Shown: positions 1 to 64,000 of the stretch, piece by piece
How positions within the stretch are numbered: position 1 is the stretch's first letter
How the letters are laid out: each line of letters begins with the position of its first letter
Source of the DNA: Deltaproteobacteria bacterium IMCC39524
GTDB lineage: Bacteria; Desulfobacterota; Desulfuromonadia; Desulfuromonadales; BM103
DNA length: 64,000 bases
NCBI GenBank assembly: GCA_029667085.1
Contig: JARUHJ010000001.1
Coordinates: 434,001 to 498,000, forward strand
Direction of reading: 5' to 3'
Made by a program: the position numbers and the translations under genes
Notes under the pieces: generated by a model
The model's database searches: none
What the model was told of the DNA's origin: nothing
Seen by the model: only the letters and a program-made list of their open reading frames with translations

Positions 1-17
1 AATTGCCCTCGCTTCAC

Positions 18-104
18 GCCGAAGTGGTGGAATTGGTAGACACGCTAGGTTCAGGGTCTAGTGCTCGTTTGGGCGTGGGAGTTCGAGTCTCCCCTTCGGC
101 ACCA
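18..104 (+). tRNA. tRNA-Leu (anticodon CAG)
   Basis: The acceptor arm pairs GCCGAAG with CTTCGGC, followed by A and an encoded CCA end. The anticodon stem CTAGG/TCTAG closes a seven-base loop TTCAGGG with anticodon CAG. A long variable arm is present, as expected for a class II tRNA. A strong intrinsic terminator follows 12 bases downstream. Confidence 0.95.
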
Positions 105-116
105 TATAAAGATAGA

Positions 117-149
117 GAGCAGCTGACAAAACATCAGCTGCTCTTTTTT
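117..149 (+). terminator. Intrinsic terminator of tRNA-Leu
   Basis: A perfect 10-bp stem (gagcagctga/tcagctgctc) with a 7-base loop is followed by six or more T residues. It sits between the tRNA and the convergent DsrE-like gene and could also stop transcripts from the opposite strand, although the T run there is weak. Confidence 0.9.
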
Positions 150-161
150 ATTCTATCAACA

Positions 162-638
162 TCAATTCATGGGCACTAGAGCATATCCTTTAGTCTGATA
201 CCCCACCACCGAGTTCAGGCTGTTGCCAACAGCGTGGATCCCTGCATAAAGATCCTCCGGTTCTACACCAAACAGGTTGAGCGCATAACCACACGCTTCC
301 AGGCGAATGTCTCGCTCGGCAAGCTCGTTGATCAGTCCTACCGTCTCTTGCTGCAAATCTTTATCTCCCTGACGTCCCCGAACAAGCAATCTCACAGTTG
401 GTCCACGCATACTGACAACAGTCCTTTGTTTGACTCCTTGCTGAGTGGCCCCGTCGTAAGTATCTCGAATCACCTTGAAGATGAACTGCAGCTTCTTCTC
501 ATCATTACTCCTGACATCGTAAATTGATCGAGTTGATGTAAGGCCAGAAAAAGCAAGCTTGTCATCCAGGGCGAATGAAGAGATCGGCTGGCTCAAAAGT
601 GTAAACAATGCAAAGGCTGTCATTAAGGTGAAGCTCAT
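162..638 (-). CDS. Exported DsrE/DsrF-like family protein
   Basis: The 158-residue product starts with a hydrophobic signal-like segment (about residues 1-23, cleavage likely after SFA), so it is probably periplasmic. The remainder resembles the DsrE/F fold: conserved hydrophobic strands, a LLVRG strand, and a single cysteine (C116) in an ACGYAL segment at the position where family members carry their conserved Cys. DsrE-type proteins take part in sulfur relay, but exported single-gene homologues have no established reaction. The ATG has a good AGGAGG site. The gene is divergent from the Crp/Fnr regulator at 789, so the roughly 150-bp spacer may hold shared control. Family call moderately sure, function unknown. 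Confidence 0.7.
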   Translation of the reverse strand: MSFTLMTAFALFTLLSQPISSFALDDKLAFSGLTSTRSIYDVRSNDEKKLQFIFKVIRDTYDGATQQGVKQRTVVSMRGPTVRLLVRGRQGDKDLQQETVGLINELAERDIRLEACGYALNLFGVEPEDLYAGIHAVGNSLNSVVGYQTKGYALVPMN

Positions 639-710
639 ATTTTCCTCCTGGATAATTTTGCTGTTCCTTCATATGATATCATTTTTGTCATATTTTACCT
701 GCTGCACTCT

Positions 711-743
711 TTAACTGTTGGCTGAATTGATTAATGCAGTTAA
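711..743. promoter_or_regulatory. Inverted repeat upstream of Crp/Fnr gene
   Basis: TTAACTG (711-717) and CAGTTAA (737-743) are perfect inverted 7-mers separated by 19 bases, in the spacer between the divergent DsrE-like and Crp/Fnr genes. They could be an operator, but the spacing does not match the 14-bp FNR-family sites seen elsewhere here. AT-rich chance pairing is possible. Confidence 0.3.
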
Positions 744-788
744 AATGACTGGTGAAAAACTAATTCTTCCACTTAACAGGGGCCTTCG

Positions 789-1466
789 ATGAACTACTCC
801 CAAATACTTAAAACCTGTCCTTTCTTTGCTGGCCTTTCCGACGAGGATATAGAAGCCTTGATGGGGATTGCCCGCATCCGTGAATCTTCTCGAGGTGAAT
901 TGCTTTTCTCCGATGGTGAAAAGGCCATTGGGTTTTTTGTGGTTCTGGACGGTAAAGTCAAAGTTTACAAACTTTCTCCGGATGGCAAGGAGCGTATCCT
1001 TCATATTATCCACCCTGGCGGCACCTTTGCCGAGGCCGCTATCTTCGCTGATGGCTTGTATCCGGCCTACGCTGAGCCACTTCAATCTTCAAAATTACTG
1101 TTCCTCCCTAAAGAAGGCTTTCTTAACCTGTTGATGGATAATGGCAGAATCTCCATCAACATGATCGCTGGCCTTTCAAAGTTTCTCAGGCAGTTCGCCA
1201 ACCAGATAGAAGACCTGACCTTCAAGGACGTCCCGTCACGTCTTGCACGTTACCTTATGGCTCTCTCAGAAGGTGTGAAAGCTTCAGTAGAACTACCCAT
1301 CTCGAAGAGCCAACTGGCTTCCAACCTTGGAACGGTTAGTGAAACGCTTTCACGGACCTTGCGAAAGCTCTCTGAAGATGACCTGATCAGTGTCTCCGGC
1401 AAGAGGGTTGAAATTCTTGATTTTGAGCGCCTGGAAGAACTTGCTGAAAAATGTAAGGAAGGTTAG
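789..1466 (+). CDS. Crp/Fnr family transcription regulator, HcpR-like
   Basis: The 225-residue protein has an N-terminal cyclic-nucleotide-binding-type beta barrel (about 1-125), a long dimerisation helix and a C-terminal winged helix-turn-helix (about 165-220, KSQLASNLGTVSETLSRTLRKL). The Fnr-type cysteine cluster is absent; there is only C10 near the N terminus and one Cys close to the C terminus. It is therefore not a classical Fe-S Fnr and fits better with HcpR/DNR-like regulators that sense NO through heme. That sensing role is inferred. Immediate neighbours (HAO-like cytochrome, YgbA, FrdX-like ferredoxin) and two FNR-type palindromes at 1552 and 4369 support a nitrosative-stress regulator acting locally. 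A hairpin at 1510 separates it from the next operon. Confidence 0.85.
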   Translation: MNYSQILKTCPFFAGLSDEDIEALMGIARIRESSRGELLFSDGEKAIGFFVVLDGKVKVYKLSPDGKERILHIIHPGGTFAEAAIFADGLYPAYAEPLQSSKLLFLPKEGFLNLLMDNGRISINMIAGLSKFLRQFANQIEDLTFKDVPSRLARYLMALSEGVKASVELPISKSQLASNLGTVSETLSRTLRKLSEDDLISVSGKRVEILDFERLEELAEKCKEG

Positions 1467-1509
1467 GGGCGGTTGACGGGTTTTTGGGGCGGTTGATGGG
1501 GGGCAGGGG

Positions 1510-1554
1510 CTGGGGACTGGTAAAATCTTTGCCCCCCCCAGTCCCAGGTTTTTG
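1510..1554 (+). terminator. Probable terminator after the Crp/Fnr gene
   Basis: The arms CTGGGGACTGG and CCAGTCCCAG pair across a loop of about 17 bases, and the stem is followed by GTTTTT. The T run overlaps the left end of the palindrome at 1552, so termination of the regulator and control of the next operon are tightly packed. The upstream 40 bp are G-rich, with GGGGCGGTTGA occurring twice. Confidence 0.6.
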
Positions 1555-1565
1555 ACCTTAGTCAA
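1552..1565. promoter_or_regulatory. FNR/HcpR-family operator (TTGACCTTAGTCAA)
   Basis: A 14-bp palindrome with half sites TTGAC and GTCAA separated by four bases, the same architecture as FNR sites (TTGAT-N4-ATCAA). It lies 33 bp before the start of the lipoprotein-cytochrome operon. A near-identical site is at 4369. The nearby Crp/Fnr protein is the obvious candidate binder (inference). Confidence 0.65.
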
Positions 1566-1598
1566 CGCTTCCTCTTTCATATCTGTTATCCTGTTCGC

Positions 1599-2678
1599 AT
1601 GAAACGACTTCTCTTCAGTTCTATATTCTTTCTCGTCTTTGCGGCGGCTTGTTCCACGGGCACACCACCAGGATCAATCCCTGATTATCCCTTGCGTCCT
1701 CTGACAGATATTTCTGTTTCGGGTCTCTTCTCCGCAAATCAAAGCGGCACAAAGGTAGCCTACACCGACAACGGTTTATTCCTGCTTGATCCAGGCTCAG
1801 GCGACAAGAAAAAGCTTTCGTCTGAGAAACCGATTGCTTTGGCCTGGAGTCCTGATGGACTGTCGCTGGCGGCGGCTTTTGAGCGTGCCGACTTCGAGAC
1901 CGAACTGCTTGTGTATTCCGCAGGCGGTATGGTTATGAATGAAGCTGTAATCCCTGTTTCTTTGAGCCAGCTATACTGGAGCAGTCGTGGTGACCTGCTT
2001 GGGGTCGGTTTTGTGCTGAAGGTTTTTTCTTTCGGTGGCAACCTGCGTCAGCTTCTCTACCGGGTAGATGATGATACCTTGGAGGAAACACTTCTCACCG
2101 ACAGTACTTTTAGACCATCCTTGGCCAAACAGCTTAAGCCTCTTCTAAAGAGCATGCTGCCAGTCTCTTTCTCGCCTCAGGGTGATGAGCTTGTCTTTCT
2201 TTACCTTCTCGACCCGCCTTTGTTTTCGCCCTACTTTCAGCTCTTATACCAGAACTGGCAAGTCGACAAGCCGCGTGAAATTCACAAAGTTCCTTTGCAG
2301 GCCATGTCTCTTAGTTGGGATCTGTCTGGTCAGACAGTGAATGTCCTGTCAGAAGAGGGGGTGCAGACTTTCGTCCTCTGGCCTTCTGAAGGGGAAGCTG
2401 TGGCGCCGTCGAAAGCTGAGACCTATCGATTCATCGATGGCCGTCTTTATTATGGACCGGAGTTCCTTTACGATTGGGGCGAAAATTCGCAAATACAGAT
2501 ACTTGAAGATGGAAAGTTCCTGCTTTCAGTAAACCGTTTTCTTTATCTCGGTGACGGGCTGAAGAGCCCCTCTGCCTCAACTTATAATGAAAGAGAATGG
2601 AATTTACGCCGTTGGCGTTATGAAGAATTGGTGACCCCGTCTGAATACCAGAAGCTTCTGGAGGAGATAGATCAATGA
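1599..2678 (+). CDS. Lipoprotein, WD40/TolB-like propeller repeats
   Basis: The 359-residue product has a lipoprotein signal with lipobox FAAAC (C18). Following are repeated segments typical of TolB/WD40-like blades, for example LAWSPDGLSLAAAF and SFSPQGDELVFLY, so a beta-propeller is likely. There is no visible catalytic or metal motif. The ATG overlaps nothing upstream, while its stop overlaps the start of the cytochrome gene by ATGA, so both are translationally coupled. A partner role, such as holding the cytochrome at a membrane, is a guess. The operator palindrome at 1552 precedes it. Confidence 0.7.
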   Translation: MKRLLFSSIFFLVFAAACSTGTPPGSIPDYPLRPLTDISVSGLFSANQSGTKVAYTDNGLFLLDPGSGDKKKLSSEKPIALAWSPDGLSLAAAFERADFETELLVYSAGGMVMNEAVIPVSLSQLYWSSRGDLLGVGFVLKVFSFGGNLRQLLYRVDDDTLEETLLTDSTFRPSLAKQLKPLLKSMLPVSFSPQGDELVFLYLLDPPLFSPYFQLLYQNWQVDKPREIHKVPLQAMSLSWDLSGQTVNVLSEEGVQTFVLWPSEGEAVAPSKAETYRFIDGRLYYGPEFLYDWGENSQIQILEDGKFLLSVNRFLYLGDGLKSPSASTYNEREWNLRRWRYEELVTPSEYQKLLEEIDQ

Positions 2679-3982
2679 GTCGTTTTTTTCGTTTGCTCTG
2701 CCTGACTGGCCTGGCCCTCAGCATAGCCTGTACGGTTTTTGCTGAAGATTGCATTGAGTGCCACAAAAGGGAGACACCTGCTGCGGTAACGCAATGGCAG
2801 GGCAGCGTTCATGCAGCAGCTGTTGGCTGTAGCGCTTGCCATGGTGAGGATCATGAGGCGATCATCAATGGCAAGGCATTCGTTGATGCCAAGGTTTGCG
2901 GTCGTTGTCACGAAAAGGCCTTTCACGAACACGTCGATAGTAAACATGGTATGGGACTGCACGCTGGGTGGGGGTGCACACGTAATCTTGAAAGTCGGGA
3001 TCCGCGTGAATGTTCTTTCTGTCATGAGGAGGGCAGCACAAAACCAAAAACGACTGTGCAGTGTGCCCGCTTTTTAACTCAGTCTTCAGAGATGGGAGCG
3101 CTCGGGTGCAATCGTTGCCACCAGGTTGAGAACTCCTGTGCGTCTTGCCATACCAATCATATAACGGACCTTGCTTCCGTGCGCGCTCCGGAATCGTGTG
3201 CCACCTGCCATATGGGCCCTGATCATCCCCAGTGGGAGATGTGGCAGACCTCACGACATGGTGTGCTCTTTGAGGCCCTTGGTGAAGAGTTTGGGCCAAC
3301 CTGCCAACGTTGCCATATGCCAGAAGGGTCCCACAACGTCTCCTTCGGAATCACAATGTCACCGGCCATGATACAGCCGCCACCAGAAGAACGGGCTGTG
3401 CAACGCCAGGAAATGCTAAGTGTCTGCATCCAATGTCATTCCCGTTCATTCTCTGAGCGTGAACTGACAAGCGGCGATGCCATTCTTGAACAGAGCAAGG
3501 CTTTGATCAAGGAAGCCGCTGATATCATCAGAGATCTTGCTGATCACAACCTCCTTGTCCCATCGCTGCAAGAACGGCCGGAACATCCTTTGCGTGGTCG
3601 GGAACTGGTTCTCGATGCCCAGATGCTCTATGAGGATATCTCGCACGTTGAGAGGCTCTTCTTTAAAATGAAGAAATATGATCTCGCCAAAACGGTTAAA
3701 GGGGCCTTTCATCAAAACCCGGCTTATACCCATTGGTATGGTAATGCTGAGCTGAAGATGACTTTGGTGGATATCAAGGCTGAGGCGGCACGGTTGCACG
3801 CGAGTGTTTCAACCCGTGAGGTGAAGGCTCAGAAACATGTAGAGCAAGACCTTTATCTGTCTCTGGAGGAGGAGCTGCAGATTCTTAAACGTAAGCATGA
3901 ACGTGGTGCAATCACTGCTGATCAATATCGCGAAAGCAAGCAAGAGTTGTTTGAAAAGCTGCCAGAAGTGGAATCTGAGTAA
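2675..3982 (+). CDS. HAO-like multiheme cytochrome c (nine CXXCH)
   Basis: The 435-residue product has a signal peptide (about 1-23) and nine CXXCH heme motifs starting near residues 26, 52, 75, 113, 145, 155, 175, 210 and 251. The segments GLHAGWGCTRN, HTNH, QWEMWQTSRHG and CQRCHMPEGSH match the hydroxylamine-oxidoreductase-like family. Related epsilonproteobacterial proteins are reported to work reductively on nitrite/hydroxylamine rather than as ammonia-oxidiser HAO. The last 40 residues (LEEELQILKRKHERGAIT...) resemble a SHOCT-type tail, unusual for a periplasmic cytochrome. It is coupled to the lipoprotein upstream and followed by the YgbA-like gene. The substrate cannot be settled from sequence. 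Confidence 0.85.
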   Translation: MSRFFRLLCLTGLALSIACTVFAEDCIECHKRETPAAVTQWQGSVHAAAVGCSACHGEDHEAIINGKAFVDAKVCGRCHEKAFHEHVDSKHGMGLHAGWGCTRNLESRDPRECSFCHEEGSTKPKTTVQCARFLTQSSEMGALGCNRCHQVENSCASCHTNHITDLASVRAPESCATCHMGPDHPQWEMWQTSRHGVLFEALGEEFGPTCQRCHMPEGSHNVSFGITMSPAMIQPPPEERAVQRQEMLSVCIQCHSRSFSERELTSGDAILEQSKALIKEAADIIRDLADHNLLVPSLQERPEHPLRGRELVLDAQMLYEDISHVERLFFKMKKYDLAKTVKGAFHQNPAYTHWYGNAELKMTLVDIKAEAARLHASVSTREVKAQKHVEQDLYLSLEEELQILKRKHERGAITADQYRESKQELFEKLPEVESE

Positions 3983-3983
3983 C

Positions 3984-4364
3984 TTGAAAGAGAATAAAGC
4001 TAAATCAGTTCTGCCACTCACACGAAAAGAGCTCAAAGATCTCAAGGTTCTGTTGCAGTTTACAGCGGTGTATTGCTCGCAGAAGCATGATGCTGATCGT
4101 GCTGACGTTACGACTGATGAGCCTGAGTTGCAATCTCTTCCACTCCACAAGTATCCTGTATGTGGAGAGTGTCGTGATTTCGTTCTCTATGCGTTTGAAC
4201 GGCGTCTTCGTTGCCCTCTGGAAGAGAAACCGATTTGTAAACACTGCACTGTGCACTGCTACAAACCGGGCCACCGGGAGAAAGTTCGTGAAATTATGCG
4301 CTTTTCAGGTCAGTACCTGATCAAGCGCGGCAGGCTCGATCTCCTCTGGCATTATTTTTTCTAG
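3984..4364 (+). CDS. ygbA: YgbA-like protein (nitrous oxide-stimulated promoter family)
   Basis: The C-terminal two thirds carry the family signature: CGECRDFVLYAFERRLRCP, then EEKPICKHCTVHCYKPGHRE and REIMRFSG, with a set of Cys pairs suggesting metal binding. E. coli YgbA belongs to this family and is induced by nitric oxide via NsrR. The start is uncertain: an ATG at 3897 would overlap the cytochrome gene by 86 bp, whereas TTG at 3984, two bases after the cytochrome stop, gives 126 residues, close to the family length. I chose the TTG although no strong ribosome site is visible. Its place in this cluster supports a response to nitrogen oxides. Confidence 0.75.
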   Translation: MKENKAKSVLPLTRKELKDLKVLLQFTAVYCSQKHDADRADVTTDEPELQSLPLHKYPVCGECRDFVLYAFERRLRCPLEEKPICKHCTVHCYKPGHREKVREIMRFSGQYLIKRGRLDLLWHYFF

Positions 4365-4368
4365 CCTC

Positions 4369-4382
4369 TTGACCTCGGTCAA
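4369..4382. promoter_or_regulatory. FNR/HcpR-family operator (TTGACCTCGGTCAA)
   Basis: A perfect palindrome TTGACC-TC-GGTCAA of 14 bp, 98 bp upstream of the ferredoxin start. It differs from the site at 1552 only in two of the central bases. It fits the FNR-family half-site spacing and, from memory, the motif reported for HcpR in Desulfuromonas. Binding by the product of the gene at 789 is inferred. Confidence 0.7.
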
Positions 4383-4466
4383 AGCCAGCTTGCCAGCAAA
4401 CCGGTACTCTCATATCCAACACTAATCAAACCCACGACTAACCATACTTGAGCAGGAGATAAACCG

Positions 4467-5240
4467 ATGATTCGTAAAATGGTCAAGATTGACGAAGAAA
4501 AATGCAACGGTTGCGGTGATTGCGTACCCGCTTGTGCCGAAGGTGCTATCCAGATTATTGACGGCAAGGCCAAGCTGCTTGCTGATAACCTCTGTGATGG
4601 ACTCGGTGCCTGCCTCGGTGACTGTCCGATGGATGCCATTACCATCGAAGAGCGTGAAGCCGATGAGTATGATGAAGTCGCAGTCAATGATCATTTGAAG
4701 GATATTGGCCGTGAACCGCTTTCTCATAATGAAGAGCCGGCAGCGCCTGCGAGTGGCTGCCCTTCAGCGACCGTCAAAAGCTTTTCACCACCCGCTGGCG
4801 GTGGTTGCCCCTCGGCGCGCGCGATGAACTTTGATAAAGCTCCCGCGGAAGAGAGTGCCGATGTCGGATCGCGACCTTCACGTCTGGCGCAATGGCCTGT
4901 TCAACTGCATCTGGTGCCCCCGACGGCTCCTTTTTTTTAGGGTGCTGATGTTGTTCTTGCTGCCGACTGTGCACCTTTTGCCTACGCTGACTTCCAGGAA
5001 GACCTTCTCAAGGGTAAGGCCCTGGCGATTGCCTGCCCGAAGCTCGATGACACGTCTCCTTATGTTGACAAGCTCACAGCGATGATTACAGAGAGCAACA
5101 TCAAGAGTCTGACTGTGGTTCATATGGAAGTTCCATGTTGTAACGGTTTGGTCATGATGGCCAAGCAGGCTCTTGCGAACAGTGGTCGCGATATTCCTTT
5201 CGAAACGGTTTGCATCAGTATCCGTGGTGATAAAAAATAA
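4467..5240 (+). pseudogene. FrdX-like 2x[4Fe-4S] ferredoxin protein, in-frame amber
   Basis: The N-terminal 70 residues form a ferredoxin domain (CNGCGDCVPAC and a second CDGLGACLGDCP cluster). A linker has two repeats of a GCPSA motif, and the C-terminal part (GADVVLAADCAP..., MEVPCCNGL) continues in the same frame after a TAG at 4938-4940. The open part upstream of the amber is 157 codons; with read-through the product would be 257 residues, the length of typical family members. The residue after PFF is Gln or Lys in homologues as I recall, so C to T or T to A at 4938 explains it. This may be a real nonsense mutation, a sequencing error at the eight-T run, or suppression. Family members accompany hybrid cluster protein and are in HcpR regulons. 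Good RBS; operator at 4369. Confidence 0.75.
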
Positions 5241-5331
5241 TTCAGTGACTGTCCCCCACAGGAGTGTGTTTGCTTTCGCAGTGAAGATTCGTTCCCGTGC
5301 CACTGCAGACTGAAATTATGAGCTTTTTGAA

Positions 5332-5362
5332 AGAACCGCCGATGTCAACCGGCGGTTCTTTT
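5332..5362 (+). terminator. Intrinsic terminator after the ferredoxin gene
   Basis: The stem gaaccgccg/cggcggttc (9 bp) with an 8-base loop is followed by TTTT. It closes the reactive-nitrogen cluster before the HD-domain gene. Confidence 0.85.
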
Positions 5363-5432
5363 CGTCTGGACATTCTCATGTCCGGTCGATACTCTTTTGG
5401 CGATTCCATTGCTCCGATGAAAGGGGGCCTGA

Positions 5433-6011
5433 GTGTTTAACCTTATTGTTAAAGTCAGCACGGAAGAGGACACCTTCCTGGAGAGCGTTCGTGCTGCTAT
5501 GGAAGAGTACTTCGGTGATGACCAACGACGCATTGATCATGCCTTGCAGGTCTCTCTCTATGCGCGAGAACTCTTGTCTTATATCGATGCGGATCCGGTG
5601 CAAACGCTGGCCGCCGCCTACTTGCATGATATCGGTATCCCTGAAGCTGAACGTGTCCACGGCTCCAGTGCCGGCAATTTTCAAGAGATAGAAGGCCCAC
5701 CAATCGCAGCAGAAATCCTTGCGAAGTTAAACACTGAAGATGTTCTTGCAAGCTCAATTGTAAAGATCGTTGGAAATCATCATACCTCTGGTGCGATCGA
5801 CTCCACGGAGTTCCGTATTATCTGGGATGCCGATGCCCTGGTTAACTTCGCCTCTGTTCTGCCAGGCAAAAGTGAAGCTCAGATAGAATCCGTATTGCAA
5901 GGACACATGGTCACCGAGGCCGGATACCGCATGGCCCGTAATATCTTTTTGAAAGACACGGAGAGTCATAAACAATGCCTGACCGGACACCGACCCACGA
6001 TTTTACCCTGA
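5433..6011 (+). CDS. HD-domain phosphohydrolase-like protein
   Basis: The 192-residue product has the HD fold motifs: H in RRIDHALQV, the HD pair in AAAYLHDIGIP, a later HH pair in GNHHTSG, and D in IIWDADALVNF. These metal ligands suggest a metal-dependent phosphohydrolase of soluble HDIG type; the substrate is unknown. The start is GTG behind AAAGGGGG. The 3' end overlaps the thioesterase gene by 37 bp, so the two are probably co-transcribed and translationally coupled. No additional sensory domain is seen. Confidence 0.8.
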   Translation: MFNLIVKVSTEEDTFLESVRAAMEEYFGDDQRRIDHALQVSLYARELLSYIDADPVQTLAAAYLHDIGIPEAERVHGSSAGNFQEIEGPPIAAEILAKLNTEDVLASSIVKIVGNHHTSGAIDSTEFRIIWDADALVNFASVLPGKSEAQIESVLQGHMVTEAGYRMARNIFLKDTESHKQCLTGHRPTILP

Positions 6012-6391
6012 CCGTACGTTATGCCGAAACGGATGCACAGGGCGTTGTTCACCACGCCAATTATCTGACCTGGTTCGAAGAAGGTCGCTCGGAATTTCTG
6101 CGTCAGCAAGGTTGTTTTTATAGCGACATGGAGCGGGACGGCTTTTTCGTTGTCGTTGCCAAGGCGACAGTCGAATACCGTTCACCATCTTTCTATGAAG
6201 ACCGCATCACTATTGCCACGACATTGCAGAGAGGGAGAGGGAGGCTGCTCGAATTCTCATATAAGGCGACGAATCAGGACGGTGTCCTTGTCGCCGAAGG
6301 GCAAACCCGGCATCTGGTCCTCGATGCTGAGCGTCGCATGGTGTCCATTCCTGACAAATATCAGAAACTCATAAACAGGATTGAGAAATAG
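5975..6391 (+). CDS. Acyl-CoA thioesterase, YbgC/4HBT hotdog family
   Basis: The 138-residue protein is a hotdog-fold thioesterase. The family motif RYAETDAQGVVHHANYLTWFEEGR near residues 13-36 holds the catalytic Asp (D18) and the conserved His-Asn pair. YbgC-type enzymes hydrolyse short acyl-CoA esters and in many Gram-negatives sit by tol-pal; here the neighbour is the HD-domain gene, so the physiological substrate is open. The length is normal for the family. It overlaps the preceding gene, and no terminator lies between it and the tRNA-Val promoter. Confidence 0.85.
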   Translation: MPDRTPTHDFTLTVRYAETDAQGVVHHANYLTWFEEGRSEFLRQQGCFYSDMERDGFFVVVAKATVEYRSPSFYEDRITIATTLQRGRGRLLEFSYKATNQDGVLVAEGQTRHLVLDAERRMVSIPDKYQKLINRIEK

Positions 6392-6459
6392 TGCCGTTCG
6401 GGTGGTGAGGGCAGAATCGTAAAGTGAGCTGTAAGCTTTTTCGCGGCTTGTGTTCTCCA

Positions 6460-6488
6460 TTGACTCTCTGTGCTGATCCTGCTATAAA
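6460..6488 (+). promoter_or_regulatory. Sigma70 promoter of tRNA-Val(CAC)
   Basis: TTGACT at 6460-6465 and TATAAA at 6483-6488 are separated by 17 bases, close to the sigma70 consensus. The predicted start of transcription is about 30 bp before the tRNA. Confidence 0.8.
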
Positions 6489-6525
6489 AATTCTCCGTTT
6501 CAGGCGGTGTTAATAGACAAATAAT

Positions 6526-6600
6526 GCAGGTATAGCTCAGTGGGAGAGCATCCGCCTCACACGCGGAGGGCCGTTGGTTCAATCCCAACTACCTGCACCA
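6526..6600 (+). tRNA. tRNA-Val (anticodon CAC)
   Basis: The acceptor GCAGGTA pairs with TACCTGC followed by A and an encoded CCA. The anticodon stem TCCGC/GCGGA closes the loop CTCACAC, giving CAC. It has its own promoter and terminator, so it is a single-gene unit. Confidence 0.95.
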
Positions 6601-6604
6601 TTTA

Positions 6605-6641
6605 AATGGCTTGCGCATTTTTTAGCGCAAGCCATTTTTTT
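6605..6641 (+). terminator. Intrinsic terminator of tRNA-Val(CAC)
   Basis: The stem aatggcttgcgc/gcgcaagccatt (12 bp) is followed by at least six T residues. Confidence 0.9.
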
Positions 6642-6757
6642 GAAGTTTCTGCCCTGCGCATGACCGGCCATAAACGGAGAATTATATAATATTGTCCAGG
6701 CAGGATTGCGGACCTCTGTTATATTTAACAAACACTGGAAATTACGCTGAAAAGTGC

Positions 6758-6786
6758 TTGACAGGGCGTGTCTCCTTTGTTAAATG
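6758..6786 (+). promoter_or_regulatory. Sigma70 promoter of tRNA-Val(GAC)
   Basis: A perfect TTGACA -35 (6758-6763), a 17-base spacer and TAAATG (6781-6786) as -10, about 20 bp before the tRNA. Confidence 0.7.
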
Positions 6787-6805
6787 TATGCAGCATTTTG
6801 AGTGA

Positions 6806-6880
6806 AGACGCGTAGCTCAGTGGGAGAGCACTACACTGACACTGTAGGGGTCCGCGGTTCAATCCCGCGCGCGTCTACCA
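6806..6880 (+). tRNA. tRNA-Val (anticodon GAC)
   Basis: The acceptor AGACGCG pairs with CGCGTCT, followed by A and CCA. The stem CTACA/TGTAG closes a loop CTGACAC with anticodon GAC. Together with the CAC tRNA 200 bp upstream it forms a pair of valine tRNAs ahead of thrS, each with its own promoter. Confidence 0.95.
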
Positions 6881-6898
6881 AAATCGCTCAAGGCAGGC

Positions 6899-6924
6899 AG
6901 AGGCATCCATGGATGCCTCTTTTC
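6899..6924 (+). terminator. Palindromic terminator between tRNA-Val and thrS
   Basis: A perfect 22-bp palindrome (arms AGAGGCATCC and GGATGCCTCT) followed by TTTT lies in the 75 bp between the tRNA and thrS. It may end the tRNA transcript or act as an attenuator for the translation operon. Confidence 0.7.
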
Positions 6925-6955
6925 GTTAGTGCAAAGCGACCAGAAGGAAATCAAG

Positions 6956-8872
6956 ATGTCGATGCTGAACGTAACATTGCCAGACGGAGCTGTTAAGGAA
7001 GTCGCTGCCGGAACAACGCCGCTTGACGTCGCCCGTTCCATTGGTGAGGGCCTTGCGCGCCAGACCGTTGCTGCTTTTCTTGGTGACACTCTGGTCGACG
7101 TGACAACTTCTATCGATACCGACGTTGATTTACGTCTGGTGACCCTAAATACCCCCGAGGGTCTTGAGATCTATCGTCATTCGACTGCCCACTTGATGGC
7201 CCATGCGGTTAAGGAGCTTTACGGTCATGATGTTCAGGTGACCATCGGTCCCGCGATTGAGTCGGGCTTCTATTACGATTTCTTCAGTGATAAGCATACC
7301 TTCAGTCCCGAAGAATTTGATGCGATCGAGCAGAAGATGAAGGATTTGGCCAAAGCCAACCTGCCTATCGAACGCCAGGTCGTTAAAAGCTCCGAGGCGA
7401 TCTCACTGTTCCGTGAGATGGGCGAGGACTACAAGGTTGAGCTGATTGAAGACCTCGACGTGGAGGAAGTCACCCTTTATCGTCAAGGCACCTTTGTTGA
7501 CCTGTGTCGTGGCCCCCATATCCCTACAACGGGCATGCTTAAGGTCTTTAAGCTAACCAGCGTTGCTGGTGCTTACTGGCGTGGCGATGAAAAGAACGCT
7601 ATGCTACAGCGCATTTACGCGACAGCGTTTACCGATAAAAAAGAACTCAAGCAGTACCTGCATCGTATCGAAGAGGCCAAGAAACGTGATCATCGCAAAC
7701 TTGGTCGTGATCTCGATCTCTTCTCTTTCAGCGAAGAAGCTGGCGCGGGTCTGGTGATCTGGCACCCCAAGGGTGCTATGTTGAGAACCTTGATTGAAGA
7801 CTTTGAAAAGCGTGAGCATGTAAAACGTGGCTACGATATCGTCATGGGTCCGCAGATCCTGCGTACCGAGCTCTGGCAAACCTCGGGGCATTTCGATAAC
7901 TACCGCGAGAATATGTATTTCACAGAGATTGATGAGCAGAGTTATGGCATCAAGCCGATGAACTGTCTCGCTCATATGTTGATCTACAAGTCCAAGAGAC
8001 GCTCTTATCGTGATCTTCCCTTGCGTTACTTCGAGTTGGGAACAGTTCATCGCCACGAGAAGAGTGGTGTCCTGCACGGTCTGCTGCGTGTCCGCGGATT
8101 CACCCAGGACGATGCTCATATCCTCTGCATGCCCGAGCAGCTCGATGCTGAGATAAAAGACGTCTTGAGCTTTGTCCAGTATGTCATGGGAATCTTCGGT
8201 TTCGAATATGAGTTGGAAATCTCAACGCGCCCTGAAAAAGCCATCGGCTCCGACGAAGATTGGGAGCGCGCAACCAAGGCTTTGCAGAGTGCTCTTGATG
8301 ACACCGGCCTGCCTTATGAGATCAACGAAGGCGACGGCGCTTTCTATGGTCCGAAGATCGATATCAAGCTGAAGGACGCTCTTGACAGGAAGTGGCAGTG
8401 TGCTACAATCCAGTGCGATTTCACCCTCCCTGAGAGGTTTGACCTCAACTATGTCGGGAGTGACGGCGAGAAACATCGGCCGGTCATGGTCCACCGGGTT
8501 ATCCTGGGGGCCATTGAACGTTTTATTGGCGTGTTGATTGAGCACTACGCGGGCAACTTCCCTCTCTGGATTTCTCCGGTTCAGGTAAAAGTTCTCAACG
8601 TGACCGATAGTCAGGCCGATTATGTCAATAAGGTCTGTGAAGAACTGCGTGAGCAGGGTGTTCGCGTACAGGCTGATTTACGTAATGAAAAGCTGGGATT
8701 CAAGATTCGCGAAGCCCAGATGGAAAAAGTTCCATATATGTTGGTCATCGGCGATCAGGAAGTAGCCGCCGGTACCGTTACCGCTCGTCACCGTTCCGGC
8801 GAAAACCTGGAACCTATGACGCCAGCGGACTTTGTGCAATTCATTCAAGAAGAATGTCGACAGTTTCACTAG
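6956..8872 (+). CDS. thrS: Threonyl-tRNA synthetase
   Basis: Class II synthetase charging tRNA-Thr. It has an N-terminal TGS domain (about 1-65), the editing/SAD domain with [11 protein letters not shown], the class II core with a zinc-ligand Cys in the MNCLAHM motif, the region [13 protein letters not shown], and a C-terminal anticodon-binding domain starting near [12 protein letters not shown]. The reading frame opens at GTG 6929, but ATG 6956 has an AAGGA seven bases upstream and gives 638 residues, the usual length. Heads the conserved thrS-infC-rpmI-rplT-pheS-pheT order. Confidence 0.97.
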
Positions 8873-8882
8873 GAGGTGCGTC

Positions 8883-9398
8883 ATAAGTAAGGACACAACA
8901 AATATCAACCAGGCAATTCGTGCCAGCGAAGTTCGCGTTATTGATGACGAGAACAACCAGCTGGGGGTTATGGACCTAAACTCTGCTTTACAAGCTGCAG
9001 AAGAACAAGGCCTTGACCTGGTTGAAGTCTCGCCGACCGCAAAGCCCCCTGTTTGCCGGATTATGGATTATGGCAAATATAAGTATCAGCAGAGCAAACG
9101 TGCTGCTGAGGCAAAGAAAAAGCAGGTCAGGGTTGAGCTCAAGGAAGTCAAGCTGCGTCCCAAAACTGATGATCATGATTACCAGTTTAAGGTGAGAAAC
9201 GCTATGCGCTTCCTTGGCGAAGGTAATAAAGTCAAGGTTACGATCATGTTCCGTGGCCGGGAAGTGACACATCCTGAGTTCGGTCGTCGCATCCTCGAAA
9301 GAGTCGCTATAGATTGTAAGGAGCTTGGGCAGGTTGAAAGCAGACCGAATATGTCCGGACGCTTCATGAGCATGGTGATCAGCCCGATTAAGAAATAA
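8883..9398 (+). CDS. infC: Translation initiation factor IF-3
   Basis: IF-3 binds the 30S subunit and checks the start codon. The N-domain contains NQAIRASEVRVID and the C-domain KEVKLRPKTDDHDYQFKVR. The long open frame starts inside thrS (ATG at 8832), but that is unlikely: an AGGAGG overlapping the thrS stop sits six bases before ATA at 8883, in frame, giving 171 residues, a normal IF-3 length. infC in E. coli starts with AUU, and IF-3 represses its own unusual start; ATA here fits the same autoregulation. No ATG, GTG or TTG lies in frame near that ribosome site. Confidence 0.95.
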   Translation: MSKDTTNINQAIRASEVRVIDDENNQLGVMDLNSALQAAEEQGLDLVEVSPTAKPPVCRIMDYGKYKYQQSKRAAEAKKKQVRVELKEVKLRPKTDDHDYQFKVRNAMRFLGEGNKVKVTIMFRGREVTHPEFGRRILERVAIDCKELGQVESRPNMSGRFMSMVISPIKK

Positions 9399-9449
9399 AG
9401 ATAACGGCTTAAGGTCGTTACAGAATCAAAATATATAAGGAGAAACGTA

Positions 9450-9647
9450 ATGCCTAAGATTAAGACCAATCGCGGAGCAGCCAAACGCTTCCGTAAGACT
9501 GGAACCGGCAAGATCCGGCGCAACAAGGCGTTTACCAGTCACATTCTGACCAAGAAATCGACTAAGCGTAAGCGTGATCTGCGTCAGTCGACCCTGGTTG
9601 ACAAGTGCGACGCCAAGAACATCCGCTGCCTGATCCCTTACCTGTAA
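9450..9647 (+). CDS. rpmI: 50S ribosomal protein L35
   Basis: The 65-residue basic protein begins [14 protein letters not shown], the hallmark of L35, and shows [19 protein letters not shown] precedes the ATG. It sits between infC and rplT as in most bacteria. Confidence 0.97.
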
Positions 9648-9754
9648 GGGACTTGCAGTATCCACACAACTCGTGAACTGTGGGGCTTAATATCTCCCCC
9701 TGCAGATCCGGGTGGCGGCAATGACCGCTTTACTGACTTACAAGGAGAAAAGCA
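9648..9754 (+). promoter_or_regulatory. rpmI-rplT leader, possible L20 control region
   Basis: The 107-base spacer carries several pairable stretches (CCACA...TGTGG and CTGCAG repeated at both ends) before AAGGAG and rplT. L20 represses its own operon by binding an mRNA structure in other bacteria; the exact fold cannot be confirmed here. Confidence 0.3.
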
Positions 9755-10111
9755 ATGGCAAGAGTAAAAAGAGGCTTTAAAGCCAGACGTAGACGTAACA
9801 AGGTATTAAAGCTTGCAAAAGGCTATCGTGGCGCCCGCAGCAAATTGTTCCGGAGTGCAACCGAAGCCGTCGATCGCGCACTTAATTATGCATATCGTGA
9901 CCGCCGTGTTCGCAAGCGTGATTTCAGGGCCCTCTGGATTGCCCGGATCAACGCTGCATCACGTGACAATGGCCTTTCTTACAGCCGCTTGATTCACGGC
10001 TTGAAGCAGGCGCAGATCGATATCGATCGCAAAATCCTTGCCCAGCTCGCCGTCACTGACCCAACCGGTTTTGGCTCTATCGTAGAGAAAGCCAAGGCCC
10101 AGCTTCAGTAA
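9755..10111 (+). CDS. rplT: 50S ribosomal protein L20
   Basis: The 118-residue basic protein starts [26 protein letters not shown] and contains [15 protein letters not shown], diagnostic of L20, an early 23S rRNA assembly protein. A strong RBS (AAGGAGA) precedes it. The length is standard. Confidence 0.97.
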
Positions 10112-10123
10112 CTGCCGAACGCT

Positions 10124-10158
10124 AAAGAGATGGGGCTTACCCCATCTCTTTTTTTTTA
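10124..10158 (+). terminator. Terminator/attenuator between rplT and pheS
   Basis: The stem aagagatgggg/ccccatctctt with a short loop is followed by nine T residues. Since pheS starts only 50 bp later, it could set the level of pheST transcription. In E. coli a Phe-rich leader attenuates pheST at this very place; no leader peptide is evident here. Confidence 0.85.
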
Positions 10159-10160
10159 GT

Positions 10161-10187
10161 TACGACCTGGCTTTCAGTCAGGTCGTA
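10161..10187 (+). other. Second hairpin in pheS leader
   Basis: TACGACCTG and CAGGTCGTA form a perfect 9-bp stem around a 9-base loop, directly after the terminator and 22 bp before pheS. There is no T run, so it is not a terminator by itself; it may shape the pheS leader or protect the mRNA end. Confidence 0.5.
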
Positions 10188-10209
10188 GTATTCTCTGGTC
10201 TGGAATATT

Positions 10210-11226
10210 ATGAAAGATAAACTGAATAAGATCGAAGAGGCCGCTTTGCTGGCAGCGAATGAAGCTGTTGGTGAAGTTGAATTGCAGCAGGTTCGCGCTC
10301 GTTACCTGGGTAAGAAAGGTGAGATCACTGCTGTCATGAAGGGTATGGGGCAACTTTCTCCTGAGGAGCGTCCGCTGATTGGTGGTCTTGCCAACGAAGT
10401 GAAGAGCCGTCTTGAGGAAGCTTTTGCTCTGAGACAAGAGTCTCTGCGTCAGGAATTGATGCAACAGAAACTTGCCAACGAACGTCTCGATGTGACACTC
10501 CCTGGTCGCGTTCAGAGAACTGGCTTCAAGCATCCGATCACTCAAGTGACAGAAGAAGTTGTTGGAATTTTTACAGCCCTGGGTTTCGGTGTTGCCGAGG
10601 GCCCGGAAATCGAAAAAGACTTCTATAACTTCGAAGCTCTGAATATTCCAAAGGATCACCCGGCTCGTGATATGCAAGACACCTTCTACATCTCGGAAGA
10701 TGTTGTTTTGCGTACGCATACATCTCCTGTTCAGATTCGCACTATGCTGGATCACGAGCCGCCTGTACGCGTGGTTGCTCCGGGCACTGTCTATCGACGT
10801 GACTCAGATATCACTCATAGTCCGATGTTCCACCAGATTGAAGGGTTCCTGGTTGATCGCAAAGTGACCTTTGGTGACCTGAAGGGGGTTCTGACGACCT
10901 TTATCACTGAGTTTTTTGGTGAGAATGTTGCCGTTCGTTTTCGTCCCTCTTTTTTTCCTTTCACAGAACCTAGCGCCGAAGTCGATATCCAGTGTGTGAT
11001 CTGCGGCGGCAGTGGTTGTCGTGTCTGTAGCAACTCCGGCTGGCTTGAAATTCTGGGCAGCGGGATGATTGATCCTGAGGTCTTCAAATCAGTTAACTAT
11101 GATCCTGAGTTGTATAGTGGCTTTGCCTTCGGTATGGGCATAGAGCGTCTCGCCATGCTTAAGTACGGCGTCAATGATTTGCGTCTCTTCTTTGAAAACG
11201 ATATGAGGTTTTTGAGGCAATTCTAA
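10210..11226 (+). CDS. pheS: Phenylalanyl-tRNA synthetase alpha subunit
   Basis: The 338-residue alpha subunit has an N-terminal coiled coil (about 1-90) and the catalytic class II core with [27 protein letters not shown] and [17 protein letters not shown] (motif 3). It forms an alpha2-beta2 enzyme with PheT. A CVICGG..CRVC segment near residue 262 is a normal insertion in this family. It is separated from pheT by 104 bp without a terminator. Confidence 0.97.
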
Positions 11227-11330
11227 GGATGGGCACTGGTTGTCGGGGACTAGTTCTTGGCAGCTTAACCATAACTTTTTTAGTTTACGTTTAGCTTGTT
11301 ACCGATTTTGTTTAATAAAGGACTTTAGGT

Positions 11331-13733
11331 ATGAAGGTCACCTTGAACTGGCTCAAGGAATACGTTGATTTCGATTTTAGTGCTGACGATCTTTCCCATC
11401 GGTTGACCATGACTGGTCTCGAGGTTGACGCCATGGAGCGTTTGGGAGAAGGGTTGGACACAGTCATTGTCGCCCGCCTTGCAGATGTGCAGCAACACCC
11501 TGACGCTGATCGACTGACCGTCTGCAAAGTTGATACAGGCAGCGCTACACAACAGGTAGTTTGTGGAGCCAAAAATCACAAAACCGGTGATCTGATTGCC
11601 CTGGCGCAGGTCGGTACGGTCCTGCCGGGAAACTTCAAGATCAAAAAGTCAAAGATCCGCGGCCAAGAGTCCTTCGGCATGCTCTGCTCAATGAGCGAAC
11701 TGGGTCTGTCGGAAGAATCCGATGGCATCATGATCTTGCCTTCAGACCTTGATTTGGGTCGTCCGGTATTCGAACAGTTGGGTCTCAAGGATGTCATGTA
11801 TGAGATCGGTTTGACTCCGAATCGATCAGACTGTTTGAGCGTTGTTGGTGTCGCACGTGAGGTTGCCGCTATGGCGGACGCTTCGTTGCGTCTTCCTGAG
11901 CCTGTCATTCTCGAGAATGACACCTTGGCTGCCGAGAAAACTTCAGTCTCTCTTGAAGACCCCAACCTGTGCCCACGTTACGCCGCGCGCCTGATCGAAA
12001 ATGTAAAGATCGGCCCGTCACCGGAGTGGCTCGTAGGTCGTCTCGAGGCTGTTGGCTTGAGATCAATTAACAACGTCGTTGATGTGACCAACTTTGTCAT
12101 GATGGAATTGGGCCAGCCATTGCACGCATTCGATTTCAACCTCCTGCGTGAACAGCGGATCGTGGTGCGTCGAGCAGAGCAGGGGGCTGAATTCACAACC
12201 CTCGATGGTCAGGTTCGCACTCTGTTGGCATCAGACCTGGTGATCTGTGACGGTGAAGGCCCTATTGCCCTTGCAGGCGTTATGGGTGGTGGCAATTCTG
12301 AAGTTAGTTCCGAGACAACAGACATTCTGCTGGAAAGCGCATACTTCAATCCGGTGACCATCCGTCGTACCAGTAAGCGGCTGGGCCTGCATACTGATGC
12401 TTCTCATCGTTTTGAACGTGGTACTGATGTCGACATGGTGCCTCTGGCTCTAGATCGTGCTACTGCATTGATTGCAGAGCTGGCGTCAGGGCAGGTCGCC
12501 AAAGGTGTTGTTGATGAGTACCCTTCCGCTTTGCCACGCCGTACCGTGACGGTCAGTGCATCAAAAGCCAGCCAGATCCTCGGTCTCGAGGTCGATGCTG
12601 ACGATATGTGTCATAAGCTTACTTCAATAGGCCTCAATTGTGATCTTCATGACGGAGCCGTTAAGGTAGAAATTCCTAACTTCCGTCCCGACCTCGAGCG
12701 GGAGATTGACCTTGTTGAAGAGGTCGCACGCCTGATTGGTTATGACCAGATTCCTGTAACCATGCCAGTCAGCACCCTGACTTGCCAGCAACTCCCCGAA
12801 CATCTGAGCAGTGAAAGACAAGTTAGAGAATTACTGATTGAATTAGGATACTCAGAGATTATCAACTATTCATTCTATAACGCTAGCTGTCTTGACAAGC
12901 TGAGAATTGACGAAAACGATTCGCGCCGACAGAACGTTAATATCCTCAATCCTCTCACGGAAGAGCAGGGGGTGATGAGAACCAGTCTGGTGCCGAGCCT
13001 TCTGGAAACTGCATCACGTAACCTGGCCTATCGTAGCGAAGATCTGGCACTTTTTGAGTTGCGGCCGGTATTTCAACCGGTTAAAGACTCCGAGATGGCT
13101 CGTGAAAGCCTTCGCCTCTCAGCTTTCCTCTGTGGCCGCCGTGAACCCCAGGGGTGGGCGCAGTCTTCAGATGAAGCCGATTTCTTCGATATGAAGGGCG
13201 TTGTCGAGCAGCTGTTAAGCAATCTCGGCGTCAGGGACGTATGCTGGCAGGTTGAACATGATGAAGCTTTTTACCATCCTGGCAAGTCCTGTGCGATTTA
13301 TCAGGGTGAGCGTTTGCTCGGAACTCTGGGTGAGTTGCACCCTGAAGTGATTCGTAATTTTGATCTTGCTCCGTCATCAATCCTCTGTGATATCGATATC
13401 GAAGCGCTCTTTAAAATTGGTGACAAGACGATTAAGTTCCAGCCTCTCTCACGCTTCCCGGATGTCCAGCGAGACTCGGCTTTCCTGGTAGATATTGATG
13501 TGGCTGCACAGCAGGTTTTCTCGATTCTTAACCGTGTCAAAATCAAGGATCTGGAGAGTATTGAACTTTTTGATGTCTACTGTGGCGAGGGGCTTCCTGA
13601 AGGCAAGAAGAGTCTGGCGATCCGCGCCTGCTATCGCGCAATGGACCGAACTCTTACCGATGAATTAATACAGAATCTTCATGGAAAGCTGATTAAGGCC
13701 ATGGAAAAGGAGCTCGGAGCCGAGCTTCGTTAA
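11331..13733 (+). CDS. pheT: Phenylalanyl-tRNA synthetase beta subunit
   Basis: The 800-residue beta subunit has the N-terminal EMAP-like tRNA-binding domain (HPDADRLTVCKVD, about residues 40-150), the B3/B4 editing region, the B5 domain and the catalytic-like core, and a C-terminal ferredoxin-fold anticodon-binding domain from about 705 (SRFPDVQRDSAFLV). Length is standard. ATG follows AAAGGACTTTAGGT. Confidence 0.97.
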   Translation: MKVTLNWLKEYVDFDFSADDLSHRLTMTGLEVDAMERLGEGLDTVIVARLADVQQHPDADRLTVCKVDTGSATQQVVCGAKNHKTGDLIALAQVGTVLPGNFKIKKSKIRGQESFGMLCSMSELGLSEESDGIMILPSDLDLGRPVFEQLGLKDVMYEIGLTPNRSDCLSVVGVAREVAAMADASLRLPEPVILENDTLAAEKTSVSLEDPNLCPRYAARLIENVKIGPSPEWLVGRLEAVGLRSINNVVDVTNFVMMELGQPLHAFDFNLLREQRIVVRRAEQGAEFTTLDGQVRTLLASDLVICDGEGPIALAGVMGGGNSEVSSETTDILLESAYFNPVTIRRTSKRLGLHTDASHRFERGTDVDMVPLALDRATALIAELASGQVAKGVVDEYPSALPRRTVTVSASKASQILGLEVDADDMCHKLTSIGLNCDLHDGAVKVEIPNFRPDLEREIDLVEEVARLIGYDQIPVTMPVSTLTCQQLPEHLSSERQVRELLIELGYSEIINYSFYNASCLDKLRIDENDSRRQNVNILNPLTEEQGVMRTSLVPSLLETASRNLAYRSEDLALFELRPVFQPVKDSEMARESLRLSAFLCGRREPQGWAQSSDEADFFDMKGVVEQLLSNLGVRDVCWQVEHDEAFYHPGKSCAIYQGERLLGTLGELHPEVIRNFDLAPSSILCDIDIEALFKIGDKTIKFQPLSRFPDVQRDSAFLVDIDVAAQQVFSILNRVKIKDLESIELFDVYCGEGLPEGKKSLAIRACYRAMDRTLTDELIQNLHGKLIKAMEKELGAELR

Positions 13734-13815
13734 AAAATCAGTTGCTTAGAGTTCTCTTGCTGTGATATAAAAACCTGAAAATTCGGGTAGATATCAAATT
13801 GGGAGGTTGATATAT

Positions 13816-14097
13816 ATGACTAAGGCGGATCTTGTCGAAAATGTGTATCTCAAGACCGGTTTCTCTAAAAAAGAATCCGCAGAGATCGTCGAAATGGTTT
13901 TTGATATTATGAAAACCACTCTCGAAGACGGTGATAAAATCAAAATTGCCGGTTTCGGGAATTTCGTTGTAAAAGACAAAGCGACACGCCGTGGTCGTAA
14001 CCCCCAGACTGGCGACGAGATTGAAATTTCCTCGCGTCGGATTCTGACCTTTAAGCCGAGCCAGGTTCTTAAAGCAGCTATCAACGACTCGGAGTAG
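13816..14097 (+). CDS. ihfA: Integration host factor alpha subunit
   Basis: The 93-residue HU/IHF fold protein binds and bends DNA with IHF beta. MTKADLVENVYLKTGFSKKE and the beta-arm region with RRGRNPQTGDEI are clear; the residues fit IHF-alpha rather than HU. An upstream TTG at 13807 is open, but ATG 13816 lies nine bases after GGGAGG, so it is the better start. ihfA follows pheT as in E. coli. Confidence 0.92.
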   Translation: MTKADLVENVYLKTGFSKKESAEIVEMVFDIMKTTLEDGDKIKIAGFGNFVVKDKATRRGRNPQTGDEIEISSRRILTFKPSQVLKAAINDSE

Positions 14098-14136
14098 TAA
14101 AGCTGGCCCGCTCCGCCATCTCCAGGAGTTCGGCGC

Positions 14137-14574
14137 ATGGATTTTCAGATTCCTGAAAAGCTCTATTATAAAATCGGTGAAGTTGCCAAGTTCACCGGTA
14201 TTAAAACTCATGTCCTGCGCTATTGGGAGACAGAGTTTAAAGCCATCCGTCCTAACAAGAGCCGCAGTAACCAGCGACTCTATCGCAAGCAGGATGTTGA
14301 ACTGATCCTGCGCCTTAAAGACCTTCTCTACAATCAGGGCTTCACTATTGCTGGCGCTCGCAAGAAATTACGCGAGAAGCCAGCGGCAAAAGTTGCCGAA
14401 ACTGCAGTTGAGGCTCCTGCTGCGCCTGTTCAAGTTGAAACCAAACAGCAAGTCCCTGCTGAAGCCTCTGATCAGCTTGCATTGCCTTTGTCAGGGTCTT
14501 ACGATCCAATGCTTCTTAAGGAGATCCGCCAGGATCTTCTGCGCCTCAAGAAAAGCCTGGAAGCAAATCCTTGA
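14137..14574 (+). CDS. MerR family transcription regulator
   Basis: The 145-residue product has an N-terminal MerR winged helix ([24 protein letters not shown], about 10-80) followed by an Ala/Pro/Gln-rich linker and a short helix at the C terminus. No metal-binding cysteines are present. The position directly after ihfA is conserved in Geobacter relatives. Target genes are unknown. Confidence 0.85.
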
Positions 14575-14615
14575 GTCGTTACAGCCCTTTATTAACTCTC
14601 TTCTTGTCATAACTC

Positions 14616-15395
14616 GTGCTGATTTTACTAACAAATGATGATGGCATCCATTCAGCCGGTTTGCAGGCTCTCGCCGATGAAATGCAATCTCTGGGCAGGG
14701 TTGTCGTTGTTGCCCCTGACCGGGAGAGAAGCGCCGTTGGTCACGCCTTAACACTTCATTCTCCCTTGCGCGCCGAAGAAATTCAAACTGATCGCTGGGC
14801 CGTCAGTGGCACACCAACAGATGCCGTCAATCTTGGCATTCATGGTTTGCTCAAGGAAAAGCCTGCGCTGGTGGTTTCGGGCATTAATAAAGGGGCCAAC
14901 ATGGGTGACGATCTGACCTATTCAGGAACAGTTGCGGCCGCAATGGAGGCTACCCTGATGGGGGTTCCTGCGATTGCTATCTCATTGGCTTCGAAAGAGT
15001 TTTCCTACGACAATTTCAGATCTGCAGCCGCTGTCGCCAGACAGATGGCGGAGACTGTCCTGGAGCATGGCCTGCCTGCAGACACCTTCATTAATGTCAA
15101 TGTTCCCGATTCGGCTCCTCAGGGAATTCGCTTAACGCGTCAAGGTAAGCGGGTTTATGGAGATGCCGTTGTACAGAATCGCGACCCGAGAGGGCGGACC
15201 TACTACTGGATCGGTGCTGGAGAACTTAGTTTTCAGGATCTGGAGGGGACTGATTTTCATGCTGTTCAGAACGGCTATGTTTCTGTGACACCTCTGCACC
15301 TCGATTTGACCAACTATGCTGCTATGGAAAGGCTCCGTCAGTGGCGTTTGGAAGAGACTCTGTCGACGGCCGATAAGCCGGGAGATAATTCGTGA
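14616..15395 (+). CDS. surE: 5'-nucleotidase SurE
   Basis: Metal-dependent nucleotidase/polyphosphatase of stationary phase. The N terminus [14 protein letters not shown] carries the Asp-Asp metal ligands, the Ser in [13 protein letters not shown] and the Asn in [19 protein letters not shown] complete the site. 259 residues, standard. Start GTG 14616 is required by the N-terminal motif; no good RBS is visible. The stop overlaps pcm by four bases (GTGA). Confidence 0.93.
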
Positions 15396-16045
15396 AGGAT
15401 TATACGATCTCTCGCCGCAGAATGGTTGAGGAGCAGGTTATCGCCCGCGGCGTCACAGACCCGCGCGTTATTGATGCCATGCTCAAGGTCCCCCGCCATA
15501 AATTTGTCGAAGAAGCTCTTGCCGGCAAGGCATACCAGGACGCACCCCTGCCAATCGGAGAGAAGCAAACGATCTCACAGCCTTACATGGTTGCGGTCAT
15601 GAGTGAAGCTTTGATGCTTGATGGTTCTGAAAGGGTCCTGGAGGTTGGCACCGGGTCTGGTTATCAGGCAGCGGTTCTGGCCCTGCTCGCTGACCGTGTC
15701 TTCTCCCTCGAACGCATCCCCTTACTGGCTCGACGCGCCCGTAAGGTATTGGATGAAAACGGCTTCAGTAAGGTGAATATCCGCCTTGCCGATGGCACCG
15801 TTGGATGGCAGGGTATGGGCCCATTTGATGGCATTATCGTCACGGCGGGCGCCCCAAAAGTCCCACAGGAGTACCTGGACCAGTTGTCGCTTGGCGGTCG
15901 CTTGATCATACCGGTCGGTGATCGTGAAAGTCAGATTTTAATGCGAATTACCCGCGTCGGGGAAGCTGAGTACAAAGAAGAAAAGATGCTTGGCTGCCGG
16001 TTTGTCCCCCTGATCGGAAATCAGGGCTGGAAGCAGGAGAAGTAA
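15392..16045 (+). CDS. pcm: Protein-L-isoaspartate O-methyltransferase
   Basis: Repairs isoaspartyl residues using SAM. The 217-residue product contains [13 protein letters not shown] at the N terminus, the SAM-binding [14 protein letters not shown] near residue 75-88, and [15 protein letters not shown] start within the surE stop indicates tight coupling. Part of the surE-pcm-nlpD-rpoS stationary-phase block. Confidence 0.95.
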
Positions 16046-16050
16046 TTAGA

Positions 16051-16644
16051 ATGCGCATGATACGTAAGCTCTACGATTGGGTGTTGCATTGGGCCGATAC
16101 CCCCTATGGCGGTCCGGCTCTTTTTTTGCTGGCGCTGATCGAGTCCTCAGTGTTTCCGGTCCCTCCAGATGTCTTGCTGATCGCCCTTTGTATTGCCTTG
16201 CCTTCCCGTGCCTGGCGTTTTGCGCTTCTGGCTTCGGCTGGGTCAGTGCTCGGTGGCCTGATAGGTTATGGCATAGGGTGGGGCGCCTGGCCACTGGTTA
16301 ACAGCTTCTTTTTTGACTACATCCCCGGCTTCACGCCTCACGTCTTTGCCAAGGTGCAGTCCCTGTTTGAGGCCTATGGTTTCTGGGTTGTCTTTACCGC
16401 CGGTTTCACACCGATCCCCTATAAGGTGATTACGATTGGTTCCGGTGTCTTCCAGATCAACCTGGTCATCTTCCTGATCGCTTCGCTGATCAGTCGCAGC
16501 TTACGCTTTTTCCTGGTCGCATGGTTGCTGCATCGCTACGGCCCGGGAATGCGTGATTTTATCGATCGCTACTTCAACCTGCTCAGCATCATTTTCCTGA
16601 TTCTGCTGTTTGGCGGATTCCTGCTATTGAAATATGTTCTCTGA
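16051..16644 (+). CDS. YqaA/DedA-like membrane protein
   Basis: The 197-residue integral membrane protein of the DedA/SNARE-associated family has about five hydrophobic segments, with the family loop ESSVFPVPPDVLLI (about 30-43) and FTPIPYKVITIGSG (about 123-137). DedA proteins are linked to lipid carrier flipping and membrane homeostasis. It sits five bases after pcm, in the slot occupied by small membrane proteins in related operons, and belongs to the same transcript. Confidence 0.85.
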   Translation: MRMIRKLYDWVLHWADTPYGGPALFLLALIESSVFPVPPDVLLIALCIALPSRAWRFALLASAGSVLGGLIGYGIGWGAWPLVNSFFFDYIPGFTPHVFAKVQSLFEAYGFWVVFTAGFTPIPYKVITIGSGVFQINLVIFLIASLISRSLRFFLVAWLLHRYGPGMRDFIDRYFNLLSIIFLILLFGGFLLLKYVL

Positions 16645-16683
16645 TGTAAGAAACTGACTCTTGTGAACTGCTTTATATAAAGC

Positions 16684-17484
16684 ATGCTGTTGGCAAGAAC
16701 CCTGGGGACCAATGCTCTGATGTCACGAACGGCCCTAAATAGTCTGATCCTGATACTTTGCTGCGCAGTGCTTTTTGCCTGTGCTCCGACTGGTATCTAT
16801 CACACTGTTCAACCAGGGCAGACGCTTTACCGGATTGCTCGAACTTACAAGGTTGAAGAGAGTAAACTGGCCAGTATTAATAACATCAAGGACCCCAAGC
16901 AACTTAAAGCCAGCCAGAGAATCTTTATTCCCGGAGCCACCCGGAAGTTACATGTTCCGAGCACATCGGTCACGAGCAAAAAATCAACGTCGGGTCCGTC
17001 CCGCGAGTCGACTACAACAGCCAAGGCTCAGGCGAAACCTTCTACGGTTAAAACAGCGCCGCGCAAAACGACAACCACCGCAAAAAAATCTGTTACCACA
17101 AGCAAACCTGCCAAGGGGATCTTTGTCTGGCCAGCTAAAGGCAAGGTCCTGAACAAGTTCGGCAAGCAGGGCCAGAAAGTTTACAAAGGTATAGAAATAA
17201 ATCTGAAGAAAGGCTCTACTGTCACAGCCGCAGCCTCGGGCAAGGTCATCTATAGCGGCAATGCGATTCCTGGTTATGGCAACCTTGTCATCCTTGAGCA
17301 TTCTGACAGTTTTTTCAGTATTTATGGTTACAACCATAAGAATTTGGTTGAGATGGATGATTTTGTCGGCCAGGGCGAAAAGATCGCCCTGAGTGGTTTG
17401 CCTCCAAGCGGGCAAAGTGCCCGTCTTCATTTCGAAATCCGCAAGGGGAAGTCGGCTGTAAATCCAATTTTATACTTGCCTTAG
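16684..17484 (+). CDS. nlpD: NlpD-like lipoprotein, LysM plus degenerate M23 domain
   Basis: The product has a lipoprotein signal (LLFACAP-type lipobox, Cys near residue 33 from the first ATG; a second ATG at 16723 may be the real start). A LysM domain (YHTVQPGQTLYRIARTY) binds peptidoglycan. A basic Ser/Thr/Lys linker and a C-terminal M23 domain follow. The M23 zinc ligands are changed: YKGIEI replaces the usual HxGxD. E. coli NlpD/EnvC are also inactive and activate amidases; the same role is inferred. Directly upstream of rpoS, as in E. coli, where an internal nlpD promoter helps drive rpoS. Confidence 0.85.
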   Translation: MLLARTLGTNALMSRTALNSLILILCCAVLFACAPTGIYHTVQPGQTLYRIARTYKVEESKLASINNIKDPKQLKASQRIFIPGATRKLHVPSTSVTSKKSTSGPSRESTTTAKAQAKPSTVKTAPRKTTTTAKKSVTTSKPAKGIFVWPAKGKVLNKFGKQGQKVYKGIEINLKKGSTVTAAASGKVIYSGNAIPGYGNLVILEHSDSFFSIYGYNHKNLVEMDDFVGQGEKIALSGLPPSGQSARLHFEIRKGKSAVNPILYLP

Positions 17485-17589
17485 GCGGAGTGCTCACTTA
17501 GACTCATTAACCGAAAGTAACTTCAGTGACCGCTGTTACCATGCCCAAATCAAGAGCCACATAACCCCTGTGCAGAAAGAGTTCGTGTT

Positions 17590-18573
17590 ATGAATGATGC
17601 CATGCAGGACAGTGAAAAAGTAGAGATCGAGGACGAAGCCCAGAAAACGTCTCTTCTGGTAGAAGTTGAGCCCGATTCTGCCGCTCTTGCCGCTGTAGAG
17701 CGCGAAGAGAAAGAGAAAGAGACAACGGAAGACTACGAAGACTTTGCGATGGATGCGATCAAGCTCTATCTCAAAGATATTCAGAAAACCAACTTGTTGA
17801 CCGCTGAAGAGGAGAGGGCACTGGCACGTCGAATTGACGATGGAGACATGGCTGCTCGTGATCGTATGATCGAGTCGAACCTCCGTCTGGTCGTCAAGAT
17901 TGCCAAACGCTACATGAATCGTGGCTTGCCTTTCCTTGATTTGATCGAAGAGGGCAACCTTGGCCTGATCAAAGCCGTTGAGCGGTTCAAGCTCAGTAAA
18001 GAGTGCCGTTTCTCGACTTATGCAACCTGGTGGATTCGTCAATCAATCGAGCGTGCTCTGGTTAATCAGAGTCGAACGATTCGCTTGCCTGTGCATGTAT
18101 CGGACGATATCAACAAGCTGATCAAGATTACCCGCGAGTTAGTTCGTGTCTATAATCGCGAGCCGCAAATTAAAGAAGTTGCCGAAGCTATGGGTGTTGA
18201 GCCTGCCTATGTCCGCCGGCTCATGGTGCTGCTCAAGAAGACCTTTTCTATAGAACACCCTATGGGTGAAAACAGCGACTACAGCCTGATCGATACGATC
18301 GAGGATACCACCGTCGTCAATCCGCTCGAACTAGCAGAGTGGCTCAACAAGTACAAGATCATCGCCGACCTCCTGGCGACCCTCAATGATAATGAAAAAG
18401 AGATCATTGCTCTGCGTTTCGGTCTGGATGACCGTGATCCGCAAACGCTGGATACCATTGGTCGCCAGTTTGGTGTGACCCGGGAACGTATCCGACAGAT
18501 TGAAGCAAAGAGCCTTGAAAAGCTAAGGACTCTCCTGGCAGAGCGCGACCCATCTGCAAACGAGGATAAATAA
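17590..18573 (+). CDS. rpoS: RNA polymerase sigma factor RpoS
   Basis: The 327-residue sigma70-type factor has region 1.2 ([21 protein letters not shown]), region 2 with [19 protein letters not shown] and [16 protein letters not shown], region 3, and 4.2 ending with [18 protein letters not shown]. Lacking the long 1.1 domain and lying after nlpD, it is the stationary-phase/general-stress factor rather than RpoD. Its TAA overlaps the ATG of apt, so the two are coupled. Confidence 0.93.
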
Positions 18574-19088
18574 TGGAAGAACTGAAAAGTATTATTCGCG
18601 ACATCCCCGACTTCCCCAAGAAAGGGATTATCTTTAAAGACATCACGACCCTGCTTTCTGATGCGCGCAGTTTTCATCGCATGATCGATCTCATTGCTCA
18701 TCGGTATGTCGGTAAGAAAGTCGATCAAATCGTCGGTGTCGAGGCCCGTGGTTTTGTTTTGGGCTCCGCTCTGGCTTACAAGCTTGGGGTCGGTGTTACA
18801 CTGGTTAGAAAGCCTGGAAAGTTGCCTTCCAAGGTACGACAAATCACCTATGACCTTGAGTATGGAACCGATACTCTCGAGATCCATGAAGATGCATTTA
18901 ACAAAGGGGATAAGGTTATTATTGCCGACGATCTGTTGGCGACTGGTGGTACGGTTTCAGCCGTTGTGAAGCTCGTAGAAGAGCTCGGTGCCGAAGTTGT
19001 CGAGTGTGCCTTTATGGCAGAGTTGGACTTCCTTGAAGGGCGCAAGCGTCTACCGGAAGGGAAGGTTTACAGCCTCCTCAATTTCTGA
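18573..19088 (+). CDS. apt: Adenine phosphoribosyltransferase
   Basis: Salvages adenine with PRPP to AMP. The 171-residue protein shows the N-terminal [18 protein letters not shown] and the PRPP-binding loop [14 protein letters not shown] (about 111-124). Length standard. It starts in the rpoS stop codon. The tRNA-Arg follows 12 bp after the stop. Confidence 0.97.
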
Positions 19089-19100
19089 AAACAGGTATGT

Positions 19101-19177
19101 GGCCCCGTAGCTCAGCTGGATAGAGCAACCGCCTCCTAAGCGGTAGGCCAGGCGTTCGAATCGCCTCGGGGCCGCCA
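19101..19177 (+). tRNA. tRNA-Arg (anticodon CCT)
   Basis: The acceptor GGCCCCG pairs with CGGGGCC, followed by G and CCA. The anticodon stem ACCGC/GCGGT closes loop CTCCTAA with anticodon CCT. It is 12 bp downstream of apt with no visible promoter, so it may be processed from the apt transcript. Confidence 0.95.
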
Positions 19178-19182
19178 ATAAT

Positions 19183-19225
19183 AACAGCCACTTAGTGTTT
19201 ATTCGCTGGGTGGCTGTTTTTTTTA
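19183..19225 (+). terminator. Intrinsic terminator after tRNA-Arg
   Basis: The stem aacagccac/gtggctgtt with an 18-base loop is followed by eight T residues. It ends the rpoS-apt-tRNA unit. Confidence 0.85.
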
Positions 19226-19624
19226 TTGTTTAAGCTACCTTTGTGCTGCTCGCTACTCTATAACTCTTGTCGCCTATAATGACATAACAAGCGTGACAAG
19301 AAACGCCTGACAGCGCGACAACAGGGCAAGGGCCTGTCATATGATTGGAACCTACCGTAAAAACTTAACACACAAGAATTCGTAAGCTGTCAGAAAAGAC
19401 CCACCCCGGCTTCCGTTTTGAAACGAAGACAAGTGTATGAGTACTTACCCACTCACATACAGTTTTGTGCTTTTTCACTATGGCGGAGCAAAGCAGAAGC
19501 TCTCTGGGATGTCTGATAAATCTTAAGGTCATGTAGGAATCAGTTTTAAAAGAAAGCCCTGCCCCAGAGAAGCGGAGAAAGACTAAATTTTACTGGGAAT
19601 AGTGATTTACAAGAAAGATTACTA
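19226..19624. other. Intergenic stretch, no gene seen
   Basis: About 400 bp between the tRNA-Arg terminator and the end of the hybrid kinase. It holds a near-palindrome CTTCCGTTTTGAAACGAAG around 19415 and a weak hairpin with GTATGAGT/ACTCACATAC. I saw no open frame with a ribosome site and no fit to a GEMM-type riboswitch core. Confidence 0.5.
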
Positions 19625-22201
19625 CTATGATTCCAGCTCGTTGTCTGTTAACCACTTGTTGACAGTCTCCTCAAGAGCGGCGCCCCGAAAAGGCTTGGAA
19701 AGACAATCATTCATACCCACCTCTAAGCAATCGTTTAAAATCCGACTGTCTACATGTGCCGTTAATGCAACGATGGGCACTGTGTTACCCCTTTCCCTTA
19801 ATTGGCGAGTAGCCTCAATTCCATCCATTTCCGGCATGTTGCAATCCATCAAAACAAGACCATAGCTTTTGCTCATGGCCATTTCAAGAGCCTCTTGACC
19901 TGATGTTGCTTCGTCAATTTCAAAACCCAGGGGGGTAAGGTTACAGCGAACCAATTCGCGGGTGACAGCATAGTCATCTGCAATCAAGATTCGTCCACGC
20001 TGAATAGTCGTGTGTTCTGGTGAAGCGATCGGAGCTTTCCACTGTGAACGGTCTATCTGCCCATCTGAGTCTGGCCGGTCTTTCTGATCATCTGCCAGCA
20101 GAAATGAAAACAGCACACGAAAAACGCTTCCCTTCCCAAGATGACTCTCAACTTCAATTCTGCCATCCATAAGTTCTAAAAGTTGCCGAACAATTGCCAA
20201 CCCCAAACCGGCTCCGCCGGATTTGCGGTCTATCGAACTGTCTACTTGAGTAAAAGGTTCAAATATCTCTTCTAGATCCTCGGTATTGATACCAATGCCA
20301 GTATCTTTTACCTCCAAGGTGCAAAGCCTCGCAAAATCGCCAATCGGTGACATTTCAAGGACAACATTGACTTCTCCCTGTGAGGTGAACTTGATAGCGT
20401 TATTGATCAAGTTCAATAAAATCTGTCGCATCCTCAGCGGGTCGGCCATGACAGTACAATGCGCTGCTGGAGAAATCTGACATGTCAAAGACAGCCCTTT
20501 TTGCTTAGCTGATTCGGTAAGCAAAGTTGTGATTTCTTGGGTAATTTTAGAGAGGTTTACGGGGGCTTGCCGCAAAGTCAGATTGTTCGACTCTATTTTT
20601 GAAAAATCAAGAATATCGCTGATAAGATTCAGTAAAATTTCACCTGAATTTTGCACCGTGTCCGCCAGGTGTCTTTGTTCCTCGGTCAGAGGCGTGTTTA
20701 GCAGAAGCTCATTCATTCCGAGCACCCCGACCAGCGGGGTTCTCAATTCATGAGTCATATTGGCAAGAAAAACTGATTTAGCCTGATTTGCGGCTTCAGC
20801 CTTCTTTTTGGCTAACTCAAGTAAAATTATGGATTCATTTAATTCTGCCGTCCTTTCGGAAACTGTATGTTCGAGATATTTCTTATGGTCTCCAAGTTTA
20901 TGCTCACGCACTTCAATTTGCGTAAGCATGTTATTAAAGCCATCAACCAGCTGACCAATTTCATCGTTGGAGGTCAGTTGACTGCGCAAGGAATAGTTGC
21001 CTGTCGTGGAAACATCACGCATTGTTGCAGCCAGTTGCAATACCGGGTTTGAAATTTTACGGATAAAAAAGAAGGTCGCTGCGAACCCGATCAAAAAAAT
21101 CACGACCACCAGTATGCCCAACCTCCACTGTAAGAGAGTAACGGGTTCAGTGAGAGCGGCTTTTGGGATTGCGACAACAGTATAAAAGTCAAAAAGTTTT
21201 GAATAAGAGGCATATACGAGTAACGTATTAGGACCAGGAGATTTTTCTTCAATCAGGACAAATGAGGTGTCTCCGTCAACGGTTGGAGCCCGCGTGGCTT
21301 GCTCTACAATCCGCTGCTCCAGGTCTTCCAGTTGCGGCAGATAGGTGTCTAAAAAGCTTTGTTTGGGGAGAACCAGGCTCTGGAGTTGACGGTTAAATAT
21401 AAAGGCGCTGCCATTTCCTGGCAGACGAATTTGGTTAAAACTGTTCTGAAGTCCCATCAGGACCTGTCTCTTCTTTTGTTCGGTGGCAATTGCTACAGCA
21501 CCTAAATCGACCACCTGAACAAGGACCCAGTCCCAGGCAGAAAAATAATAAAACAAACCGAGTTGCTTGCTTTGTCCCTTTAAAGAGTCATTGAAAACAG
21601 TAAATTCTGCGTTTTTCCCGAAACGATCGGAGGAAACTTTTTCAACCACAGGACGTCCGAAGAGGTCCTTAATGTTCAATGCTGAAGTTCCTATGTGTTC
21701 TGGCTCGGAATGGCTGATGTACTGGCCTGAACGTTGAATAACCCACCAATCAACCTGCGAATCTTTCCGCGCTCGAGAGACCCAGTCAAGCGCAAGTTTT
21801 TTAGCGGCATCGTGATCCGATAAAGATTTTTTGAGTTGGTCAAAAGAGGCAATGGCCAATTTTGAGTTGCTGAGCAATATCTGCTTGCGCTGATCAACAG
21901 CCGCAATCTTGTCATTCAGTAACTGATTGTGTGTCTCGGCAACATTCAGGTCGACAAGTTGAAAAATATTACTAACAGACTTTTCTTCTGCATGGGTCAA
22001 AGCCGTACTGATCTCACGGCCGCCAAAATAAACAACCATAGTTGCACTCAGGCAGAAGATCACAAGTAAGCCTAGATAGGCTTTTGTTGTTAGACTTTTA
22101 ATCCTAGACAAGCGGATTCTCCAAACACTCAAAGTTGCTATTTTATTATTGTTCATCAACCCAAGTAAAGGGTCTAAAACCGTCTCGATACAAACAAGCA
22201 T
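19625..22201 (-). CDS. Membrane hybrid sensor histidine kinase (Cache-HAMP-HK-REC)
   Basis: The 858-residue protein has TM1 (about 43-60), a long periplasmic domain of the dCache/PDC kind (about 61-355, with paired [10 protein letters not shown] and YTVVAIPK strands), TM2 (about 360-380), HAMP, HisKA with the phospho-His in THELRTP (H484), a HATPase ([23 protein letters not shown]) and a C-terminal receiver ([13 protein letters not shown]). The start is unclear: ATG 22201 or ATG 22156, neither with a good RBS. It is divergent from the exported two-half binding-type protein at 22375, which might deliver the ligand. Output and ligand unknown. Confidence 0.9.
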
Positions 22202-22374
22202 TTTACGATCACGAATTCACTAATGTCTCCATCAACAAGGCTTGAACATAAAAAGTACACATAGTACTCTTTAATTCAGGATTTCTGCTCTAACTAGCCA
22301 GGGGATTATATTCAAAATTCATCCTCGCGCCATTTGCATCATGATTTTGCGATTGGTTTATTCAGGAGTGATAC

Positions 22375-24627
22375 ATGCAGTTTCACATCATTAAATCCGG
22401 GATAAAGACATTATTGATTTGCGCCATCATCCTGCTCGGCGTTTTTGATGCTGGTGCGAGAGAGTTCTCTGAGTTTCCCCAGCTTGAAGAGGGGAAGAAA
22501 ATCCGTATCGGCTATCTCGAGGGAGGTCCTTTTCTTAACTATCACCAAAGCCTTGTCGCCTTCGTCAATGGTTTGGTTAAGTTCGGGTGGCTTAATGATC
22601 CTCATTTTCCTGAGTTCTCGAAGACACCAAACACAAGAGAGGTCTGGGAATGGCTTGTGACTCACACCAAAAGTGATTATCTGGTCTTCGTTAAAGATGG
22701 GTTCTACTCGAACAACTGGGACAAAAAGTTGCGCTCAGAAACAAGGCGAAAGGTCTTGAATCGACTTGATAAAAACCCGGACTTTGATTTTATGATCGCT
22801 ATGGGGACCTGGGCCGGTCAAGATCTTGCGAACGAGAAGAACCAGGTACAAACCATGGTTTTTTCCTCAAGTGAGCCGGTCAAAGCGAAAATCGTTAAAG
22901 GTCCACAATATTCAGGCATCGATAATCTCCATGCGCGAACGGATCCCGCTCGATATGAACGTCAAATTCGCCTGTTCCAAGATCTCATTGGATTTCAAAA
23001 GCTCGGTGTTGCCTACGAAGACAGCCCCGACGGGAGAATCATTGCGGCAATCGACGACATCAGGAAAGTGAGTCAGGAGAGAGGCTTTGAGGTGTTCGAA
23101 TGCTTTACCCTCAACACGACTCCTGACATTAAGAAAGCAAACGCCAGTGTCAGCAGATGTTACCGGGAACTGGCAGAAAAAGTAGACGCGCTTTATATCA
23201 CCAACCAAACAGGGGTTAATGAAAAGAATATGCCAGAGTTGATAGCACCTTTGCTGGCCAAGGCAATACCAACATTTTCCCAGCCCGGGCCCAATATGGT
23301 CAAACGCGGCGCACTTATCGGTATTTCGCAACCCAATTTCAAACATGTTGGAGAGTTCCATGCTCAGACGGCCGGGAAGATCTTCAACGGCGCAAAGGCT
23401 GGCGATCTGCCGATGATTTTTGAAGATCCATCTAAGCTTTCAATTAATCTCGAGACTGCTAAAAGGGTGGGATATACTCCCTCAGTGGAAGTTCTGGTTG
23501 CCGCCGCCGAAGTCTTCAAAACCATCGCGCCAGCAAAGGGCTCAGAAGATTTCCCCCTTTCTCCAAGAACCAATAACGGCAAGAAATGGCGCATAGGCTA
23601 TCTCCAGGGAGGGAGCTATAATTCCTACCAGAGGTCTCTTATCGCCCTCGTCGAAGGTTTAATGGATATGGGGTGGATAGAAAGGCAATCCATCCCGACG
23701 CAAGAAAACGACAAAGATACCGACAAGCTCTGGGCATGGATGGCTTCGGAGATAAAAAGCCATTACCTGGAATTCAGCGCCGACGCTTATTACGATTCCA
23801 AATGGGACAAGGAACAACGACCTCGAACAAAAGCCGAACTGATTGACCGCCTCAATACGAAAAAAGACCTTGACCTGATTCTTGCCCTGGGAACCTGGGC
23901 CGGGCAGGACCTGGCCAACAACCAGCACCACACGGCAACGTTAGTTGCTTCCACAACAGACCCCCTTGAGGGCAAGATCATCAAGAGCGTTGAGGATTCA
24001 GGTTATGACCACATCCACGCCAAGATAGATCCGACCCGGCACGAACGCCAGGTCAGGCTTTTTTATGATTTCTTTAAATTCAAGAAGCTCGGGGTCGCAT
24101 TTGAAAACTCAGAAGCCGGTAGAGCAATCGGCGCCATTGGCAACATCGAGAAGATGAGCACTGAACTGGATTTTGACTTTGTCCCATGTTATGCAAACTT
24201 CAGTGATCTCTCTCAAGAGCAGGCAGAAGCAAATATTGCACAATGTTATACGGAGCTCGCTCCCAAAGTTGATGCCGTCTTTATCGCTCGTCATCCTGGG
24301 GTGTCACTGAAAAACCTGCCGAATATTATTGCCCCGCTGAACAAATATAAAACTCCTTCTTTTTCGCAAGGGTTATCTAATGAAGTTCAGCATGGCACAC
24401 TATTAAGTATCTCTGTCGCCAATTTCTCCGGTATCGGGCACTTTTATGCAACAACCATAGCCAAGATATTCAATGGTGCCAAGCCAAGACAGTTAAATCA
24501 GATCTTTAAAAATCCACCCAAATTTGCCATCAACATGAAGACAGCAAAGACAATTGGTTACAATCCATCGGTTGAAATATTAAGTGCTGCCGATGAAATC
24601 TATCATGAAATTTCTGTAGCAGAGTAA
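22375..24627 (+). CDS. Exported ABC_sub_bind-type protein, tandem duplicated
   Basis: The 750-residue product has a signal peptide (about 1-28) and two homologous halves, about 39-385 and 402-745. Each half begins with a K-x-x-RIGYL-x-GG strand, contains an LALGTWAGQDLAN or MIAMGTWAGQDLAN segment and ends with an IGY-x-PSVE strand, the hallmark of periplasmic ABC substrate-binding-like proteins (PF04392-type). Ordinary family members have one copy of about 320 residues. No permease or ATPase is nearby, so a sensory role with the divergent Cache kinase is more likely than transport. RBS before ATG: CAGGAGTG. Ligand unknown. Confidence 0.85.
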   Translation: MQFHIIKSGIKTLLICAIILLGVFDAGAREFSEFPQLEEGKKIRIGYLEGGPFLNYHQSLVAFVNGLVKFGWLNDPHFPEFSKTPNTREVWEWLVTHTKSDYLVFVKDGFYSNNWDKKLRSETRRKVLNRLDKNPDFDFMIAMGTWAGQDLANEKNQVQTMVFSSSEPVKAKIVKGPQYSGIDNLHARTDPARYERQIRLFQDLIGFQKLGVAYEDSPDGRIIAAIDDIRKVSQERGFEVFECFTLNTTPDIKKANASVSRCYRELAEKVDALYITNQTGVNEKNMPELIAPLLAKAIPTFSQPGPNMVKRGALIGISQPNFKHVGEFHAQTAGKIFNGAKAGDLPMIFEDPSKLSINLETAKRVGYTPSVEVLVAAAEVFKTIAPAKGSEDFPLSPRTNNGKKWRIGYLQGGSYNSYQRSLIALVEGLMDMGWIERQSIPTQENDKDTDKLWAWMASEIKSHYLEFSADAYYDSKWDKEQRPRTKAELIDRLNTKKDLDLILALGTWAGQDLANNQHHTATLVASTTDPLEGKIIKSVEDSGYDHIHAKIDPTRHERQVRLFYDFFKFKKLGVAFENSEAGRAIGAIGNIEKMSTELDFDFVPCYANFSDLSQEQAEANIAQCYTELAPKVDAVFIARHPGVSLKNLPNIIAPLNKYKTPSFSQGLSNEVQHGTLLSISVANFSGIGHFYATTIAKIFNGAKPRQLNQIFKNPPKFAINMKTAKTIGYNPSVEILSAADEIYHEISVAE

Positions 24628-24641
24628 TACAGTGACATGAG

Positions 24642-24767
24642 TCAGTTTAAAGTGTCGACTGACTCTAAAGAAGCATTGACAACCTGAGCATCGAGCAGTT
24701 CAGTGGCGCCTCCACCTGCAGTCGCAATGACCAGGGTCGCTGGTTCAGGTCCTTTTGTCGTTTTCAT
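24642..24767 (-). CDS. Possible small protein, 41 residues
   Basis: An ORF starting ATG at 24767 with GGAGAAA seven bases upstream encodes 41 residues with a Gly-rich TAGGGATELL centre. It is convergent with the binding-protein gene. No family is recognised, and a genuine gene is only suggested by the ribosome site and normal codon use. A shadow or gene remnant is equally possible. Confidence 0.35.
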   Translation of the reverse strand: MKTTKGPEPATLVIATAGGGATELLDAQVVNASLESVDTLN

Positions 24768-25158
24768 AGACTTTCTCCTATGGCTTTTAGCCCTTCAGAT
24801 GACTTGAAAAACACAAATGTTAGAAATCCTGATATTTAAAAATGGATTTTCTGGAAGTATAACTATCAGCAGAAAAGATGAGGTTTTTACTAAAAGTTCT
24901 CTCGCATTGATTTAAAGACTCCAGATTGGCCAATTTGCAAGATTCCTACTGACACTGACATTGAATAAAAAAGCCCCGAACTTGAGATTGGGGGCTTTTG
25001 TGTTTTACCCGGGCCGAGAAAAGCTAAACTGTCAGCCTTTTAGTTTGTCGCGTCCCTCGTTCCACATCCCGGATTTAACTCCACAATTGGAAAACCAATA
25101 AAATAAGGCATACTTAAAGAGTCTCGCCGAGCAGTCCCCCCTATTTGTGGAGGAGCAG
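24768..25158. other. Intergenic stretch with one hairpin
   Basis: AT-rich spacer before the phosphatidyltransferase gene. Apart from the terminator-like hairpin at 24968 I see no gene or recognisable RNA. Confidence 0.5.
24968..25000 (+). terminator. Terminator-like hairpin
   Basis: AAAAAGCCCC and GGGGGCTTTTG form a stem around a 12-base loop, with an A run before and T run after. It may serve both strands. It lies 340 bp after the binding-protein gene. Confidence 0.6.
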
Positions 25159-25707
25159 GTGAATATCCCTAACGCGCTGAGTCTTTTACGGGTCTTTATG
25201 GTTGCGCCGTTTCTCGTCGCTGTCATCTATCGCCAATTTCCCCTTGCCCTGACAATCTTTGCCGTCGCCGGTTTCACTGATTTCCTCGATGGCTATCTCG
25301 CTCGTCACCTGAAGCAGAAGACCGTGCTGGGCACCTTTCTTGATCCGCTGGGAGACCGCCTGCTGAGTACTGTGGCCTTTATCTCTCTCAGCGTTCAAGG
25401 GCTTTTGCCGCCCTGGTTGGCAGTTACAGTGGTTGCTAAAGACCTTTACGTTGCTCTCGGCGCCGGCGCCCTGCATTTTTCTGGCAATCTTGCCATTGCC
25501 GTACCAAGTTTTTGGGGCAAGTTGTCAACCCTGCTTCAAATCGTCACCATCGGTTTCGCTTTGCTCGCCGCGTTCACTGCCATCAATACCCCTCTGCTTG
25601 ATACACTCTTCATAGTAACCGGCCTGGTGACAGCCATTGCCTGCTTTCATTATGTTTGGTGCGGGGTTAAAGTTTTTTCGGAAAAGACTGAAATGGATGG
25701 GGAATGA
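25159..25707 (+). CDS. CDP-alcohol phosphatidyltransferase, PgsA-like
   Basis: Integral membrane enzyme that moves a CDP-linked phosphatidyl group to an alcohol such as glycerol 3-phosphate. The signature D-x2-DG-x2-AR-x8-G-x3-D-x3-D is complete (DFLDGYLAR...GTFLDPLGD, about residues 38-63), followed by several hydrophobic segments. The start is GTG 25159 (NIPNALSLLR, like PgsA) behind GGAGGAG; an upstream GTG at 25147 overlaps that ribosome site. The actual phospholipid product cannot be told from the sequence. The LarA-like gene follows closely. Confidence 0.85.
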   Translation: MNIPNALSLLRVFMVAPFLVAVIYRQFPLALTIFAVAGFTDFLDGYLARHLKQKTVLGTFLDPLGDRLLSTVAFISLSVQGLLPPWLAVTVVAKDLYVALGAGALHFSGNLAIAVPSFWGKLSTLLQIVTIGFALLAAFTAINTPLLDTLFIVTGLVTAIACFHYVWCGVKVFSEKTEMDGE

Positions 25708-25751
25708 AATTCGGAACTGCCGGAACGCGGGGCAGGAAGGGACAAAACATT

Positions 25752-27026
25752 ATGCACATACGTCTTAAATATGGTGAGGAAGGTCTTGACCTAGAGTTTC
25801 CTGAAACGTCTAACTTTGTTGGTGTCCTTTATCCGCAGGACGCAGAGGTTATCCCTGTGCCAGAGGATGCTGTCCAGCAGTCTCTTTTAAGGCCGATTGA
25901 GTCCATACCTCTCAAAGCATTGGGCCGAGACAAAACTGATGCTGTCATTGTCATTAGTGATATAACACGGCCGGTACCGAATGCCCTGTTGCTTCCGATT
26001 ATCATTCAGCAGCTGGAAGCGGCTGGCATTCCCTCCGCAAAGATCACAATCTTGATTGCCACCGGAATCCATCGGCCCAACGAGGGTAAAGAACTGGAGC
26101 GCCTTGTAGGCAAAGAGATCGCATCCTCCTACCGGATCATCAACCACTTCTCCAAAAACCAAGACGACATGGTTCTGGTTGGACATATCGGCAATGGGGT
26201 GCCGGCCCTGGTCAACAAGCATTACCTGGCGGCTGACCTGAAGATTTTGACCGGCTTCATCGAGCCGCATATGTGGGCTGGTTTCTCCGGCGGGCGCAAA
26301 TCGATTCTGCCTGGAATCTCATCGGTGAAAACCTTGGAGTTCATGCATGGTCCCGAGATGGTGGCTCACCCACAGACTCGTTACGGTATCCTCAAAGGGA
26401 ACCCCTTCCACGAAGCCGGTCTGGACATCATGGAACAAGCCGGGGCCGATTTCATCGTCAACGTCACTCTCGACACCAGCAAAAAAATCACCGGAGTTTT
26501 TTCCGGTCACCCGGTCAAGGCCCACCTTGAAGGGGTTGAATTTCTCTCTCGCCATTGTGTTCAGACTCTGGATGAACCTCTCGATTTTGTTGTGACCACA
26601 AATGCAGGGGCTCCACTTGATTGCAACCTGTATCAGACAGCAAAAGGGATTTCAGGCGTGGCAGGTGCGACACGCGAAGGTGGGGTAATCCTGATCGCCA
26701 CTGAGTGTCTGGAAGGGTTTGGCAGCGAAGAGTACAGGGCGGTTTTTGAGCATGCCACCACACCACAGGCCTTTATTGAGAAGCTGATGAAGAAGGAATT
26801 CTTTCTCCCTGACCAATGGTGTGCCCAGGAAACTTACCAAGTGATGTTAAAGAAAGAAATCTGGGTACACACTCAGGGAATCGACTCCGACACGCTGAAG
26901 CGATTTCATTTTAAACCTGTCAAAAAAATAAATGAGGCTATTGCGGAATTACTAGACAGGTTCGGTCCGGATGCGCGCTGGGCGATTGTGCCGGATGGCC
27001 CTTTGCTGATTCTTAAGGTCGATTAA
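25752..27026 (+). CDS. larA: LarA-like nickel-dependent racemase family protein
   Basis: The product belongs to the lactate racemase LarA family (DUF2088): VISDITRPVPN, ATGIHRPNEGKE, EPHMWAGFSGGRKSILPG with the catalytic-type His and Lys, and a C-terminal lobe. LarA needs a nickel pincer cofactor made by LarB, LarC and LarE, which are not in the window. Many family members racemise other 2-hydroxy acids, so lactate is not certain. ATG 25752 has AGGAAGGGA upstream and matches the family N terminus; ATG 25704 overlaps the preceding stop but lacks a ribosome site. Confidence 0.85.
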   Translation: MHIRLKYGEEGLDLEFPETSNFVGVLYPQDAEVIPVPEDAVQQSLLRPIESIPLKALGRDKTDAVIVISDITRPVPNALLLPIIIQQLEAAGIPSAKITILIATGIHRPNEGKELERLVGKEIASSYRIINHFSKNQDDMVLVGHIGNGVPALVNKHYLAADLKILTGFIEPHMWAGFSGGRKSILPGISSVKTLEFMHGPEMVAHPQTRYGILKGNPFHEAGLDIMEQAGADFIVNVTLDTSKKITGVFSGHPVKAHLEGVEFLSRHCVQTLDEPLDFVVTTNAGAPLDCNLYQTAKGISGVAGATREGGVILIATECLEGFGSEEYRAVFEHATTPQAFIEKLMKKEFFLPDQWCAQETYQVMLKKEIWVHTQGIDSDTLKRFHFKPVKKINEAIAELLDRFGPDARWAIVPDGPLLILKVD

Positions 27027-27157
27027 AGGGAGGGCTGAACCCAAATCTATCCCAAATATAGCGTTCAAAAAGACGGCTAATTTCGTTTCCTATGTCGTGA
27101 CTTTTAAGAAACTTGTCTTGGCCTTGGAGCCTCTCATCAGGATCCCGATTATCCCGA

Positions 27158-27544
27158 TTAAAACGACAGAAGAATAGTAGCCATGGCAATCAACCTTTTT
27201 TTGTCTGCTTTGGAAAAATAGGCTGCGCACCCGTGTTTTCGTGCTTCTTCCTTGCTGATTTTCTCTGTAGTCAGCAAAATTACTGGTGTGAATTTATTAG
27301 CCTTGTTCCTCTTTCGCACATAGTCAGCCAAATCAAAACCACTCATGCCTGGCATCAGTAAATCTGTGATGATCAAATCAAATTGATTACTAAAGCAGAT
27401 ACCTCCACGGATGGGGTCTTCCAGTATTTCAACAGCTTCTTCTCCTGATTCAGCAGTAATGACGTCATAGTCTTCAGCAAAATCATCAGATAACTGCGCA
27501 AGGACAACAGGGCTGTCATCAACAATTAAGATTCTTTTTTTCAT
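27158..27544 (-). CDS. Single-domain response regulator (CheY-like)
   Basis: The 128-residue protein is only a receiver domain: acidic pocket VDDSP, phosphoacceptor in IITDLLMPGMSG, T in LLTTE and K in YFSKADKK. No output domain. It is convergent with larA and near the PAS kinase at 27845 on the other strand, a plausible partner. Start ATG 27544 with a weak RBS. Confidence 0.85.
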   Translation of the reverse strand: MKKRILIVDDSPVVLAQLSDDFAEDYDVITAESGEEAVEILEDPIRGGICFSNQFDLIITDLLMPGMSGFDLADYVRKRNKANKFTPVILLTTEKISKEEARKHGCAAYFSKADKKRLIAMATILLSF

Positions 27545-27844
27545 AACTTTAATTTATCACCAAAAAGCTGAAAGTTTCTGTGACTCAGACTGAAAAGATT
27601 TTTCTAAACACCCCCATCATGGCTTTCGTCTTAGAGATCGTGACTTGAGAGAAATGGAGGCCTCACACTACAGGGAAACAAGCAAGGATTGATGGCCTTT
27701 GACATCATCGTTAATTCTTGTAAAGGTGTTAGTGTGTGATTTATAGTTAATAAGGCTTGGAAAATATCGACACTAATTAGCACGCAGGATATAGGCTCAA
27801 TACAATAAAGCCCACTTTGATTATTCTACTGAAAGATCAATCAG
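27545..27844. other. Spacer between divergent signalling genes
   Basis: 300 bp between the divergent receiver and PAS kinase genes. Very AT-rich; no convincing -35/-10 pair or gene was found. Confidence 0.4.
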
Positions 27845-29332
27845 TTGCCTGAAGACGATACGAAATACAGAATTTTTTTTGAAAACTCTGCCGATGCAAT
27901 GCTCATCATAGAAAACGATGAGTTTGTAGATTGTAATTTTGCCGCCGTTTCGATGCTTGGCTACAACCAAAAAGAAGAACTGATCAATACGTCCCCATTT
28001 GAACTCTCTCCTAAGTTTCAACCGGACGGGCAATCGTCTTTCGACAAGGCAAATGAAATGATGCGATTAGCCCGAGAGAATGGGCGTCACCGTTTTGAGT
28101 GGGATCATCTTAGAAAGGATGGTTCGATCATTCCGGTGGAGGTTTCTCTTACAGTCATTGAGTCAGCTAGAGGAATTCAGTTACACACAGTATGGCGAGA
28201 TAACACAGAAATAATTCAGAGAACAAATGCTTTAGCGAACAGCGAAAAAAATTACAGAGAGCTTTTTGAACAATCGCCAATAGGGCTCGCCTTATGCGCA
28301 ATGGATGGGTCGCTTGTTTCAATTAATACTGCATATGCAAAAATCATTGGATACGATATTGATGAAGCTTTGGAGCTCACTTACTGGGAGATTACACCAG
28401 AAAAATATGCGGTTGAAGAGAAGTCGCAACTTGAAAAGCTCGAAAAAGAGGGACGCTATGGACCCTACGAAAAGGAATATCGACACAAAGATGGTCATTT
28501 AGTTGCCGTGCGCCTCAACGGAATGATAGTTGTTCGAAATAACCAAAAGTACATTTGGTCAAGTGTAGAAGATATTTCATCTTTAAAAGAAGCCGAGGAA
28601 AAAGCCCAACAGGTTCTAGTACGGACGGATCAAATGAAAACAGAATTCATTTCAACTGCAGCCCATGAGTTGCGAACACCTCTTAGTGCCATCATGGGTT
28701 TCGCAGAAATATTGATCGACGAGAACAATCAATGGGGGTTTTCTGAAGAACAAAAAATGGATTTCATTAAGGACATCTACGACAGAGGCGATTCTTTGAA
28801 AGGGATTATAGATGATCTGCTAGACATCAGTCGCATTGAAAGTGGACAGAGCATTGATCTGAAGCTTGAAGATACAAGAATCCACAACGTGGTCACAAAA
28901 TCTGTAGACTTATTTAAAGCGCAAAACATGAAACACACCATTAAACTCAGCGTTGCTGAAGAAGTCGTTACGGAGTCTATGAATATAGACAGGCATCGGA
29001 TCACCCAGGTCCTAGAAAATCTACTCAGCAATGCTGTCAAATATTCTCCTGAAGGGTCCACTGTCTCGGTAACATGCAAAAAAATCAATCATCACGTTGA
29101 GGTCAGCATTAATGACAATGGAATCGGAATGGCTGAGGGGGAGACCCTGAGAGTTTTTGATAAGTTTTACCGTGCAGATTCCAGTGCCACTGCTGTTGGT
29201 GGTTTAGGTTTAGGCATGAGCATAGCCAAGCAGATTATTGAGGCTCATAGTGGAAAGATTTGGGTGGATAGTATCAAAGGCAAAGGTTCAACATTTACAT
29301 TCTCTCTGCCAGTGAAGACTGTAGATTCGTGA
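27845..29332 (+). CDS. Soluble PAS-PAS sensor histidine kinase
   Basis: The 495-residue protein has two PAS domains (about 5-120 and 135-250), HisKA with phospho-His H274 in AAHELRTPLSA, and a HATPase (NLLSNAVKYSPEG, DNGIGMAEGE, GGLGLGMSIAKQI). No membrane segment, so it senses a cytoplasmic signal. The start is TTG 27845: the frame is closed by a stop at 27830, and the next ATG would cut the first PAS. It is followed after 15 bp by the receiver gene at 29348; the pair forms an operon. Confidence 0.88.
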   Translation: MPEDDTKYRIFFENSADAMLIIENDEFVDCNFAAVSMLGYNQKEELINTSPFELSPKFQPDGQSSFDKANEMMRLARENGRHRFEWDHLRKDGSIIPVEVSLTVIESARGIQLHTVWRDNTEIIQRTNALANSEKNYRELFEQSPIGLALCAMDGSLVSINTAYAKIIGYDIDEALELTYWEITPEKYAVEEKSQLEKLEKEGRYGPYEKEYRHKDGHLVAVRLNGMIVVRNNQKYIWSSVEDISSLKEAEEKAQQVLVRTDQMKTEFISTAAHELRTPLSAIMGFAEILIDENNQWGFSEEQKMDFIKDIYDRGDSLKGIIDDLLDISRIESGQSIDLKLEDTRIHNVVTKSVDLFKAQNMKHTIKLSVAEEVVTESMNIDRHRITQVLENLLSNAVKYSPEGSTVSVTCKKINHHVEVSINDNGIGMAEGETLRVFDKFYRADSSATAVGGLGLGMSIAKQIIEAHSGKIWVDSIKGKGSTFTFSLPVKTVDS

Positions 29333-29347
29333 CCAGGAGAAGTTCAG

Positions 29348-29761
29348 GTGAAAACAGCTCTTAGAATAATTATATTTGAGGACGACCCATCACTCACTAA
29401 GCTTCTCTTCCTAACCCTCACAAAGGAAGGTCATTCTGTTCAAACTTTTAACGATCCAACAGCTTGCCCCGTCTATAAAGACCATGAAAAAGAATGCCCG
29501 AAAGATAAAGCTTGCGCGGACGTGATTATTACTGACCTCATGATGCCAAATATGACAGGAATAGACTTCTTGTTACTGCAAAGAGAACGGGGATGTAAAG
29601 CGCAAGACCTTAATAAGGCTCTTATTTCAGGGGCTGCTCTGACAGAAGAAACAAAGAGAACAATCAATGAACTTGGGTGCAAATTCTTCAAGAAACCATT
29701 CAAAATTTCTGAGCTTATAGCTTGGGTCAATGAATGCGCGAAGAGAGTCCAACCTTTTTGA
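29348..29761 (+). CDS. Response regulator with Cys-bearing insertion
   Basis: The 137-residue single receiver has the acidic pair (E11/D12/D13), phosphoacceptor D63 in IITDLMMP, S in LISGAAL and K in FFKKPFK. Between strand 2 and strand 3 it has an insertion carrying three cysteines, C40, C50 and C56 (C-x9-C-x5-C), immediately before the phosphoacceptor strand. Ordinary CheY-like proteins lack this. A metal or redox input to the receiver is possible (inference). GTG start behind AGGAG; probable partner of the preceding kinase. Confidence 0.85.
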   Translation: MKTALRIIIFEDDPSLTKLLFLTLTKEGHSVQTFNDPTACPVYKDHEKECPKDKACADVIITDLMMPNMTGIDFLLLQRERGCKAQDLNKALISGAALTEETKRTINELGCKFFKKPFKISELIAWVNECAKRVQPF

Positions 29762-29797
29762 TAACTACAGGTAAAGATTTCTTTCTCATACATGCTA

Positions 29798-29832
29798 AGA
29801 AAACGCCCCAGGAAACTCTGGGGCGTTTTACG
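29798..29832 (+). terminator. Intrinsic terminator of the kinase-receiver operon
   Basis: A perfect 11-bp stem aaacgccccag/ctggggcgttt with a 6-base loop, followed by TTTTA and preceded by an A run. Confidence 0.9.
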
Positions 29833-30033
29833 TTCATCTATTTCTGCGCCTGTTCCCTTCGTTGGAACCGCAGGAATAAGAATCATTCAATTTATCCGAC
29901 AGAACTCGTTGAATTTGCTATTCTTTAAGAGCTTGGTAAAGAGCTCGGAATTGCGGTTCGTTCAATCAGCAGGCTGCTCAGCCAGAATTGCTATGACGCG
30001 ATTAACCGGTCTTTTTTCTGAAGCGAACGTACT

Positions 30034-30058
30034 GACAGGTATTTTGTGACTTCCTGTC
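30034..30058. promoter_or_regulatory. Inverted repeat upstream of etfB
   Basis: GACAGG and CCTGTC are separated by 13 bases, 37 bp before the etfB start. The position is suitable for an operator or leader hairpin. No regulator gene is adjacent. Confidence 0.3.
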
Positions 30059-30094
30059 TGCTTAATAAAGACTAAATCACTTGGGAGATGAACT

Positions 30095-30868
30095 ATGAAA
30101 ATTCTTGTCTGTGTGAAGCAAGTCCCGGATATGGAATCAAAATTCAAACTGAATACCGAGGGTAAATGGTACGACAACACAGACCTGGCCTGGCGAATGA
30201 ATGAATACGACGAATACGCCGTCGAGCAGGCCGTGCAGTTGAAAGAGCAGGTCGGTGAGGCTGATGTCACTGTTCTCAGCATAGGTTCTGACCGCGTCAA
30301 GGAGCCAATGAAGAAAGCTCTGGCTATGGGCTGTGATCGCGGCGTTCATGTCGTTGATGAGGCCTCTTTCGCCAAAGACCCCTTTGAAATAGCCTCGATC
30401 ATCGCCACCTTTGCCAAAGACAAGGGCTTTGACATGATCTTTACCGGCATGCAGTCTCAGGACCGCGGTAGCGCCCAGGTCGGCGTGCTGGTTGCCGAAA
30501 TGCTTGGCCTGGCCAGTATCAGCACGATCGTCGAGTTTGCCTATGATAATGGTCAGGTCACTGTCCGCCGTGAACTCGAGGGTGGCCTCAAGGCGATTGT
30601 TAAAGCCAAGACACCGGCCCTGATGACCTGCCAACTTGGCTTGAACAAGCCGCGCTACCCAACCCTGCCGAACATCATGAAGGCCAAGAAGAAAGAGATG
30701 CTTACTCTGGAGGTTGCAACTCTATTGCAGGTCGACGCCGTGCAGGAGACGACCAGAATGTACTTCCCCGAGAAGAAGGGTGGCGGAATCGTCCTCGAAG
30801 GGGATGTCGGCAACATGGTCAACGAAATCATCACTATTCTTAAAGACAAAACCGGCGTGTTGGCCTAG
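30095..30868 (+). CDS. etfB: Electron transfer flavoprotein beta subunit
   Basis: The 257-residue EtfB binds AMP/FAD at the interface with EtfA and takes electrons from acyl-CoA or other dehydrogenases. MKILVCVKQVPD at the start and CDRGVHV, FTGMQSQDRGSAQVG and MTCQLGLNKPRYPTLPNIMKAKK motifs are characteristic. GGGAG precedes the ATG. First gene of etfB-etfA-EMO. Confidence 0.95.
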   Translation: MKILVCVKQVPDMESKFKLNTEGKWYDNTDLAWRMNEYDEYAVEQAVQLKEQVGEADVTVLSIGSDRVKEPMKKALAMGCDRGVHVVDEASFAKDPFEIASIIATFAKDKGFDMIFTGMQSQDRGSAQVGVLVAEMLGLASISTIVEFAYDNGQVTVRRELEGGLKAIVKAKTPALMTCQLGLNKPRYPTLPNIMKAKKKEMLTLEVATLLQVDAVQETTRMYFPEKKGGGIVLEGDVGNMVNEIITILKDKTGVLA

Positions 30869-30879
30869 GAGACATAAAT

Positions 30880-31797
30880 ATGAAAGCTTTACTGGTAGGT
30901 GAATATAGAGACGGAAAGCTGCTCGGTTCGACTTATGAGCTGGTGGCTTTTGCTGAAAAACTGGGTGCCGACAGCGCGATGTTTCTGGTCGGTAGTGAGA
31001 GCGACCTGCCTCAATATAATGGCACCCTTTATTTCGCTGACATATCCAAATACAGCGAATTCAATCCAACTGCTCACAAGCAACTTCTCCTTGACGTGAT
31101 TGCTAAAGAACAGCCCGAGATGATTGTTTTCAGTCATTCCTCTTATGGTTGGGACCTGGCTCCGCGCGTTGCCCTGGCTTTGCAAGCCGCACAGGTATCG
31201 GAAGTCATTGATGTTGTCGATGGCAACCTGGTGGTTCCCACCTGCAACTCCAAACTGCGCCGTGATGTGAAGTCGAAGACGACTCAAACCGTGGTGACAC
31301 TGCAGGGTGGTGCTTTCGGCCTGAGTGGTGAACCGAGTGGCTCTCCCACTCTTGTCAAGGTTGAGACTGATGCTGCCGCACAGGTTGAGTTCGCCGGTTA
31401 CGAGGCGGTTGAAAAGGGTGGTGTCGATCTGAGTAAAGCTGAAATTATCGTCAGCGCCGGGCGCGGTATTGGCAAGCCCGACAACATCGAAATGATCGCG
31501 AACCTGGCCCAGGCGCTGGGTGGCGAATATGGGGCCAGTCGCCCGGTCGTCGATGCGGAATGGACCGAGCACAATCGTCAGGTGGGTACGACCGGTCAAA
31601 CCGTCTCACCCAAGCTGTACATCGCCTGCGGAATCTCCGGTGCGATCCAGCACCTGGTCGGCATGAAAAAGTCCGAATTCGTGGTTGCGATCAACACCGA
31701 CAAGGATGCGCCCATAGGTGAGGTTGCTGATATCCTGGCTGTTGCGGATCTGAAAGAATTGGTGCCGGCTCTCACAGAGAAGATCAATAGCCTTTAG
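30880..31797 (+). CDS. etfA: Electron transfer flavoprotein alpha subunit
   Basis: The 305-residue EtfA carries the FAD-binding C domain: VSAGRGIGKPDNIEMI, GASRPVVDAEW, VGTTGQTVSPKLYIACGISGAIQHLVGMK and AINTDKDAPIGEVADI. It starts 11 bp after etfB with AGGAG as RBS. With the downstream Fe-S membrane protein it forms a route from flavin dehydrogenases to quinone. Confidence 0.96.
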   Translation: MKALLVGEYRDGKLLGSTYELVAFAEKLGADSAMFLVGSESDLPQYNGTLYFADISKYSEFNPTAHKQLLLDVIAKEQPEMIVFSHSSYGWDLAPRVALALQAAQVSEVIDVVDGNLVVPTCNSKLRRDVKSKTTQTVVTLQGGAFGLSGEPSGSPTLVKVETDAAAQVEFAGYEAVEKGGVDLSKAEIIVSAGRGIGKPDNIEMIANLAQALGGEYGASRPVVDAEWTEHNRQVGTTGQTVSPKLYIACGISGAIQHLVGMKKSEFVVAINTDKDAPIGEVADILAVADLKELVPALTEKINSL

Positions 31798-31847
31798 TGT
31801 CTTGATAGGTTCATCCTTAGACGAGCAAAACGGGGTCAGGGTCGGTT

Positions 31848-33830
31848 ATGGAATTTACGCGTGAAATTTATTGGAATGTTGGTTATGGAGCGGGGACATT
31901 AGTCCCTATGTACGCCTTGACTCTGCTTGCGATAGCGGTCTTTGTCTGGGGTTTTCTCCAGAGAATTAAGGTCTATCGTCTCGGCAAACCGTTAAATCGC
32001 TCTGATAACAGTGGGGCCCGGATTGTCGGCTTGTTAAAAGATGTCTTGCTGCAGACCAAGGTTATGACCGTTCGCGGCCCAGGCATTGCCCATGGTCTTT
32101 TCTTCTGGGGTTTCTTCCTGCTGTTCATAGGGACTTGTCTGATTTTCCTGCAAGCGGATTTCACAGATTTGTTCTTTGATATTAAGTTCCTGAAAGGCAC
32201 TTTCTATCTCTATTTTTCTCTGGTCCTCGACCTGGCCGGCCTGGTGGCTGTTGTAATGCTGGCCGGTTTGTTTGTGCGCCGTTACCTGGTGCGTCCTGAG
32301 GGGCTTGAAACCACAAAAAACGATGCCATTATGCATGGCCTGCTTTTCGCCATTTTGCTCACTGGCTTCTTTATTGAAGGGGCCAGGATGGCCGTAACAG
32401 AATTGGGCTCTCCCCTGGCGAGTTGGTCTCCGGTCGGTCTGGTTTTTGCCCGGGGCATGGTGTTTTTGGGTGAGGAGTCTTTAAAGAGCCTGCATGTCGG
32501 TTTATGGTGGTTTCATATGGTCCTGGTGGCCGGCTTCATCTTGCTGGTGCCGTTTACCAAGTTCCGCCATATCCTGACCACAAGTGCCAACTATTTCTTT
32601 GTTGATCAGGGCCCTAAAGGTAAGCTGACGACGCTCGACTTGGAAGATGAAGCCGTTGAGACCTTTGGTGTGACTCAAGTCTCTGAAATGACCTGGAAGG
32701 ACATCTTCGATACCGACGCCTGTACACAGTGCAAACGTTGCCAGGACCGGTGCCCGGCACATATGACAGATAAACCGCTCTCACCGATGAAAGTCGTCAA
32801 CCAGATTGGTGAGGTCTCTTTCAATAGCCCTGGGGACAATCTTGTCGAAACGGTGTCCAGGGATGCTCTGTGGTCCTGTACAACATGTCTGGCCTGTCAG
32901 GAGATCTGTCCTGCGTCGATTGAGCACGTCAACAAGATTGTCGATATGCGACGCAATATGGTTCTGATGGAAGGCGAGTTCCCGGGCGAAGAAGTTATGG
33001 CTGCTGCCGAGCATGTTGAAGTCAATGGCAACCCGCTTGGCCTCGGTTATGCGTCACGTGGTGATTGGGCGGAGGCGGTAGGCGTTAAGGAACTGGCCAA
33101 TGACCCTGATGTCGACATCCTCTATTTTGTTGGCTGTTACGCCTCCTTTGACAAGCGCAACATCAAGATTGCCACCAGCTTTGTTAAACTTTGCCAGGCT
33201 GCTGGCCTCAAGGTCGGTATCCTCGGTAAAGAGGAGAAATGCTGCGGCGAACCGGTCAGAAAGATAGGTAACGAATACCTCTACCAGTCCCTGGCTGCCG
33301 AGAATATTGAGCTGATCAAAAGTTACAACGTGAAGAAGATCGTAACCACCTGCCCACACTGTTTCAATACCCTGAATAAAGATTACCGTGACCTCGGCTT
33401 CTCTTTGCCGGTCGAACACTACACGGTCTTCCTGGAAAAGCTGGTGTCCAAAGGACGCCTGAAGCTCCGTAAAGACAGTTTTGACTGTACTTATCACGAC
33501 TCCTGTTACCTGGGGCGCCATAACGATATCTACGAGCAACCGCGCGTTCTGCTTGATGTTGCCGGAGCCAGGGTTGTCGAAATGGACCAGAGTCAGAGCG
33601 AAGGTTTCTGCTGCGGTGCGGGCGGCGGTCGCATCCTGGCCGAAGAGAACCTTGGTGAACGGATCAATAACAAACGTGTCGGCATGGCGGCTGAGACAGG
33701 TGCCAACATGTTGGTTTCAAATTGCCCCTTCTGCCTGACCATGTTTGAGGATGGGATTAAAGGCCTGGGGATGGAAGAAAGCATAGTTTCTAAAGATATC
33801 GCTGAGGTTCTGGTAGAAAGATTGTCTTAG
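31848..33830 (+). CDS. EtfAB:menaquinone oxidoreductase-like Fe-S membrane protein
   Basis: The 660-residue protein has an N-terminal part with about six membrane segments (roughly 20-230, NarI/HdrE-like), two [4Fe-4S] motifs (CTQCKRCQDRCP and CTTCLACQEICP) and two CCG domains (EKCCGEPVRKIG...TCPHCF and FCCGAGGGRI...NCPFC) as in heterodisulfide-reductase and glycerol-dehydrogenase subunits. In anaerobes, proteins of this architecture next to etfBA are proposed to pass electrons from EtfAB to menaquinone. That fits an acyl-CoA or aromatic degrader. Start ATG 31848 with a G-rich weak RBS. Confidence 0.88.
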   Translation: MEFTREIYWNVGYGAGTLVPMYALTLLAIAVFVWGFLQRIKVYRLGKPLNRSDNSGARIVGLLKDVLLQTKVMTVRGPGIAHGLFFWGFFLLFIGTCLIFLQADFTDLFFDIKFLKGTFYLYFSLVLDLAGLVAVVMLAGLFVRRYLVRPEGLETTKNDAIMHGLLFAILLTGFFIEGARMAVTELGSPLASWSPVGLVFARGMVFLGEESLKSLHVGLWWFHMVLVAGFILLVPFTKFRHILTTSANYFFVDQGPKGKLTTLDLEDEAVETFGVTQVSEMTWKDIFDTDACTQCKRCQDRCPAHMTDKPLSPMKVVNQIGEVSFNSPGDNLVETVSRDALWSCTTCLACQEICPASIEHVNKIVDMRRNMVLMEGEFPGEEVMAAAEHVEVNGNPLGLGYASRGDWAEAVGVKELANDPDVDILYFVGCYASFDKRNIKIATSFVKLCQAAGLKVGILGKEEKCCGEPVRKIGNEYLYQSLAAENIELIKSYNVKKIVTTCPHCFNTLNKDYRDLGFSLPVEHYTVFLEKLVSKGRLKLRKDSFDCTYHDSCYLGRHNDIYEQPRVLLDVAGARVVEMDQSQSEGFCCGAGGGRILAEENLGERINNKRVGMAAETGANMLVSNCPFCLTMFEDGIKGLGMEESIVSKDIAEVLVERLS

Positions 33831-33911
33831 CCCCTTCTTGTTCATTTTGAATAGATAGATTGGGCTTGTTCCTCACTTGGATTGCAAAGTTTTATAATGA
33901 GGCCGTAAACG

Positions 33912-34889
33912 ATGAAGACGAGAATTACCGAGCTCCTTGGAATCGAATATCCTATTGTACAGGGTGGCATGATGTGGGTTGGTACCGCCGACCTTGCTGC
34001 AGCAGTCTCTAATGCCGGAGGCCTTGGTATTGTCACCGCATTAACGTTTCCAACCCCTGAAGCACTGGTCAAAGAGATAGCTCGCTGTTGTGACATGACC
34101 GATAAGCCATTCGGCGTCAATGTGACAATCTTGCCCTCTATTACTCCACCTCCTTACGAAGAGTATGTGCAGGCAATTATTGAGAGCGGGGTAGGGGTTG
34201 TCGAAACCGCCGGCCGGAATCCTGAACCCTTTATGCCCGCTTTTAAAGCTGCCGGAATCAAGGTTATCCATAAATGCACATCGGTACGTCACTCATTGAA
34301 AGCCGAAGCGATCGGTTGTGATGCCGTCAGCGTAGATGGTTTCGAGTGTGCCGGCCACCCAGGCGAAGACGATGTCACGAACCTGGTTCTGATCCCTGCG
34401 GTTGCCGCCAAACTTTCTGTGCCGATACTGGCCTCTGGTGGTATCGCCAACGGCTACCAGATGGCTGCAGCCTTTGCCCTTGGTGCTGATGGCATCAATA
34501 TGGGAACCCGCTTTGTCGCAACCCAGGAAGCTCCAGTTCACGACAATATCAAACAGGCTATGGTCGATGCCGATGAACGGCAAACCACTCTGATGTTGAG
34601 AACCTTAAAAAACACGGTTCGTGTCTTTAAGAACAAGATCTCTGAAGAGGTCCTTGCCATCGAAGCCAGGGACGGTGCGACTGACTTTGCAGACATTCAA
34701 CCTCTGGTCGCAGGAACGACTAGCCGAACCAAGGTGCTACAAGAGGGGGATGTCAACGGTGGAATTTGGACGGCCGGCATGGTGATCGGCTTGATTAACG
34801 ATATTCCGACCTGCGATGTTTTACTGAAACGCATTGTAGCAGAAGCCAAAGAGGCGGCTGAAGTACGTGTCGGCGCCTTACTTCGTTAA
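33912..34889 (+). CDS. Nitronate monooxygenase/FabK-like flavoprotein
   Basis: TIM-barrel FMN enzyme of the 2-nitropropane dioxygenase family (325 residues): IEYPIVQGGMMWVG, SNAGGLGIV, DGFECAGHPG and ILASGGIANGYQMAAAFALGADGINMGTRFVAT. Family members oxidise nitronates or, as FabK, reduce enoyl-ACP; both are possible. Its position after the etf operon could hint at lipid metabolism. GAGG RBS before ATG 33912. Separate transcript likely, given 80 bp and no overlap. Confidence 0.85.
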   Translation: MKTRITELLGIEYPIVQGGMMWVGTADLAAAVSNAGGLGIVTALTFPTPEALVKEIARCCDMTDKPFGVNVTILPSITPPPYEEYVQAIIESGVGVVETAGRNPEPFMPAFKAAGIKVIHKCTSVRHSLKAEAIGCDAVSVDGFECAGHPGEDDVTNLVLIPAVAAKLSVPILASGGIANGYQMAAAFALGADGINMGTRFVATQEAPVHDNIKQAMVDADERQTTLMLRTLKNTVRVFKNKISEEVLAIEARDGATDFADIQPLVAGTTSRTKVLQEGDVNGGIWTAGMVIGLINDIPTCDVLLKRIVAEAKEAAEVRVGALLR

Positions 34890-35340
34890 GCTGCTTGCCT
34901 CGAGAGAGAACTGGACCGTTGCCGCGAGAAGGTCAATCCCATTGGCTGGAAAAGGTGGAGCCTGAACTGTTTTCAGGAGAGGGGAGGCGTATTTTTTCAA
35001 TGCAGCTGTAAATTAACAGGGAGTTGATTTCAATAAGAAGGGGATTGCGTATGTTGATGTGAGTTCCCGAAGTCGATCCCAAGAAAACCCGCAAAAGCTA
35101 TCGCTTTGTGGGTTTTTTTGTGCCTGCTTTATGCCGCTTGTCCCACAGCCGGCACGAGGGGTTTGCATGAATCCAACAGAGAAAACTAAAGGTTTCAATT
35201 TCTGGGGTCTTCTTTTCAAAGCAGCACTTTCTCTCTAATCCTTATTTGACAATCAGGATACGTAAAGCATAGTTAGTAAATGCCAATCTCTCCTGTGGCC
35301 ACATCATAAACTTTGATAAGATTCACTAACCACTCGCTAC
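34890..35340. other. Intergenic stretch with terminator
   Basis: About 450 bp between the flavoprotein and AsmA-like genes. It contains the hairpin at 35085. A GAGTTCCCGAAGTCGATCCC segment just before it looked tRNA-like but has no pairing partners. Confidence 0.5.
35085..35119 (+). terminator. Intrinsic terminator
   Basis: AAACCCGCAAAAGC pairs (one wobble and one bulge) with GCTTTGTGGGTTT, followed by seven T residues. It lies 200 bp after the flavoprotein stop, so a separate small transcript could end here. Confidence 0.7.
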
Positions 35341-37299
35341 ATGGATACCCGCATTGTAATGAGACAGGGAAATTCGGCATATACCAAGTCGATTAAAATA
35401 GCACTGAAGGTCTTTGCGGCCCTTGCCACGATCCTTGTCATCATCCTGGTTGCCGGGGCGGTTTATCTGTCGAGCAATCTCGATCATTTCATACAAAGTC
35501 TCACCACTAAAGTTGAAGAAAACACCGGCCGAGCTTTCGTGGTTAACGAGGCTGCTTTAGAGCTGTCCTTAAATCCTGAAATCGAGCTCAAGGATGTGTC
35601 TCTATCTAATGCAGAGTGGGGCAGCCATAAGCAAATGGTGATGGCCGAAAGCCTTGTGGTTAAGCTCAACCTTCTGGCTTTATTCTTTGGCGAGATATTG
35701 TTTGATCAAATACGTTTTGTTGCACCTGTCTTTCACCTCGAGACAAACGCTCAAGGTCGCGGCAACTGGGATTTCCTAGATGTGAGGCTTCCGATCATGA
35801 GCGTTAACCATATCGAGGTCAACAAAGGACAGCTCTCTTACCAGGATGGAATGAATGGACGCAAAACAGACCTAAATATTGATCATTTGAACCTACAAAA
35901 ACTTTTAGAGAGTGACCTTCAAGAAGTTGAAATCAAAGCAAAATACCTGGATAACTCCGTAAAAATTAATGGCAAAACAGGAAGTCTGAAAAACTGGTTT
36001 AAAAATGTCCCCTTCATCCTGGATATCAACATTAATTCGGCTGATGCTCAAGCTAGTGTCAAAGGGGAAATCAATCAACCCATTGACTTCAAAGGGCTGA
36101 ATATCAACATAAATATAGAGGCTGACACCTTGTCGAGCTTCTCTTGGGTGACCGATATAAACTTTCCTCCAGTCGGCCCCGTTGCTTTAGGTGCTCGGCT
36201 GTCAGACCAAAAGAATGGCTATAAACTGGATGATTTTTCGGTAGATATTGGCGATTCGAACGTTTCCGGCCCGGTTGAAATCATTACGACGAAAACCCAG
36301 CCTATGGTTTCTGCCAAGCTAACTGCCTCGGGCTTCGACACGGCAGACTTTAAAGATAATGTAAATGGTGACATGAAACAGAATTCAGAAGAAGGTTCTC
36401 AAGATCAGGCCAAACAGGATGATCCTCTTCCCACCGTTTCCAGCAAGGCTCTACCACTTGGTGCCCTGAAACACCTTGATGCCGACATATCACTCAGCGC
36501 AAAGAACAGCACCTTGTTTGCGATTCCAGTACACAACCTGAACCTGAAATTGCTTCTTGAAAACGGCTTACTAAAGATCAGACCCATAACTGCTGAGGTT
36601 GCCAATGGGTCGATCAGAGCCGACCTGGTGATCAATGCGTCATCGCAGACAGCAAAGGTTACGGCCAATTTTCTTGCCGACCAGGTTGAATTGGGTGAAC
36701 TACTCAAGGCACTGTCGGGCAAGGCTCATCTAGATGGTGGTAAAACTGATGTTGAAATAGCGATAAACGGGCAGGGCAGCACCATGAAAGAGTTGGTATC
36801 GACTCTGAGTGGGCAAGTGTCTTCTGTGACTGGCAAAGGTCAGATTAACTATGACCTCAGTTTGGCAGGCGAGAACTTAATTTTTAACATTTTTAAAAAG
36901 ATGAACCCTCTCAAAGAAAAACAGGAAACGACGAACTTGGATTGTATGGTGGCTCGCTTCGACATTGAGGACGGTATAGCCACCATAGACAAGGGGCTGG
37001 CATATGAATCGGAATCGTTGAAAATCTTAGGAAATGGGACCATTGATTTGAATTCCGAAAAAATAAATATCTTACTCAGTTCCAAATCGACAGTTGCCAG
37101 CTTTTTGCAGGTCAAGGGATCTCTGGGCAAGCCTGAGGTTAAGGTGAATCCTGTTACGGCGCTTCAAAAAGGCACCTCATTGTGGGCGGCAATAATGACC
37201 GGAGGAATTTCAATGGCAGCCGAGATAGTCTTTGATTATGTGACTTCGGACGGAAGCCCTTGCGAAATTGCTCAACGAGAAATTAACCCTATAGAGTAG
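35341..37299 (+). CDS. AsmA family envelope protein
   Basis: The 652-residue protein has one N-terminal membrane segment (about 20-45) and a long periplasmic domain of AsmA type: KVEENTGRAFVVNEAALELSLNPEIEL near the start and a C-terminal AsmA_2-like region (TLSGQVSSVTGKGQINYDLSLAGENLIFNIF). AsmA-like proteins are bridge-like factors for phospholipid transport to the outer membrane. No strong RBS is seen before ATG 35341; an in-frame ATG is at 35359. The family is clear, the specific role inferred. Confidence 0.85.
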   Translation: MDTRIVMRQGNSAYTKSIKIALKVFAALATILVIILVAGAVYLSSNLDHFIQSLTTKVEENTGRAFVVNEAALELSLNPEIELKDVSLSNAEWGSHKQMVMAESLVVKLNLLALFFGEILFDQIRFVAPVFHLETNAQGRGNWDFLDVRLPIMSVNHIEVNKGQLSYQDGMNGRKTDLNIDHLNLQKLLESDLQEVEIKAKYLDNSVKINGKTGSLKNWFKNVPFILDININSADAQASVKGEINQPIDFKGLNININIEADTLSSFSWVTDINFPPVGPVALGARLSDQKNGYKLDDFSVDIGDSNVSGPVEIITTKTQPMVSAKLTASGFDTADFKDNVNGDMKQNSEEGSQDQAKQDDPLPTVSSKALPLGALKHLDADISLSAKNSTLFAIPVHNLNLKLLLENGLLKIRPITAEVANGSIRADLVINASSQTAKVTANFLADQVELGELLKALSGKAHLDGGKTDVEIAINGQGSTMKELVSTLSGQVSSVTGKGQINYDLSLAGENLIFNIFKKMNPLKEKQETTNLDCMVARFDIEDGIATIDKGLAYESESLKILGNGTIDLNSEKINILLSSKSTVASFLQVKGSLGKPEVKVNPVTALQKGTSLWAAIMTGGISMAAEIVFDYVTSDGSPCEIAQREINPIE

Positions 37300-37380
37300 A
37301 CGCCAAGAACTGGATGCTTTGTGCTCAAAAAAGCCAATAGTCATGAATAACTGCAAAGACGACGTAAAGAGGAACCATTT

Positions 37381-38367
37381 ATGATGGTATCAACGGTGCG
37401 TGGGACAGTTGCGGTATTTTTACTGGTCGGGTTCTTCGGATTCCAGACTGTTTGTGGTAGCGAAGACATGGCAACAGCAGAAGCTCCAGTCGTTGCTACA
37501 GATCGCCCGTTAAAGCGATTTGATTATGACTCTGTTGTGCAGGTCGAGCAACTCATCAAAGATCTCAACTATACGCCGGAGGCGTGGCAAGCTGGTATCC
37601 GCGAAGTGCCCAGACTGTACATTACCAATATCCCCCTGCATTGGCGCGAAAAGACCTCTAAGGAACTCGACGTACAAACAAAGAAGAGGGTCTTTTTCCA
37701 GTTCCTGGGGCCCCTGGTCCTGCACTCAAATGAGCTTATTCAAGCTGACCGTGACCGAATTAAATTGATTGTCAAGGCGCTTCGTTCAGGGGCTGCTGTC
37801 AACTCCGAAGATCAGGCCTTCTTGCGTGAGATGGCGACTACTTACAAAGTTATCGAAGGTGAAGCCGACCTGACTGATCGTACGCTACAGGACACGCTAC
37901 TCCGTCGGGTAGACACACTTCCTCCGTCCCTGGTTTTGGCCCAAGCCGCCGAGGAGAGTGGCTGGGGAACCTCCAGATTCGCCGCCGAAGGCAATGCTCT
38001 GTTCGGCATGTGGACTTGGAGTGAAAAGGGCGTGGTTCCGTTGCAGCAGCGATCCGAACTCGGTAACTATAAAATCGCCTCCTATGAAACGCCGTTGCAG
38101 TCGGTTGTTGCCTACATGAACAACCTGAACACTCATAACGCGTACAGGGAACTGCGGGCTCGGCGGGCAGAGTTACGCAAGGCTGGTGTCAAGGTGAGCG
38201 GGCGGGAACTCGCGAATACATTGACATGTTATTCCGAACGAGGTCAGGCCTATGTCAATTCGCTACAATCACTTATAAAAATGAACAAGCTCCAGCTAGC
38301 TGACGACGCCTACCTTGGCGACGGACCAACGATACTGCTTATCGCGGTTGGTGAAGGCGCCAACTGA
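37381..38367 (+). CDS. Exported Bax-like glucosaminidase (GH73)
   Basis: The 328-residue product has a signal peptide (about 1-26) and a C-terminal N-acetylglucosaminidase domain of the Bax type, with VLAQAAEESGWGTSRFAAEGNALFGMWTW (about 190-220, catalytic Glu in AAEESGWG) and SVVAYMNNLNTHNAYRELRA. It should cut peptidoglycan glycan strands. An upstream domain with KTSKELDVQTKKRVFFQFLGPLVL is typical of Bax. RBS GAGG. Lies after asmA; both are envelope genes. Confidence 0.85.
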   Translation: MMVSTVRGTVAVFLLVGFFGFQTVCGSEDMATAEAPVVATDRPLKRFDYDSVVQVEQLIKDLNYTPEAWQAGIREVPRLYITNIPLHWREKTSKELDVQTKKRVFFQFLGPLVLHSNELIQADRDRIKLIVKALRSGAAVNSEDQAFLREMATTYKVIEGEADLTDRTLQDTLLRRVDTLPPSLVLAQAAEESGWGTSRFAAEGNALFGMWTWSEKGVVPLQQRSELGNYKIASYETPLQSVVAYMNNLNTHNAYRELRARRAELRKAGVKVSGRELANTLTCYSERGQAYVNSLQSLIKMNKLQLADDAYLGDGPTILLIAVGEGAN

Positions 38368-38922
38368 AGCACATGCACTATCGTTCTCCTGATAAACCCT
38401 AAAAACCCTTCTGCTTGATAATATTCTCGGTCCTGAAAATGGAAGAAATCCAATCCCGGCTTTCAGATAAAGGGTAGGCCGTTGATGCTATCATTAAAGT
38501 GTTGTTGTTTTTGATAGTTGAACATATAGGAATTACCCTAATGATAGCCAATCGGATAATATCTCATATGTTTGGTTACTTAAAGCCACCCCAAAACGAA
38601 CATGGCTGATCAAACAAAAGAATACTGGAAAACTGAAAACCGGTCGAAACAGAGAAGAGGCTAGAGCTTAAACCCGCCCAAGACGCTGACCCTGAGGAGC
38701 TGTCATTATCTTAGCAGATAGCCGCTATCAGATGAAAAATTGGTTCGGCGATTAACGTTAACAAAAAAGTTAACTCTGGCTCTGGAGAGGGTGTGAATTT
38801 AAATAGCGAGCCTATTCTTTCTGTTTGACCAGGCATTGGGTTGACATCCATCGCATTGATACTTACTTTAAGCTGCATAACAAAGCCAAAGATCAATTTA
38901 TTCTTTAGGAGGTAGCACCACC
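38368..38922. other. Intergenic stretch upstream of htpG
   Basis: 555 bp without a convincing gene. A 20-codon ORF at 38602-38664 lacks a ribosome site. The 3' end carries the putative htpG promoter. Confidence 0.5.
38841..38869 (+). promoter_or_regulatory. Possible htpG promoter
   Basis: TTGACA at 38841-38846 and TACTTT at 38864-38869 with a 17-base spacer, 53 bp before htpG. The -10 is weak, and no sigma32 consensus (CTTGAAA/CCCCAT) is seen. Confidence 0.4.
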
Positions 38923-40818
38923 ATGTCAGTAAGTAAACGTAAGTTCAAAGCTGAGGTTAACAAGATTCTCGACCTTATGATTCACTCCCTCTACTCGCAC
39001 AAGGAGATTTTCCTCCGCGAGTTGATCTCCAATGCGTCCGACGCCATCGACAAAGCCCGCTATCTGTCGCTGACCGATAAGGCCATCAACCCGACAGGCG
39101 ACGACTGGCAGATCGAGTTAATCCCCGATGTCGAGGCTGGCACATTGACAGTGCGCGATAACGGCATTGGCCTGACCCGCGACGAAGCCGCCGAGGCACT
39201 TGGTACCATTGCCCACTCAGGCACCAAGGAGTTTCTCAAACTACTCGAAAGCAACAAGGCCAAGGACAACCCCGAGTTGATCGGCCAATTCGGGGTCGGC
39301 TTCTACTCCGCTTTCATGGTCGCCGACCAGGTCACTGTCCTGACACGCCGCGCCGACGCAGCGCCCGATGAAGCCATCCGCTGGAAGTCTGAGGCCGACG
39401 GCAACTACACCCTTGAAGACATCACCAAGGATACGCGCGGTACCGATGTCATCCTCCATCTCAAGGAGGAAGAAAAAGCGTACTTAAAGGAGTGGGAGAT
39501 TCGCAAGGTCGTCAAGCAATACTCCGATTTCATCGAGTACCCGGTGGTGATGGAAGTGATCCGCAATCAGCCCGATCCCGATGATAAAGAAAAGACGGTT
39601 GAGAAAACCGAGCTTGAAACCCTCAACTCGCGCAAGGCGATCTGGATCAAGGACAAGAGTGAGGTCAGCGAAGAGGAATACAACGAATTCTATAAGCACA
39701 TTTCCCATGACTTCAACGATCCGGCCAAAACGATTCATTACCGGGCAGAAGGTACCACTGAATTCTCGGTTCTCCTCTACCTGCCGAAGGAACGACCCTT
39801 CGATATCCACTATCAGGACTACAAAATCGGTCCGACCCTCTACGTGCGTCGGGTACAAATCATGGATCATTGCGAAGCGATGCTCCCTACCTATCTGCGC
39901 TTCGTCAAAGGGGTGGTCGAATCAGCCGATCTGCCGCTCAACGTTAGTCGTGAGATATTGCAGGACAACAAGGTCGTCAGCGTTATCAAGAAGAACATCA
40001 CCAAGAAGGTTCTCGACACACTGACGGCGATGAAGAACGAGGACCTGGAGGCCTACACCGCGTTCTACGATCAGTTCGGCCGCATCCTCAAAGAAGGGAT
40101 TCACCACGATTTCGAGCGCAAGGACGCCATCGCCGAGCTGCTGCTCTTCGAGTCGACCAAGACCGAGCCGGGCAAGAAAATCACCCTTGCCGAGTATGTT
40201 GAGCGCATGGCAGAGGAGCAAAAAGAGATTTACTACATGACCGGCCCCGATCGGGCTACTGCCGAGTCGTCCCCTTATCTGGAAGTTTTCAAGGAGAAGG
40301 GTTTAGAGGTGTTGTTGATGACCGACGACATCGACGATCTCATTATCAGCAGCCTGGGGAAATACAAGGAGAAAGAGCTTCAGTCAGCCGTCAAGGGAGA
40401 CCTTGATCTGGGTGACGGCGACAAGAAGGAAGAGAAACAAAAGGAGTACAGCGACCTGCTGGTGTTGATGAAGGAGCAGCTCAAGGACGTGGTCGCCGAG
40501 GTGCGTGTCTCAGGACGGCTCAAGGACTCAGCGGTCTGCCTGGTTGCTGGCGAGCATGATCTTGACCCGCAGATGGAAAAGATGTTCCGCGCCATGGGCC
40601 AGAACGTCCCCCAGGGGCAACGTTCCCTCGAAGTTAATCCTGACCACCCTCTGATTACAAAAATGCAGGCGCTCTTTGTCGCCGACGCCAAGGACGACCG
40701 GCTCAGTGAGTATGTCGACCTTCTCTATGATCAGGCTTTGTTGCTTGAAGGCGACCGCCCGCGTGATCCGGTGGCCTTTGCCAAGGCAATGTCCCAGTTG
40801 ATGGCTGAGGTGGCATAA
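38923..40818 (+). CDS. htpG: Molecular chaperone HtpG (Hsp90)
   Basis: The 631-residue Hsp90 homologue has the GHKL ATPase N domain (FLRELISNASDAIDKARY, DNGIGLTRDEA, GQFGVGFYSAFMVAD), the middle domain (NVSREILQDNK) and the C-terminal dimerisation domain. A strong RBS (AGGAGG) precedes the ATG. GC-richer codon use than the AsmA gene upstream. It opens a run of chaperone and protease genes extending to HtpX. Confidence 0.97.
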   Translation: MSVSKRKFKAEVNKILDLMIHSLYSHKEIFLRELISNASDAIDKARYLSLTDKAINPTGDDWQIELIPDVEAGTLTVRDNGIGLTRDEAAEALGTIAHSGTKEFLKLLESNKAKDNPELIGQFGVGFYSAFMVADQVTVLTRRADAAPDEAIRWKSEADGNYTLEDITKDTRGTDVILHLKEEEKAYLKEWEIRKVVKQYSDFIEYPVVMEVIRNQPDPDDKEKTVEKTELETLNSRKAIWIKDKSEVSEEEYNEFYKHISHDFNDPAKTIHYRAEGTTEFSVLLYLPKERPFDIHYQDYKIGPTLYVRRVQIMDHCEAMLPTYLRFVKGVVESADLPLNVSREILQDNKVVSVIKKNITKKVLDTLTAMKNEDLEAYTAFYDQFGRILKEGIHHDFERKDAIAELLLFESTKTEPGKKITLAEYVERMAEEQKEIYYMTGPDRATAESSPYLEVFKEKGLEVLLMTDDIDDLIISSLGKYKEKELQSAVKGDLDLGDGDKKEEKQKEYSDLLVLMKEQLKDVVAEVRVSGRLKDSAVCLVAGEHDLDPQMEKMFRAMGQNVPQGQRSLEVNPDHPLITKMQALFVADAKDDRLSEYVDLLYDQALLLEGDRPRDPVAFAKAMSQLMAEVA

Positions 40819-40845
40819 AGTACCACGATTTTTCGAGAAACATTG

Positions 40846-40881
40846 AACCGCCCGGCAGAATGAATGTCGGGCGGTTTTTTA
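40846..40881 (+). terminator. Intrinsic terminator after htpG
   Basis: Stem aaccgcccg/cgggcggtt with a 13-base loop and six T residues. Confidence 0.9.
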
Positions 40882-41289
40882 ATGCGTAAAAGTTAGCTTA
40901 GATAATTAAACACCAGCAAGCTGAGGTTGCCGTGATTTAACTTGTACCGATCGATAGACATGCCCTCAATTTTTAACGTTCTACCTATCCTTAGGTAGTA
41001 TAAGGAACAGCTGCTGGTATAATTTCAGAAAACTTCAAAGTTGTGGGTCAAGAACGAGGTTTTTGGATTTTTGCAGAAGGGCTTGTCGCGAAGTGGATAA
41101 GCTGCAGCAAAGCGTGTGTCAAAGGTGTACCACTAACGCATCCTCTTGTTTTGACAGGTTTTGGTGTTAGCCTGAAGAGGCAGACGAAAGAGCGCTGAGA
41201 TCCTAAATATCAGAACATACGTGTAGTGCGGTTTTTGATCTTTAAATACAAAGGTATTGAACGGGTCGCGGGATTAGGGGCTAAAAAGT
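40882..41289. other. Intergenic stretch before lon
   Basis: About 400 bp; contains a small perfect inverted repeat CTACCT-N6-AGGTAG at 40981-40998. TTGACA near 41152 has no good -10 partner. No gene found. Confidence 0.4.
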
Positions 41290-43626
41290 ATGGACTCTCA
41301 AAGTCAGACATACACATTGCCAGTCTTGCCTTTGAAAAATGCCGTGTGCTTTCCTGGCTTAGCTATGCCTGTCACAATTCAAGACCCTGCCGCAGTCCAT
41401 GCCGTTGAAGCGGCTTTGGCTGTTGAGCTAAAGAGAGTTGCTCTCTTTGTCCAGAAAAATATCAACCAAACAAACCCCAGGGGCAATGACCTCTACTCAA
41501 TTGGCACCACGGCAAACCTCACCGTCGTGGCAAGGTTTGGCTCAACCCTGCAAGTTATCATCCAGAGTCTTGAGCGCGTCGAAGTTGTTCATTTTACCCA
41601 GCAGCAACCTTTCCTGAAAGCCCAAGTAAGACCAGAACCGGTGACAACAAGGCAAAGTGTCGAGAGTGAGGCATTGCAGCGAGAGGTCCTTGACCTATCC
41701 GGTCAATATCTAGCTCTCAGCAACCCCGATGTTGACCACAAACTCCCGCTTGTGGTCGCGTCGGGCGTAGGCTTTATGGTGACCGTTTACACTTTGGCCA
41801 AACTGCTGCAGCTTGATCTGGCTAAGGAACAAGCCCTGCTGGAAGCGCCGGATGACAACCAGGCCATGTCGACACTCCGGGGGTTTCTGCGTCACGAAAT
41901 TCAGATTCTTGAGGTTCGCAAGAAAATCTCCGATCGTGCAAATGACACAATGAGCAAGGAACAGCACGATTATATCCTGCGCGAGCAAATCAGAGCCATG
42001 CAGCAGGAGTTAGGAGAGGGGACCCCGGAGACAGAGACCTCTGGCTTAAGAGAAAAACTCGCGCAGAGCTCTTTGCCGGAGAGTATTCAAGCCGAGGTTG
42101 AAAAAGAGATGTCTCGTCTTGAACAGCTTCCCTCCTCGTCACCGGAACACCAGGTCCTGCTCTCCCATTTGAGCTTAACCCTTGATCTGCCGTGGGACAG
42201 GGTGACAACCGATAACCTCGACTTACAGAATGCTCGCCAGGTCCTTGATGAAGACCACTACAATTTGAAAGAAATAAAAGAGCGCATTGTCGAACAGCTT
42301 GCCGTCATGAAACTCAACCCGCAAGCCAAGTCTCCCATTCTCTGCCTGGTGGGGCCGCCGGGAGTCGGCAAAACCTCACTGGGGCATTCAATCGCCAGGG
42401 CATTGGATCGTAAGTTTGACCGGTTCAGCCTTGGTGGCATGCATGACGAAGCGGAACTTCGTGGCCACAGGCGTACATATATAGGGGCTATGCCGGGCAG
42501 AGTCATTCAGTCCATTCGCCGGGCAGGGACCAAAAACCCGCTGATCATGCTCGATGAAATCGACAAACTCGGCCATGACTTTAGAGGTGATCCAGCTTCT
42601 GCATTGATGGAAATTCTGGATCCGGAGCAGAACAACACGTTCCACGATAACTACCTTGACCTTCCTTTCGATCTCTCCAAGGTGTTTTTTATTACCACGG
42701 CCAATACGGTCGATGCCATTCCCAAACCCTTGCTCGACCGGATGGAAACGCTACATTTAAGCGGCTACAGCGATGAGGAGAAAATCGAGATTGCGAATCG
42801 GTATCTCTTCCCCCGTCAGAGAAGCGAAGCGGGCCTGCAAGACGATCAACTCTTTCTCCCGGAAGAAACCCTGGCAACGATCATTCGACGCTATACACGT
42901 GAAGCTGGAGTCCGCGAACTCGAGCGCATGCTGGGTCGTCTGGCACGAAAGGTTGCGGTTCCCTTTGCCCAGGGAGAAACGTCTCCGTCCACCATTGGGA
43001 TCTCCGATTTGCCGGAGATGCTTGGCCCTGAGCGTTTTTTTGCAGAGCAGCTTCGCCAGAACCTTCTACCCGGAGTCGCCACCGGGCTGGCCTGGACAGA
43101 GGCTGGTGGCGATGTCCTTTACATCGAAGCCATCGAACTTCCAGAAGGTGAAAAGTTGACGATGACCGGCCACCTCGGTGAAGTGATGAAAGAATCGGCC
43201 ATTGCCGCGAACAGCTACGTACTTTCTCACTGCCAGGAATTCGATATCAAAAAAACCGCAGAAGCCGTGCATATTCACGTCCCGGCGGGCGCCATCCCCA
43301 AGGATGGCCCCTCTGCCGGGGTCACTATAGCGACAGCTTTAGCCTCTCTCTACACGGGACGGGTTGTACGCAACGACACAGCGATGACCGGAGAAATTAC
43401 TTTAAGTGGGCTGGTGCTGCCTGTCGGTGGCGTCAAGGAAAAGATCCTCGCCGCCAGGCGGGCCGGCATCAAGCGCGTGATCCTTCCGCGTGAGAATCAA
43501 AAGGACTTGACCTCGCTACCGGACGAGGTCAAGGCCGAGATGGACTTGATCTTCGTTGAACGGATTGAAGACGTTTTGTTCGCTGCCTTTCCTTCGGAAC
43601 ACATTGAAGAAACAAGACAGCAATAA
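41290..43626 (+). CDS. lon: ATP-dependent Lon protease
   Basis: The 778-residue protein has the N-terminal LAN domain ([19 protein letters not shown]), AAA+ module with Walker [10 protein letters not shown] (near 355) and Walker B LIMLDEID, the sensor region, and the S16 protease domain with catalytic Ser in KDGPSAGVT (S675) and Lys in [10 protein letters not shown]. It degrades misfolded and regulatory proteins. Many deltaproteobacteria have more than one Lon; location inside a stress-gene run suggests this is a stress-specific copy. The ATG has no strong RBS. Confidence 0.95.
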
Positions 43627-43743
43627 ATAATAAAATCTGTCTGACAACACGGTGCAAAGCCCAGCACCTGACGCACTCTGCTCCTTACTGGAAGAGGGTG
43701 CGAAAATATCGATTGAAGCTTTGTAGACGAGGGAGAGATTGAA

Positions 43744-45615
43744 ATGGCGACCCAGTTCTCAGAATGCGGGCCAACACCTGTTGATCAGGGTTGGTACAAA
43801 GCACTTGCAGACATTTCGCCGGTCGGAATCTTTTTCACTGACGTCGAGGGGCATTGTCTCCATGTCAACCGCCGTTGGTGCGAAATTTCAGGACTTTCTC
43901 CCGCACAGGCAGAAGGTAACGGGTGGCTTCTGGCTATTCATGAAGAAGACCAGGAAAATGTTTCAGCACGCTGGCAGACCTCTATCAGGAACAACCAACC
44001 CTTTTGGGCCGAGTATCGTTTTTCGTCACCTCAGGGCAAGGTAACTTGGGTTGTTGGCAATGCCCGTGCGGTCCTCTCGGAAGACGGAATTGTCACCGGA
44101 CACGTCGGAACGATAACGGATATTGACAAGAGCAAAACACAGCTTGTTGCCCTGGAGCAGCTCAGTACTCGGTTCAAAACGATCATCGAACAAATGCCGG
44201 TGCTCTTGTTTGCCTTTGATTCTCAAGCTCGATTATGTGCATGGAACAACGAAGCCGCGCGGATTACAGGCTATACCGCCAGTGAAATGATTGGTAATCC
44301 GGAGGCAATGGAACTGCTTTGTCCAGATCCTGATTATCGGAAGAAAATGTTAGACCTCTACAAAAACAAAGGAGATTGCTACCGTAATTGGGAATGGCAG
44401 TTGGTCGCAAAAGACGGCGAGGTGAAAGACATCGCTTTTTCAAATATTTCAAGGAGTCATCCCGTTGATGGGTGGGCAAATTGGGGCGTCGGCATCGACA
44501 TAACATCCCTTAAAGGAGCAGAAAGAAAATTACACGAGCGCGTCAAGGAGTTAACCTGTCTTTACAAACTCTCTGTTAGGTCAAACCGTCCCAATCTTGA
44601 TCTGGACGAATTCCTTCAGGATGTCGTTGAAATCATTCCCCCGGCCTGTCACTACCCGGAAACAACCTGTGCCCGGATTGTTTTTAAAGAAAAGATCTTC
44701 CAGAGCGAGGCTTTTGCTGTATCAGCATGGAGGCTTTCAAGCGACCTGAATGTCCGCGGCCAAAAAGTAGGACTCATAGAAATCTATGATAAGGAGCAAC
44801 ACCCACCCATGGCAGATGGCCCTTTCCTTTTAGAGGAACGCCTGCTGATCGATGAAATATCATTACAGGTATCAAGGACCATCAGCCATGTTTTGGCTAA
44901 ACAGGATCTAAGGTTGCTCGATGAGCTTACGGCCAAAACGGAAGAACTCGAGCAGTTTGCTCACACCATTTCGCACGACTTAAATACTCCCCTGGCAGCA
45001 ATTGCAGGCTTTGCCGAGCTACTCAATGATCGACTCGCTAAAGGTGACCTTGGTCAGGCCCATATTTGCGCTGAGCGCATCTCAGAGATCACAGGCCGCA
45101 TGGAACATCGCATCAATGAACTGCTCAACCTTGCCAAAATAGGTAAAATTATTGAGCCGACTGATGAAGTCGATTTTGGCGAAATCATCGACGAAGCGAT
45201 CAATATTCTGGCACAAAGATTAAGCGATAGTTGCATAAAGGTGACAAAGGATAAGACCTTCCCGAAGGTCCTGGGTGATCGGGAACGCCTGCTTGAAGTC
45301 ATTGAAAACCTGCTGGACAACGCCATCAAATATATTGGTCAACAACCAAACCAGGTTGAAATCGGCTGTCGGTTCGAACCTGGCCAAACCGTATTTTTCG
45401 TCAAAGATAACGGTATTGGTGTTCAAGAGAAACATTTTGACACTATTTTTGAACTTTTTAAGCGACTTGATAAAGACAGCAATGGAAACGGAACCGGGTT
45501 GGCCATTATCAAAAGAATCATTGAAGCGCATGGAGGACGTGTCTGGGTAGAGTCTGAAGGATTAGGCAAAGGATCCTGTTTCTGTTTCACCTTGGGCCAC
45601 GTTTTTTCTGACTGA
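43744..45615 (+). CDS. PAS-PAS-GAF-like sensor histidine kinase
   Basis: The 623-residue soluble kinase has two PAS domains (about 15-130 and 145-265), a middle region that may be a degenerate GAF (about 280-400), HisKA with H411 in TISHDLNTPLAAI, and a HATPase (NLLDNAIKYIG, DNGIGVQEKHFD, GNGTGLAIIKRII). The HDLNTPL variant of the H box recalls phytochrome-type kinases. No receiver is fused and no regulator is adjacent. GAGGGAGAG RBS. It lies between lon and uspA, so it may sense stress (inference). Confidence 0.87.
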   Translation: MATQFSECGPTPVDQGWYKALADISPVGIFFTDVEGHCLHVNRRWCEISGLSPAQAEGNGWLLAIHEEDQENVSARWQTSIRNNQPFWAEYRFSSPQGKVTWVVGNARAVLSEDGIVTGHVGTITDIDKSKTQLVALEQLSTRFKTIIEQMPVLLFAFDSQARLCAWNNEAARITGYTASEMIGNPEAMELLCPDPDYRKKMLDLYKNKGDCYRNWEWQLVAKDGEVKDIAFSNISRSHPVDGWANWGVGIDITSLKGAERKLHERVKELTCLYKLSVRSNRPNLDLDEFLQDVVEIIPPACHYPETTCARIVFKEKIFQSEAFAVSAWRLSSDLNVRGQKVGLIEIYDKEQHPPMADGPFLLEERLLIDEISLQVSRTISHVLAKQDLRLLDELTAKTEELEQFAHTISHDLNTPLAAIAGFAELLNDRLAKGDLGQAHICAERISEITGRMEHRINELLNLAKIGKIIEPTDEVDFGEIIDEAINILAQRLSDSCIKVTKDKTFPKVLGDRERLLEVIENLLDNAIKYIGQQPNQVEIGCRFEPGQTVFFVKDNGIGVQEKHFDTIFELFKRLDKDSNGNGTGLAIIKRIIEAHGGRVWVESEGLGKGSCFCFTLGHVFSD

Positions 45616-45647
45616 TGCATTGATGTTTCATATGCAACGTCAGAAAG

Positions 45648-45674
45648 AAAAACAGGCCCTTGAGGAGGCCTGAT
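45648..45674 (-). terminator. Hairpin with T run on minus strand
   Basis: CAGGCC (45653-45658) and GGCCTG (45667-45672) form a 6-bp stem; on the minus strand it is followed by TTTTTC. On the plus strand it has no T run, yet the plus-strand kinase ends 35 bp before. No minus-strand gene feeds it, so an antisense transcript or chance is possible. Confidence 0.35.
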
Positions 45675-45702
45675 TCTCCGGACATCTTTGGCTTGGGTTT
45701 GT

Positions 45703-45730
45703 TTGACATGAACTTTCCGCCTGATATAAG
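45703..45730 (+). promoter_or_regulatory. Sigma70 promoter of the uspA-like gene
   Basis: TTGACA (45703-45708) and TATAAG (45725-45730) are separated by 16 bases. The predicted 5' leader before the start codon is about 120 bases, long enough for control elements. Confidence 0.65.
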
Positions 45731-45855
45731 GATTAGTATGGGCTAACCACATTCAGGGCCCGAATATTAGGATTGAAGATGTAGAGCATTACTGCAAAAT
45801 CAACACGGCTTTGTGAAACCAGAACCCTAAGAAGACGGTCGTATAAGGGGGCACC

Positions 45856-46680
45856 ATGAGCTACAAAACCATACTTGTTCATATCAATTCAGACAAACGT
45901 TGTGCAGCGCGCCTTGAAGTTGCTATTCAGTTGGCTAAGAAATACGAGGCCTGTCTGGTTGGGCTACACGCATTTTTTCCATACACCCCACCCGGATACA
46001 TAATGGCTCATATGGGGGCTGAGGTAATCGCGGCCCAGCAGAAGCTTGCTACCGAGGCCATGTCACAAACGGGAGAGGCTTTTCATAAACAAACTTCAGC
46101 TGCTGGCTTAGAGAATAAGGAATGGCATACTGCTCACGATGACCCAGTCTCTGCCATGTCATGGCAAGCACGCTATGCTGATCTTCTTGTCATTGGTCAG
46201 ACTACAGACGACTCGGGAATCGATAAGGATTTCCCAGAACGTTTAATCCTTGCTGCCGGGCGACCAGTCCTGGTTGTGCCGGAAGTTGGTGATTTTCCCT
46301 GCGTAGGAAAGCGTATTATTATTGCGTGGAATGCAAGTTGGGAGGCAGCACGCGCCGTTACTAATGCGATCCCTTTTCTCAAGCTGGCAGACAAGGTCTA
46401 TGTTATAACGGTCCAATCAAAAGCGAGCGAGAACGAAAGCATCTCCACGGAACAGATAGTTCAGTATCTCTCTCGTCATGGTGTCGGCGTCGAGGTGGAA
46501 GAGAGCCATGGTGTCGAAATCGGGGTTGCCAATGAACTGCTGTCACGAGCATCAGATTTATCTGTCGACCTGCTTGTCATGGGTTGTTATGGGCATTCTC
46601 GAGTCAGGGAGTGGATTCTCGGTGGTGCGACCCGCACCACATTGGAATCAATGACCATTCCGGTACTCATGTCCCACTAG
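45856..46680 (+). CDS. Universal stress protein, two UspA domains
   Basis: The 274-residue product has two tandem Usp folds (about 1-145 and 155-274). The N-terminal half starts YKTILVHINSDKRC; the C-terminal half holds the ATP-binding-type motif LLVMGCYGHSRVREWILGGATRT. Tandem Usp proteins occur in stress-response settings; the biochemical role is unclear. RBS AAGGGGG. It has its own promoter and terminator. Confidence 0.9.
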   Translation: MSYKTILVHINSDKRCAARLEVAIQLAKKYEACLVGLHAFFPYTPPGYIMAHMGAEVIAAQQKLATEAMSQTGEAFHKQTSAAGLENKEWHTAHDDPVSAMSWQARYADLLVIGQTTDDSGIDKDFPERLILAAGRPVLVVPEVGDFPCVGKRIIIAWNASWEAARAVTNAIPFLKLADKVYVITVQSKASENESISTEQIVQYLSRHGVGVEVEESHGVEIGVANELLSRASDLSVDLLVMGCYGHSRVREWILGGATRTTLESMTIPVLMSH

Positions 46681-46713
46681 TGTAACGTGAAGAGTTCGTT
46701 TGAATTTTTAAAG

Positions 46714-46751
46714 GTGTGCCTGGCCAAATCCTCGCAGGCACTGTTTTTTTT
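46714..46751 (+). terminator. Intrinsic terminator after uspA-like gene
   Basis: Stem gtgcctg/caggcac with a 12-base loop, followed by a run of nine T residues starting three bases later. Confidence 0.75.
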
Positions 46752-47169
46752 TGATTTCCCATTGTCTAGACCTTCATGTCGTCTCTCGTTTTTCTCCCGG
46801 TTCGCAGCCCTTGACAACTTCAGCTCTTAACGGGTGAGAAGTCTTGCTGCCTTGCTGTTCTCCTCAAGCGTTTTCCCTCGACCTCTGTTTTGGTTGGTGA
46901 GTTCATCACAATTAGGATGGAGTTCCATCTCCAAGCAACCCTTCTGAAATAAGTAACAATATCGATCATTTGTTTTGCTGATTTAAGAGCATATCGTGCA
47001 TTAAAAGAAACCCTATTTTGTAAATGAGAAGTTGTTGAAAATTTACTCAACTTACTGTTTTTGTGTTTATTTTGTTTGTCTGTTGACATCTTAAAGTCTG
47101 GTGATAAGAGTACTGATAGAGGGGGCAATTTTTGTTAAACAGGCAAAGCCAATAGAGGAGGAGCTAGCC
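46752..47169. other. Intergenic stretch before the Hsp20 genes
   Basis: About 420 bp, very AT-rich towards the end. TTGACA at 47083 has no clear -10, and no CIRCE element was found. No convincing gene. The heat-shock promoter, if present, is not recognisable by eye. Confidence 0.4.
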
Positions 47170-47613
47170 ATGGAAATGGACATTTTAAAAGAAATGGAAA
47201 GTTTGCGTCGAGAAATTGATGGTGCTTTCAAAGGGTTTGGAATGGGGTCTTTTTTAGAACCTTCATTTCTCCCGGGTATGGGTTTGAAACGATTTCCCCA
47301 GATCAATGTTGCGCAAGACAATGACAACGTCTTCGTTGAGGCTCTTGTCCCTGGCGTCGAGGCCAAGGACCTTGATCTGACAGTAATGCGCGGTGTTTTA
47401 ACCCTCACCGGAGAGCGCAAAGAAGAAACCGGTCCTCAACGAACCTGGCATCGTCGCGAGCGCGGCCATGGCAAGTTTATGCGGACCGTAGACCTGCCTT
47501 GCGATGTTGACGCGGACAAGATTGTCGCCAAGTTCAGCAACGGCGTCCTTTTGGTTACGATGCCGATTCAGGAACAGGCCAAGCCAAAGAAAATTTCAGT
47601 CAAAGCCCACTAA
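47170..47613 (+). CDS. Small heat-shock protein, Hsp20 family (1)
   Basis: The 147-residue alpha-crystallin protein binds unfolding proteins to prevent aggregation. Its N-terminal arm (about 1-45) precedes the alpha-crystallin domain with VEALVPGVEAKDLDLTV, LTGERK and KFSNGVLLVTMP. The open frame reaches back to 47101, but ATG 47170 has GAGGAGG about seven bases upstream. First of three adjacent Hsp20 genes. Confidence 0.92.
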   Translation: MEMDILKEMESLRREIDGAFKGFGMGSFLEPSFLPGMGLKRFPQINVAQDNDNVFVEALVPGVEAKDLDLTVMRGVLTLTGERKEETGPQRTWHRRERGHGKFMRTVDLPCDVDADKIVAKFSNGVLLVTMPIQEQAKPKKISVKAH

Positions 47614-47651
47614 GACATGGATGCCAAGAAAAGAGTAGCGGAGGTGACGTC

Positions 47652-48041
47652 ATGGGACAAAAAGATATTTCAGTAAGAGGCGGTCGCGAACTGGAAGGCC
47701 GTGAACAGACTCACGATCTTTTCATCCGGCCCGCTGTTGACATTTTTGAAACCGACGAGGGCTTAACCCTGATGGCTGATTTGCCTGGGGTTGGCAAGGA
47801 GGACTTGAACGTCGATATAGAGCAGGGGCTTTTGACTGTTCAGGCCAAGGCCAAAACAAATCTTCACGCTGAGTCTAGGCAGCGTGAATTCTTGCCAGGC
47901 AACTTCTACCGGCAATTTCAACTGGCAGAGATTTTTGATGCCGAAAGGATTTCGGCGGAAATGAAGAACGGGGTTCTGACCCTTCACGTGCCCAAATCCG
48001 AAGCCGCCAAACCTCGACATATAGAAATCACCGTATCATAA
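47652..48041 (+). CDS. Small heat-shock protein, Hsp20 family (2)
   Basis: The 129-residue protein has a shorter N-terminal arm and an alpha-crystallin domain with LMADLPGVGKEDLNVDIEQGLLTVQAK and AEMKNGVLTLHVPKSE. It contains RQFQL in place of the usual R-x-F-x-LP pattern. GGAGGTG RBS, 38 bp after the first Hsp20 stop. The three genes are probably one transcript. Confidence 0.92.
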   Translation: MGQKDISVRGGRELEGREQTHDLFIRPAVDIFETDEGLTLMADLPGVGKEDLNVDIEQGLLTVQAKAKTNLHAESRQREFLPGNFYRQFQLAEIFDAERISAEMKNGVLTLHVPKSEAAKPRHIEITVS

Positions 48042-48066
48042 CCGCCGTCAGAGGAGGTGATAAGCA

Positions 48067-48552
48067 ATGACACTTCGAGATATAATTCCATGGAAACACA
48101 ATAAGGATATCAGCACAGAGAGGCGAACGGGCCATCCTCTGCAACGGCTTCACTGGGGGATTGATCGCTTGTTTGATGATTTCATGCAAGACTGGGATTG
48201 GCCTGCAACGTTGGAAGAGGGGGTGCTTGCGCCTCGCACCGATGTTTCTGAAACCGATAAAGAGGTGACCGTAACGGCGGAGATGCCTGGTTTGGATGAA
48301 AAAGATATTGATGTCTCTCTGGAACGGGATTCTATTGTTATTCGAGGCAACAAAGAGTCCAAAAAGGAGGATGAAGGGAAGTCCTATTATCGTGTAGAGA
48401 GGGCCTACAGCTCTTTTTACCGTGCGATTCCATTGCCTTGCGAAATTGACGACAAAAAGATAAAAGCAGTTTATAAAAAGGGCCTTTTGACAGTGCATTT
48501 GCCCAAAGCTCATGATGTAGCTCGAAAGCGTAAACAGATTGAAATTCATTAG
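48067..48552 (+). CDS. Small heat-shock protein, Hsp20 family (3)
   Basis: The 161-residue third member has a longer N-terminal arm with PLQRLHWGIDRLFDDFM and the domain SETDKEVTVTAEMPGLDEKDIDV, then YSSFYRAIPLPCEID and KKGLLTVHLPKA. This is the canonical class A pattern. GAGGAGGTG before the ATG. Divergence of the three sequences argues against recent duplication; mixed oligomers are likely. Confidence 0.93.
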   Translation: MTLRDIIPWKHNKDISTERRTGHPLQRLHWGIDRLFDDFMQDWDWPATLEEGVLAPRTDVSETDKEVTVTAEMPGLDEKDIDVSLERDSIVIRGNKESKKEDEGKSYYRVERAYSSFYRAIPLPCEIDDKKIKAVYKKGLLTVHLPKAHDVARKRKQIEIH

Positions 48553-48577
48553 GATCAGCGAGTCGGTTCTGGTTTCC

Positions 48578-48628
48578 AAGGTGTGGTGCTTGTCCTTCAG
48601 GTGTCACACCTTGTTGTTTGTCTTTTAG
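48578..48628 (+). terminator. Probable terminator after the Hsp20 genes
   Basis: AAGGTGTG and CACACCTT form an 8-bp stem with a 19-base loop, followed by a T-rich but interrupted tract. Confidence 0.5.
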
Positions 48629-48761
48629 GGATTGGGCCCTCAGGCATTGTTGTCAGTGTATTCAGGGGCGCAACAGGGGAAACTTCATGAGAGCAAGGCT
48701 GTGAAATGGGCCTGGACTTTCACAGTTTTTCCGCCCCTTGATTGTGGCGTAGGGTGACCCC

Positions 48762-49724
48762 GTGGAATTCAAAGATTATTACAAAATTCTGGGCGTGAGT
48801 CGCAAAGACGGTACGAAGGAGATAAAAAAAGCCTATCGTAAGCTGGCACGGAAATATCATCCTGACATCAACCCCGGTGACAGCGCGGCCGCACAAAAAT
48901 TTCAGGACATCAACGAAGCCCACGAGGTACTCTCCGACCCTGAAAAACGTCAGCAATACGATCGCTTTGGTTCACAGTGGCAACAATATCAGAGAAGCGG
49001 AGGTAAGCCTGAAGACTTTAACTGGGGGGAAAGACCTTTTTCACAAAGCAGGAGTTACACCTACAAAACGGTCAACCCTGAGGATTTTGAAGAACTGTTT
49101 GGCACCAGAGGCGGCTTTTCGGATTTTTTCAACAACCTGTTCGGTGGAGCAAACCAGCAGCGAACCAAAAGTGGTGTTGCAGAGAAACGTTTCTACCGTG
49201 AAATGCAATCAAGGCAGGGTGGAGATCAAGAACATTCCCTCCAGGTGACACTTGATGAAGCCTTTCACGGTTCAAAGCGCGTACTGGAATGGTCTGGTGG
49301 CCGAAAAATTGATGTCAAAATTCCTCGTGGGGTCAAGACCGGATCGCGGGTTCGACTTAAGGGACAAGGTGGAGCCGGTGTCGGGGGAGGCAAAGCAGGG
49401 GACCTTTATCTTCTCATCGAAGTTTTACCCGACAAACGTTTTCTGCGCGACAATGATGATCTAAAAACCACTGTTCAAGTTAATTTATTCACAATGTTGT
49501 TGGGCGGCAAAAGCGCGGTCCCGGGCATTGATCGAACGGTCACTCTGGAGATCCCCCCCGAGACTCGAAATGGCCGGGTATTCCGCCTGCGAGGCATGGG
49601 AATGCCAAAGTCCAGTCACCCGAACCAGAGGGGTGATCTTTACGTGACAGTGGAGACTCTTCTGCCGCAGAATCTGACAGACGAAGAGAAAAAACTAATT
49701 GAAAAGTGGAAGAAGATCCATTGA
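48762..49724 (+). CDS. cbpA: CbpA-like DnaJ co-chaperone
   Basis: The 320-residue protein has an N-terminal J domain with the HPD motif (KYHPDINPG, about 33-41), a Gly/Phe linker with [11 protein letters not shown] and a C-terminal substrate-binding region ([23 protein letters not shown]). It lacks the DnaJ zinc finger, which marks CbpA/type II proteins. It stimulates DnaK. GTG start behind AGGGTGA. The next gene encodes CbpM. Confidence 0.9.
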
Positions 49725-49780
49725 TTGAAGTGCGTAATTCTGAAAAATTCATTCTGTTTCTGTCAGCAGGGAGAAGAGCC

Positions 49781-50161
49781 ATGAAACAGTACCCTCTTAC
49801 AATTTCCCGTAATCCTACTGCAACTCATTTTGAATATAGCCTTGTCGCTCAGCTAGTTAGGGTTTCTAAAGAATTCATTCTTCAGTGCGAGCGTGAAGAG
49901 TTGATCAAGGGGCGGGTTATGCTTCACGGTGTGAAAGGCCTTTGTTATGACGACGTCAACAGGCTTAAAATGATTCGCTTCCTGCACGAAGATATGGGCC
50001 TGGATCTTGGCGCTGTAGATTTTGTGTTGCGATATCGTGAGCGGCTCAAGATGATGAAACGGCAGATTGATGAAATGGAGTGTCGTCTTCAGCAAAAGGA
50101 GATGGAGCATCAAGCTGAAATCCTCGCTCTCTGTCGTCATTTGCAGCAAAGTGACAAATGA
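49781..50161 (+). CDS. cbpM: Chaperone modulator CbpM
   Basis: The 126-residue MerR-like small protein modulates CbpA J-domain activity in E. coli. The region SLVAQLVRVSKEFILQCEREELI and VNRLKMIRFLHEDMGLDLGAVDFVLRY matches CbpM, followed by a coiled coil. The open frame starts at 49706 inside cbpA, but ATG 49781 has AGGGAGAAG upstream. Operon with cbpA. Confidence 0.87.
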   Translation: MKQYPLTISRNPTATHFEYSLVAQLVRVSKEFILQCEREELIKGRVMLHGVKGLCYDDVNRLKMIRFLHEDMGLDLGAVDFVLRYRERLKMMKRQIDEMECRLQQKEMEHQAEILALCRHLQQSDK

Positions 50162-50243
50162 GTCGAACGTTTGCGGGGGGAGGGGGGCTGTTTCAGACCA
50201 GGAGCAACAAGACCTTTTCTGCAGCACCATAAAGTTCCACAAG

Positions 50244-51167
50244 TTACTGTGGCAGCCCCAAAAGCCTCCCCAAGGCAAAAGCCTTTGGCCTGCTCGCCTT
50301 TTTGAGCGCGCTCTGCAACGCACCAATCTGCCGCTCCACTTCTACTTCACCACGTTCAATTGCTCGGGCAGTCGTGGAAAAGTCGGCCCAGTGGGTAACC
50401 CCGTTTTTTGGTGAAAGAACGATGTCGGCGTCCTGGAGCTGTTCTCTGTTGAGTGCTGCGCGGGCCAAGGCATCGGCGCGGGCAATGACATCAAGCGCAT
50501 TGCGCGGTTCTTTGAACACACCGGGTGCGTCTCCCACGTCTACCGCGATGACAAAGTCAGCACCAAGTTGGCGGGCGGCCGTTATCGGAACCGTTGAAGA
50601 CCAGCCGCCATCGACCAGCAATCGACCCTCAAGTTTGACAGGGTTAAGTGCCCCTGGCATGGCACAGGAGGCGGCAATCACCTCACGCAACCGACCTTGC
50701 TTGAGGACAACAGATTCGCCACTCCGCAGGTCGAGGGCGACAGCCGCAAAGGGAATAATTGTCTCTTCGACGCGTAAATCTTCAAGGAGATAAGCATAAC
50801 TGTTTGCAGCAATGTCCCCATTGACCAGAGAGGTTTTGGTCACCATCATAGTATTAAACAGGCCGCGTCTCGCCAATCGGCCCATCTCAGCGAGAAGCCC
50901 TTCGTCGTGAGAATCAAGCTCCTTGAAAAAGTTGAAGCCGGACTTGGCAAAGACTTCGCTTTCAAAGTAAGCCGCAAAGCGTGCCTTGATCGCAGCTACG
51001 TCAGGCCTTGTCGCGAACATGGCACCGATAATCGCTCCCATGCTGGTGCCTGTTACAATATCGATGGGGATGCCATGCTTGGTCAGCCCGGCAAGGACTC
51101 CGATGTGGGAAAAAGCCCGCGCTGCACCTCCCCCAAGGGCCAGTCCAATTTTAAGTTGTTTTGCCAT
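50244..51167 (-). CDS. Patatin-like phospholipase, RssA type
   Basis: The 307-residue enzyme has the oxyanion motif GLALGGGAARAFSHIGVL (about 8-25), the nucleophile elbow GTSMG (S42) and the DGG of LVDGGWSSTVP, forming the patatin Ser-Asp dyad. RssA-like proteins are putative cytosolic phospholipases/esterases. The open frame extends to 51197, but ATG 51167 has GAGG upstream and starts the family motif. Convergent with the cbpA-cbpM pair. Confidence 0.92.
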   Translation of the reverse strand: MAKQLKIGLALGGGAARAFSHIGVLAGLTKHGIPIDIVTGTSMGAIIGAMFATRPDVAAIKARFAAYFESEVFAKSGFNFFKELDSHDEGLLAEMGRLARRGLFNTMMVTKTSLVNGDIAANSYAYLLEDLRVEETIIPFAAVALDLRSGESVVLKQGRLREVIAASCAMPGALNPVKLEGRLLVDGGWSSTVPITAARQLGADFVIAVDVGDAPGVFKEPRNALDVIARADALARAALNREQLQDADIVLSPKNGVTHWADFSTTARAIERGEVEVERQIGALQSALKKASRPKAFALGRLLGLPQ

Positions 51168-51450
51168 AATCGTCCTCAATACCGCCCAGACAACCACGCA
51201 GAAGCGTTCCTACCTCTGTTAAGTTTGCAAAATCAAGGGTTTGCAAGCCTTCAAACTTCCGCTTTGTCATTCTCTCTCCATCATCTGAAAATCTACGTAT
51301 TACCGATTTTTTAAACATCCCTAGGGACGCCGCATGAAATAATAATATCTTCTGCCTTTAACTGAGAAGCTGGTCATTGACTTCGACATTCTTTGTGCTT
51401 TTATTTGAGTATACTCACAAAATCCCCGCATGTTGAAAGGAGTGCAAATT

Positions 51451-51780
51451 ATGAAGGCAAATAGGATCCTTTTGGCGTTACTGGCAATAGTGGGAGTGCT
51501 TTTAGGTGGTTGTATGGCGCATTTGAGCCAGGATGATCAGGCCAAACTTGATGCCGCTCTCAAGGCTGCAGATGCGGCGGCGGCTTCGGCTCAAAACGCT
51601 GCGACCTCCGCTCAAAGTGCTGAGACTGCAGCAAAGAGTGCGGCGACTTCGGCAAAAAACTCAGCTTCATCAGCTGATCGTGCTGAAACTGCTGCCAAGC
51701 GTGCCGAACTCGCTGCAGCCTCCGCTCAGGACAGTGCGGACAAAGCCGCCAAAGCTTTTGAAATGGGCTTGCGCAAGTAG
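51451..51780 (+). CDS. Ala-rich coiled-coil lipoprotein, Lpp-like
   Basis: The 109-residue product has a lipoprotein signal (lipobox LLGGC near residue 21) followed by an almost uninterrupted Ala/Ser heptad helix (ADAAAASAQNAATSAQ...), like Lpp/OprI lipoproteins that tether the outer membrane. The C terminus ends LRK, as with peptidoglycan-linked Lpp. ATG 51451 with AGGAG upstream; the frame opens at 51430. An L,D-transpeptidase gene lies just downstream on the opposite strand, which is striking because this enzyme class attaches Lpp. Confidence 0.82.
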   Translation: MKANRILLALLAIVGVLLGGCMAHLSQDDQAKLDAALKAADAAAASAQNAATSAQSAETAAKSAATSAKNSASSADRAETAAKRAELAAASAQDSADKAAKAFEMGLRK

Positions 51781-51953
51781 CTCCTAAAAAAGCAGAGACC
51801 TATGTGTGGCGCCGACGTAAGCTAGCTCAGCCGCTTAGGCAGTGTGGCGGCTTGCGCGAATCAAACCTGGAGCAGTCATGCTTCGGCCGTGCTATGCGCA
51901 CTTTATCTGTTCAACCTTTGCCAGAAAGAACTTCTGCCAGAGGCACCCAGATC

Positions 51954-52853
51954 CTACTCGTCTAATATCTGACCTACGACTTCTGGCATGCTGCTTTGTG
52001 CTCTGACAACGATTCTTACCCGGGAGTAGTCGATCGCGCCAGCCCATCTCGTTTTCGAAATCACAGTTAATGCTTGCTGAAACAGATCACCAAATCGTCC
52101 CAAGTAGTCTGGATGAACCTCGAGCAAAAGGCGGTCATCACGGATTGCCGCCTTGACCGGTTGGTAACTTATCCTCACGGGTGTGTCTATTTCAACCTGT
52201 TCATAAAGAACGGCAACATCCTCCGGGTACATACGCATGCAGCCGTTGCTCACTCGCCTGCCCACTCCAAAAGGGCGGTTGGTGCCGTGAAGGCCATAGC
52301 CGGGCTTCGACAAGCCAATCCAGTAATCACCCAGAGGGTTTTGCGGTCCAGGAGACATAACCTGTGGCAGAGCCGGGTCCTGCTTGCGCAACTCCTCCGG
52401 AACACGCCATTGAGGGGCTTGCTTTTTTATTGTGACGTAAGAAGTCCCTTCAGGGGTCTCTTTCCCCGCTCGGCCAATGCCGAGAGGGTATACACTCACT
52501 TTGTAGCGTCCGTCATTCAAGGTAAGGATGTGAAACAACCGCAGCTCAGCCAGATTGATGTTTAGGCCCGCGATTGATCCGCGCGGTACAATAACCTGGC
52601 CTGGCAGGATAATCGTTGTGCCCCTTTTGAGAATCCACGGGTCAACCGATCGGTTGCTGTTTGCCACGATCTCGTAGCCGAAACCTTCACGGCGAGCAAG
52701 CTCCATCAAGGTTTCACCGCCGGTTGTTATCGTTGTTCTTGTTTCGCCAGAGACAATAGGAAACGCTTCCGACAATTCAGCCACACTTGAAGCATGGGCG
52801 AGGGTCGCAAGAGTACAAAAAAATAAGATAAAATGAACTGGAACGATATTCAT
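51954..52853 (-). CDS. L,D-transpeptidase (YkuD) with LysM-like domain
   Basis: The 299-residue exported protein (signal about 1-21) has a LysM-like segment (TTGGETLMELARREG...) and the YkuD catalytic domain with HGTNRPFGVG and SNGCMRM (catalytic Cys). It belongs to the ErfK/YbiS type that joins lipoproteins or cross-links peptidoglycan. The 49-residue membrane peptide gene is 39 bp upstream on the same strand. The neighbouring Ala-rich lipoprotein may be its substrate (inference). Confidence 0.9.
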   Translation of the reverse strand: MNIVPVHFILFFCTLATLAHASSVAELSEAFPIVSGETRTTITTGGETLMELARREGFGYEIVANSNRSVDPWILKRGTTIILPGQVIVPRGSIAGLNINLAELRLFHILTLNDGRYKVSVYPLGIGRAGKETPEGTSYVTIKKQAPQWRVPEELRKQDPALPQVMSPGPQNPLGDYWIGLSKPGYGLHGTNRPFGVGRRVSNGCMRMYPEDVAVLYEQVEIDTPVRISYQPVKAAIRDDRLLLEVHPDYLGRFGDLFQQALTVISKTRWAGAIDYSRVRIVVRAQSSMPEVVGQILDE

Positions 52854-52892
52854 AGCTCACATTATGGCCCCGAACGATTTACTCATTTAACA

Positions 52893-53042
52893 TCAGTAGG
52901 TTGAACCGGGGAAAAGCCACATAACCACCATCAAAACAAGCATCGCAATTAAAGCTATCTGCAGGATAAACTGCCAATGCTTCTTCTGGTTCCCTGTTGT
53001 TCTCCAGTGATGATCATGAAACCAAAGATTTCCGTGTCTCAT
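52893..53042 (-). CDS. Small His-rich single-span membrane peptide, 49 residues
   Basis: An ORF of 49 codons, too short for most gene finders. ATG 53042 has GAGGAG five bases upstream. The N half is polar with WFHDHHWR and KKHW; residues 25-43 are a hydrophobic helix (FILQIALIAMLVLMVVMWLF) giving one membrane span. No family recognised. It is 39 bp before the L,D-transpeptidase on the same strand and divergent from the DegQ gene, so it is likely co-expressed with the former. Confidence 0.6.
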   Translation of the reverse strand: MRHGNLWFHDHHWRTTGNQKKHWQFILQIALIAMLVLMVVMWLFPGSTY

Positions 53043-53278
53043 AACTCCTCACTTATCTCCCCTTACACCTCTAATTCTATCATGCTTGTAAAGTGTTAAC
53101 AGGAAACAACCTAATTTTAAGGGGCAAAAAATCAACCAGGATATTCCGTTAAGTAGCTGGATTATAGTCTTTTATCTTAGCTTGAAGTCGCGGCAAAGAC
53201 TGATAACATTGAAACGAAACAGGAGCTAACCTCAGAACCAATAATTGGCCCAAAAAGAAAGGGTAGGGAGGGTTTATT

Positions 53279-54733
53279 ATGCGCTGGAAAACACCACTTT
53301 TTGTACTCTTTGTGTTGTTGATAACAGGAGCTCTTGCCATAGCAACCCCATCAACCGTGTTGAGTCATGACCAAGGCCTTGAAAGTTTAAAGCAGACCGG
53401 GATGGCCTTTCGCAGTGTCGTAAAAAAAGTTTCACCAGCTGTCGTTTTTATTAAGGTCGAAAAGGAAGTAAGCACGCAAAACGCCCCACAGTTTTTTTCA
53501 CCATACGGCAGTCCCTTTGATGATGAATTTTTTCGGTATTTTTTCGGCGAGCCTCCTGAGGATCGCAGTCCCCAGCCGCCTCCAAGAAAAAGACAGGAAG
53601 TCGGTCAAGGCTCGGGCTTTTTGACAACTCCAGATGGTTATATCCTGACCAACAACCATGTTGTCGGTGATTCGGATCGCGTCTATGTACAAATGCTTGA
53701 TGGTCGAGAGTATCAGGCCGAGATCATCGGTAGTGATCCCGGCAGTGATCTCGCTGTCATTAAAATTAATGAGTCAGATTTGCCGTTTTTACAGCTGGGC
53801 AATTCTGAAGACTTGGAAGTTGGCGACTGGGTTCTTGCCGTAGGCAATCCCTTTGGGTTGTCCCACACCCTGACGGCAGGCATTGTCAGCGCCAAGGGCC
53901 GCAGCGGTATCGGGTTGAGTGATTATGAGGATTTTATTCAAACGGATGCGGCCATCAACCCGGGGAACTCAGGCGGCCCGTTAGTTAACCTCGAAGGGGA
54001 GGTCATTGGGATTAATACGGCCATATTCAGTCGCAGCGGTGGCTATATGGGAATTGGCTTCGCGATACCGATAAACATGGCAAAAGACATCAGGGATCAA
54101 CTGATTGAACACGGGGAGGTAAGACGTGGACGTCTAGGTATTTATATTCAGGATATAACGCAGGACTTGGCTGAGTCTTTTGAGCTGGATAACGTGGAAG
54201 GAATCTTGATCACACAGGTTGTGGAAAAATCTCCGGCAGAAGACGCTGGTCTTCAGCGAGGTGATATTGTCTTAGAAATTGACGGTGACAAGGTTGTCAA
54301 CGTTGCCAATTTACGCAACCGCATTTCATTAACCACTCCGGGCAGCAATGTCAACTTAACCATTTTGCGTGATGGCGACAAAAAAGATGTAAGAGTCATA
54401 ATCGGTAAATTGGACTCTAGCAGTCTGAGTCAAAACCAGCAGGAGAATGAGGTTTCAAAGCTGGGACTCAGGTTACACCAACTAACCCCTGAACTTGCAG
54501 ACCGCTATGGCTATGAGAATGAAAAAGGTGTCTTAATCTCTAATGTTGAGGGCGGCTCTGCTGCTTACAGGGCCGGGTTAAAAAACGGGGACTTGATCCT
54601 TCAGATAAACAGGCAGGCGGTATCGACTGTTGAAGATGCAATAAAACACCTACGGAATGGGGTCGGAAATGTAATTTTGTTGTTGGTCAGGAGGGGAGAC
54701 AGCGCATTGTACGTTGCCTTGAAAGCGGAGTAG
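53279..54733 (+). CDS. degQ: DegP/DegQ-like periplasmic serine protease
   Basis: The 484-residue HtrA-family protein has a signal peptide (about 1-29), a trypsin-like domain with catalytic H127 (TNNHVVG), D157 (SDLAVI) and S231 (PGNSGGP), and two PDZ domains (about 265-355 and 395-480). It degrades or folds damaged envelope proteins. The ribosome site GGGAGGG is close to ATG 53279. It is convergent with the HtpX gene. Confidence 0.93.
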   Translation: MRWKTPLFVLFVLLITGALAIATPSTVLSHDQGLESLKQTGMAFRSVVKKVSPAVVFIKVEKEVSTQNAPQFFSPYGSPFDDEFFRYFFGEPPEDRSPQPPPRKRQEVGQGSGFLTTPDGYILTNNHVVGDSDRVYVQMLDGREYQAEIIGSDPGSDLAVIKINESDLPFLQLGNSEDLEVGDWVLAVGNPFGLSHTLTAGIVSAKGRSGIGLSDYEDFIQTDAAINPGNSGGPLVNLEGEVIGINTAIFSRSGGYMGIGFAIPINMAKDIRDQLIEHGEVRRGRLGIYIQDITQDLAESFELDNVEGILITQVVEKSPAEDAGLQRGDIVLEIDGDKVVNVANLRNRISLTTPGSNVNLTILRDGDKKDVRVIIGKLDSSSLSQNQQENEVSKLGLRLHQLTPELADRYGYENEKGVLISNVEGGSAAYRAGLKNGDLILQINRQAVSTVEDAIKHLRNGVGNVILLLVRRGDSALYVALKAE

Positions 54734-54748
54734 TAACGGTCAAGTCGA

Positions 54749-54785
54749 GGGACTCACGACTAAGAGTCCCCCGTTAATTATTTCT
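54749..54785. terminator. Hairpin between convergent degQ and htpX
   Basis: GGGACTC and GAGTCCC form a 7-bp stem with an 8-base loop, followed by a moderately T-rich stretch on the plus strand. Probably ends the protease transcript. Confidence 0.45.
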
Positions 54786-54802
54786 TTTGGTTTTATAGCG
54801 TA

Positions 54803-55804
54803 TTAGTGCCATAAACCACTAACATGCCACCGCGGCTTACGAATCCGTTGGCCGCTTGCTAAGTCCCACTCAGCAAATAAATTTTCATATGGTGGTGTTA
54901 AAACATTCGGGCGAAGGCCCTCTTCCAGTTCGAGGAGTCGATTTACGCGCTCTTCTGTTGGTGGATGCGTTCTCAATAGCGATGGTTCTGGTGTTCGATA
55001 GCCTGGCATGATTACGCGTCGCCAAAGAGGGTTCTGCCTTCTCTCCAGTTTAACCAGCGCCCGCGCCAGCCCTTCTGGGTCACCAGTTAGCATGGCCGCA
55101 TTAAGATCAGCGTCATATTCGCGGACCCGCGAGAGGCCTAACTGTGCCAGCGCGCTGATTTGGGGGGCAAACAACAGAATGAGCACGGCCCACCAGTTGA
55201 TATGGTGCTCAGAAAATAAGATAAGTGGCAAATTCAGCAGCAAGAGAATCTGTCCGATGGTCGAGAGCGTACTGGTGAATCGACTGGCCATGTCAGCAAG
55301 ACCCATAACACAGATATCGTTGTTGCGAATATGACTCACCTCATGTGCCAACACTCCGACCAGTTCTCTCCAGTCTAACGTTCTGATTAGTCCATCAGTG
55401 ATTGCAATCGCTGATTTCTCTCGTGTGCCAACAGCAAAAGCATTGATAACATTAGTTGGCAAATAATGAGGGACAGGAAGGTCATTTAACCCCGCTCTTC
55501 GAGACAGCTCATTTAACGCCTGATAAATCTGCGGAGCCTCGCTCTTTGTGATAGGGCGCGCTCGGTACAGACGCATGACCAGTTGCGGGGAAGCTGTTGG
55601 GCTAAATAATACCAGCATCACGCCGAGCACCATGAGCATGAAAATCCCGTCGGAGCCCCAGAGAATCCACCCCAGCAACGCTAAGTACCCAGCCAGAAAG
55701 ATAAGTAACGCCAAAGTCTGCATCCGATTGATTGCCGAATGGCGTATCCAGTTTTGCGTGTTAATCCTCAATTCAAAGCAACCCTTCAAAAGCCTGTGAG
55801 TCAT
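54803..55804 (-). CDS. htpX: HtpX-like M48 membrane metalloprotease
   Basis: The 333-residue protein has two N-terminal membrane segments (about 32-68), the zinc motif HEVSH (H154) and two further hydrophobic segments (about 180-215), with REYDADLNA carrying the third zinc ligand. HtpX degrades misfolded inner-membrane proteins under heat stress. No clear RBS for ATG 55804. Last gene of the chaperone and protease run. Confidence 0.9.
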   Translation of the reverse strand: MTHRLLKGCFELRINTQNWIRHSAINRMQTLALLIFLAGYLALLGWILWGSDGIFMLMVLGVMLVLFSPTASPQLVMRLYRARPITKSEAPQIYQALNELSRRAGLNDLPVPHYLPTNVINAFAVGTREKSAIAITDGLIRTLDWRELVGVLAHEVSHIRNNDICVMGLADMASRFTSTLSTIGQILLLLNLPLILFSEHHINWWAVLILLFAPQISALAQLGLSRVREYDADLNAAMLTGDPEGLARALVKLERRQNPLWRRVIMPGYRTPEPSLLRTHPPTEERVNRLLELEEGLRPNVLTPPYENLFAEWDLASGQRIRKPRWHVSGLWH

Positions 55805-56093
55805 TTAGTTTCAGCACAAACAAAGGTGCGATATGAGAATCATAACATACCTTGTACAGCATGTTGAACGAGGCTTGGCACGAAATTATATCGCTAAATG
55901 ATGCGCTCCGTCTCTCACTTGATAACCCCAGTCAGTAAACGCTAATGGTGCTTATCAAAAAGGAATCTGTAGCCATTTATTTAATATTATGTTGTCTTGG
56001 ATTTTACAGACTTAACATATTCAAATGGCCACCTGGATCATCTCCTGGTGGCCATAGTTTTGTTGTCTTACGTGGTTACATCAATAATAAGTG
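55805..56093. other. Spacer after the CheB-CheR kinase gene
   Basis: Contains only the hairpin at 56023. TTGGCACG at 55875 looked like a sigma54 -24 element but has no TTGC at the right distance. Confidence 0.4.
56023..56065 (-). terminator. Probable terminator of the CheB-CheR kinase gene
   Basis: ATGGCCACC and GGTGGCCAT form a perfect 9-bp stem with a 13-base loop, 30 bp downstream of the stop. The T run is weak on both strands. Confidence 0.5.
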
Positions 56094-59000
56094 CTAATCA
56101 GGTTTTTCACCGTCGGTCTTAACATAGCGGGCCACTGTTTCGTAGATTTTCTCCAGGCGTAGCGGCTTGACCAAATAATCGTCCATGCCTGCCCTCAGTG
56201 CAATTTCCTGACTCTCCTCGCTGGCATGAGCACTGAGTGCTATAATGGGGATGTGCCCACCGGCTTCCTCCTCCTGTGTCCTGATCAGTCGTGTTACTTC
56301 ATAGCCATCGAGATATGGCATTTGAATATCCATCAGGATCAGGTCGAAGCTTGAGTTTCGCCAAGCCTCGATCGCGTCACGGCCATTTTCGACGATAACC
56401 AGATCGAGGTTGCTTTCCGCCGTCTGCATTGTCAGTAAAGATCTTAACATCGGGTCGTCTTCTGCCACGAGAATGCGCAGCGGCCTAAAAGACACGCAGA
56501 GCTCCCCGGCCGATTTCGTTTGAGCTGAGGGTTGTTCGTCCTCGTCGGAGGCACTCTGGAGCGGAATGGTGAAAGACAGGGTTGAGCCTTCGCCAACGCG
56601 ACTTTTGGCTCTGATCTTCCCTCCCATCCGCTCTACCAGCCCCTTGCAGATCGACAGCCCTAAACCAACTCCGCCATGTTCCCTGGTATTGGAGCTGTCC
56701 AGCTGGGTGAACCCATTGAACATACCCTTAATATTTTCCTGTGGGATGCCGATGCCGGTATCTCGAACCGAGAAAATAAGCATCGGCGAGTTCTGTTCGG
56801 TCTGCTCGGCTGGCAAGAGATTGACGCTGATTTTAACCTCGCCCTGTTCCGTGAACTTAATGGCATTACTGACCAGGTTGACCAGAACCTGGCGCAGGCG
56901 CATCTGGTCGCCAATAAAGTCTTTTGGAACATCACTGCCGATGTCCAGCCTCATGGCCAGACCTTTCTTTTCTGCCTGCAACTGCATGATGTCTGTGACC
57001 TCGCTGATGCCGTGGCGCAAGTCAAATTTTTCCCTTTTCAGAGTCAGCCTGTCTGCCTCAATTCGCGAAAAATCAAGGATGTCTCCAAGCAGTTCCATTA
57101 AGGATTCCGCCGCGGTGTCAGCCAGAGCAAGGCAACGTAAGAGTTCTGGCTTGAGGTTGCCCTGTTGCAGGAGTTCAATAACGCCGATGATTGTCGTCAT
57201 CGGTGTGCGAATCTCGTGGCTCATAGTAGCGAGAAACTCACTTTTCGCCTGACTTGCTTTTTCCGCCTCGCGTTTAGCCTGCCGTAGAGAAGCCTCCATG
57301 TTTAAGCGTTCTGTAGCGTCCTGTATTCCTAACAGGATGGAATCCTGAGCGGTCTCCCTAACACGCATTTTGCGGGCGGAGAGAAGCATTGACCGGGGCC
57401 CCAAGTGGGGGAAGTCAACCGTCAGCTGAAAATTGTCCATCTGTGTGCTTTTGGGGAGAATTTTTTCAAGCAGCAAGCGCAGGTCGGGATTATCCCACTG
57501 CCCGGAGCCCAATTCAAAAATACTTTTCCCCTCGGTCTGGTGTGGTGCTGCCTGGAACTTTTCATAAAAAGCGGGGTTGGCGGATTTGACCCGAAGCTCG
57601 GAATCGAGAACCAGCAGAGGATCTTTTATCGTATCGACGATGCGCAAGGCATACTTGTGGGCCGTTTCGATGTCCTGCATACTCTTTTTCAGTCGGTCGA
57701 TGTCAAAAAGGGTGATGACCGCACCTTCGATTTTTTCTTCCATGGTTTTATAAGGGCGGATACGCAGCAGGTTCCAGAGGTTTCTTCGATCCAGAATCTC
57801 CTTTTCAAAGGGCTCTCCGGTGCGAATAGTGTTTCGCAGGATTTCTTCCAGACCCGGCAATAATAGATGTAAATTGAGGACGCTGATCGGTTGTCCGACG
57901 TCGTTCTGGCTGATGTTGAAGGTGCCTTCTGCATTTGGGCTGACAAGGCGGATGCGCAAATCTGCTTCAACAATCACGAAAGGAATCTGGGCGCTAAGCA
58001 GTAAGTTGCGGAGGTCCCCATGAGACTGGGTCAGCTCAGCATTTCTGGCCTGTAGCTCGGCATTGACAGTCGAAAGCTCTTCGTTGCTCGATTCCAGCTC
58101 TTCCTTGGCGGTCTCCAGCTCTTCATTGATGCTCTGCAATTCCTCGTTGCTGGAAAGGATTTCTTCGTTCGCTATCTTGGTGTCTTCCAGCGACTTGTCG
58201 CGGTCTTCGATCAGGGTCTGCATATATTCCCTGGTCGAATACAGGTCCTGTCGCAGTCGCAATAATTCCTCTTCGGAAGCAGAAGCGGCCATTCCTTGCC
58301 TGGCCTTTGGACCCTGTGTGGTGTCTTTTTGCAACTCCAGCGGCTCGAACAGCACCAGGTACAGGGCCGTATTGTCCGGCCCGCTAAAGGGAATAACCTC
58401 CAGATTGAGGCCATGGAGAGCGTCTTTGAGAGTAATGCGCAAATTCTCTTTACGCTGGGGTGTCTGTTTTTTTTTAGTGCTGTAGATCAAGGTGCGCAAT
58501 TCCATGCGCAAGTCATCATGCACCATCTTCATTAGCTTTAGACTTGCCTTGCCAGGCATAGGCCGCAGGTAAAAGCTGGTGTCACCACGAAAATGCAAAA
58601 GATTCATTTCCTGGTCAATCACAACTGCTGCCGGATGGTACTTGCACAACAGAATCCGGTCGGTCAGTGTCTGTAAATCAGGCGAGGTTGCAGAGTCCGC
58701 CTGCGGAGCGAAAAACGGCGAGTGGGGCAATTTAATGACATTCGCTTTCGGTTGCTGACTGAATTCGTGCTCTGCTAGTTGCGGACCATTCTTTTTGTAA
58801 AAAAGCCGCTGCCTCTTATTCGCAGGAACAAAAAGTTCATCGAAAGAGCCGATACTTTCTGAAGCGCCAAGCAAGAGGAAGGCACCGGGGTTAAGAGCGT
58901 AATGGAATAGGGGCATGACCTTCTTCTGTAAGTTTGAATCGAAGTAAATCAGGACATTGCGGCAGCTTATCAAGTCTAAACGAGAGAATGGTGGATCGTG

Positions 59001-60263
59001 GGTGAAGTCCTGACGAGCGAAGACACATAGTTCACGAACCGATTTCTTAACCTGGTAGCCATCACGGGTTTCGTCAAAGAATGTCTGTAGCCTCATCTGA
59101 CTGAGGTCTGCAACCTCAGCTTTTGTAAATAAACCACGCCGAGCCTTGTTGATTGCCGGTTCGCTGATATCGGTGCCAAAGACTTGAATTGGCACAGAAT
59201 ATCCTTGGGCTTCCATAAATTCCAGCAGGCTGAGAGCTATGGAGTAGACTTCTTGTCCGGTCGCGCAGCCGGGAACCCAGATGCGCAACGGGTTGTCCTC
59301 TCCTTTGCCGTCAACAATCGCAGGGTAGACTGTTTGGCTGAGGGCTTCGAAGGCTGCCGGGTCGCGGAAGAAACTGGTGACCTTGATCAGCATATCCTCA
59401 TTCAGTGCGGCGGCCTCCTCAGAGTGCTCTCGCAGGTAGTCGGCATACTCAGTCAGCTTATTCAACTTATTGATCGCCATGCGGCGCAGGATGCGTCGAC
59501 TGACAGTGGTGCGCTTGTAACCGACATAATCAAACCCCAGAGCTTTCAAGTTATCGAGGATCTGTTCAATCACATCCTTGTCCAGTTCCTCAAAGATTTC
59601 AGCTGAGGTGGCAGTCTTGGGCGGCAACTGAAAGACAGGATGCCGTGCCAGCCTGGCGATTTCGCGGCCAATTCCTTCAGGGGGCAGGACCAGGTCCACG
59701 CAGCCTGCGGCGATTGCATGGCATGGCATCTCTGGAAACTCGGCGCTCTTTCCGTCTTGGGCGAAGGTTATTCCGCCTTCTGCCTTGATCGCCTTCAGGC
59801 CTTTGCTGCCGTCGGAACCTGTGCCGGAGAGAACCACGCCGATACAGGATTCATGTAAATTTGAAGCCAAGGATAGAAAAAAATGATCGATAGAGAGAGT
59901 TGGGACAGTGCCCCTGTCACGCGGCATCAGTTTCAGGGTTCGCCCTTCAAGCGACAGTGACTGCGCCGGAGGAATGACATAAACCTTGTTCGGCTGGATC
60001 GGCATGTCGTTCTCAATGGTGAGAACCGGCATGCTGGTTGCTTTGGAAAGCAACTCGGCAAGGTTGCTGTGGTAGGTGGGGTTCAGGTGTTGGACCAGGA
60101 CAAAGGCCATGCCCGTATCGTCGGGGATCGTTGCGAGCAGCTGCCTGACAGCAGTGAAGCCACCGGCCGAGGCACCTATACCGACCACCGCAAAGCAGGG
60201 GTCGTATTGATGATTATCTAATGTTTGCTGATCAGAAGGAATCGGGGGTTTCTTTTTCGTCAT
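56094..60263 (-). CDS. CheB-CheR-PAS hybrid sensor histidine kinase
   Basis: A 1389-residue soluble protein. N-terminal CheB methylesterase (about 22-205: GIGASAGG Ser, QHL His, GSDG Asp), CheR methyltransferase (about 220-480: PGCATGQEVYS, FGTDISE, CRNVLIYF), a long Glu-rich coiled coil (about 665-750), PAS domains, HisKA with H1016 (MSHEIRTPM), HATPase and a C-terminal receiver (ILMDIQMPYLDG). Chemotaxis-type CheB and CheR fused to a kinase form a known but poorly understood sensor class; no chemotaxis gene is nearby. The frame opens at 60386, yet ATG 60263 has GGAGA. Lacks a transmembrane part. Confidence 0.92.
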   Translation of the reverse strand: MTKKKPPIPSDQQTLDNHQYDPCFAVVGIGASAGGFTAVRQLLATIPDDTGMAFVLVQHLNPTYHSNLAELLSKATSMPVLTIENDMPIQPNKVYVIPPAQSLSLEGRTLKLMPRDRGTVPTLSIDHFFLSLASNLHESCIGVVLSGTGSDGSKGLKAIKAEGGITFAQDGKSAEFPEMPCHAIAAGCVDLVLPPEGIGREIARLARHPVFQLPPKTATSAEIFEELDKDVIEQILDNLKALGFDYVGYKRTTVSRRILRRMAINKLNKLTEYADYLREHSEEAAALNEDMLIKVTSFFRDPAAFEALSQTVYPAIVDGKGEDNPLRIWVPGCATGQEVYSIALSLLEFMEAQGYSVPIQVFGTDISEPAINKARRGLFTKAEVADLSQMRLQTFFDETRDGYQVKKSVRELCVFARQDFTHDPPFSRLDLISCRNVLIYFDSNLQKKVMPLFHYALNPGAFLLLGASESIGSFDELFVPANKRQRLFYKKNGPQLAEHEFSQQPKANVIKLPHSPFFAPQADSATSPDLQTLTDRILLCKYHPAAVVIDQEMNLLHFRGDTSFYLRPMPGKASLKLMKMVHDDLRMELRTLIYSTKKKQTPQRKENLRITLKDALHGLNLEVIPFSGPDNTALYLVLFEPLELQKDTTQGPKARQGMAASASEEELLRLRQDLYSTREYMQTLIEDRDKSLEDTKIANEEILSSNEELQSINEELETAKEELESSNEELSTVNAELQARNAELTQSHGDLRNLLLSAQIPFVIVEADLRIRLVSPNAEGTFNISQNDVGQPISVLNLHLLLPGLEEILRNTIRTGEPFEKEILDRRNLWNLLRIRPYKTMEEKIEGAVITLFDIDRLKKSMQDIETAHKYALRIVDTIKDPLLVLDSELRVKSANPAFYEKFQAAPHQTEGKSIFELGSGQWDNPDLRLLLEKILPKSTQMDNFQLTVDFPHLGPRSMLLSARKMRVRETAQDSILLGIQDATERLNMEASLRQAKREAEKASQAKSEFLATMSHEIRTPMTTIIGVIELLQQGNLKPELLRCLALADTAAESLMELLGDILDFSRIEADRLTLKREKFDLRHGISEVTDIMQLQAEKKGLAMRLDIGSDVPKDFIGDQMRLRQVLVNLVSNAIKFTEQGEVKISVNLLPAEQTEQNSPMLIFSVRDTGIGIPQENIKGMFNGFTQLDSSNTREHGGVGLGLSICKGLVERMGGKIRAKSRVGEGSTLSFTIPLQSASDEDEQPSAQTKSAGELCVSFRPLRILVAEDDPMLRSLLTMQTAESNLDLVIVENGRDAIEAWRNSSFDLILMDIQMPYLDGYEVTRLIRTQEEEAGGHIPIIALSAHASEESQEIALRAGMDDYLVKPLRLEKIYETVARYVKTDGEKPD

Positions 60264-60624
60264 CTGCTCTCCAAAAAACAACAACGTCAACCCATCCCCT
60301 GGAACCAGGAGAAAAGTTGACCCCAAGTCATGAGGATTAAAAAACGACACAGGCTTTATCAATGCCGGGACGTTTGCCATCAGCATTTATAATTTTTAAC
60401 AGATTACCATCCGAAATCCGGTTCTTCAATAGAGTTAATGCTAAGAGATGGTATCTGCAAACAGGAGAACCTCAGCAGCAATTTTTTTATACGCCGCCAC
60501 TCATCTGGTCGACTTCAACGTCTCTGCATGCCCGGAAGCGCTCAGCCTGAAGAAGCTACCACGGAATGAAGAACAGTCGGTTCTGTTCTGCCCTTGACAG
60601 CCCGAGTCATGGGCCATCCTGGAG
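60264..60624. other. Intergenic stretch between minus-strand genes
   Basis: 361 bp; nothing recognised beyond scattered short repeats. The CheB-CheR kinase promoter is expected here but no clear -35/-10 was seen. Confidence 0.4.
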
Positions 60625-62214
60625 TCAACTGTCGAACCTCCCCTGGTTTCGGTCGTAGTCCCGCTCAGAAAGGCGGTCAGCCACCTCGTCTGGCATTGTA
60701 TCGGGCCAGACGGTCTGAGCCAGTTCACGCTCCTCGTCGGTTAACGGTTGCTGCTCAGCCAACTGATAACCCAGTACCGTCATGTTCGCTTCCGAGATAT
60801 CAACCCCTTGAGTAGCACGCTGTTGAATACGGCGGCGCAATTCTGCCTCGGCAACCTGGAAGTCGAGAATGACGAGAGGGGCCGATAACTCTGCGGCGAG
60901 ACAGCGCAGCCTGTCTCTCTGCAGCTTTTTCAGGAAGGTGGCATCGACAATCACCGAATAGCCGGCGGTAAGCACTGCTTTGGCGAGCAGCTGCAGCCTC
61001 TCGTAGGTTGCCTGATTGGCCTTGTCGTCATAAATACCGCCACCGGGAGGCGAGTGGCTGTTTGTTGTTGCACTCAGCCCGTGCAGACGCTTGCGCTCCC
61101 TGTCGGACTGCAGGTGGATAAAGCCGCCGCTATCCGAAAGTTTACGAACGAAAGTAGTCTTGCCAGAGCCGGAGAGCCCATGGGTAATGATCAGTCGCTT
61201 GGGTGGCTTTGCCGTGAAGCTGCCGGCCAGATCCAGGTAACTGTGGTAGCGTTCAATGTCCAGTTTTCTTTCTGTATCACTCAAGCCGGGTTGGCCCAGC
61301 CGCATGCACAGCACCTTGGTGCGAACCATGGCCCGGTAGAGCTTGTAGAAACGCAACAGCTCCAGCCCTTGATAATCCCCGGACTCCTGCAGGTAACGAT
61401 TCAGAAAGTGCCAACCAAGCTTTGCTTCTCCCCGATCATCCAGATCCATAACCAGAAAAGCGATGTCATTAATAACATCAATCCAGCGTAGGTTGTCGTT
61501 GAACTCGATGCAGTCAAAAAGGACGGGCTCATTATCAATCCAGGCCATGTTGGCCAGATGCAAATCACCGTGGCATTCACGAATAAAACCTTCTGCCTTT
61601 CGTTGCCAAAGAATTTCATGCTGATCATCGCAGCTCTTGCGAGTCCATTCTTCAAGCCCTTTCACCTTGCGATATTCTTTTACGGAGAGCAGCGCTTTGA
61701 TCTGGGTGAAGTTTTCGAGCACAGGATCAATAACTGCTTGCGGGGTTCCATATGGCTGTTCTGGCCCGGCAACGTCTGCGGCTTGATGAACGTTGGCGAT
61801 CATGATAGCGAAGCAGTCGAGCTGCCGGGCGCCCAGGAGGCCAGCCGCCAGCACCCGATCAAGCTGATCCTGTTGCGCAAAACGCCTCATCTTCACCGCA
61901 TAATCAAGGGCCGGCCTGCCGTGCATTTCCGGGCAAGCCGGATCCCCCCCGATTTGGTTAACACCAAGGTAGAGCTGTGGTGCAAAACGTCGATTGAGTC
62001 GTAACTCTTCAAGACAGAAATGGTGGCGTTTGGCAAGAGTGGAAAAATCAAGAAAACCAAAATTAACTGGCTTTTTCACCTTGTATGCAAAATCTCCGGC
62101 GAGAAAGACCCAGGAGATGTGGGTTTCGATCAGCGTGACTTGCTCGACCGGATGGTCGTAGAAGCCTGGTTGCAGCATGGCCTTGATAAGGGTTCTCTCT
62201 GTTGCTGCTTCCAT
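60625..62214 (-). CDS. APH-like kinase fused to P-loop ATPase
   Basis: The 529-residue protein has an N-terminal aminoglycoside-phosphotransferase/choline-kinase-like fold with the catalytic region ECHGDLHLANMAWID (about 195-210) and a C-terminal P-loop domain with GLSGSGKTTFV (Walker A, about 347-357). Such fusions are annotated as bifunctional APH/ATP-binding proteins of unknown substrate; drug resistance is unlikely. GGAG RBS before ATG 62214. Stand-alone gene. Confidence 0.85.
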   Translation of the reverse strand: MEAATERTLIKAMLQPGFYDHPVEQVTLIETHISWVFLAGDFAYKVKKPVNFGFLDFSTLAKRHHFCLEELRLNRRFAPQLYLGVNQIGGDPACPEMHGRPALDYAVKMRRFAQQDQLDRVLAAGLLGARQLDCFAIMIANVHQAADVAGPEQPYGTPQAVIDPVLENFTQIKALLSVKEYRKVKGLEEWTRKSCDDQHEILWQRKAEGFIRECHGDLHLANMAWIDNEPVLFDCIEFNDNLRWIDVINDIAFLVMDLDDRGEAKLGWHFLNRYLQESGDYQGLELLRFYKLYRAMVRTKVLCMRLGQPGLSDTERKLDIERYHSYLDLAGSFTAKPPKRLIITHGLSGSGKTTFVRKLSDSGGFIHLQSDRERKRLHGLSATTNSHSPPGGGIYDDKANQATYERLQLLAKAVLTAGYSVIVDATFLKKLQRDRLRCLAAELSAPLVILDFQVAEAELRRRIQQRATQGVDISEANMTVLGYQLAEQQPLTDEERELAQTVWPDTMPDEVADRLSERDYDRNQGRFDS

Positions 62215-62435
62215 CTATTCATCTCCAGCCTGACAGAATATATCAATAGCTTAATTGATAAGAAACACCGAGCAAGGGGGTAAGCGACCTGAAAGGTTCA
62301 ACAAACATGTTAGAGCGCTGGACGAATTTGTCAGAGTAAATTGTGGATAGATATAGCGTTAATCAGGTCAAGAGATTTTCACAAAATACCTCATAGAAAA
62401 TGTCTACCCTCGCTATTAGACTCAGAAGCCGATAT

Positions 62436-62819
62436 TCAAGAGAGAAGTCTCTGAATAGCTTCAATGACCATCGATGTCTTGTATGGTTTTGTTATGTACA
62501 TGTCGGCTCCAGCTTGCTCGCCCATGACAAGGTCTTCTTTGCTCTTTTTCGCCGTAAGTATGATGATCGGTATATGACAGGTTGCCTCGTTAGACTTTAA
62601 CTGCCGACAAACCTGGAAGCCATCAACCTCGGGAAGCATAATATCGAGAAGAATCAGATCAGGCTTCATCGTTTCTACGACATCTAATGCTGTCTGACCA
62701 TCCATCACCCCTTCAACTGTGTAACCCTCTATACTCAACAGCATGCTTTGCAGCGTCAATAGGTCTTGTTCATCTTCAACAACCAAAATCTTCTTTTTGG
62801 TCACAGCAGCCTCCGCCAT
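62436..62819 (-). CDS. Single-domain response regulator
   Basis: The 127-residue receiver has VVEDEQD, phosphoacceptor in LILLDIMLPEVDG, T in LTAKKS and K in YITKPYK. No output domain. It starts three bases after the stop of the 173-residue gene, so both are translated from one message. Partner kinase unknown; the CheB-CheR hybrid kinase is on the same strand 2 kb away. Confidence 0.88.
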   Translation of the reverse strand: MAEAAVTKKKILVVEDEQDLLTLQSMLLSIEGYTVEGVMDGQTALDVVETMKPDLILLDIMLPEVDGFQVCRQLKSNEATCHIPIIILTAKKSKEDLVMGEQAGADMYITKPYKTSMVIEAIQRLLS

Positions 62820-62822
62820 TGA

Positions 62823-63344
62823 CTAAAGTTCATCCTTACCTGCCTCATCATTCCAAAGGGGATTCTCACGATCTTCCGGGTGTAGTTTTTGCTTTTCTTC
62901 TTGATGGATATGCCAGAAGGATTGATCAATCGCCCCCTCAAGGTATTCGTGTTTTTGATCATGATGAAACGGACACCACCAGTTTTCGACGATTTTTACT
63001 AGATAGGTAATGTAACGGAAAAGCGCCACACTCATCGGGCAATAGACCTTGCAATTAAAAATCCAGTACCAGCGATAGCCTTGGAACTGAAGCCAAGTAT
63101 TCTTTGAATCAAATGTGATTTGGTTGTCGTATTGATAACGATGTGAAACCCAAGACGGCACAAACGACCAGTAGGGTCGAACATCCATTCCGCCGACATA
63201 CTTCAAATGAAATTTGACGAGTAAAATGCCAGCAATTACGAACGGAATTGTCGTGAGCAACGGTGCGTAAATCAAAGGAATGCCGAGATATCTCTTCCAG
63301 GCGGGTTGATCAATGTAATTCCTGCCAATAATAACTCTATCCAT
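62823..63344 (-). CDS. Uncharacterised protein with two membrane spans, receiver-linked
   Basis: The 173-residue product is unrecognised. It has two hydrophobic stretches (about 20-45, LGIPLIYAPLLTTIPFVIAGILLVKF, probably a membrane hairpin), many aromatic residues, a YRWYWIFNCKVYCPMSVALFRYITYLV segment with two Cys, and a WWCPFHHDQKHEY segment followed by a charged C terminus. The Cys/His residues could bind metal. Tightly linked to the downstream receiver. Start ATG 63344 without strong RBS. Confidence 0.6.
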   Translation of the reverse strand: MDRVIIGRNYIDQPAWKRYLGIPLIYAPLLTTIPFVIAGILLVKFHLKYVGGMDVRPYWSFVPSWVSHRYQYDNQITFDSKNTWLQFQGYRWYWIFNCKVYCPMSVALFRYITYLVKIVENWWCPFHHDQKHEYLEGAIDQSFWHIHQEEKQKLHPEDRENPLWNDEAGKDEL

Positions 63345-63708
63345 ATCGGTGCCTCGCTGTAGTGGATATCAAAAGAACTTGGCGGACTATACTTGATCAT
63401 TTGCAAGGGGTTAGAGCACATGTGCTCTTAGCGTTAACTTAGAAGTTCGTCAACTTGAGCTCATTGATACGTTTTCCCAATAATTTGTTGAGATCCTTTA
63501 GAGAGAAATGGCTCCGATGATGCGAATGGCCTGCAGTCTTCTTTTGTCATGTCGCCCAATCCCAGGCACCTAAGTAAACAAAGCCCTTTTAATTATACTC
63601 AGGCTTAGGTCGATGGCAAAGCAGATGGCTTTTTATTTATTCACTCGTATCGATTGGATTCGCTCAGAGTAGTTTTTTAGGATGGCTCAAAAGCCCTGAC
63701 AAATAAAA

Positions 63709-63745
63709 AAGCCCCGCTCACCGGAGGGGGGGGGGGGAGCAGGGC
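63709..63745. terminator. Terminator-like hairpin with G tract
   Basis: AAAAAAGCCCCGCTC is followed by an arm with a run of 12 G residues and GAGCAGGGC. The pairing GCCCCGCTC/GAGCAGGGC is imperfect. Strand is uncertain; no gene ends nearby. Confidence 0.45.
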
Positions 63746-63874
63746 AAGGCTCTCTGCATTATGAGGGGATCATAAGGCAGAGGAATATATAAACTTGTAA
63801 CAGCTTTTTCTGTGCTGTCCATTGACTCCTGCATGCCTCTATCCACAATAAGCTGTTTTTTCACCTCAGAAGTC

Positions 63875-63991
63875 GTGACCAATGAAAAGTTGTGAGTGTG
63901 ACTTTAGCAAACCGCAGCATTAACCAACCAAGCCACGTGCTCTTGCGGGTTTATCTTGTCGTTGTTGAAAACAACTTTTCATTAAGGTCTC
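63875..63991. repeat. Long-range inverted repeat
   Basis: AATGAAAAGTTGT (63881-63893) is the exact inverse of ACAACTTTTCATT (63971-63983), and flanking GTGACC and GGTC-TCAC extend the match with small insertions. The 77-bp centre holds no gene. It could fold as an RNA, be a binding element or mark an old insertion. Confidence 0.5.
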
Positions 63992-64000
63992 ACTCCCAGT

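Follow-up and report, generated by a model that had tools for sequence, protein, structure and literature searches.

Gene organization of the locus

Near the beginning of the window, by which we mean the whole 64-kb stretch of DNA that was analyzed, a compact run of genes is read from the forward strand.

789-1466, + strand: hcpR, encoding a Crp/Fnr-family regulator of 225 aa, with PF00027 and PF13545 over cut-off
1599-2678, + strand: lipoprotein gene, 359 aa, with a lipobox Cys18, a beta-propeller and a C-terminal helical SHOCT-like tail
2675-3982, + strand: gene for an HAO-like nonaheme cytochrome, 435 aa, with PF13447 and a Sec-type signal recognized by eye
3984-4364, + strand: ygbA, 126 aa, with a TTG start assigned in this analysis and matches to PF11756 and NF007714
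4467-4940, + strand: 5' part of frdX, a ferredoxin domain of 157 aa that stops at an in-frame TAG
4941-5240, + strand: 3' part of frdX, a Cys-containing C-terminal domain beyond the stop, with no Pfam family at E<=0.001

This arrangement agrees with the original prediction, in which genes for an HcpR-like regulator, a propeller-like lipoprotein, an HAO-like cytochrome, a YgbA-type protein and an FrdX-like ferredoxin formed one run on one strand. The regulator assignment is supported by the PF00027 and PF13545 matches together with a Ser-Glu recognition helix, and the YgbA-type assignment by scores above the curated cut-offs of both PF11756 (70.3 bits versus 25) and NF007714 (114.2 versus 88). 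Two assignments hold in part. The PF13447 core of the cytochrome was recovered (75.2 bits versus a cut-off of 21.9), but its nine CXXCH motifs mean that it is not a standard octaheme HAO; likewise the ferredoxin domain of FrdX was found, but the intact ORF ends at 4940 and not at 5240 because of the TAG at 4938-4940. The lipoprotein and cytochrome genes share 4 bases. The earlier reading of this DNA had overlooked that the cytochrome has nine heme motifs, that it is strictly paired with the lipoprotein and that a stop codon interrupts frdX.

HcpR-type operators and candidate promoters

The recognition helix of HcpR in the window (...GTVSETLSRTL...) carries the Ser-Glu pair that the published rule for the Desulfuromonas/Geobacter type sets at positions 180 (Ser or Pro) and 181 (Glu) (PMC1274295), the mapping of 180/181 having been made in this analysis. 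An alignment (A3) taking in 11 of the 15 orthologs, at 59-96% identity, has Ser-Glu in nine and Gly-Glu (VGETLSR) in the remaining two. The motif published for Desulfuromonas and Geobacter HcpR is wyTTGACnnnnGTCAArw (PMC1274295), and two perfect palindromes of this type lie in the window, each followed by a candidate -10 hexamer.

1552-1565, + strand: HcpR-type operator TTGACCTTAGTCAA, a perfect palindrome upstream of the lipoprotein gene
1587-1592, + strand: candidate -10 hexamer TATCCT, 21 bp past the operator at 1552-1565
4369-4382, + strand: HcpR-type operator TTGACCTCGGTCAA, a perfect palindrome upstream of frdX
4405-4410, + strand: candidate -10 hexamer TACTCT, 22 bp past the operator at 4369-4382

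These are the sole perfect operator matches within 64 kb, where 0.09 would be expected, which bears out the matched operators claimed earlier; two perfect sites were reached in 1 of 100 shuffles. Allowing one mismatch gave no additional site in the window (2.77 expected) and hence no enrichment. In the upstream regions of relatives, operators with 0-1 mismatch precede the lipoprotein gene in 24 of 56 cases and frdX in 25 of 38, while none lies directly before the cytochrome gene (0/51) or hcpR (0/30). In 16 of the 20 relatives' loci L044-L063, the lipoprotein gene has such an operator within about 250 bp on its upstream side. The top-scoring candidate -10-like offset is 21 in the lipoprotein promoters with a perfect operator (n=16) and 22 in the corresponding frdX promoters (n=18), and an offset of 21-22 is common to three promoter sets. 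A spacing of 21-22 between operator and -10 matches the geometry of an activator site that overlaps the -35 element. HcpR, which by analogy with its family probably senses NO or nitrite-derived stress, would bind both TTGAC-N4-GTCAA sites as an activator overlapping -35, turning on two separate units, lipoprotein-cytochrome-ygbA and frdX.

The same motif recurs outside the window. The whole genome has 10 operator matches versus 2 for the reversed pattern, and the four of ten within or at the end of ORFs were excluded from the regulon. TTGACnnnnGTCAA sites are found upstream of hcp and of frdX, as an HcpR regulon requires, and elsewhere in the genome same-motif operators adjoin hcp, nap/mob and a two-octaheme cluster. 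The hcp operator sits between hcp and a divergent gene; the nap operator, also between divergent genes, is separated from mobA by 83 bp and from the napA ORF by about 430 bp. At both sites the -10-like boxes are weak. This regulon reading fits the published HcpR predictions (PMC545781, PMC1274295) in operator consensus, in regulator type and in having hcp and frdX as members. In a 2004 table, HcpR sites of Desulfuromonas precede both frdX1 and a cytochrome c gene, whose locus numbers are neighbors (PMC545781), so that there too a cytochrome c gene with its own site adjoins frdX1. Unlike the locus described here, the regulon text available for this group names no lipoprotein or ygbA target and no nonaheme enzyme.

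A nonaheme branch of the HAO family

The CXXCH motifs of the cytochrome begin at residues 26, 52, 75, 113, 145, 155, 175, 210 and 251, nine in place of the eight heme motifs of the octaheme family, and nine are likewise present in 19/19 complete orthologs, the 20th being cut by a contig end. The protein is related to solved HAOs (best PDB E-value 2.2e-47; 11 PDB sequences at E<=0.01). With the family, oxidative HAO/HDH and reductive Hao alike, it shares the PF13447 core, an Asp183-His184 pair, three N-terminal hemes and five C-terminal hemes including a catalytic-type heme. It differs in its ninth motif, probably placed between heme 3 and the catalytic heme, in Cys101 and Cys130, in a Trp at the cross-link position as judged by spacing, in a SHOCT-like tail and in a lipoprotein partner gene.

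3011-3025, + strand: probable extra heme motif CSFCH, residues 113-117, flanked by the conserved Cys101 and Cys130
3734-3736, + strand: codon of Trp354, eight residues after His346 and by spacing at the position of the cross-linking Tyr of oxidative HAOs

The extra motif is probably that at residue 113 and not that at 145, a choice that depends on the alignment with HAO; in the alignment of relatives some octaheme rows pair differently. Among the relatives compared, which are the best 80 of 568 confirmed matches, the nine aligned motifs together with Cys101/Cys130 occur in 32/32 nonaheme rows versus 0/49 other relatives, and the nonaheme branch is monophyletic (support 100/99) in a tree that omitted two of 83 rows for length (L275, L287). 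Nine motifs as such were rejected as a unique mark, as 12 of the 49 other relatives in the best 80 of 568 have nine (10) or ten (2) at other spacings. Nine-motif HAO relatives of Rokubacteria, Gemmatimonadota and Dadabacteria (L261-L264, L266-L268, L270, L271, L273) resemble the cytochrome in being HAO-related with nine CXXCH, but form a separate clade with other motif spacing and show neither the Cys101/Cys130 pair, nor a tail match, nor an adjoining lipoprotein match. What is specific to the nonaheme branch, as judged from sequence, is the set of motif positions, cysteines, tail and partner.

The cytochrome probably has Trp where oxidative HAOs have their cross-linking Tyr. Comparison with HAO chains of known structure (His or Met + 8) sets Trp354 at this position, so that by His+8 spacing the Tyr cross-link to the catalytic heme that marks oxidative (P460) HAO would be absent. 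Trp354 is invariant in alignment A1, which omits two of the 20 loci (L050, with a flagged stop, and L063, cut by a contig end; a further alignment, A2, omits L058), and is found in 31/31 nonaheme rows having letters there among the best 80 of 568 matches. Our certainty on this residue is moderate because gapped alignments place other residues at the Tyr position, with some MAFFT and HMMER pairings setting His353 or Tyr355 opposite it. One HMMER pairing aligns Tyr355 with the cross-linking Tyr of 4n4j; Tyr355 as the cross-link residue was dropped after the His/Met+8 spacing comparison and in view of the published Hao rule. Of the marks of reductive Hao (epsilon type), the cytochrome has Trp at the key position but, eight residues before it, His346 where Met is expected, and both octaheme paralogs of the genome carry Met and Trp at these positions. 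The AlphaFold model, built without heme, was poor (pLDDT 60.3), so that what is said here of the key residue and of heme geometry is drawn from sequence.

The lipoprotein as a probable partner

The lipoprotein matches no Pfam family at E<=0.001. Its structure model (pLDDT 86.6, pTM 0.83) returned TolB and WD40 propellers in Foldseek, and since these are generic, the idea of a known enzyme was dropped.

3869-3949, + strand: SHOCT-like C-terminal tail of the cytochrome, residues 399-425 (PF09851, E=1.5e-4, below cut-off)

The cytochrome tail scores 21.8 bits against PF09851, below the cut-off of 27. The family matches the cytochrome tail at E<=0.1 in 15 of 19 members and one of 20 lipoproteins at E<=1. 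Compared directly, the lipoprotein and cytochrome tails give a similarity score of 27.2 versus a maximum of 12.8 for 119 other windows and 15.0 for 100 column shuffles. The gene pairing is strict: in a class survey of 277 genomes the lipoprotein gene lies directly upstream of the nonaheme gene in 57 of 58 places, the single exception being a contig end, and among the best 80 of 568 matches a lipoprotein stands beside the cytochrome in 29/31 nonaheme loci versus 0/49 other relatives. Eight genomes hold the lipoprotein with no nonaheme match at E<=1e-100. The lipoprotein had been described as having no known role in the operon, but the pairing now gives it a testable one as the partner of the cytochrome. 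We propose that the propeller lipoprotein is a dedicated partner that would dock through the similar C-terminal helical tails and keep the cytochrome at the membrane.

Conservation and an electron-conduit alternative

The five-gene order recurs in 10 of 20 loci, which were chosen by the cytochrome. The search for the same gene order that had been proposed as a check thus finds a conserved neighborhood, and the prediction passes its own synteny test. The HcpR-YgbA-FrdX grouping also occurs without the lipoprotein-cytochrome pair. In Geobacteraceae the pair is mostly found without HcpR, YgbA and FrdX and usually without a recognizable operator, and its role there may differ for this reason. Across the rest of the class, clustering of the pair's neighbors in 22 loci (3 with the lipoprotein only) gave a response-regulator-like protein as the commonest cluster (11/22), with an FrdX-like ORF in one locus and a weak Crp/Fnr match in one; nitrogen-related genes may also be among these neighbors.

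The abundance of the pair in Geobacteraceae away from HcpR, YgbA and FrdX favors a reading in which it is mainly a broad-specificity electron conduit or terminal reductase (metal or extracellular electron transfer) that HcpR has recruited in one order, with nitrogen-oxide turnover as a side activity. There is a precedent in OcwA of Thermincola potens, a nonaheme surface terminal reductase of the NrfA/HAO superfamily whose activities include nitrite reduction as well as the reduction and the oxidation of hydroxylamine (PMC6703420). An OcwA-like reductase is marked by a second high-spin heme at position 2 and by the OcwA fold. However, the cytochrome is nearest to HAO and HDH and OcwA is absent from its 11 PDB matches at E<=0.01; OcwA is moreover a Gram-positive cell-surface reductase, and its heme 2 is the one absent from HAO by the numbering of that paper (PMC6703420), while the cytochrome probably has its added motif in fourth place. 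In the order found in the window, the pair is also tied to HcpR operators, ygbA and frdX. We regard the conduit reading as unlikely.

The interrupted frdX gene

Where the window has TAG at 4938-4940, a sense codon stands in all 14 loci of relatives that were compared, and there the 5' and 3' frdX parts are continuous. Measured against L044, L045 and L047, the two halves show 94% and 99-100% identity. An uninterrupted ferredoxin plus C-terminal domain, as expected of FrdX, is thus missing at this locus, and the gene is equated with the published FrdX by its operator and context rather than by sequence comparison. Recoding of the TAG as pyrrolysine was rejected, with PylS at 20.5 bits versus a cut-off of 178 and PylD below cut-off in 6/6 genomes. 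Three in-frame stops of relatives were examined, a pair of them in frdX and the third in the cytochrome gene, and all fall at other codons; two further stops were flagged among cytochrome matches.

The stop could mean that the locus is decaying here, with FrdX deprived of its C-terminal domain, the route to Hcp impaired as a result and the module working only in part. No second FrdX-type match was found in this genome at E<=1e-15, and 11/11 other genomes searched keep a paralog with the C-terminal domain, both of which favor decay. Against it, neither operator nor any of the other four genes is damaged, one lone TAG could be an assembly error, and the low PylS and PylD scores give no sign of a pyrrolysine route. 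On balance we find decay improbable.

Interpretation

The gene run very probably represents an on-demand response to toxic nitrogen compounds. The dedicated nitrogen-oxide module of the original prediction is upheld in part, through the published motif, the conserved order and the hcp, nap and octaheme sites. Our full explanation, an HcpR-controlled reactive-nitrogen locus with a reductive nonaheme enzyme and a lipoprotein partner, appears to us slightly better than an even proposition. The cytochrome would be a periplasmic nine-heme HAO-type enzyme, most likely reducing nitrite, NO or hydroxylamine, a direction favored because Trp, by spacing, replaces the cross-linking Tyr of oxidative HAOs. 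The extra heme, flanked by two conserved cysteines, may extend the route on which incoming electrons reach the catalytic heme. FrdX, truncated in this genome, would feed Hcp, which would complete reduction in the cytoplasm. In this account gene content, operators, the nine motifs, the clade, the pairing, the shared tail and the stop codon are read directly from sequence, while sensing, activation, redox direction, substrate and complex formation are inferred. An oxidative HAO passing electrons from hydroxylamine, via its conversion to NO, to the periplasmic cytochrome pool is very improbable: oxidative HAO and HDH are among the best PDB matches and one alignment offers Tyr355, but the residue eight from the conserved His is Trp354, position 355 is Ile in 3/19 orthologs, and a published analysis (PMC12758564, section 9) predicts the reductive version for the great majority of non-anammox species.

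The proposed reductive module has counterparts among known systems. Like reverse-HURM of Nautilia profundicola (PMC3701875), the genome appears from its gene content to have Nap, a Tyr-less HaoA, Hcp and a 4Fe-4S donor, with no NrfA (PF02335) over cut-off; unlike it, the parts have HcpR-type sites next to them, a nonaheme enzyme joins the set and NrfA occurs in some module-carrying relatives. NrfA is over cut-off in 4/10 module carriers (G006, G009 as a contig-edge fragment, G014 and G016) versus 3/4 non-carriers, no firm trend, and replacement of NrfA by the module was dropped. The NsrR regulon of E. coli and Salmonella (ygbA, ytfE, hcp-hcr) similarly includes both ygbA and hcp, two genes under joint control in the nitrosative-stress response (PMC2884951, PMC5320621), but it relies on the NsrR repressor, not HcpR, and the available text of these papers names no HAO-like enzyme; in one paper an anaerobic NO-scavenging activity did not need ygbA.

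The regulon part of this work confirms and extends a 20-year-old prediction and does not change it; the new part is the middle pair, lipoprotein and nonaheme cytochrome. We suggest, as a tentative proposal that we hold somewhat short of even, that the two form an unnamed, membrane-held nitrogen-oxide reductase of Desulfuromonadia and Nitrospirota, joined by related C-terminal tails, with the ninth heme and Cys pair as a new electron entry port, and inserted between HcpR and YgbA in one order as an inducible nitrosative-stress module. By convention HAO-type cytochromes count as octahemes, and a single residue is used to tell whether they work oxidatively or reductively. Octahemes have been proposed to have arisen from nonahemes by heme loss (PMC6703420), and the cytochrome, a nonaheme close in sequence to HAO, can be used to probe this idea. 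The nine-heme branch occurs in Nitrospirota and in metal reducers that are common in the environment; if our reading is true, the lipoprotein gains a testable role and the branch with its partner would add a so far unassigned enzyme to sediment nitrite, NO and hydroxylamine turnover.

Gene order and conservation of the locus

The original prediction of five genes on one strand with matched operators is borne out by our analysis, with all five genes on the forward strand and two perfect TTGAC-N4-GTCAA palindromes, one before the lipoprotein gene and one before frdX. The features of the run and its upstream neighbor are as follows.

162-638, minus strand: DsrE-like protein (PF02635) with a possible signal sequence, divergent from hcpR
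789-1466, plus strand: hcpR, Crp/Fnr-family regulator
1599-2678, plus strand: propeller lipoprotein gene
2675-3982, plus strand: HAO-like cytochrome gene, overlapping the lipoprotein gene by 4 bases
3984-4364, plus strand: ygbA
from 4467, plus strand: frdX, with an in-frame TAG at 4938-4940

The predicted extent of the run, to 5240, holds for its gene content but not for the frdX reading frame, which the TAG breaks. A sense codon occupies this position in all 14 relatives' loci compared, and a search of the genome itself and of relatives found no sign of pyrrolysine recoding. In-frame TAGs also occur in frdX of two relatives (L102 and L103), at codons other than the window's, and at a different codon in the cytochrome gene of relative L112. 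A stand-alone match to the FrdX C-terminal domain was found in 11 of 12 genomes searched (relatives L304-L314); the window's own genome gave no match to this domain alone at E<=1e-15. The DsrE-like gene keeps its place beside hcpR in some relatives.

Close cytochrome orthologs (E<=1e-150) are present in 19 of 58 genomes, including the window's own, and the neighborhood is conserved as anticipated: among relatives' loci picked by their cytochrome, 10 of 20 keep all five genes in order (at one, L049, 1.8 kb separates hcpR from the lipoprotein gene). The remaining loci lack HcpR (4/20; L058, L060-L062), run off the contig at the cytochrome or beyond (3/20; L056, L059, L063), lack FrdX (L046), or retain only part of the order (L055 and L057). 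Among 15 further loci chosen by FrdX, eight carry HcpR-YgbA-FrdX without the lipoprotein-cytochrome pair, two carry all five genes, one is missing only the cytochrome (HcpR-lipoprotein-YgbA-FrdX), and in four the stretch read shows FrdX but none of the other four genes. Since FrdX-chosen loci often have HcpR-YgbA-FrdX without the pair, gene order indicates that these three genes are the core of the locus, into which the pair appears to have been inserted between HcpR and YgbA. Genomes G003 (L044, L045) and G140 (L108, L193) each hold the pair twice, on different contigs; the copies in G003 may represent two strains, because this genome is listed with 7% contamination.

HcpR-type operators and promoter geometry

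The two perfect palindromes compare with 0.09 expected from shuffles, and the 64-kb window holds no third. This palindrome is the published HcpR motif of Desulfuromonas and Geobacter, described together with a Ser-Glu pair in the recognition helix (PMC1274295, in excerpt); the window HcpR has Ser-Glu, as do 9 of 11 aligned relatives, the other two having Gly-Glu. The whole genome contains 10 perfect sites versus 2 for the reversed pattern, and four of the 10 fall within or at the end of ORFs. Perfect sites outside the locus include the following.

Between hcp and its divergent gene
Between nap and the divergent mob genes, ~430 bp from the napA ORF and 83 bp from mobA
L069, at 12146, upstream of a two-octaheme cluster (L069:8020-11999)
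L066:6959, starting 66 bp upstream of a gene for a 207-aa membrane protein

Within the L069 cluster, the two octaheme Hao-like proteins flank a 201-aa protein assigned to no Pfam family. In Desulfuromonas, HcpR sites have been tabulated before a cytochrome c gene (390999) and frdX1 (390998) (PMC545781, in excerpt), entries that probably correspond to a locus of the window's type.

Of the 20 loci L044-L063, 16 have a site with at most one mismatch ahead of the lipoprotein gene; across all 56 lipoprotein upstream regions the count is 24, with few from Geobacteraceae. No such site was found upstream of the cytochrome gene itself (0/51 regions) or of hcpR (0/30). Among promoters with a perfect operator, the top-scoring offset of a -10-like hexamer is 21 bp downstream of the operator for the lipoprotein gene (16 promoters) and 22 bp for frdX (18) and ygbA (6); an offset of 21-22 bp fits an activator that overlaps the -35 element. 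At the hcp, nap and octaheme sites of the window's genome the -10-like box is weak. At window positions 1587-1601 the lipoprotein start codon is 6 bases downstream of the candidate -10 hexamer, an arrangement kept in close relatives, and this proximity suggests that the lipoprotein mRNA is nearly leaderless.

The nonaheme cytochrome and its proposed lipoprotein partner

Nine CXXCH motifs are present in the window cytochrome and in all 19 complete orthologs. When aligned with HAOs of solved structure, motifs 1-3 and 5-9 match the eight motifs of HAO, leaving the motif at 113, which is probably the extra heme motif; the identification stops at probable because for HDH and some of the octaheme rows an alternative pairing sets the catalytic-type motif opposite 113. 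Among the best 80 of 568 matches in named genomes, 31 proteins plus the window share the nine aligned motifs with Cys101 and Cys130, a combination found in none of the 49 other relatives. These 32 rows form one clade in a tree of 81 rows (support 100/99, a single change), spanning Desulfuromonadia and Nitrospirota with single bins labeled Desulfobulbaceae and Myxococcales. Motif number is not in itself a unique mark, as 10 of those 49 have nine motifs and two have ten, with different spacings and in other clades. A second nine-motif HAO group, with its own spacing, occurs in Rokubacteria, Gemmatimonadota and Dadabacteria (L261-L264, L266-L268, L270, L271, L273). The predicted structure of the cytochrome is of poor quality.

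The lipoprotein is modeled with high confidence as a beta-propeller, with a general likeness to TolB and WD40 propellers. Of 277 Desulfuromonadia genomes, 56 carry the nonaheme gene and 66 the lipoprotein. All but one of the 58 nonaheme places have the lipoprotein gene directly upstream (57/58), and the remaining one is 149 bases away from a contig end. Among the best 80 of 568 matches, 29 of 31 nonaheme loci have the lipoprotein gene upstream and the two without it are near contig ends; none of the 49 other relatives has it there. In ten genomes the lipoprotein is present but no nonaheme protein matches at E<=1e-100; because two of these (G010 and G132) hold a nonaheme fragment at a contig end, the lipoprotein would occur alone in at most eight. 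The two proteins resemble each other at their C-terminal tails, where the profile score of 27.2 exceeds those of 119 other windows (<=12.8) and of 100 column shuffles (<=15.0). Within the same best 80, the profile of the cytochrome tail matches 29 of 31 nonaheme proteins, some of which were used to build it, and 0 of 49 other relatives. The cytochrome tail resembles SHOCT, with the window cytochrome below the family cut-off, and SHOCT matches weakly in 1 of 20 lipoproteins. In the literature passages we consulted, we found no account of a nonaheme HAO paired with a lipoprotein.

The direction of catalysis was read from the position of the cross-linking Tyr. In aligned oxidative HAO and HDH chains a Tyr follows a conserved His by eight residues, and we take it to be the cross-link Tyr (Tyr467 in NeHAO). 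Trp354 stands at this spacing in all 31 nonaheme rows with letters there (best 80 of 568), and both L069 octaheme proteins likewise have Trp by spacing. Trp354 thus probably occupies the cross-link position, a placement short of proven because gapped alignments set His353 or Tyr355 opposite the Tyr. Trp at this position is described for Campylobacterota Hao (PMC8940962, in excerpt), and, anammox bacteria aside, the great majority of species are predicted to carry the reductive version (PMC12758564, in excerpt).

Proposed role

Since 4 of 10 module carriers searched have NrfA as well, the module is not just a substitute for it. The main rival explanation is an electron-transfer role for the pair by analogy with OcwA (PMC6703420, in excerpt), since in Geobacteraceae the pair mostly stands away from HcpR, YgbA and FrdX. 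In the window's own genome NapA, the two octaheme Hao-like proteins and Hcp lie beside HcpR-type sites and no NrfA scored over the cut-off, a set that coincides with the components of the reverse-HURM pathway (PMC3701875, in excerpt). We consider a reductive role under nitrosative stress most likely, in which HcpR would activate both transcription units and the cytochrome, held by the lipoprotein, would reduce nitrite, NO or hydroxylamine in the periplasm, while Hcp would finish the reduction in the cytoplasm with FrdX as its likely donor.
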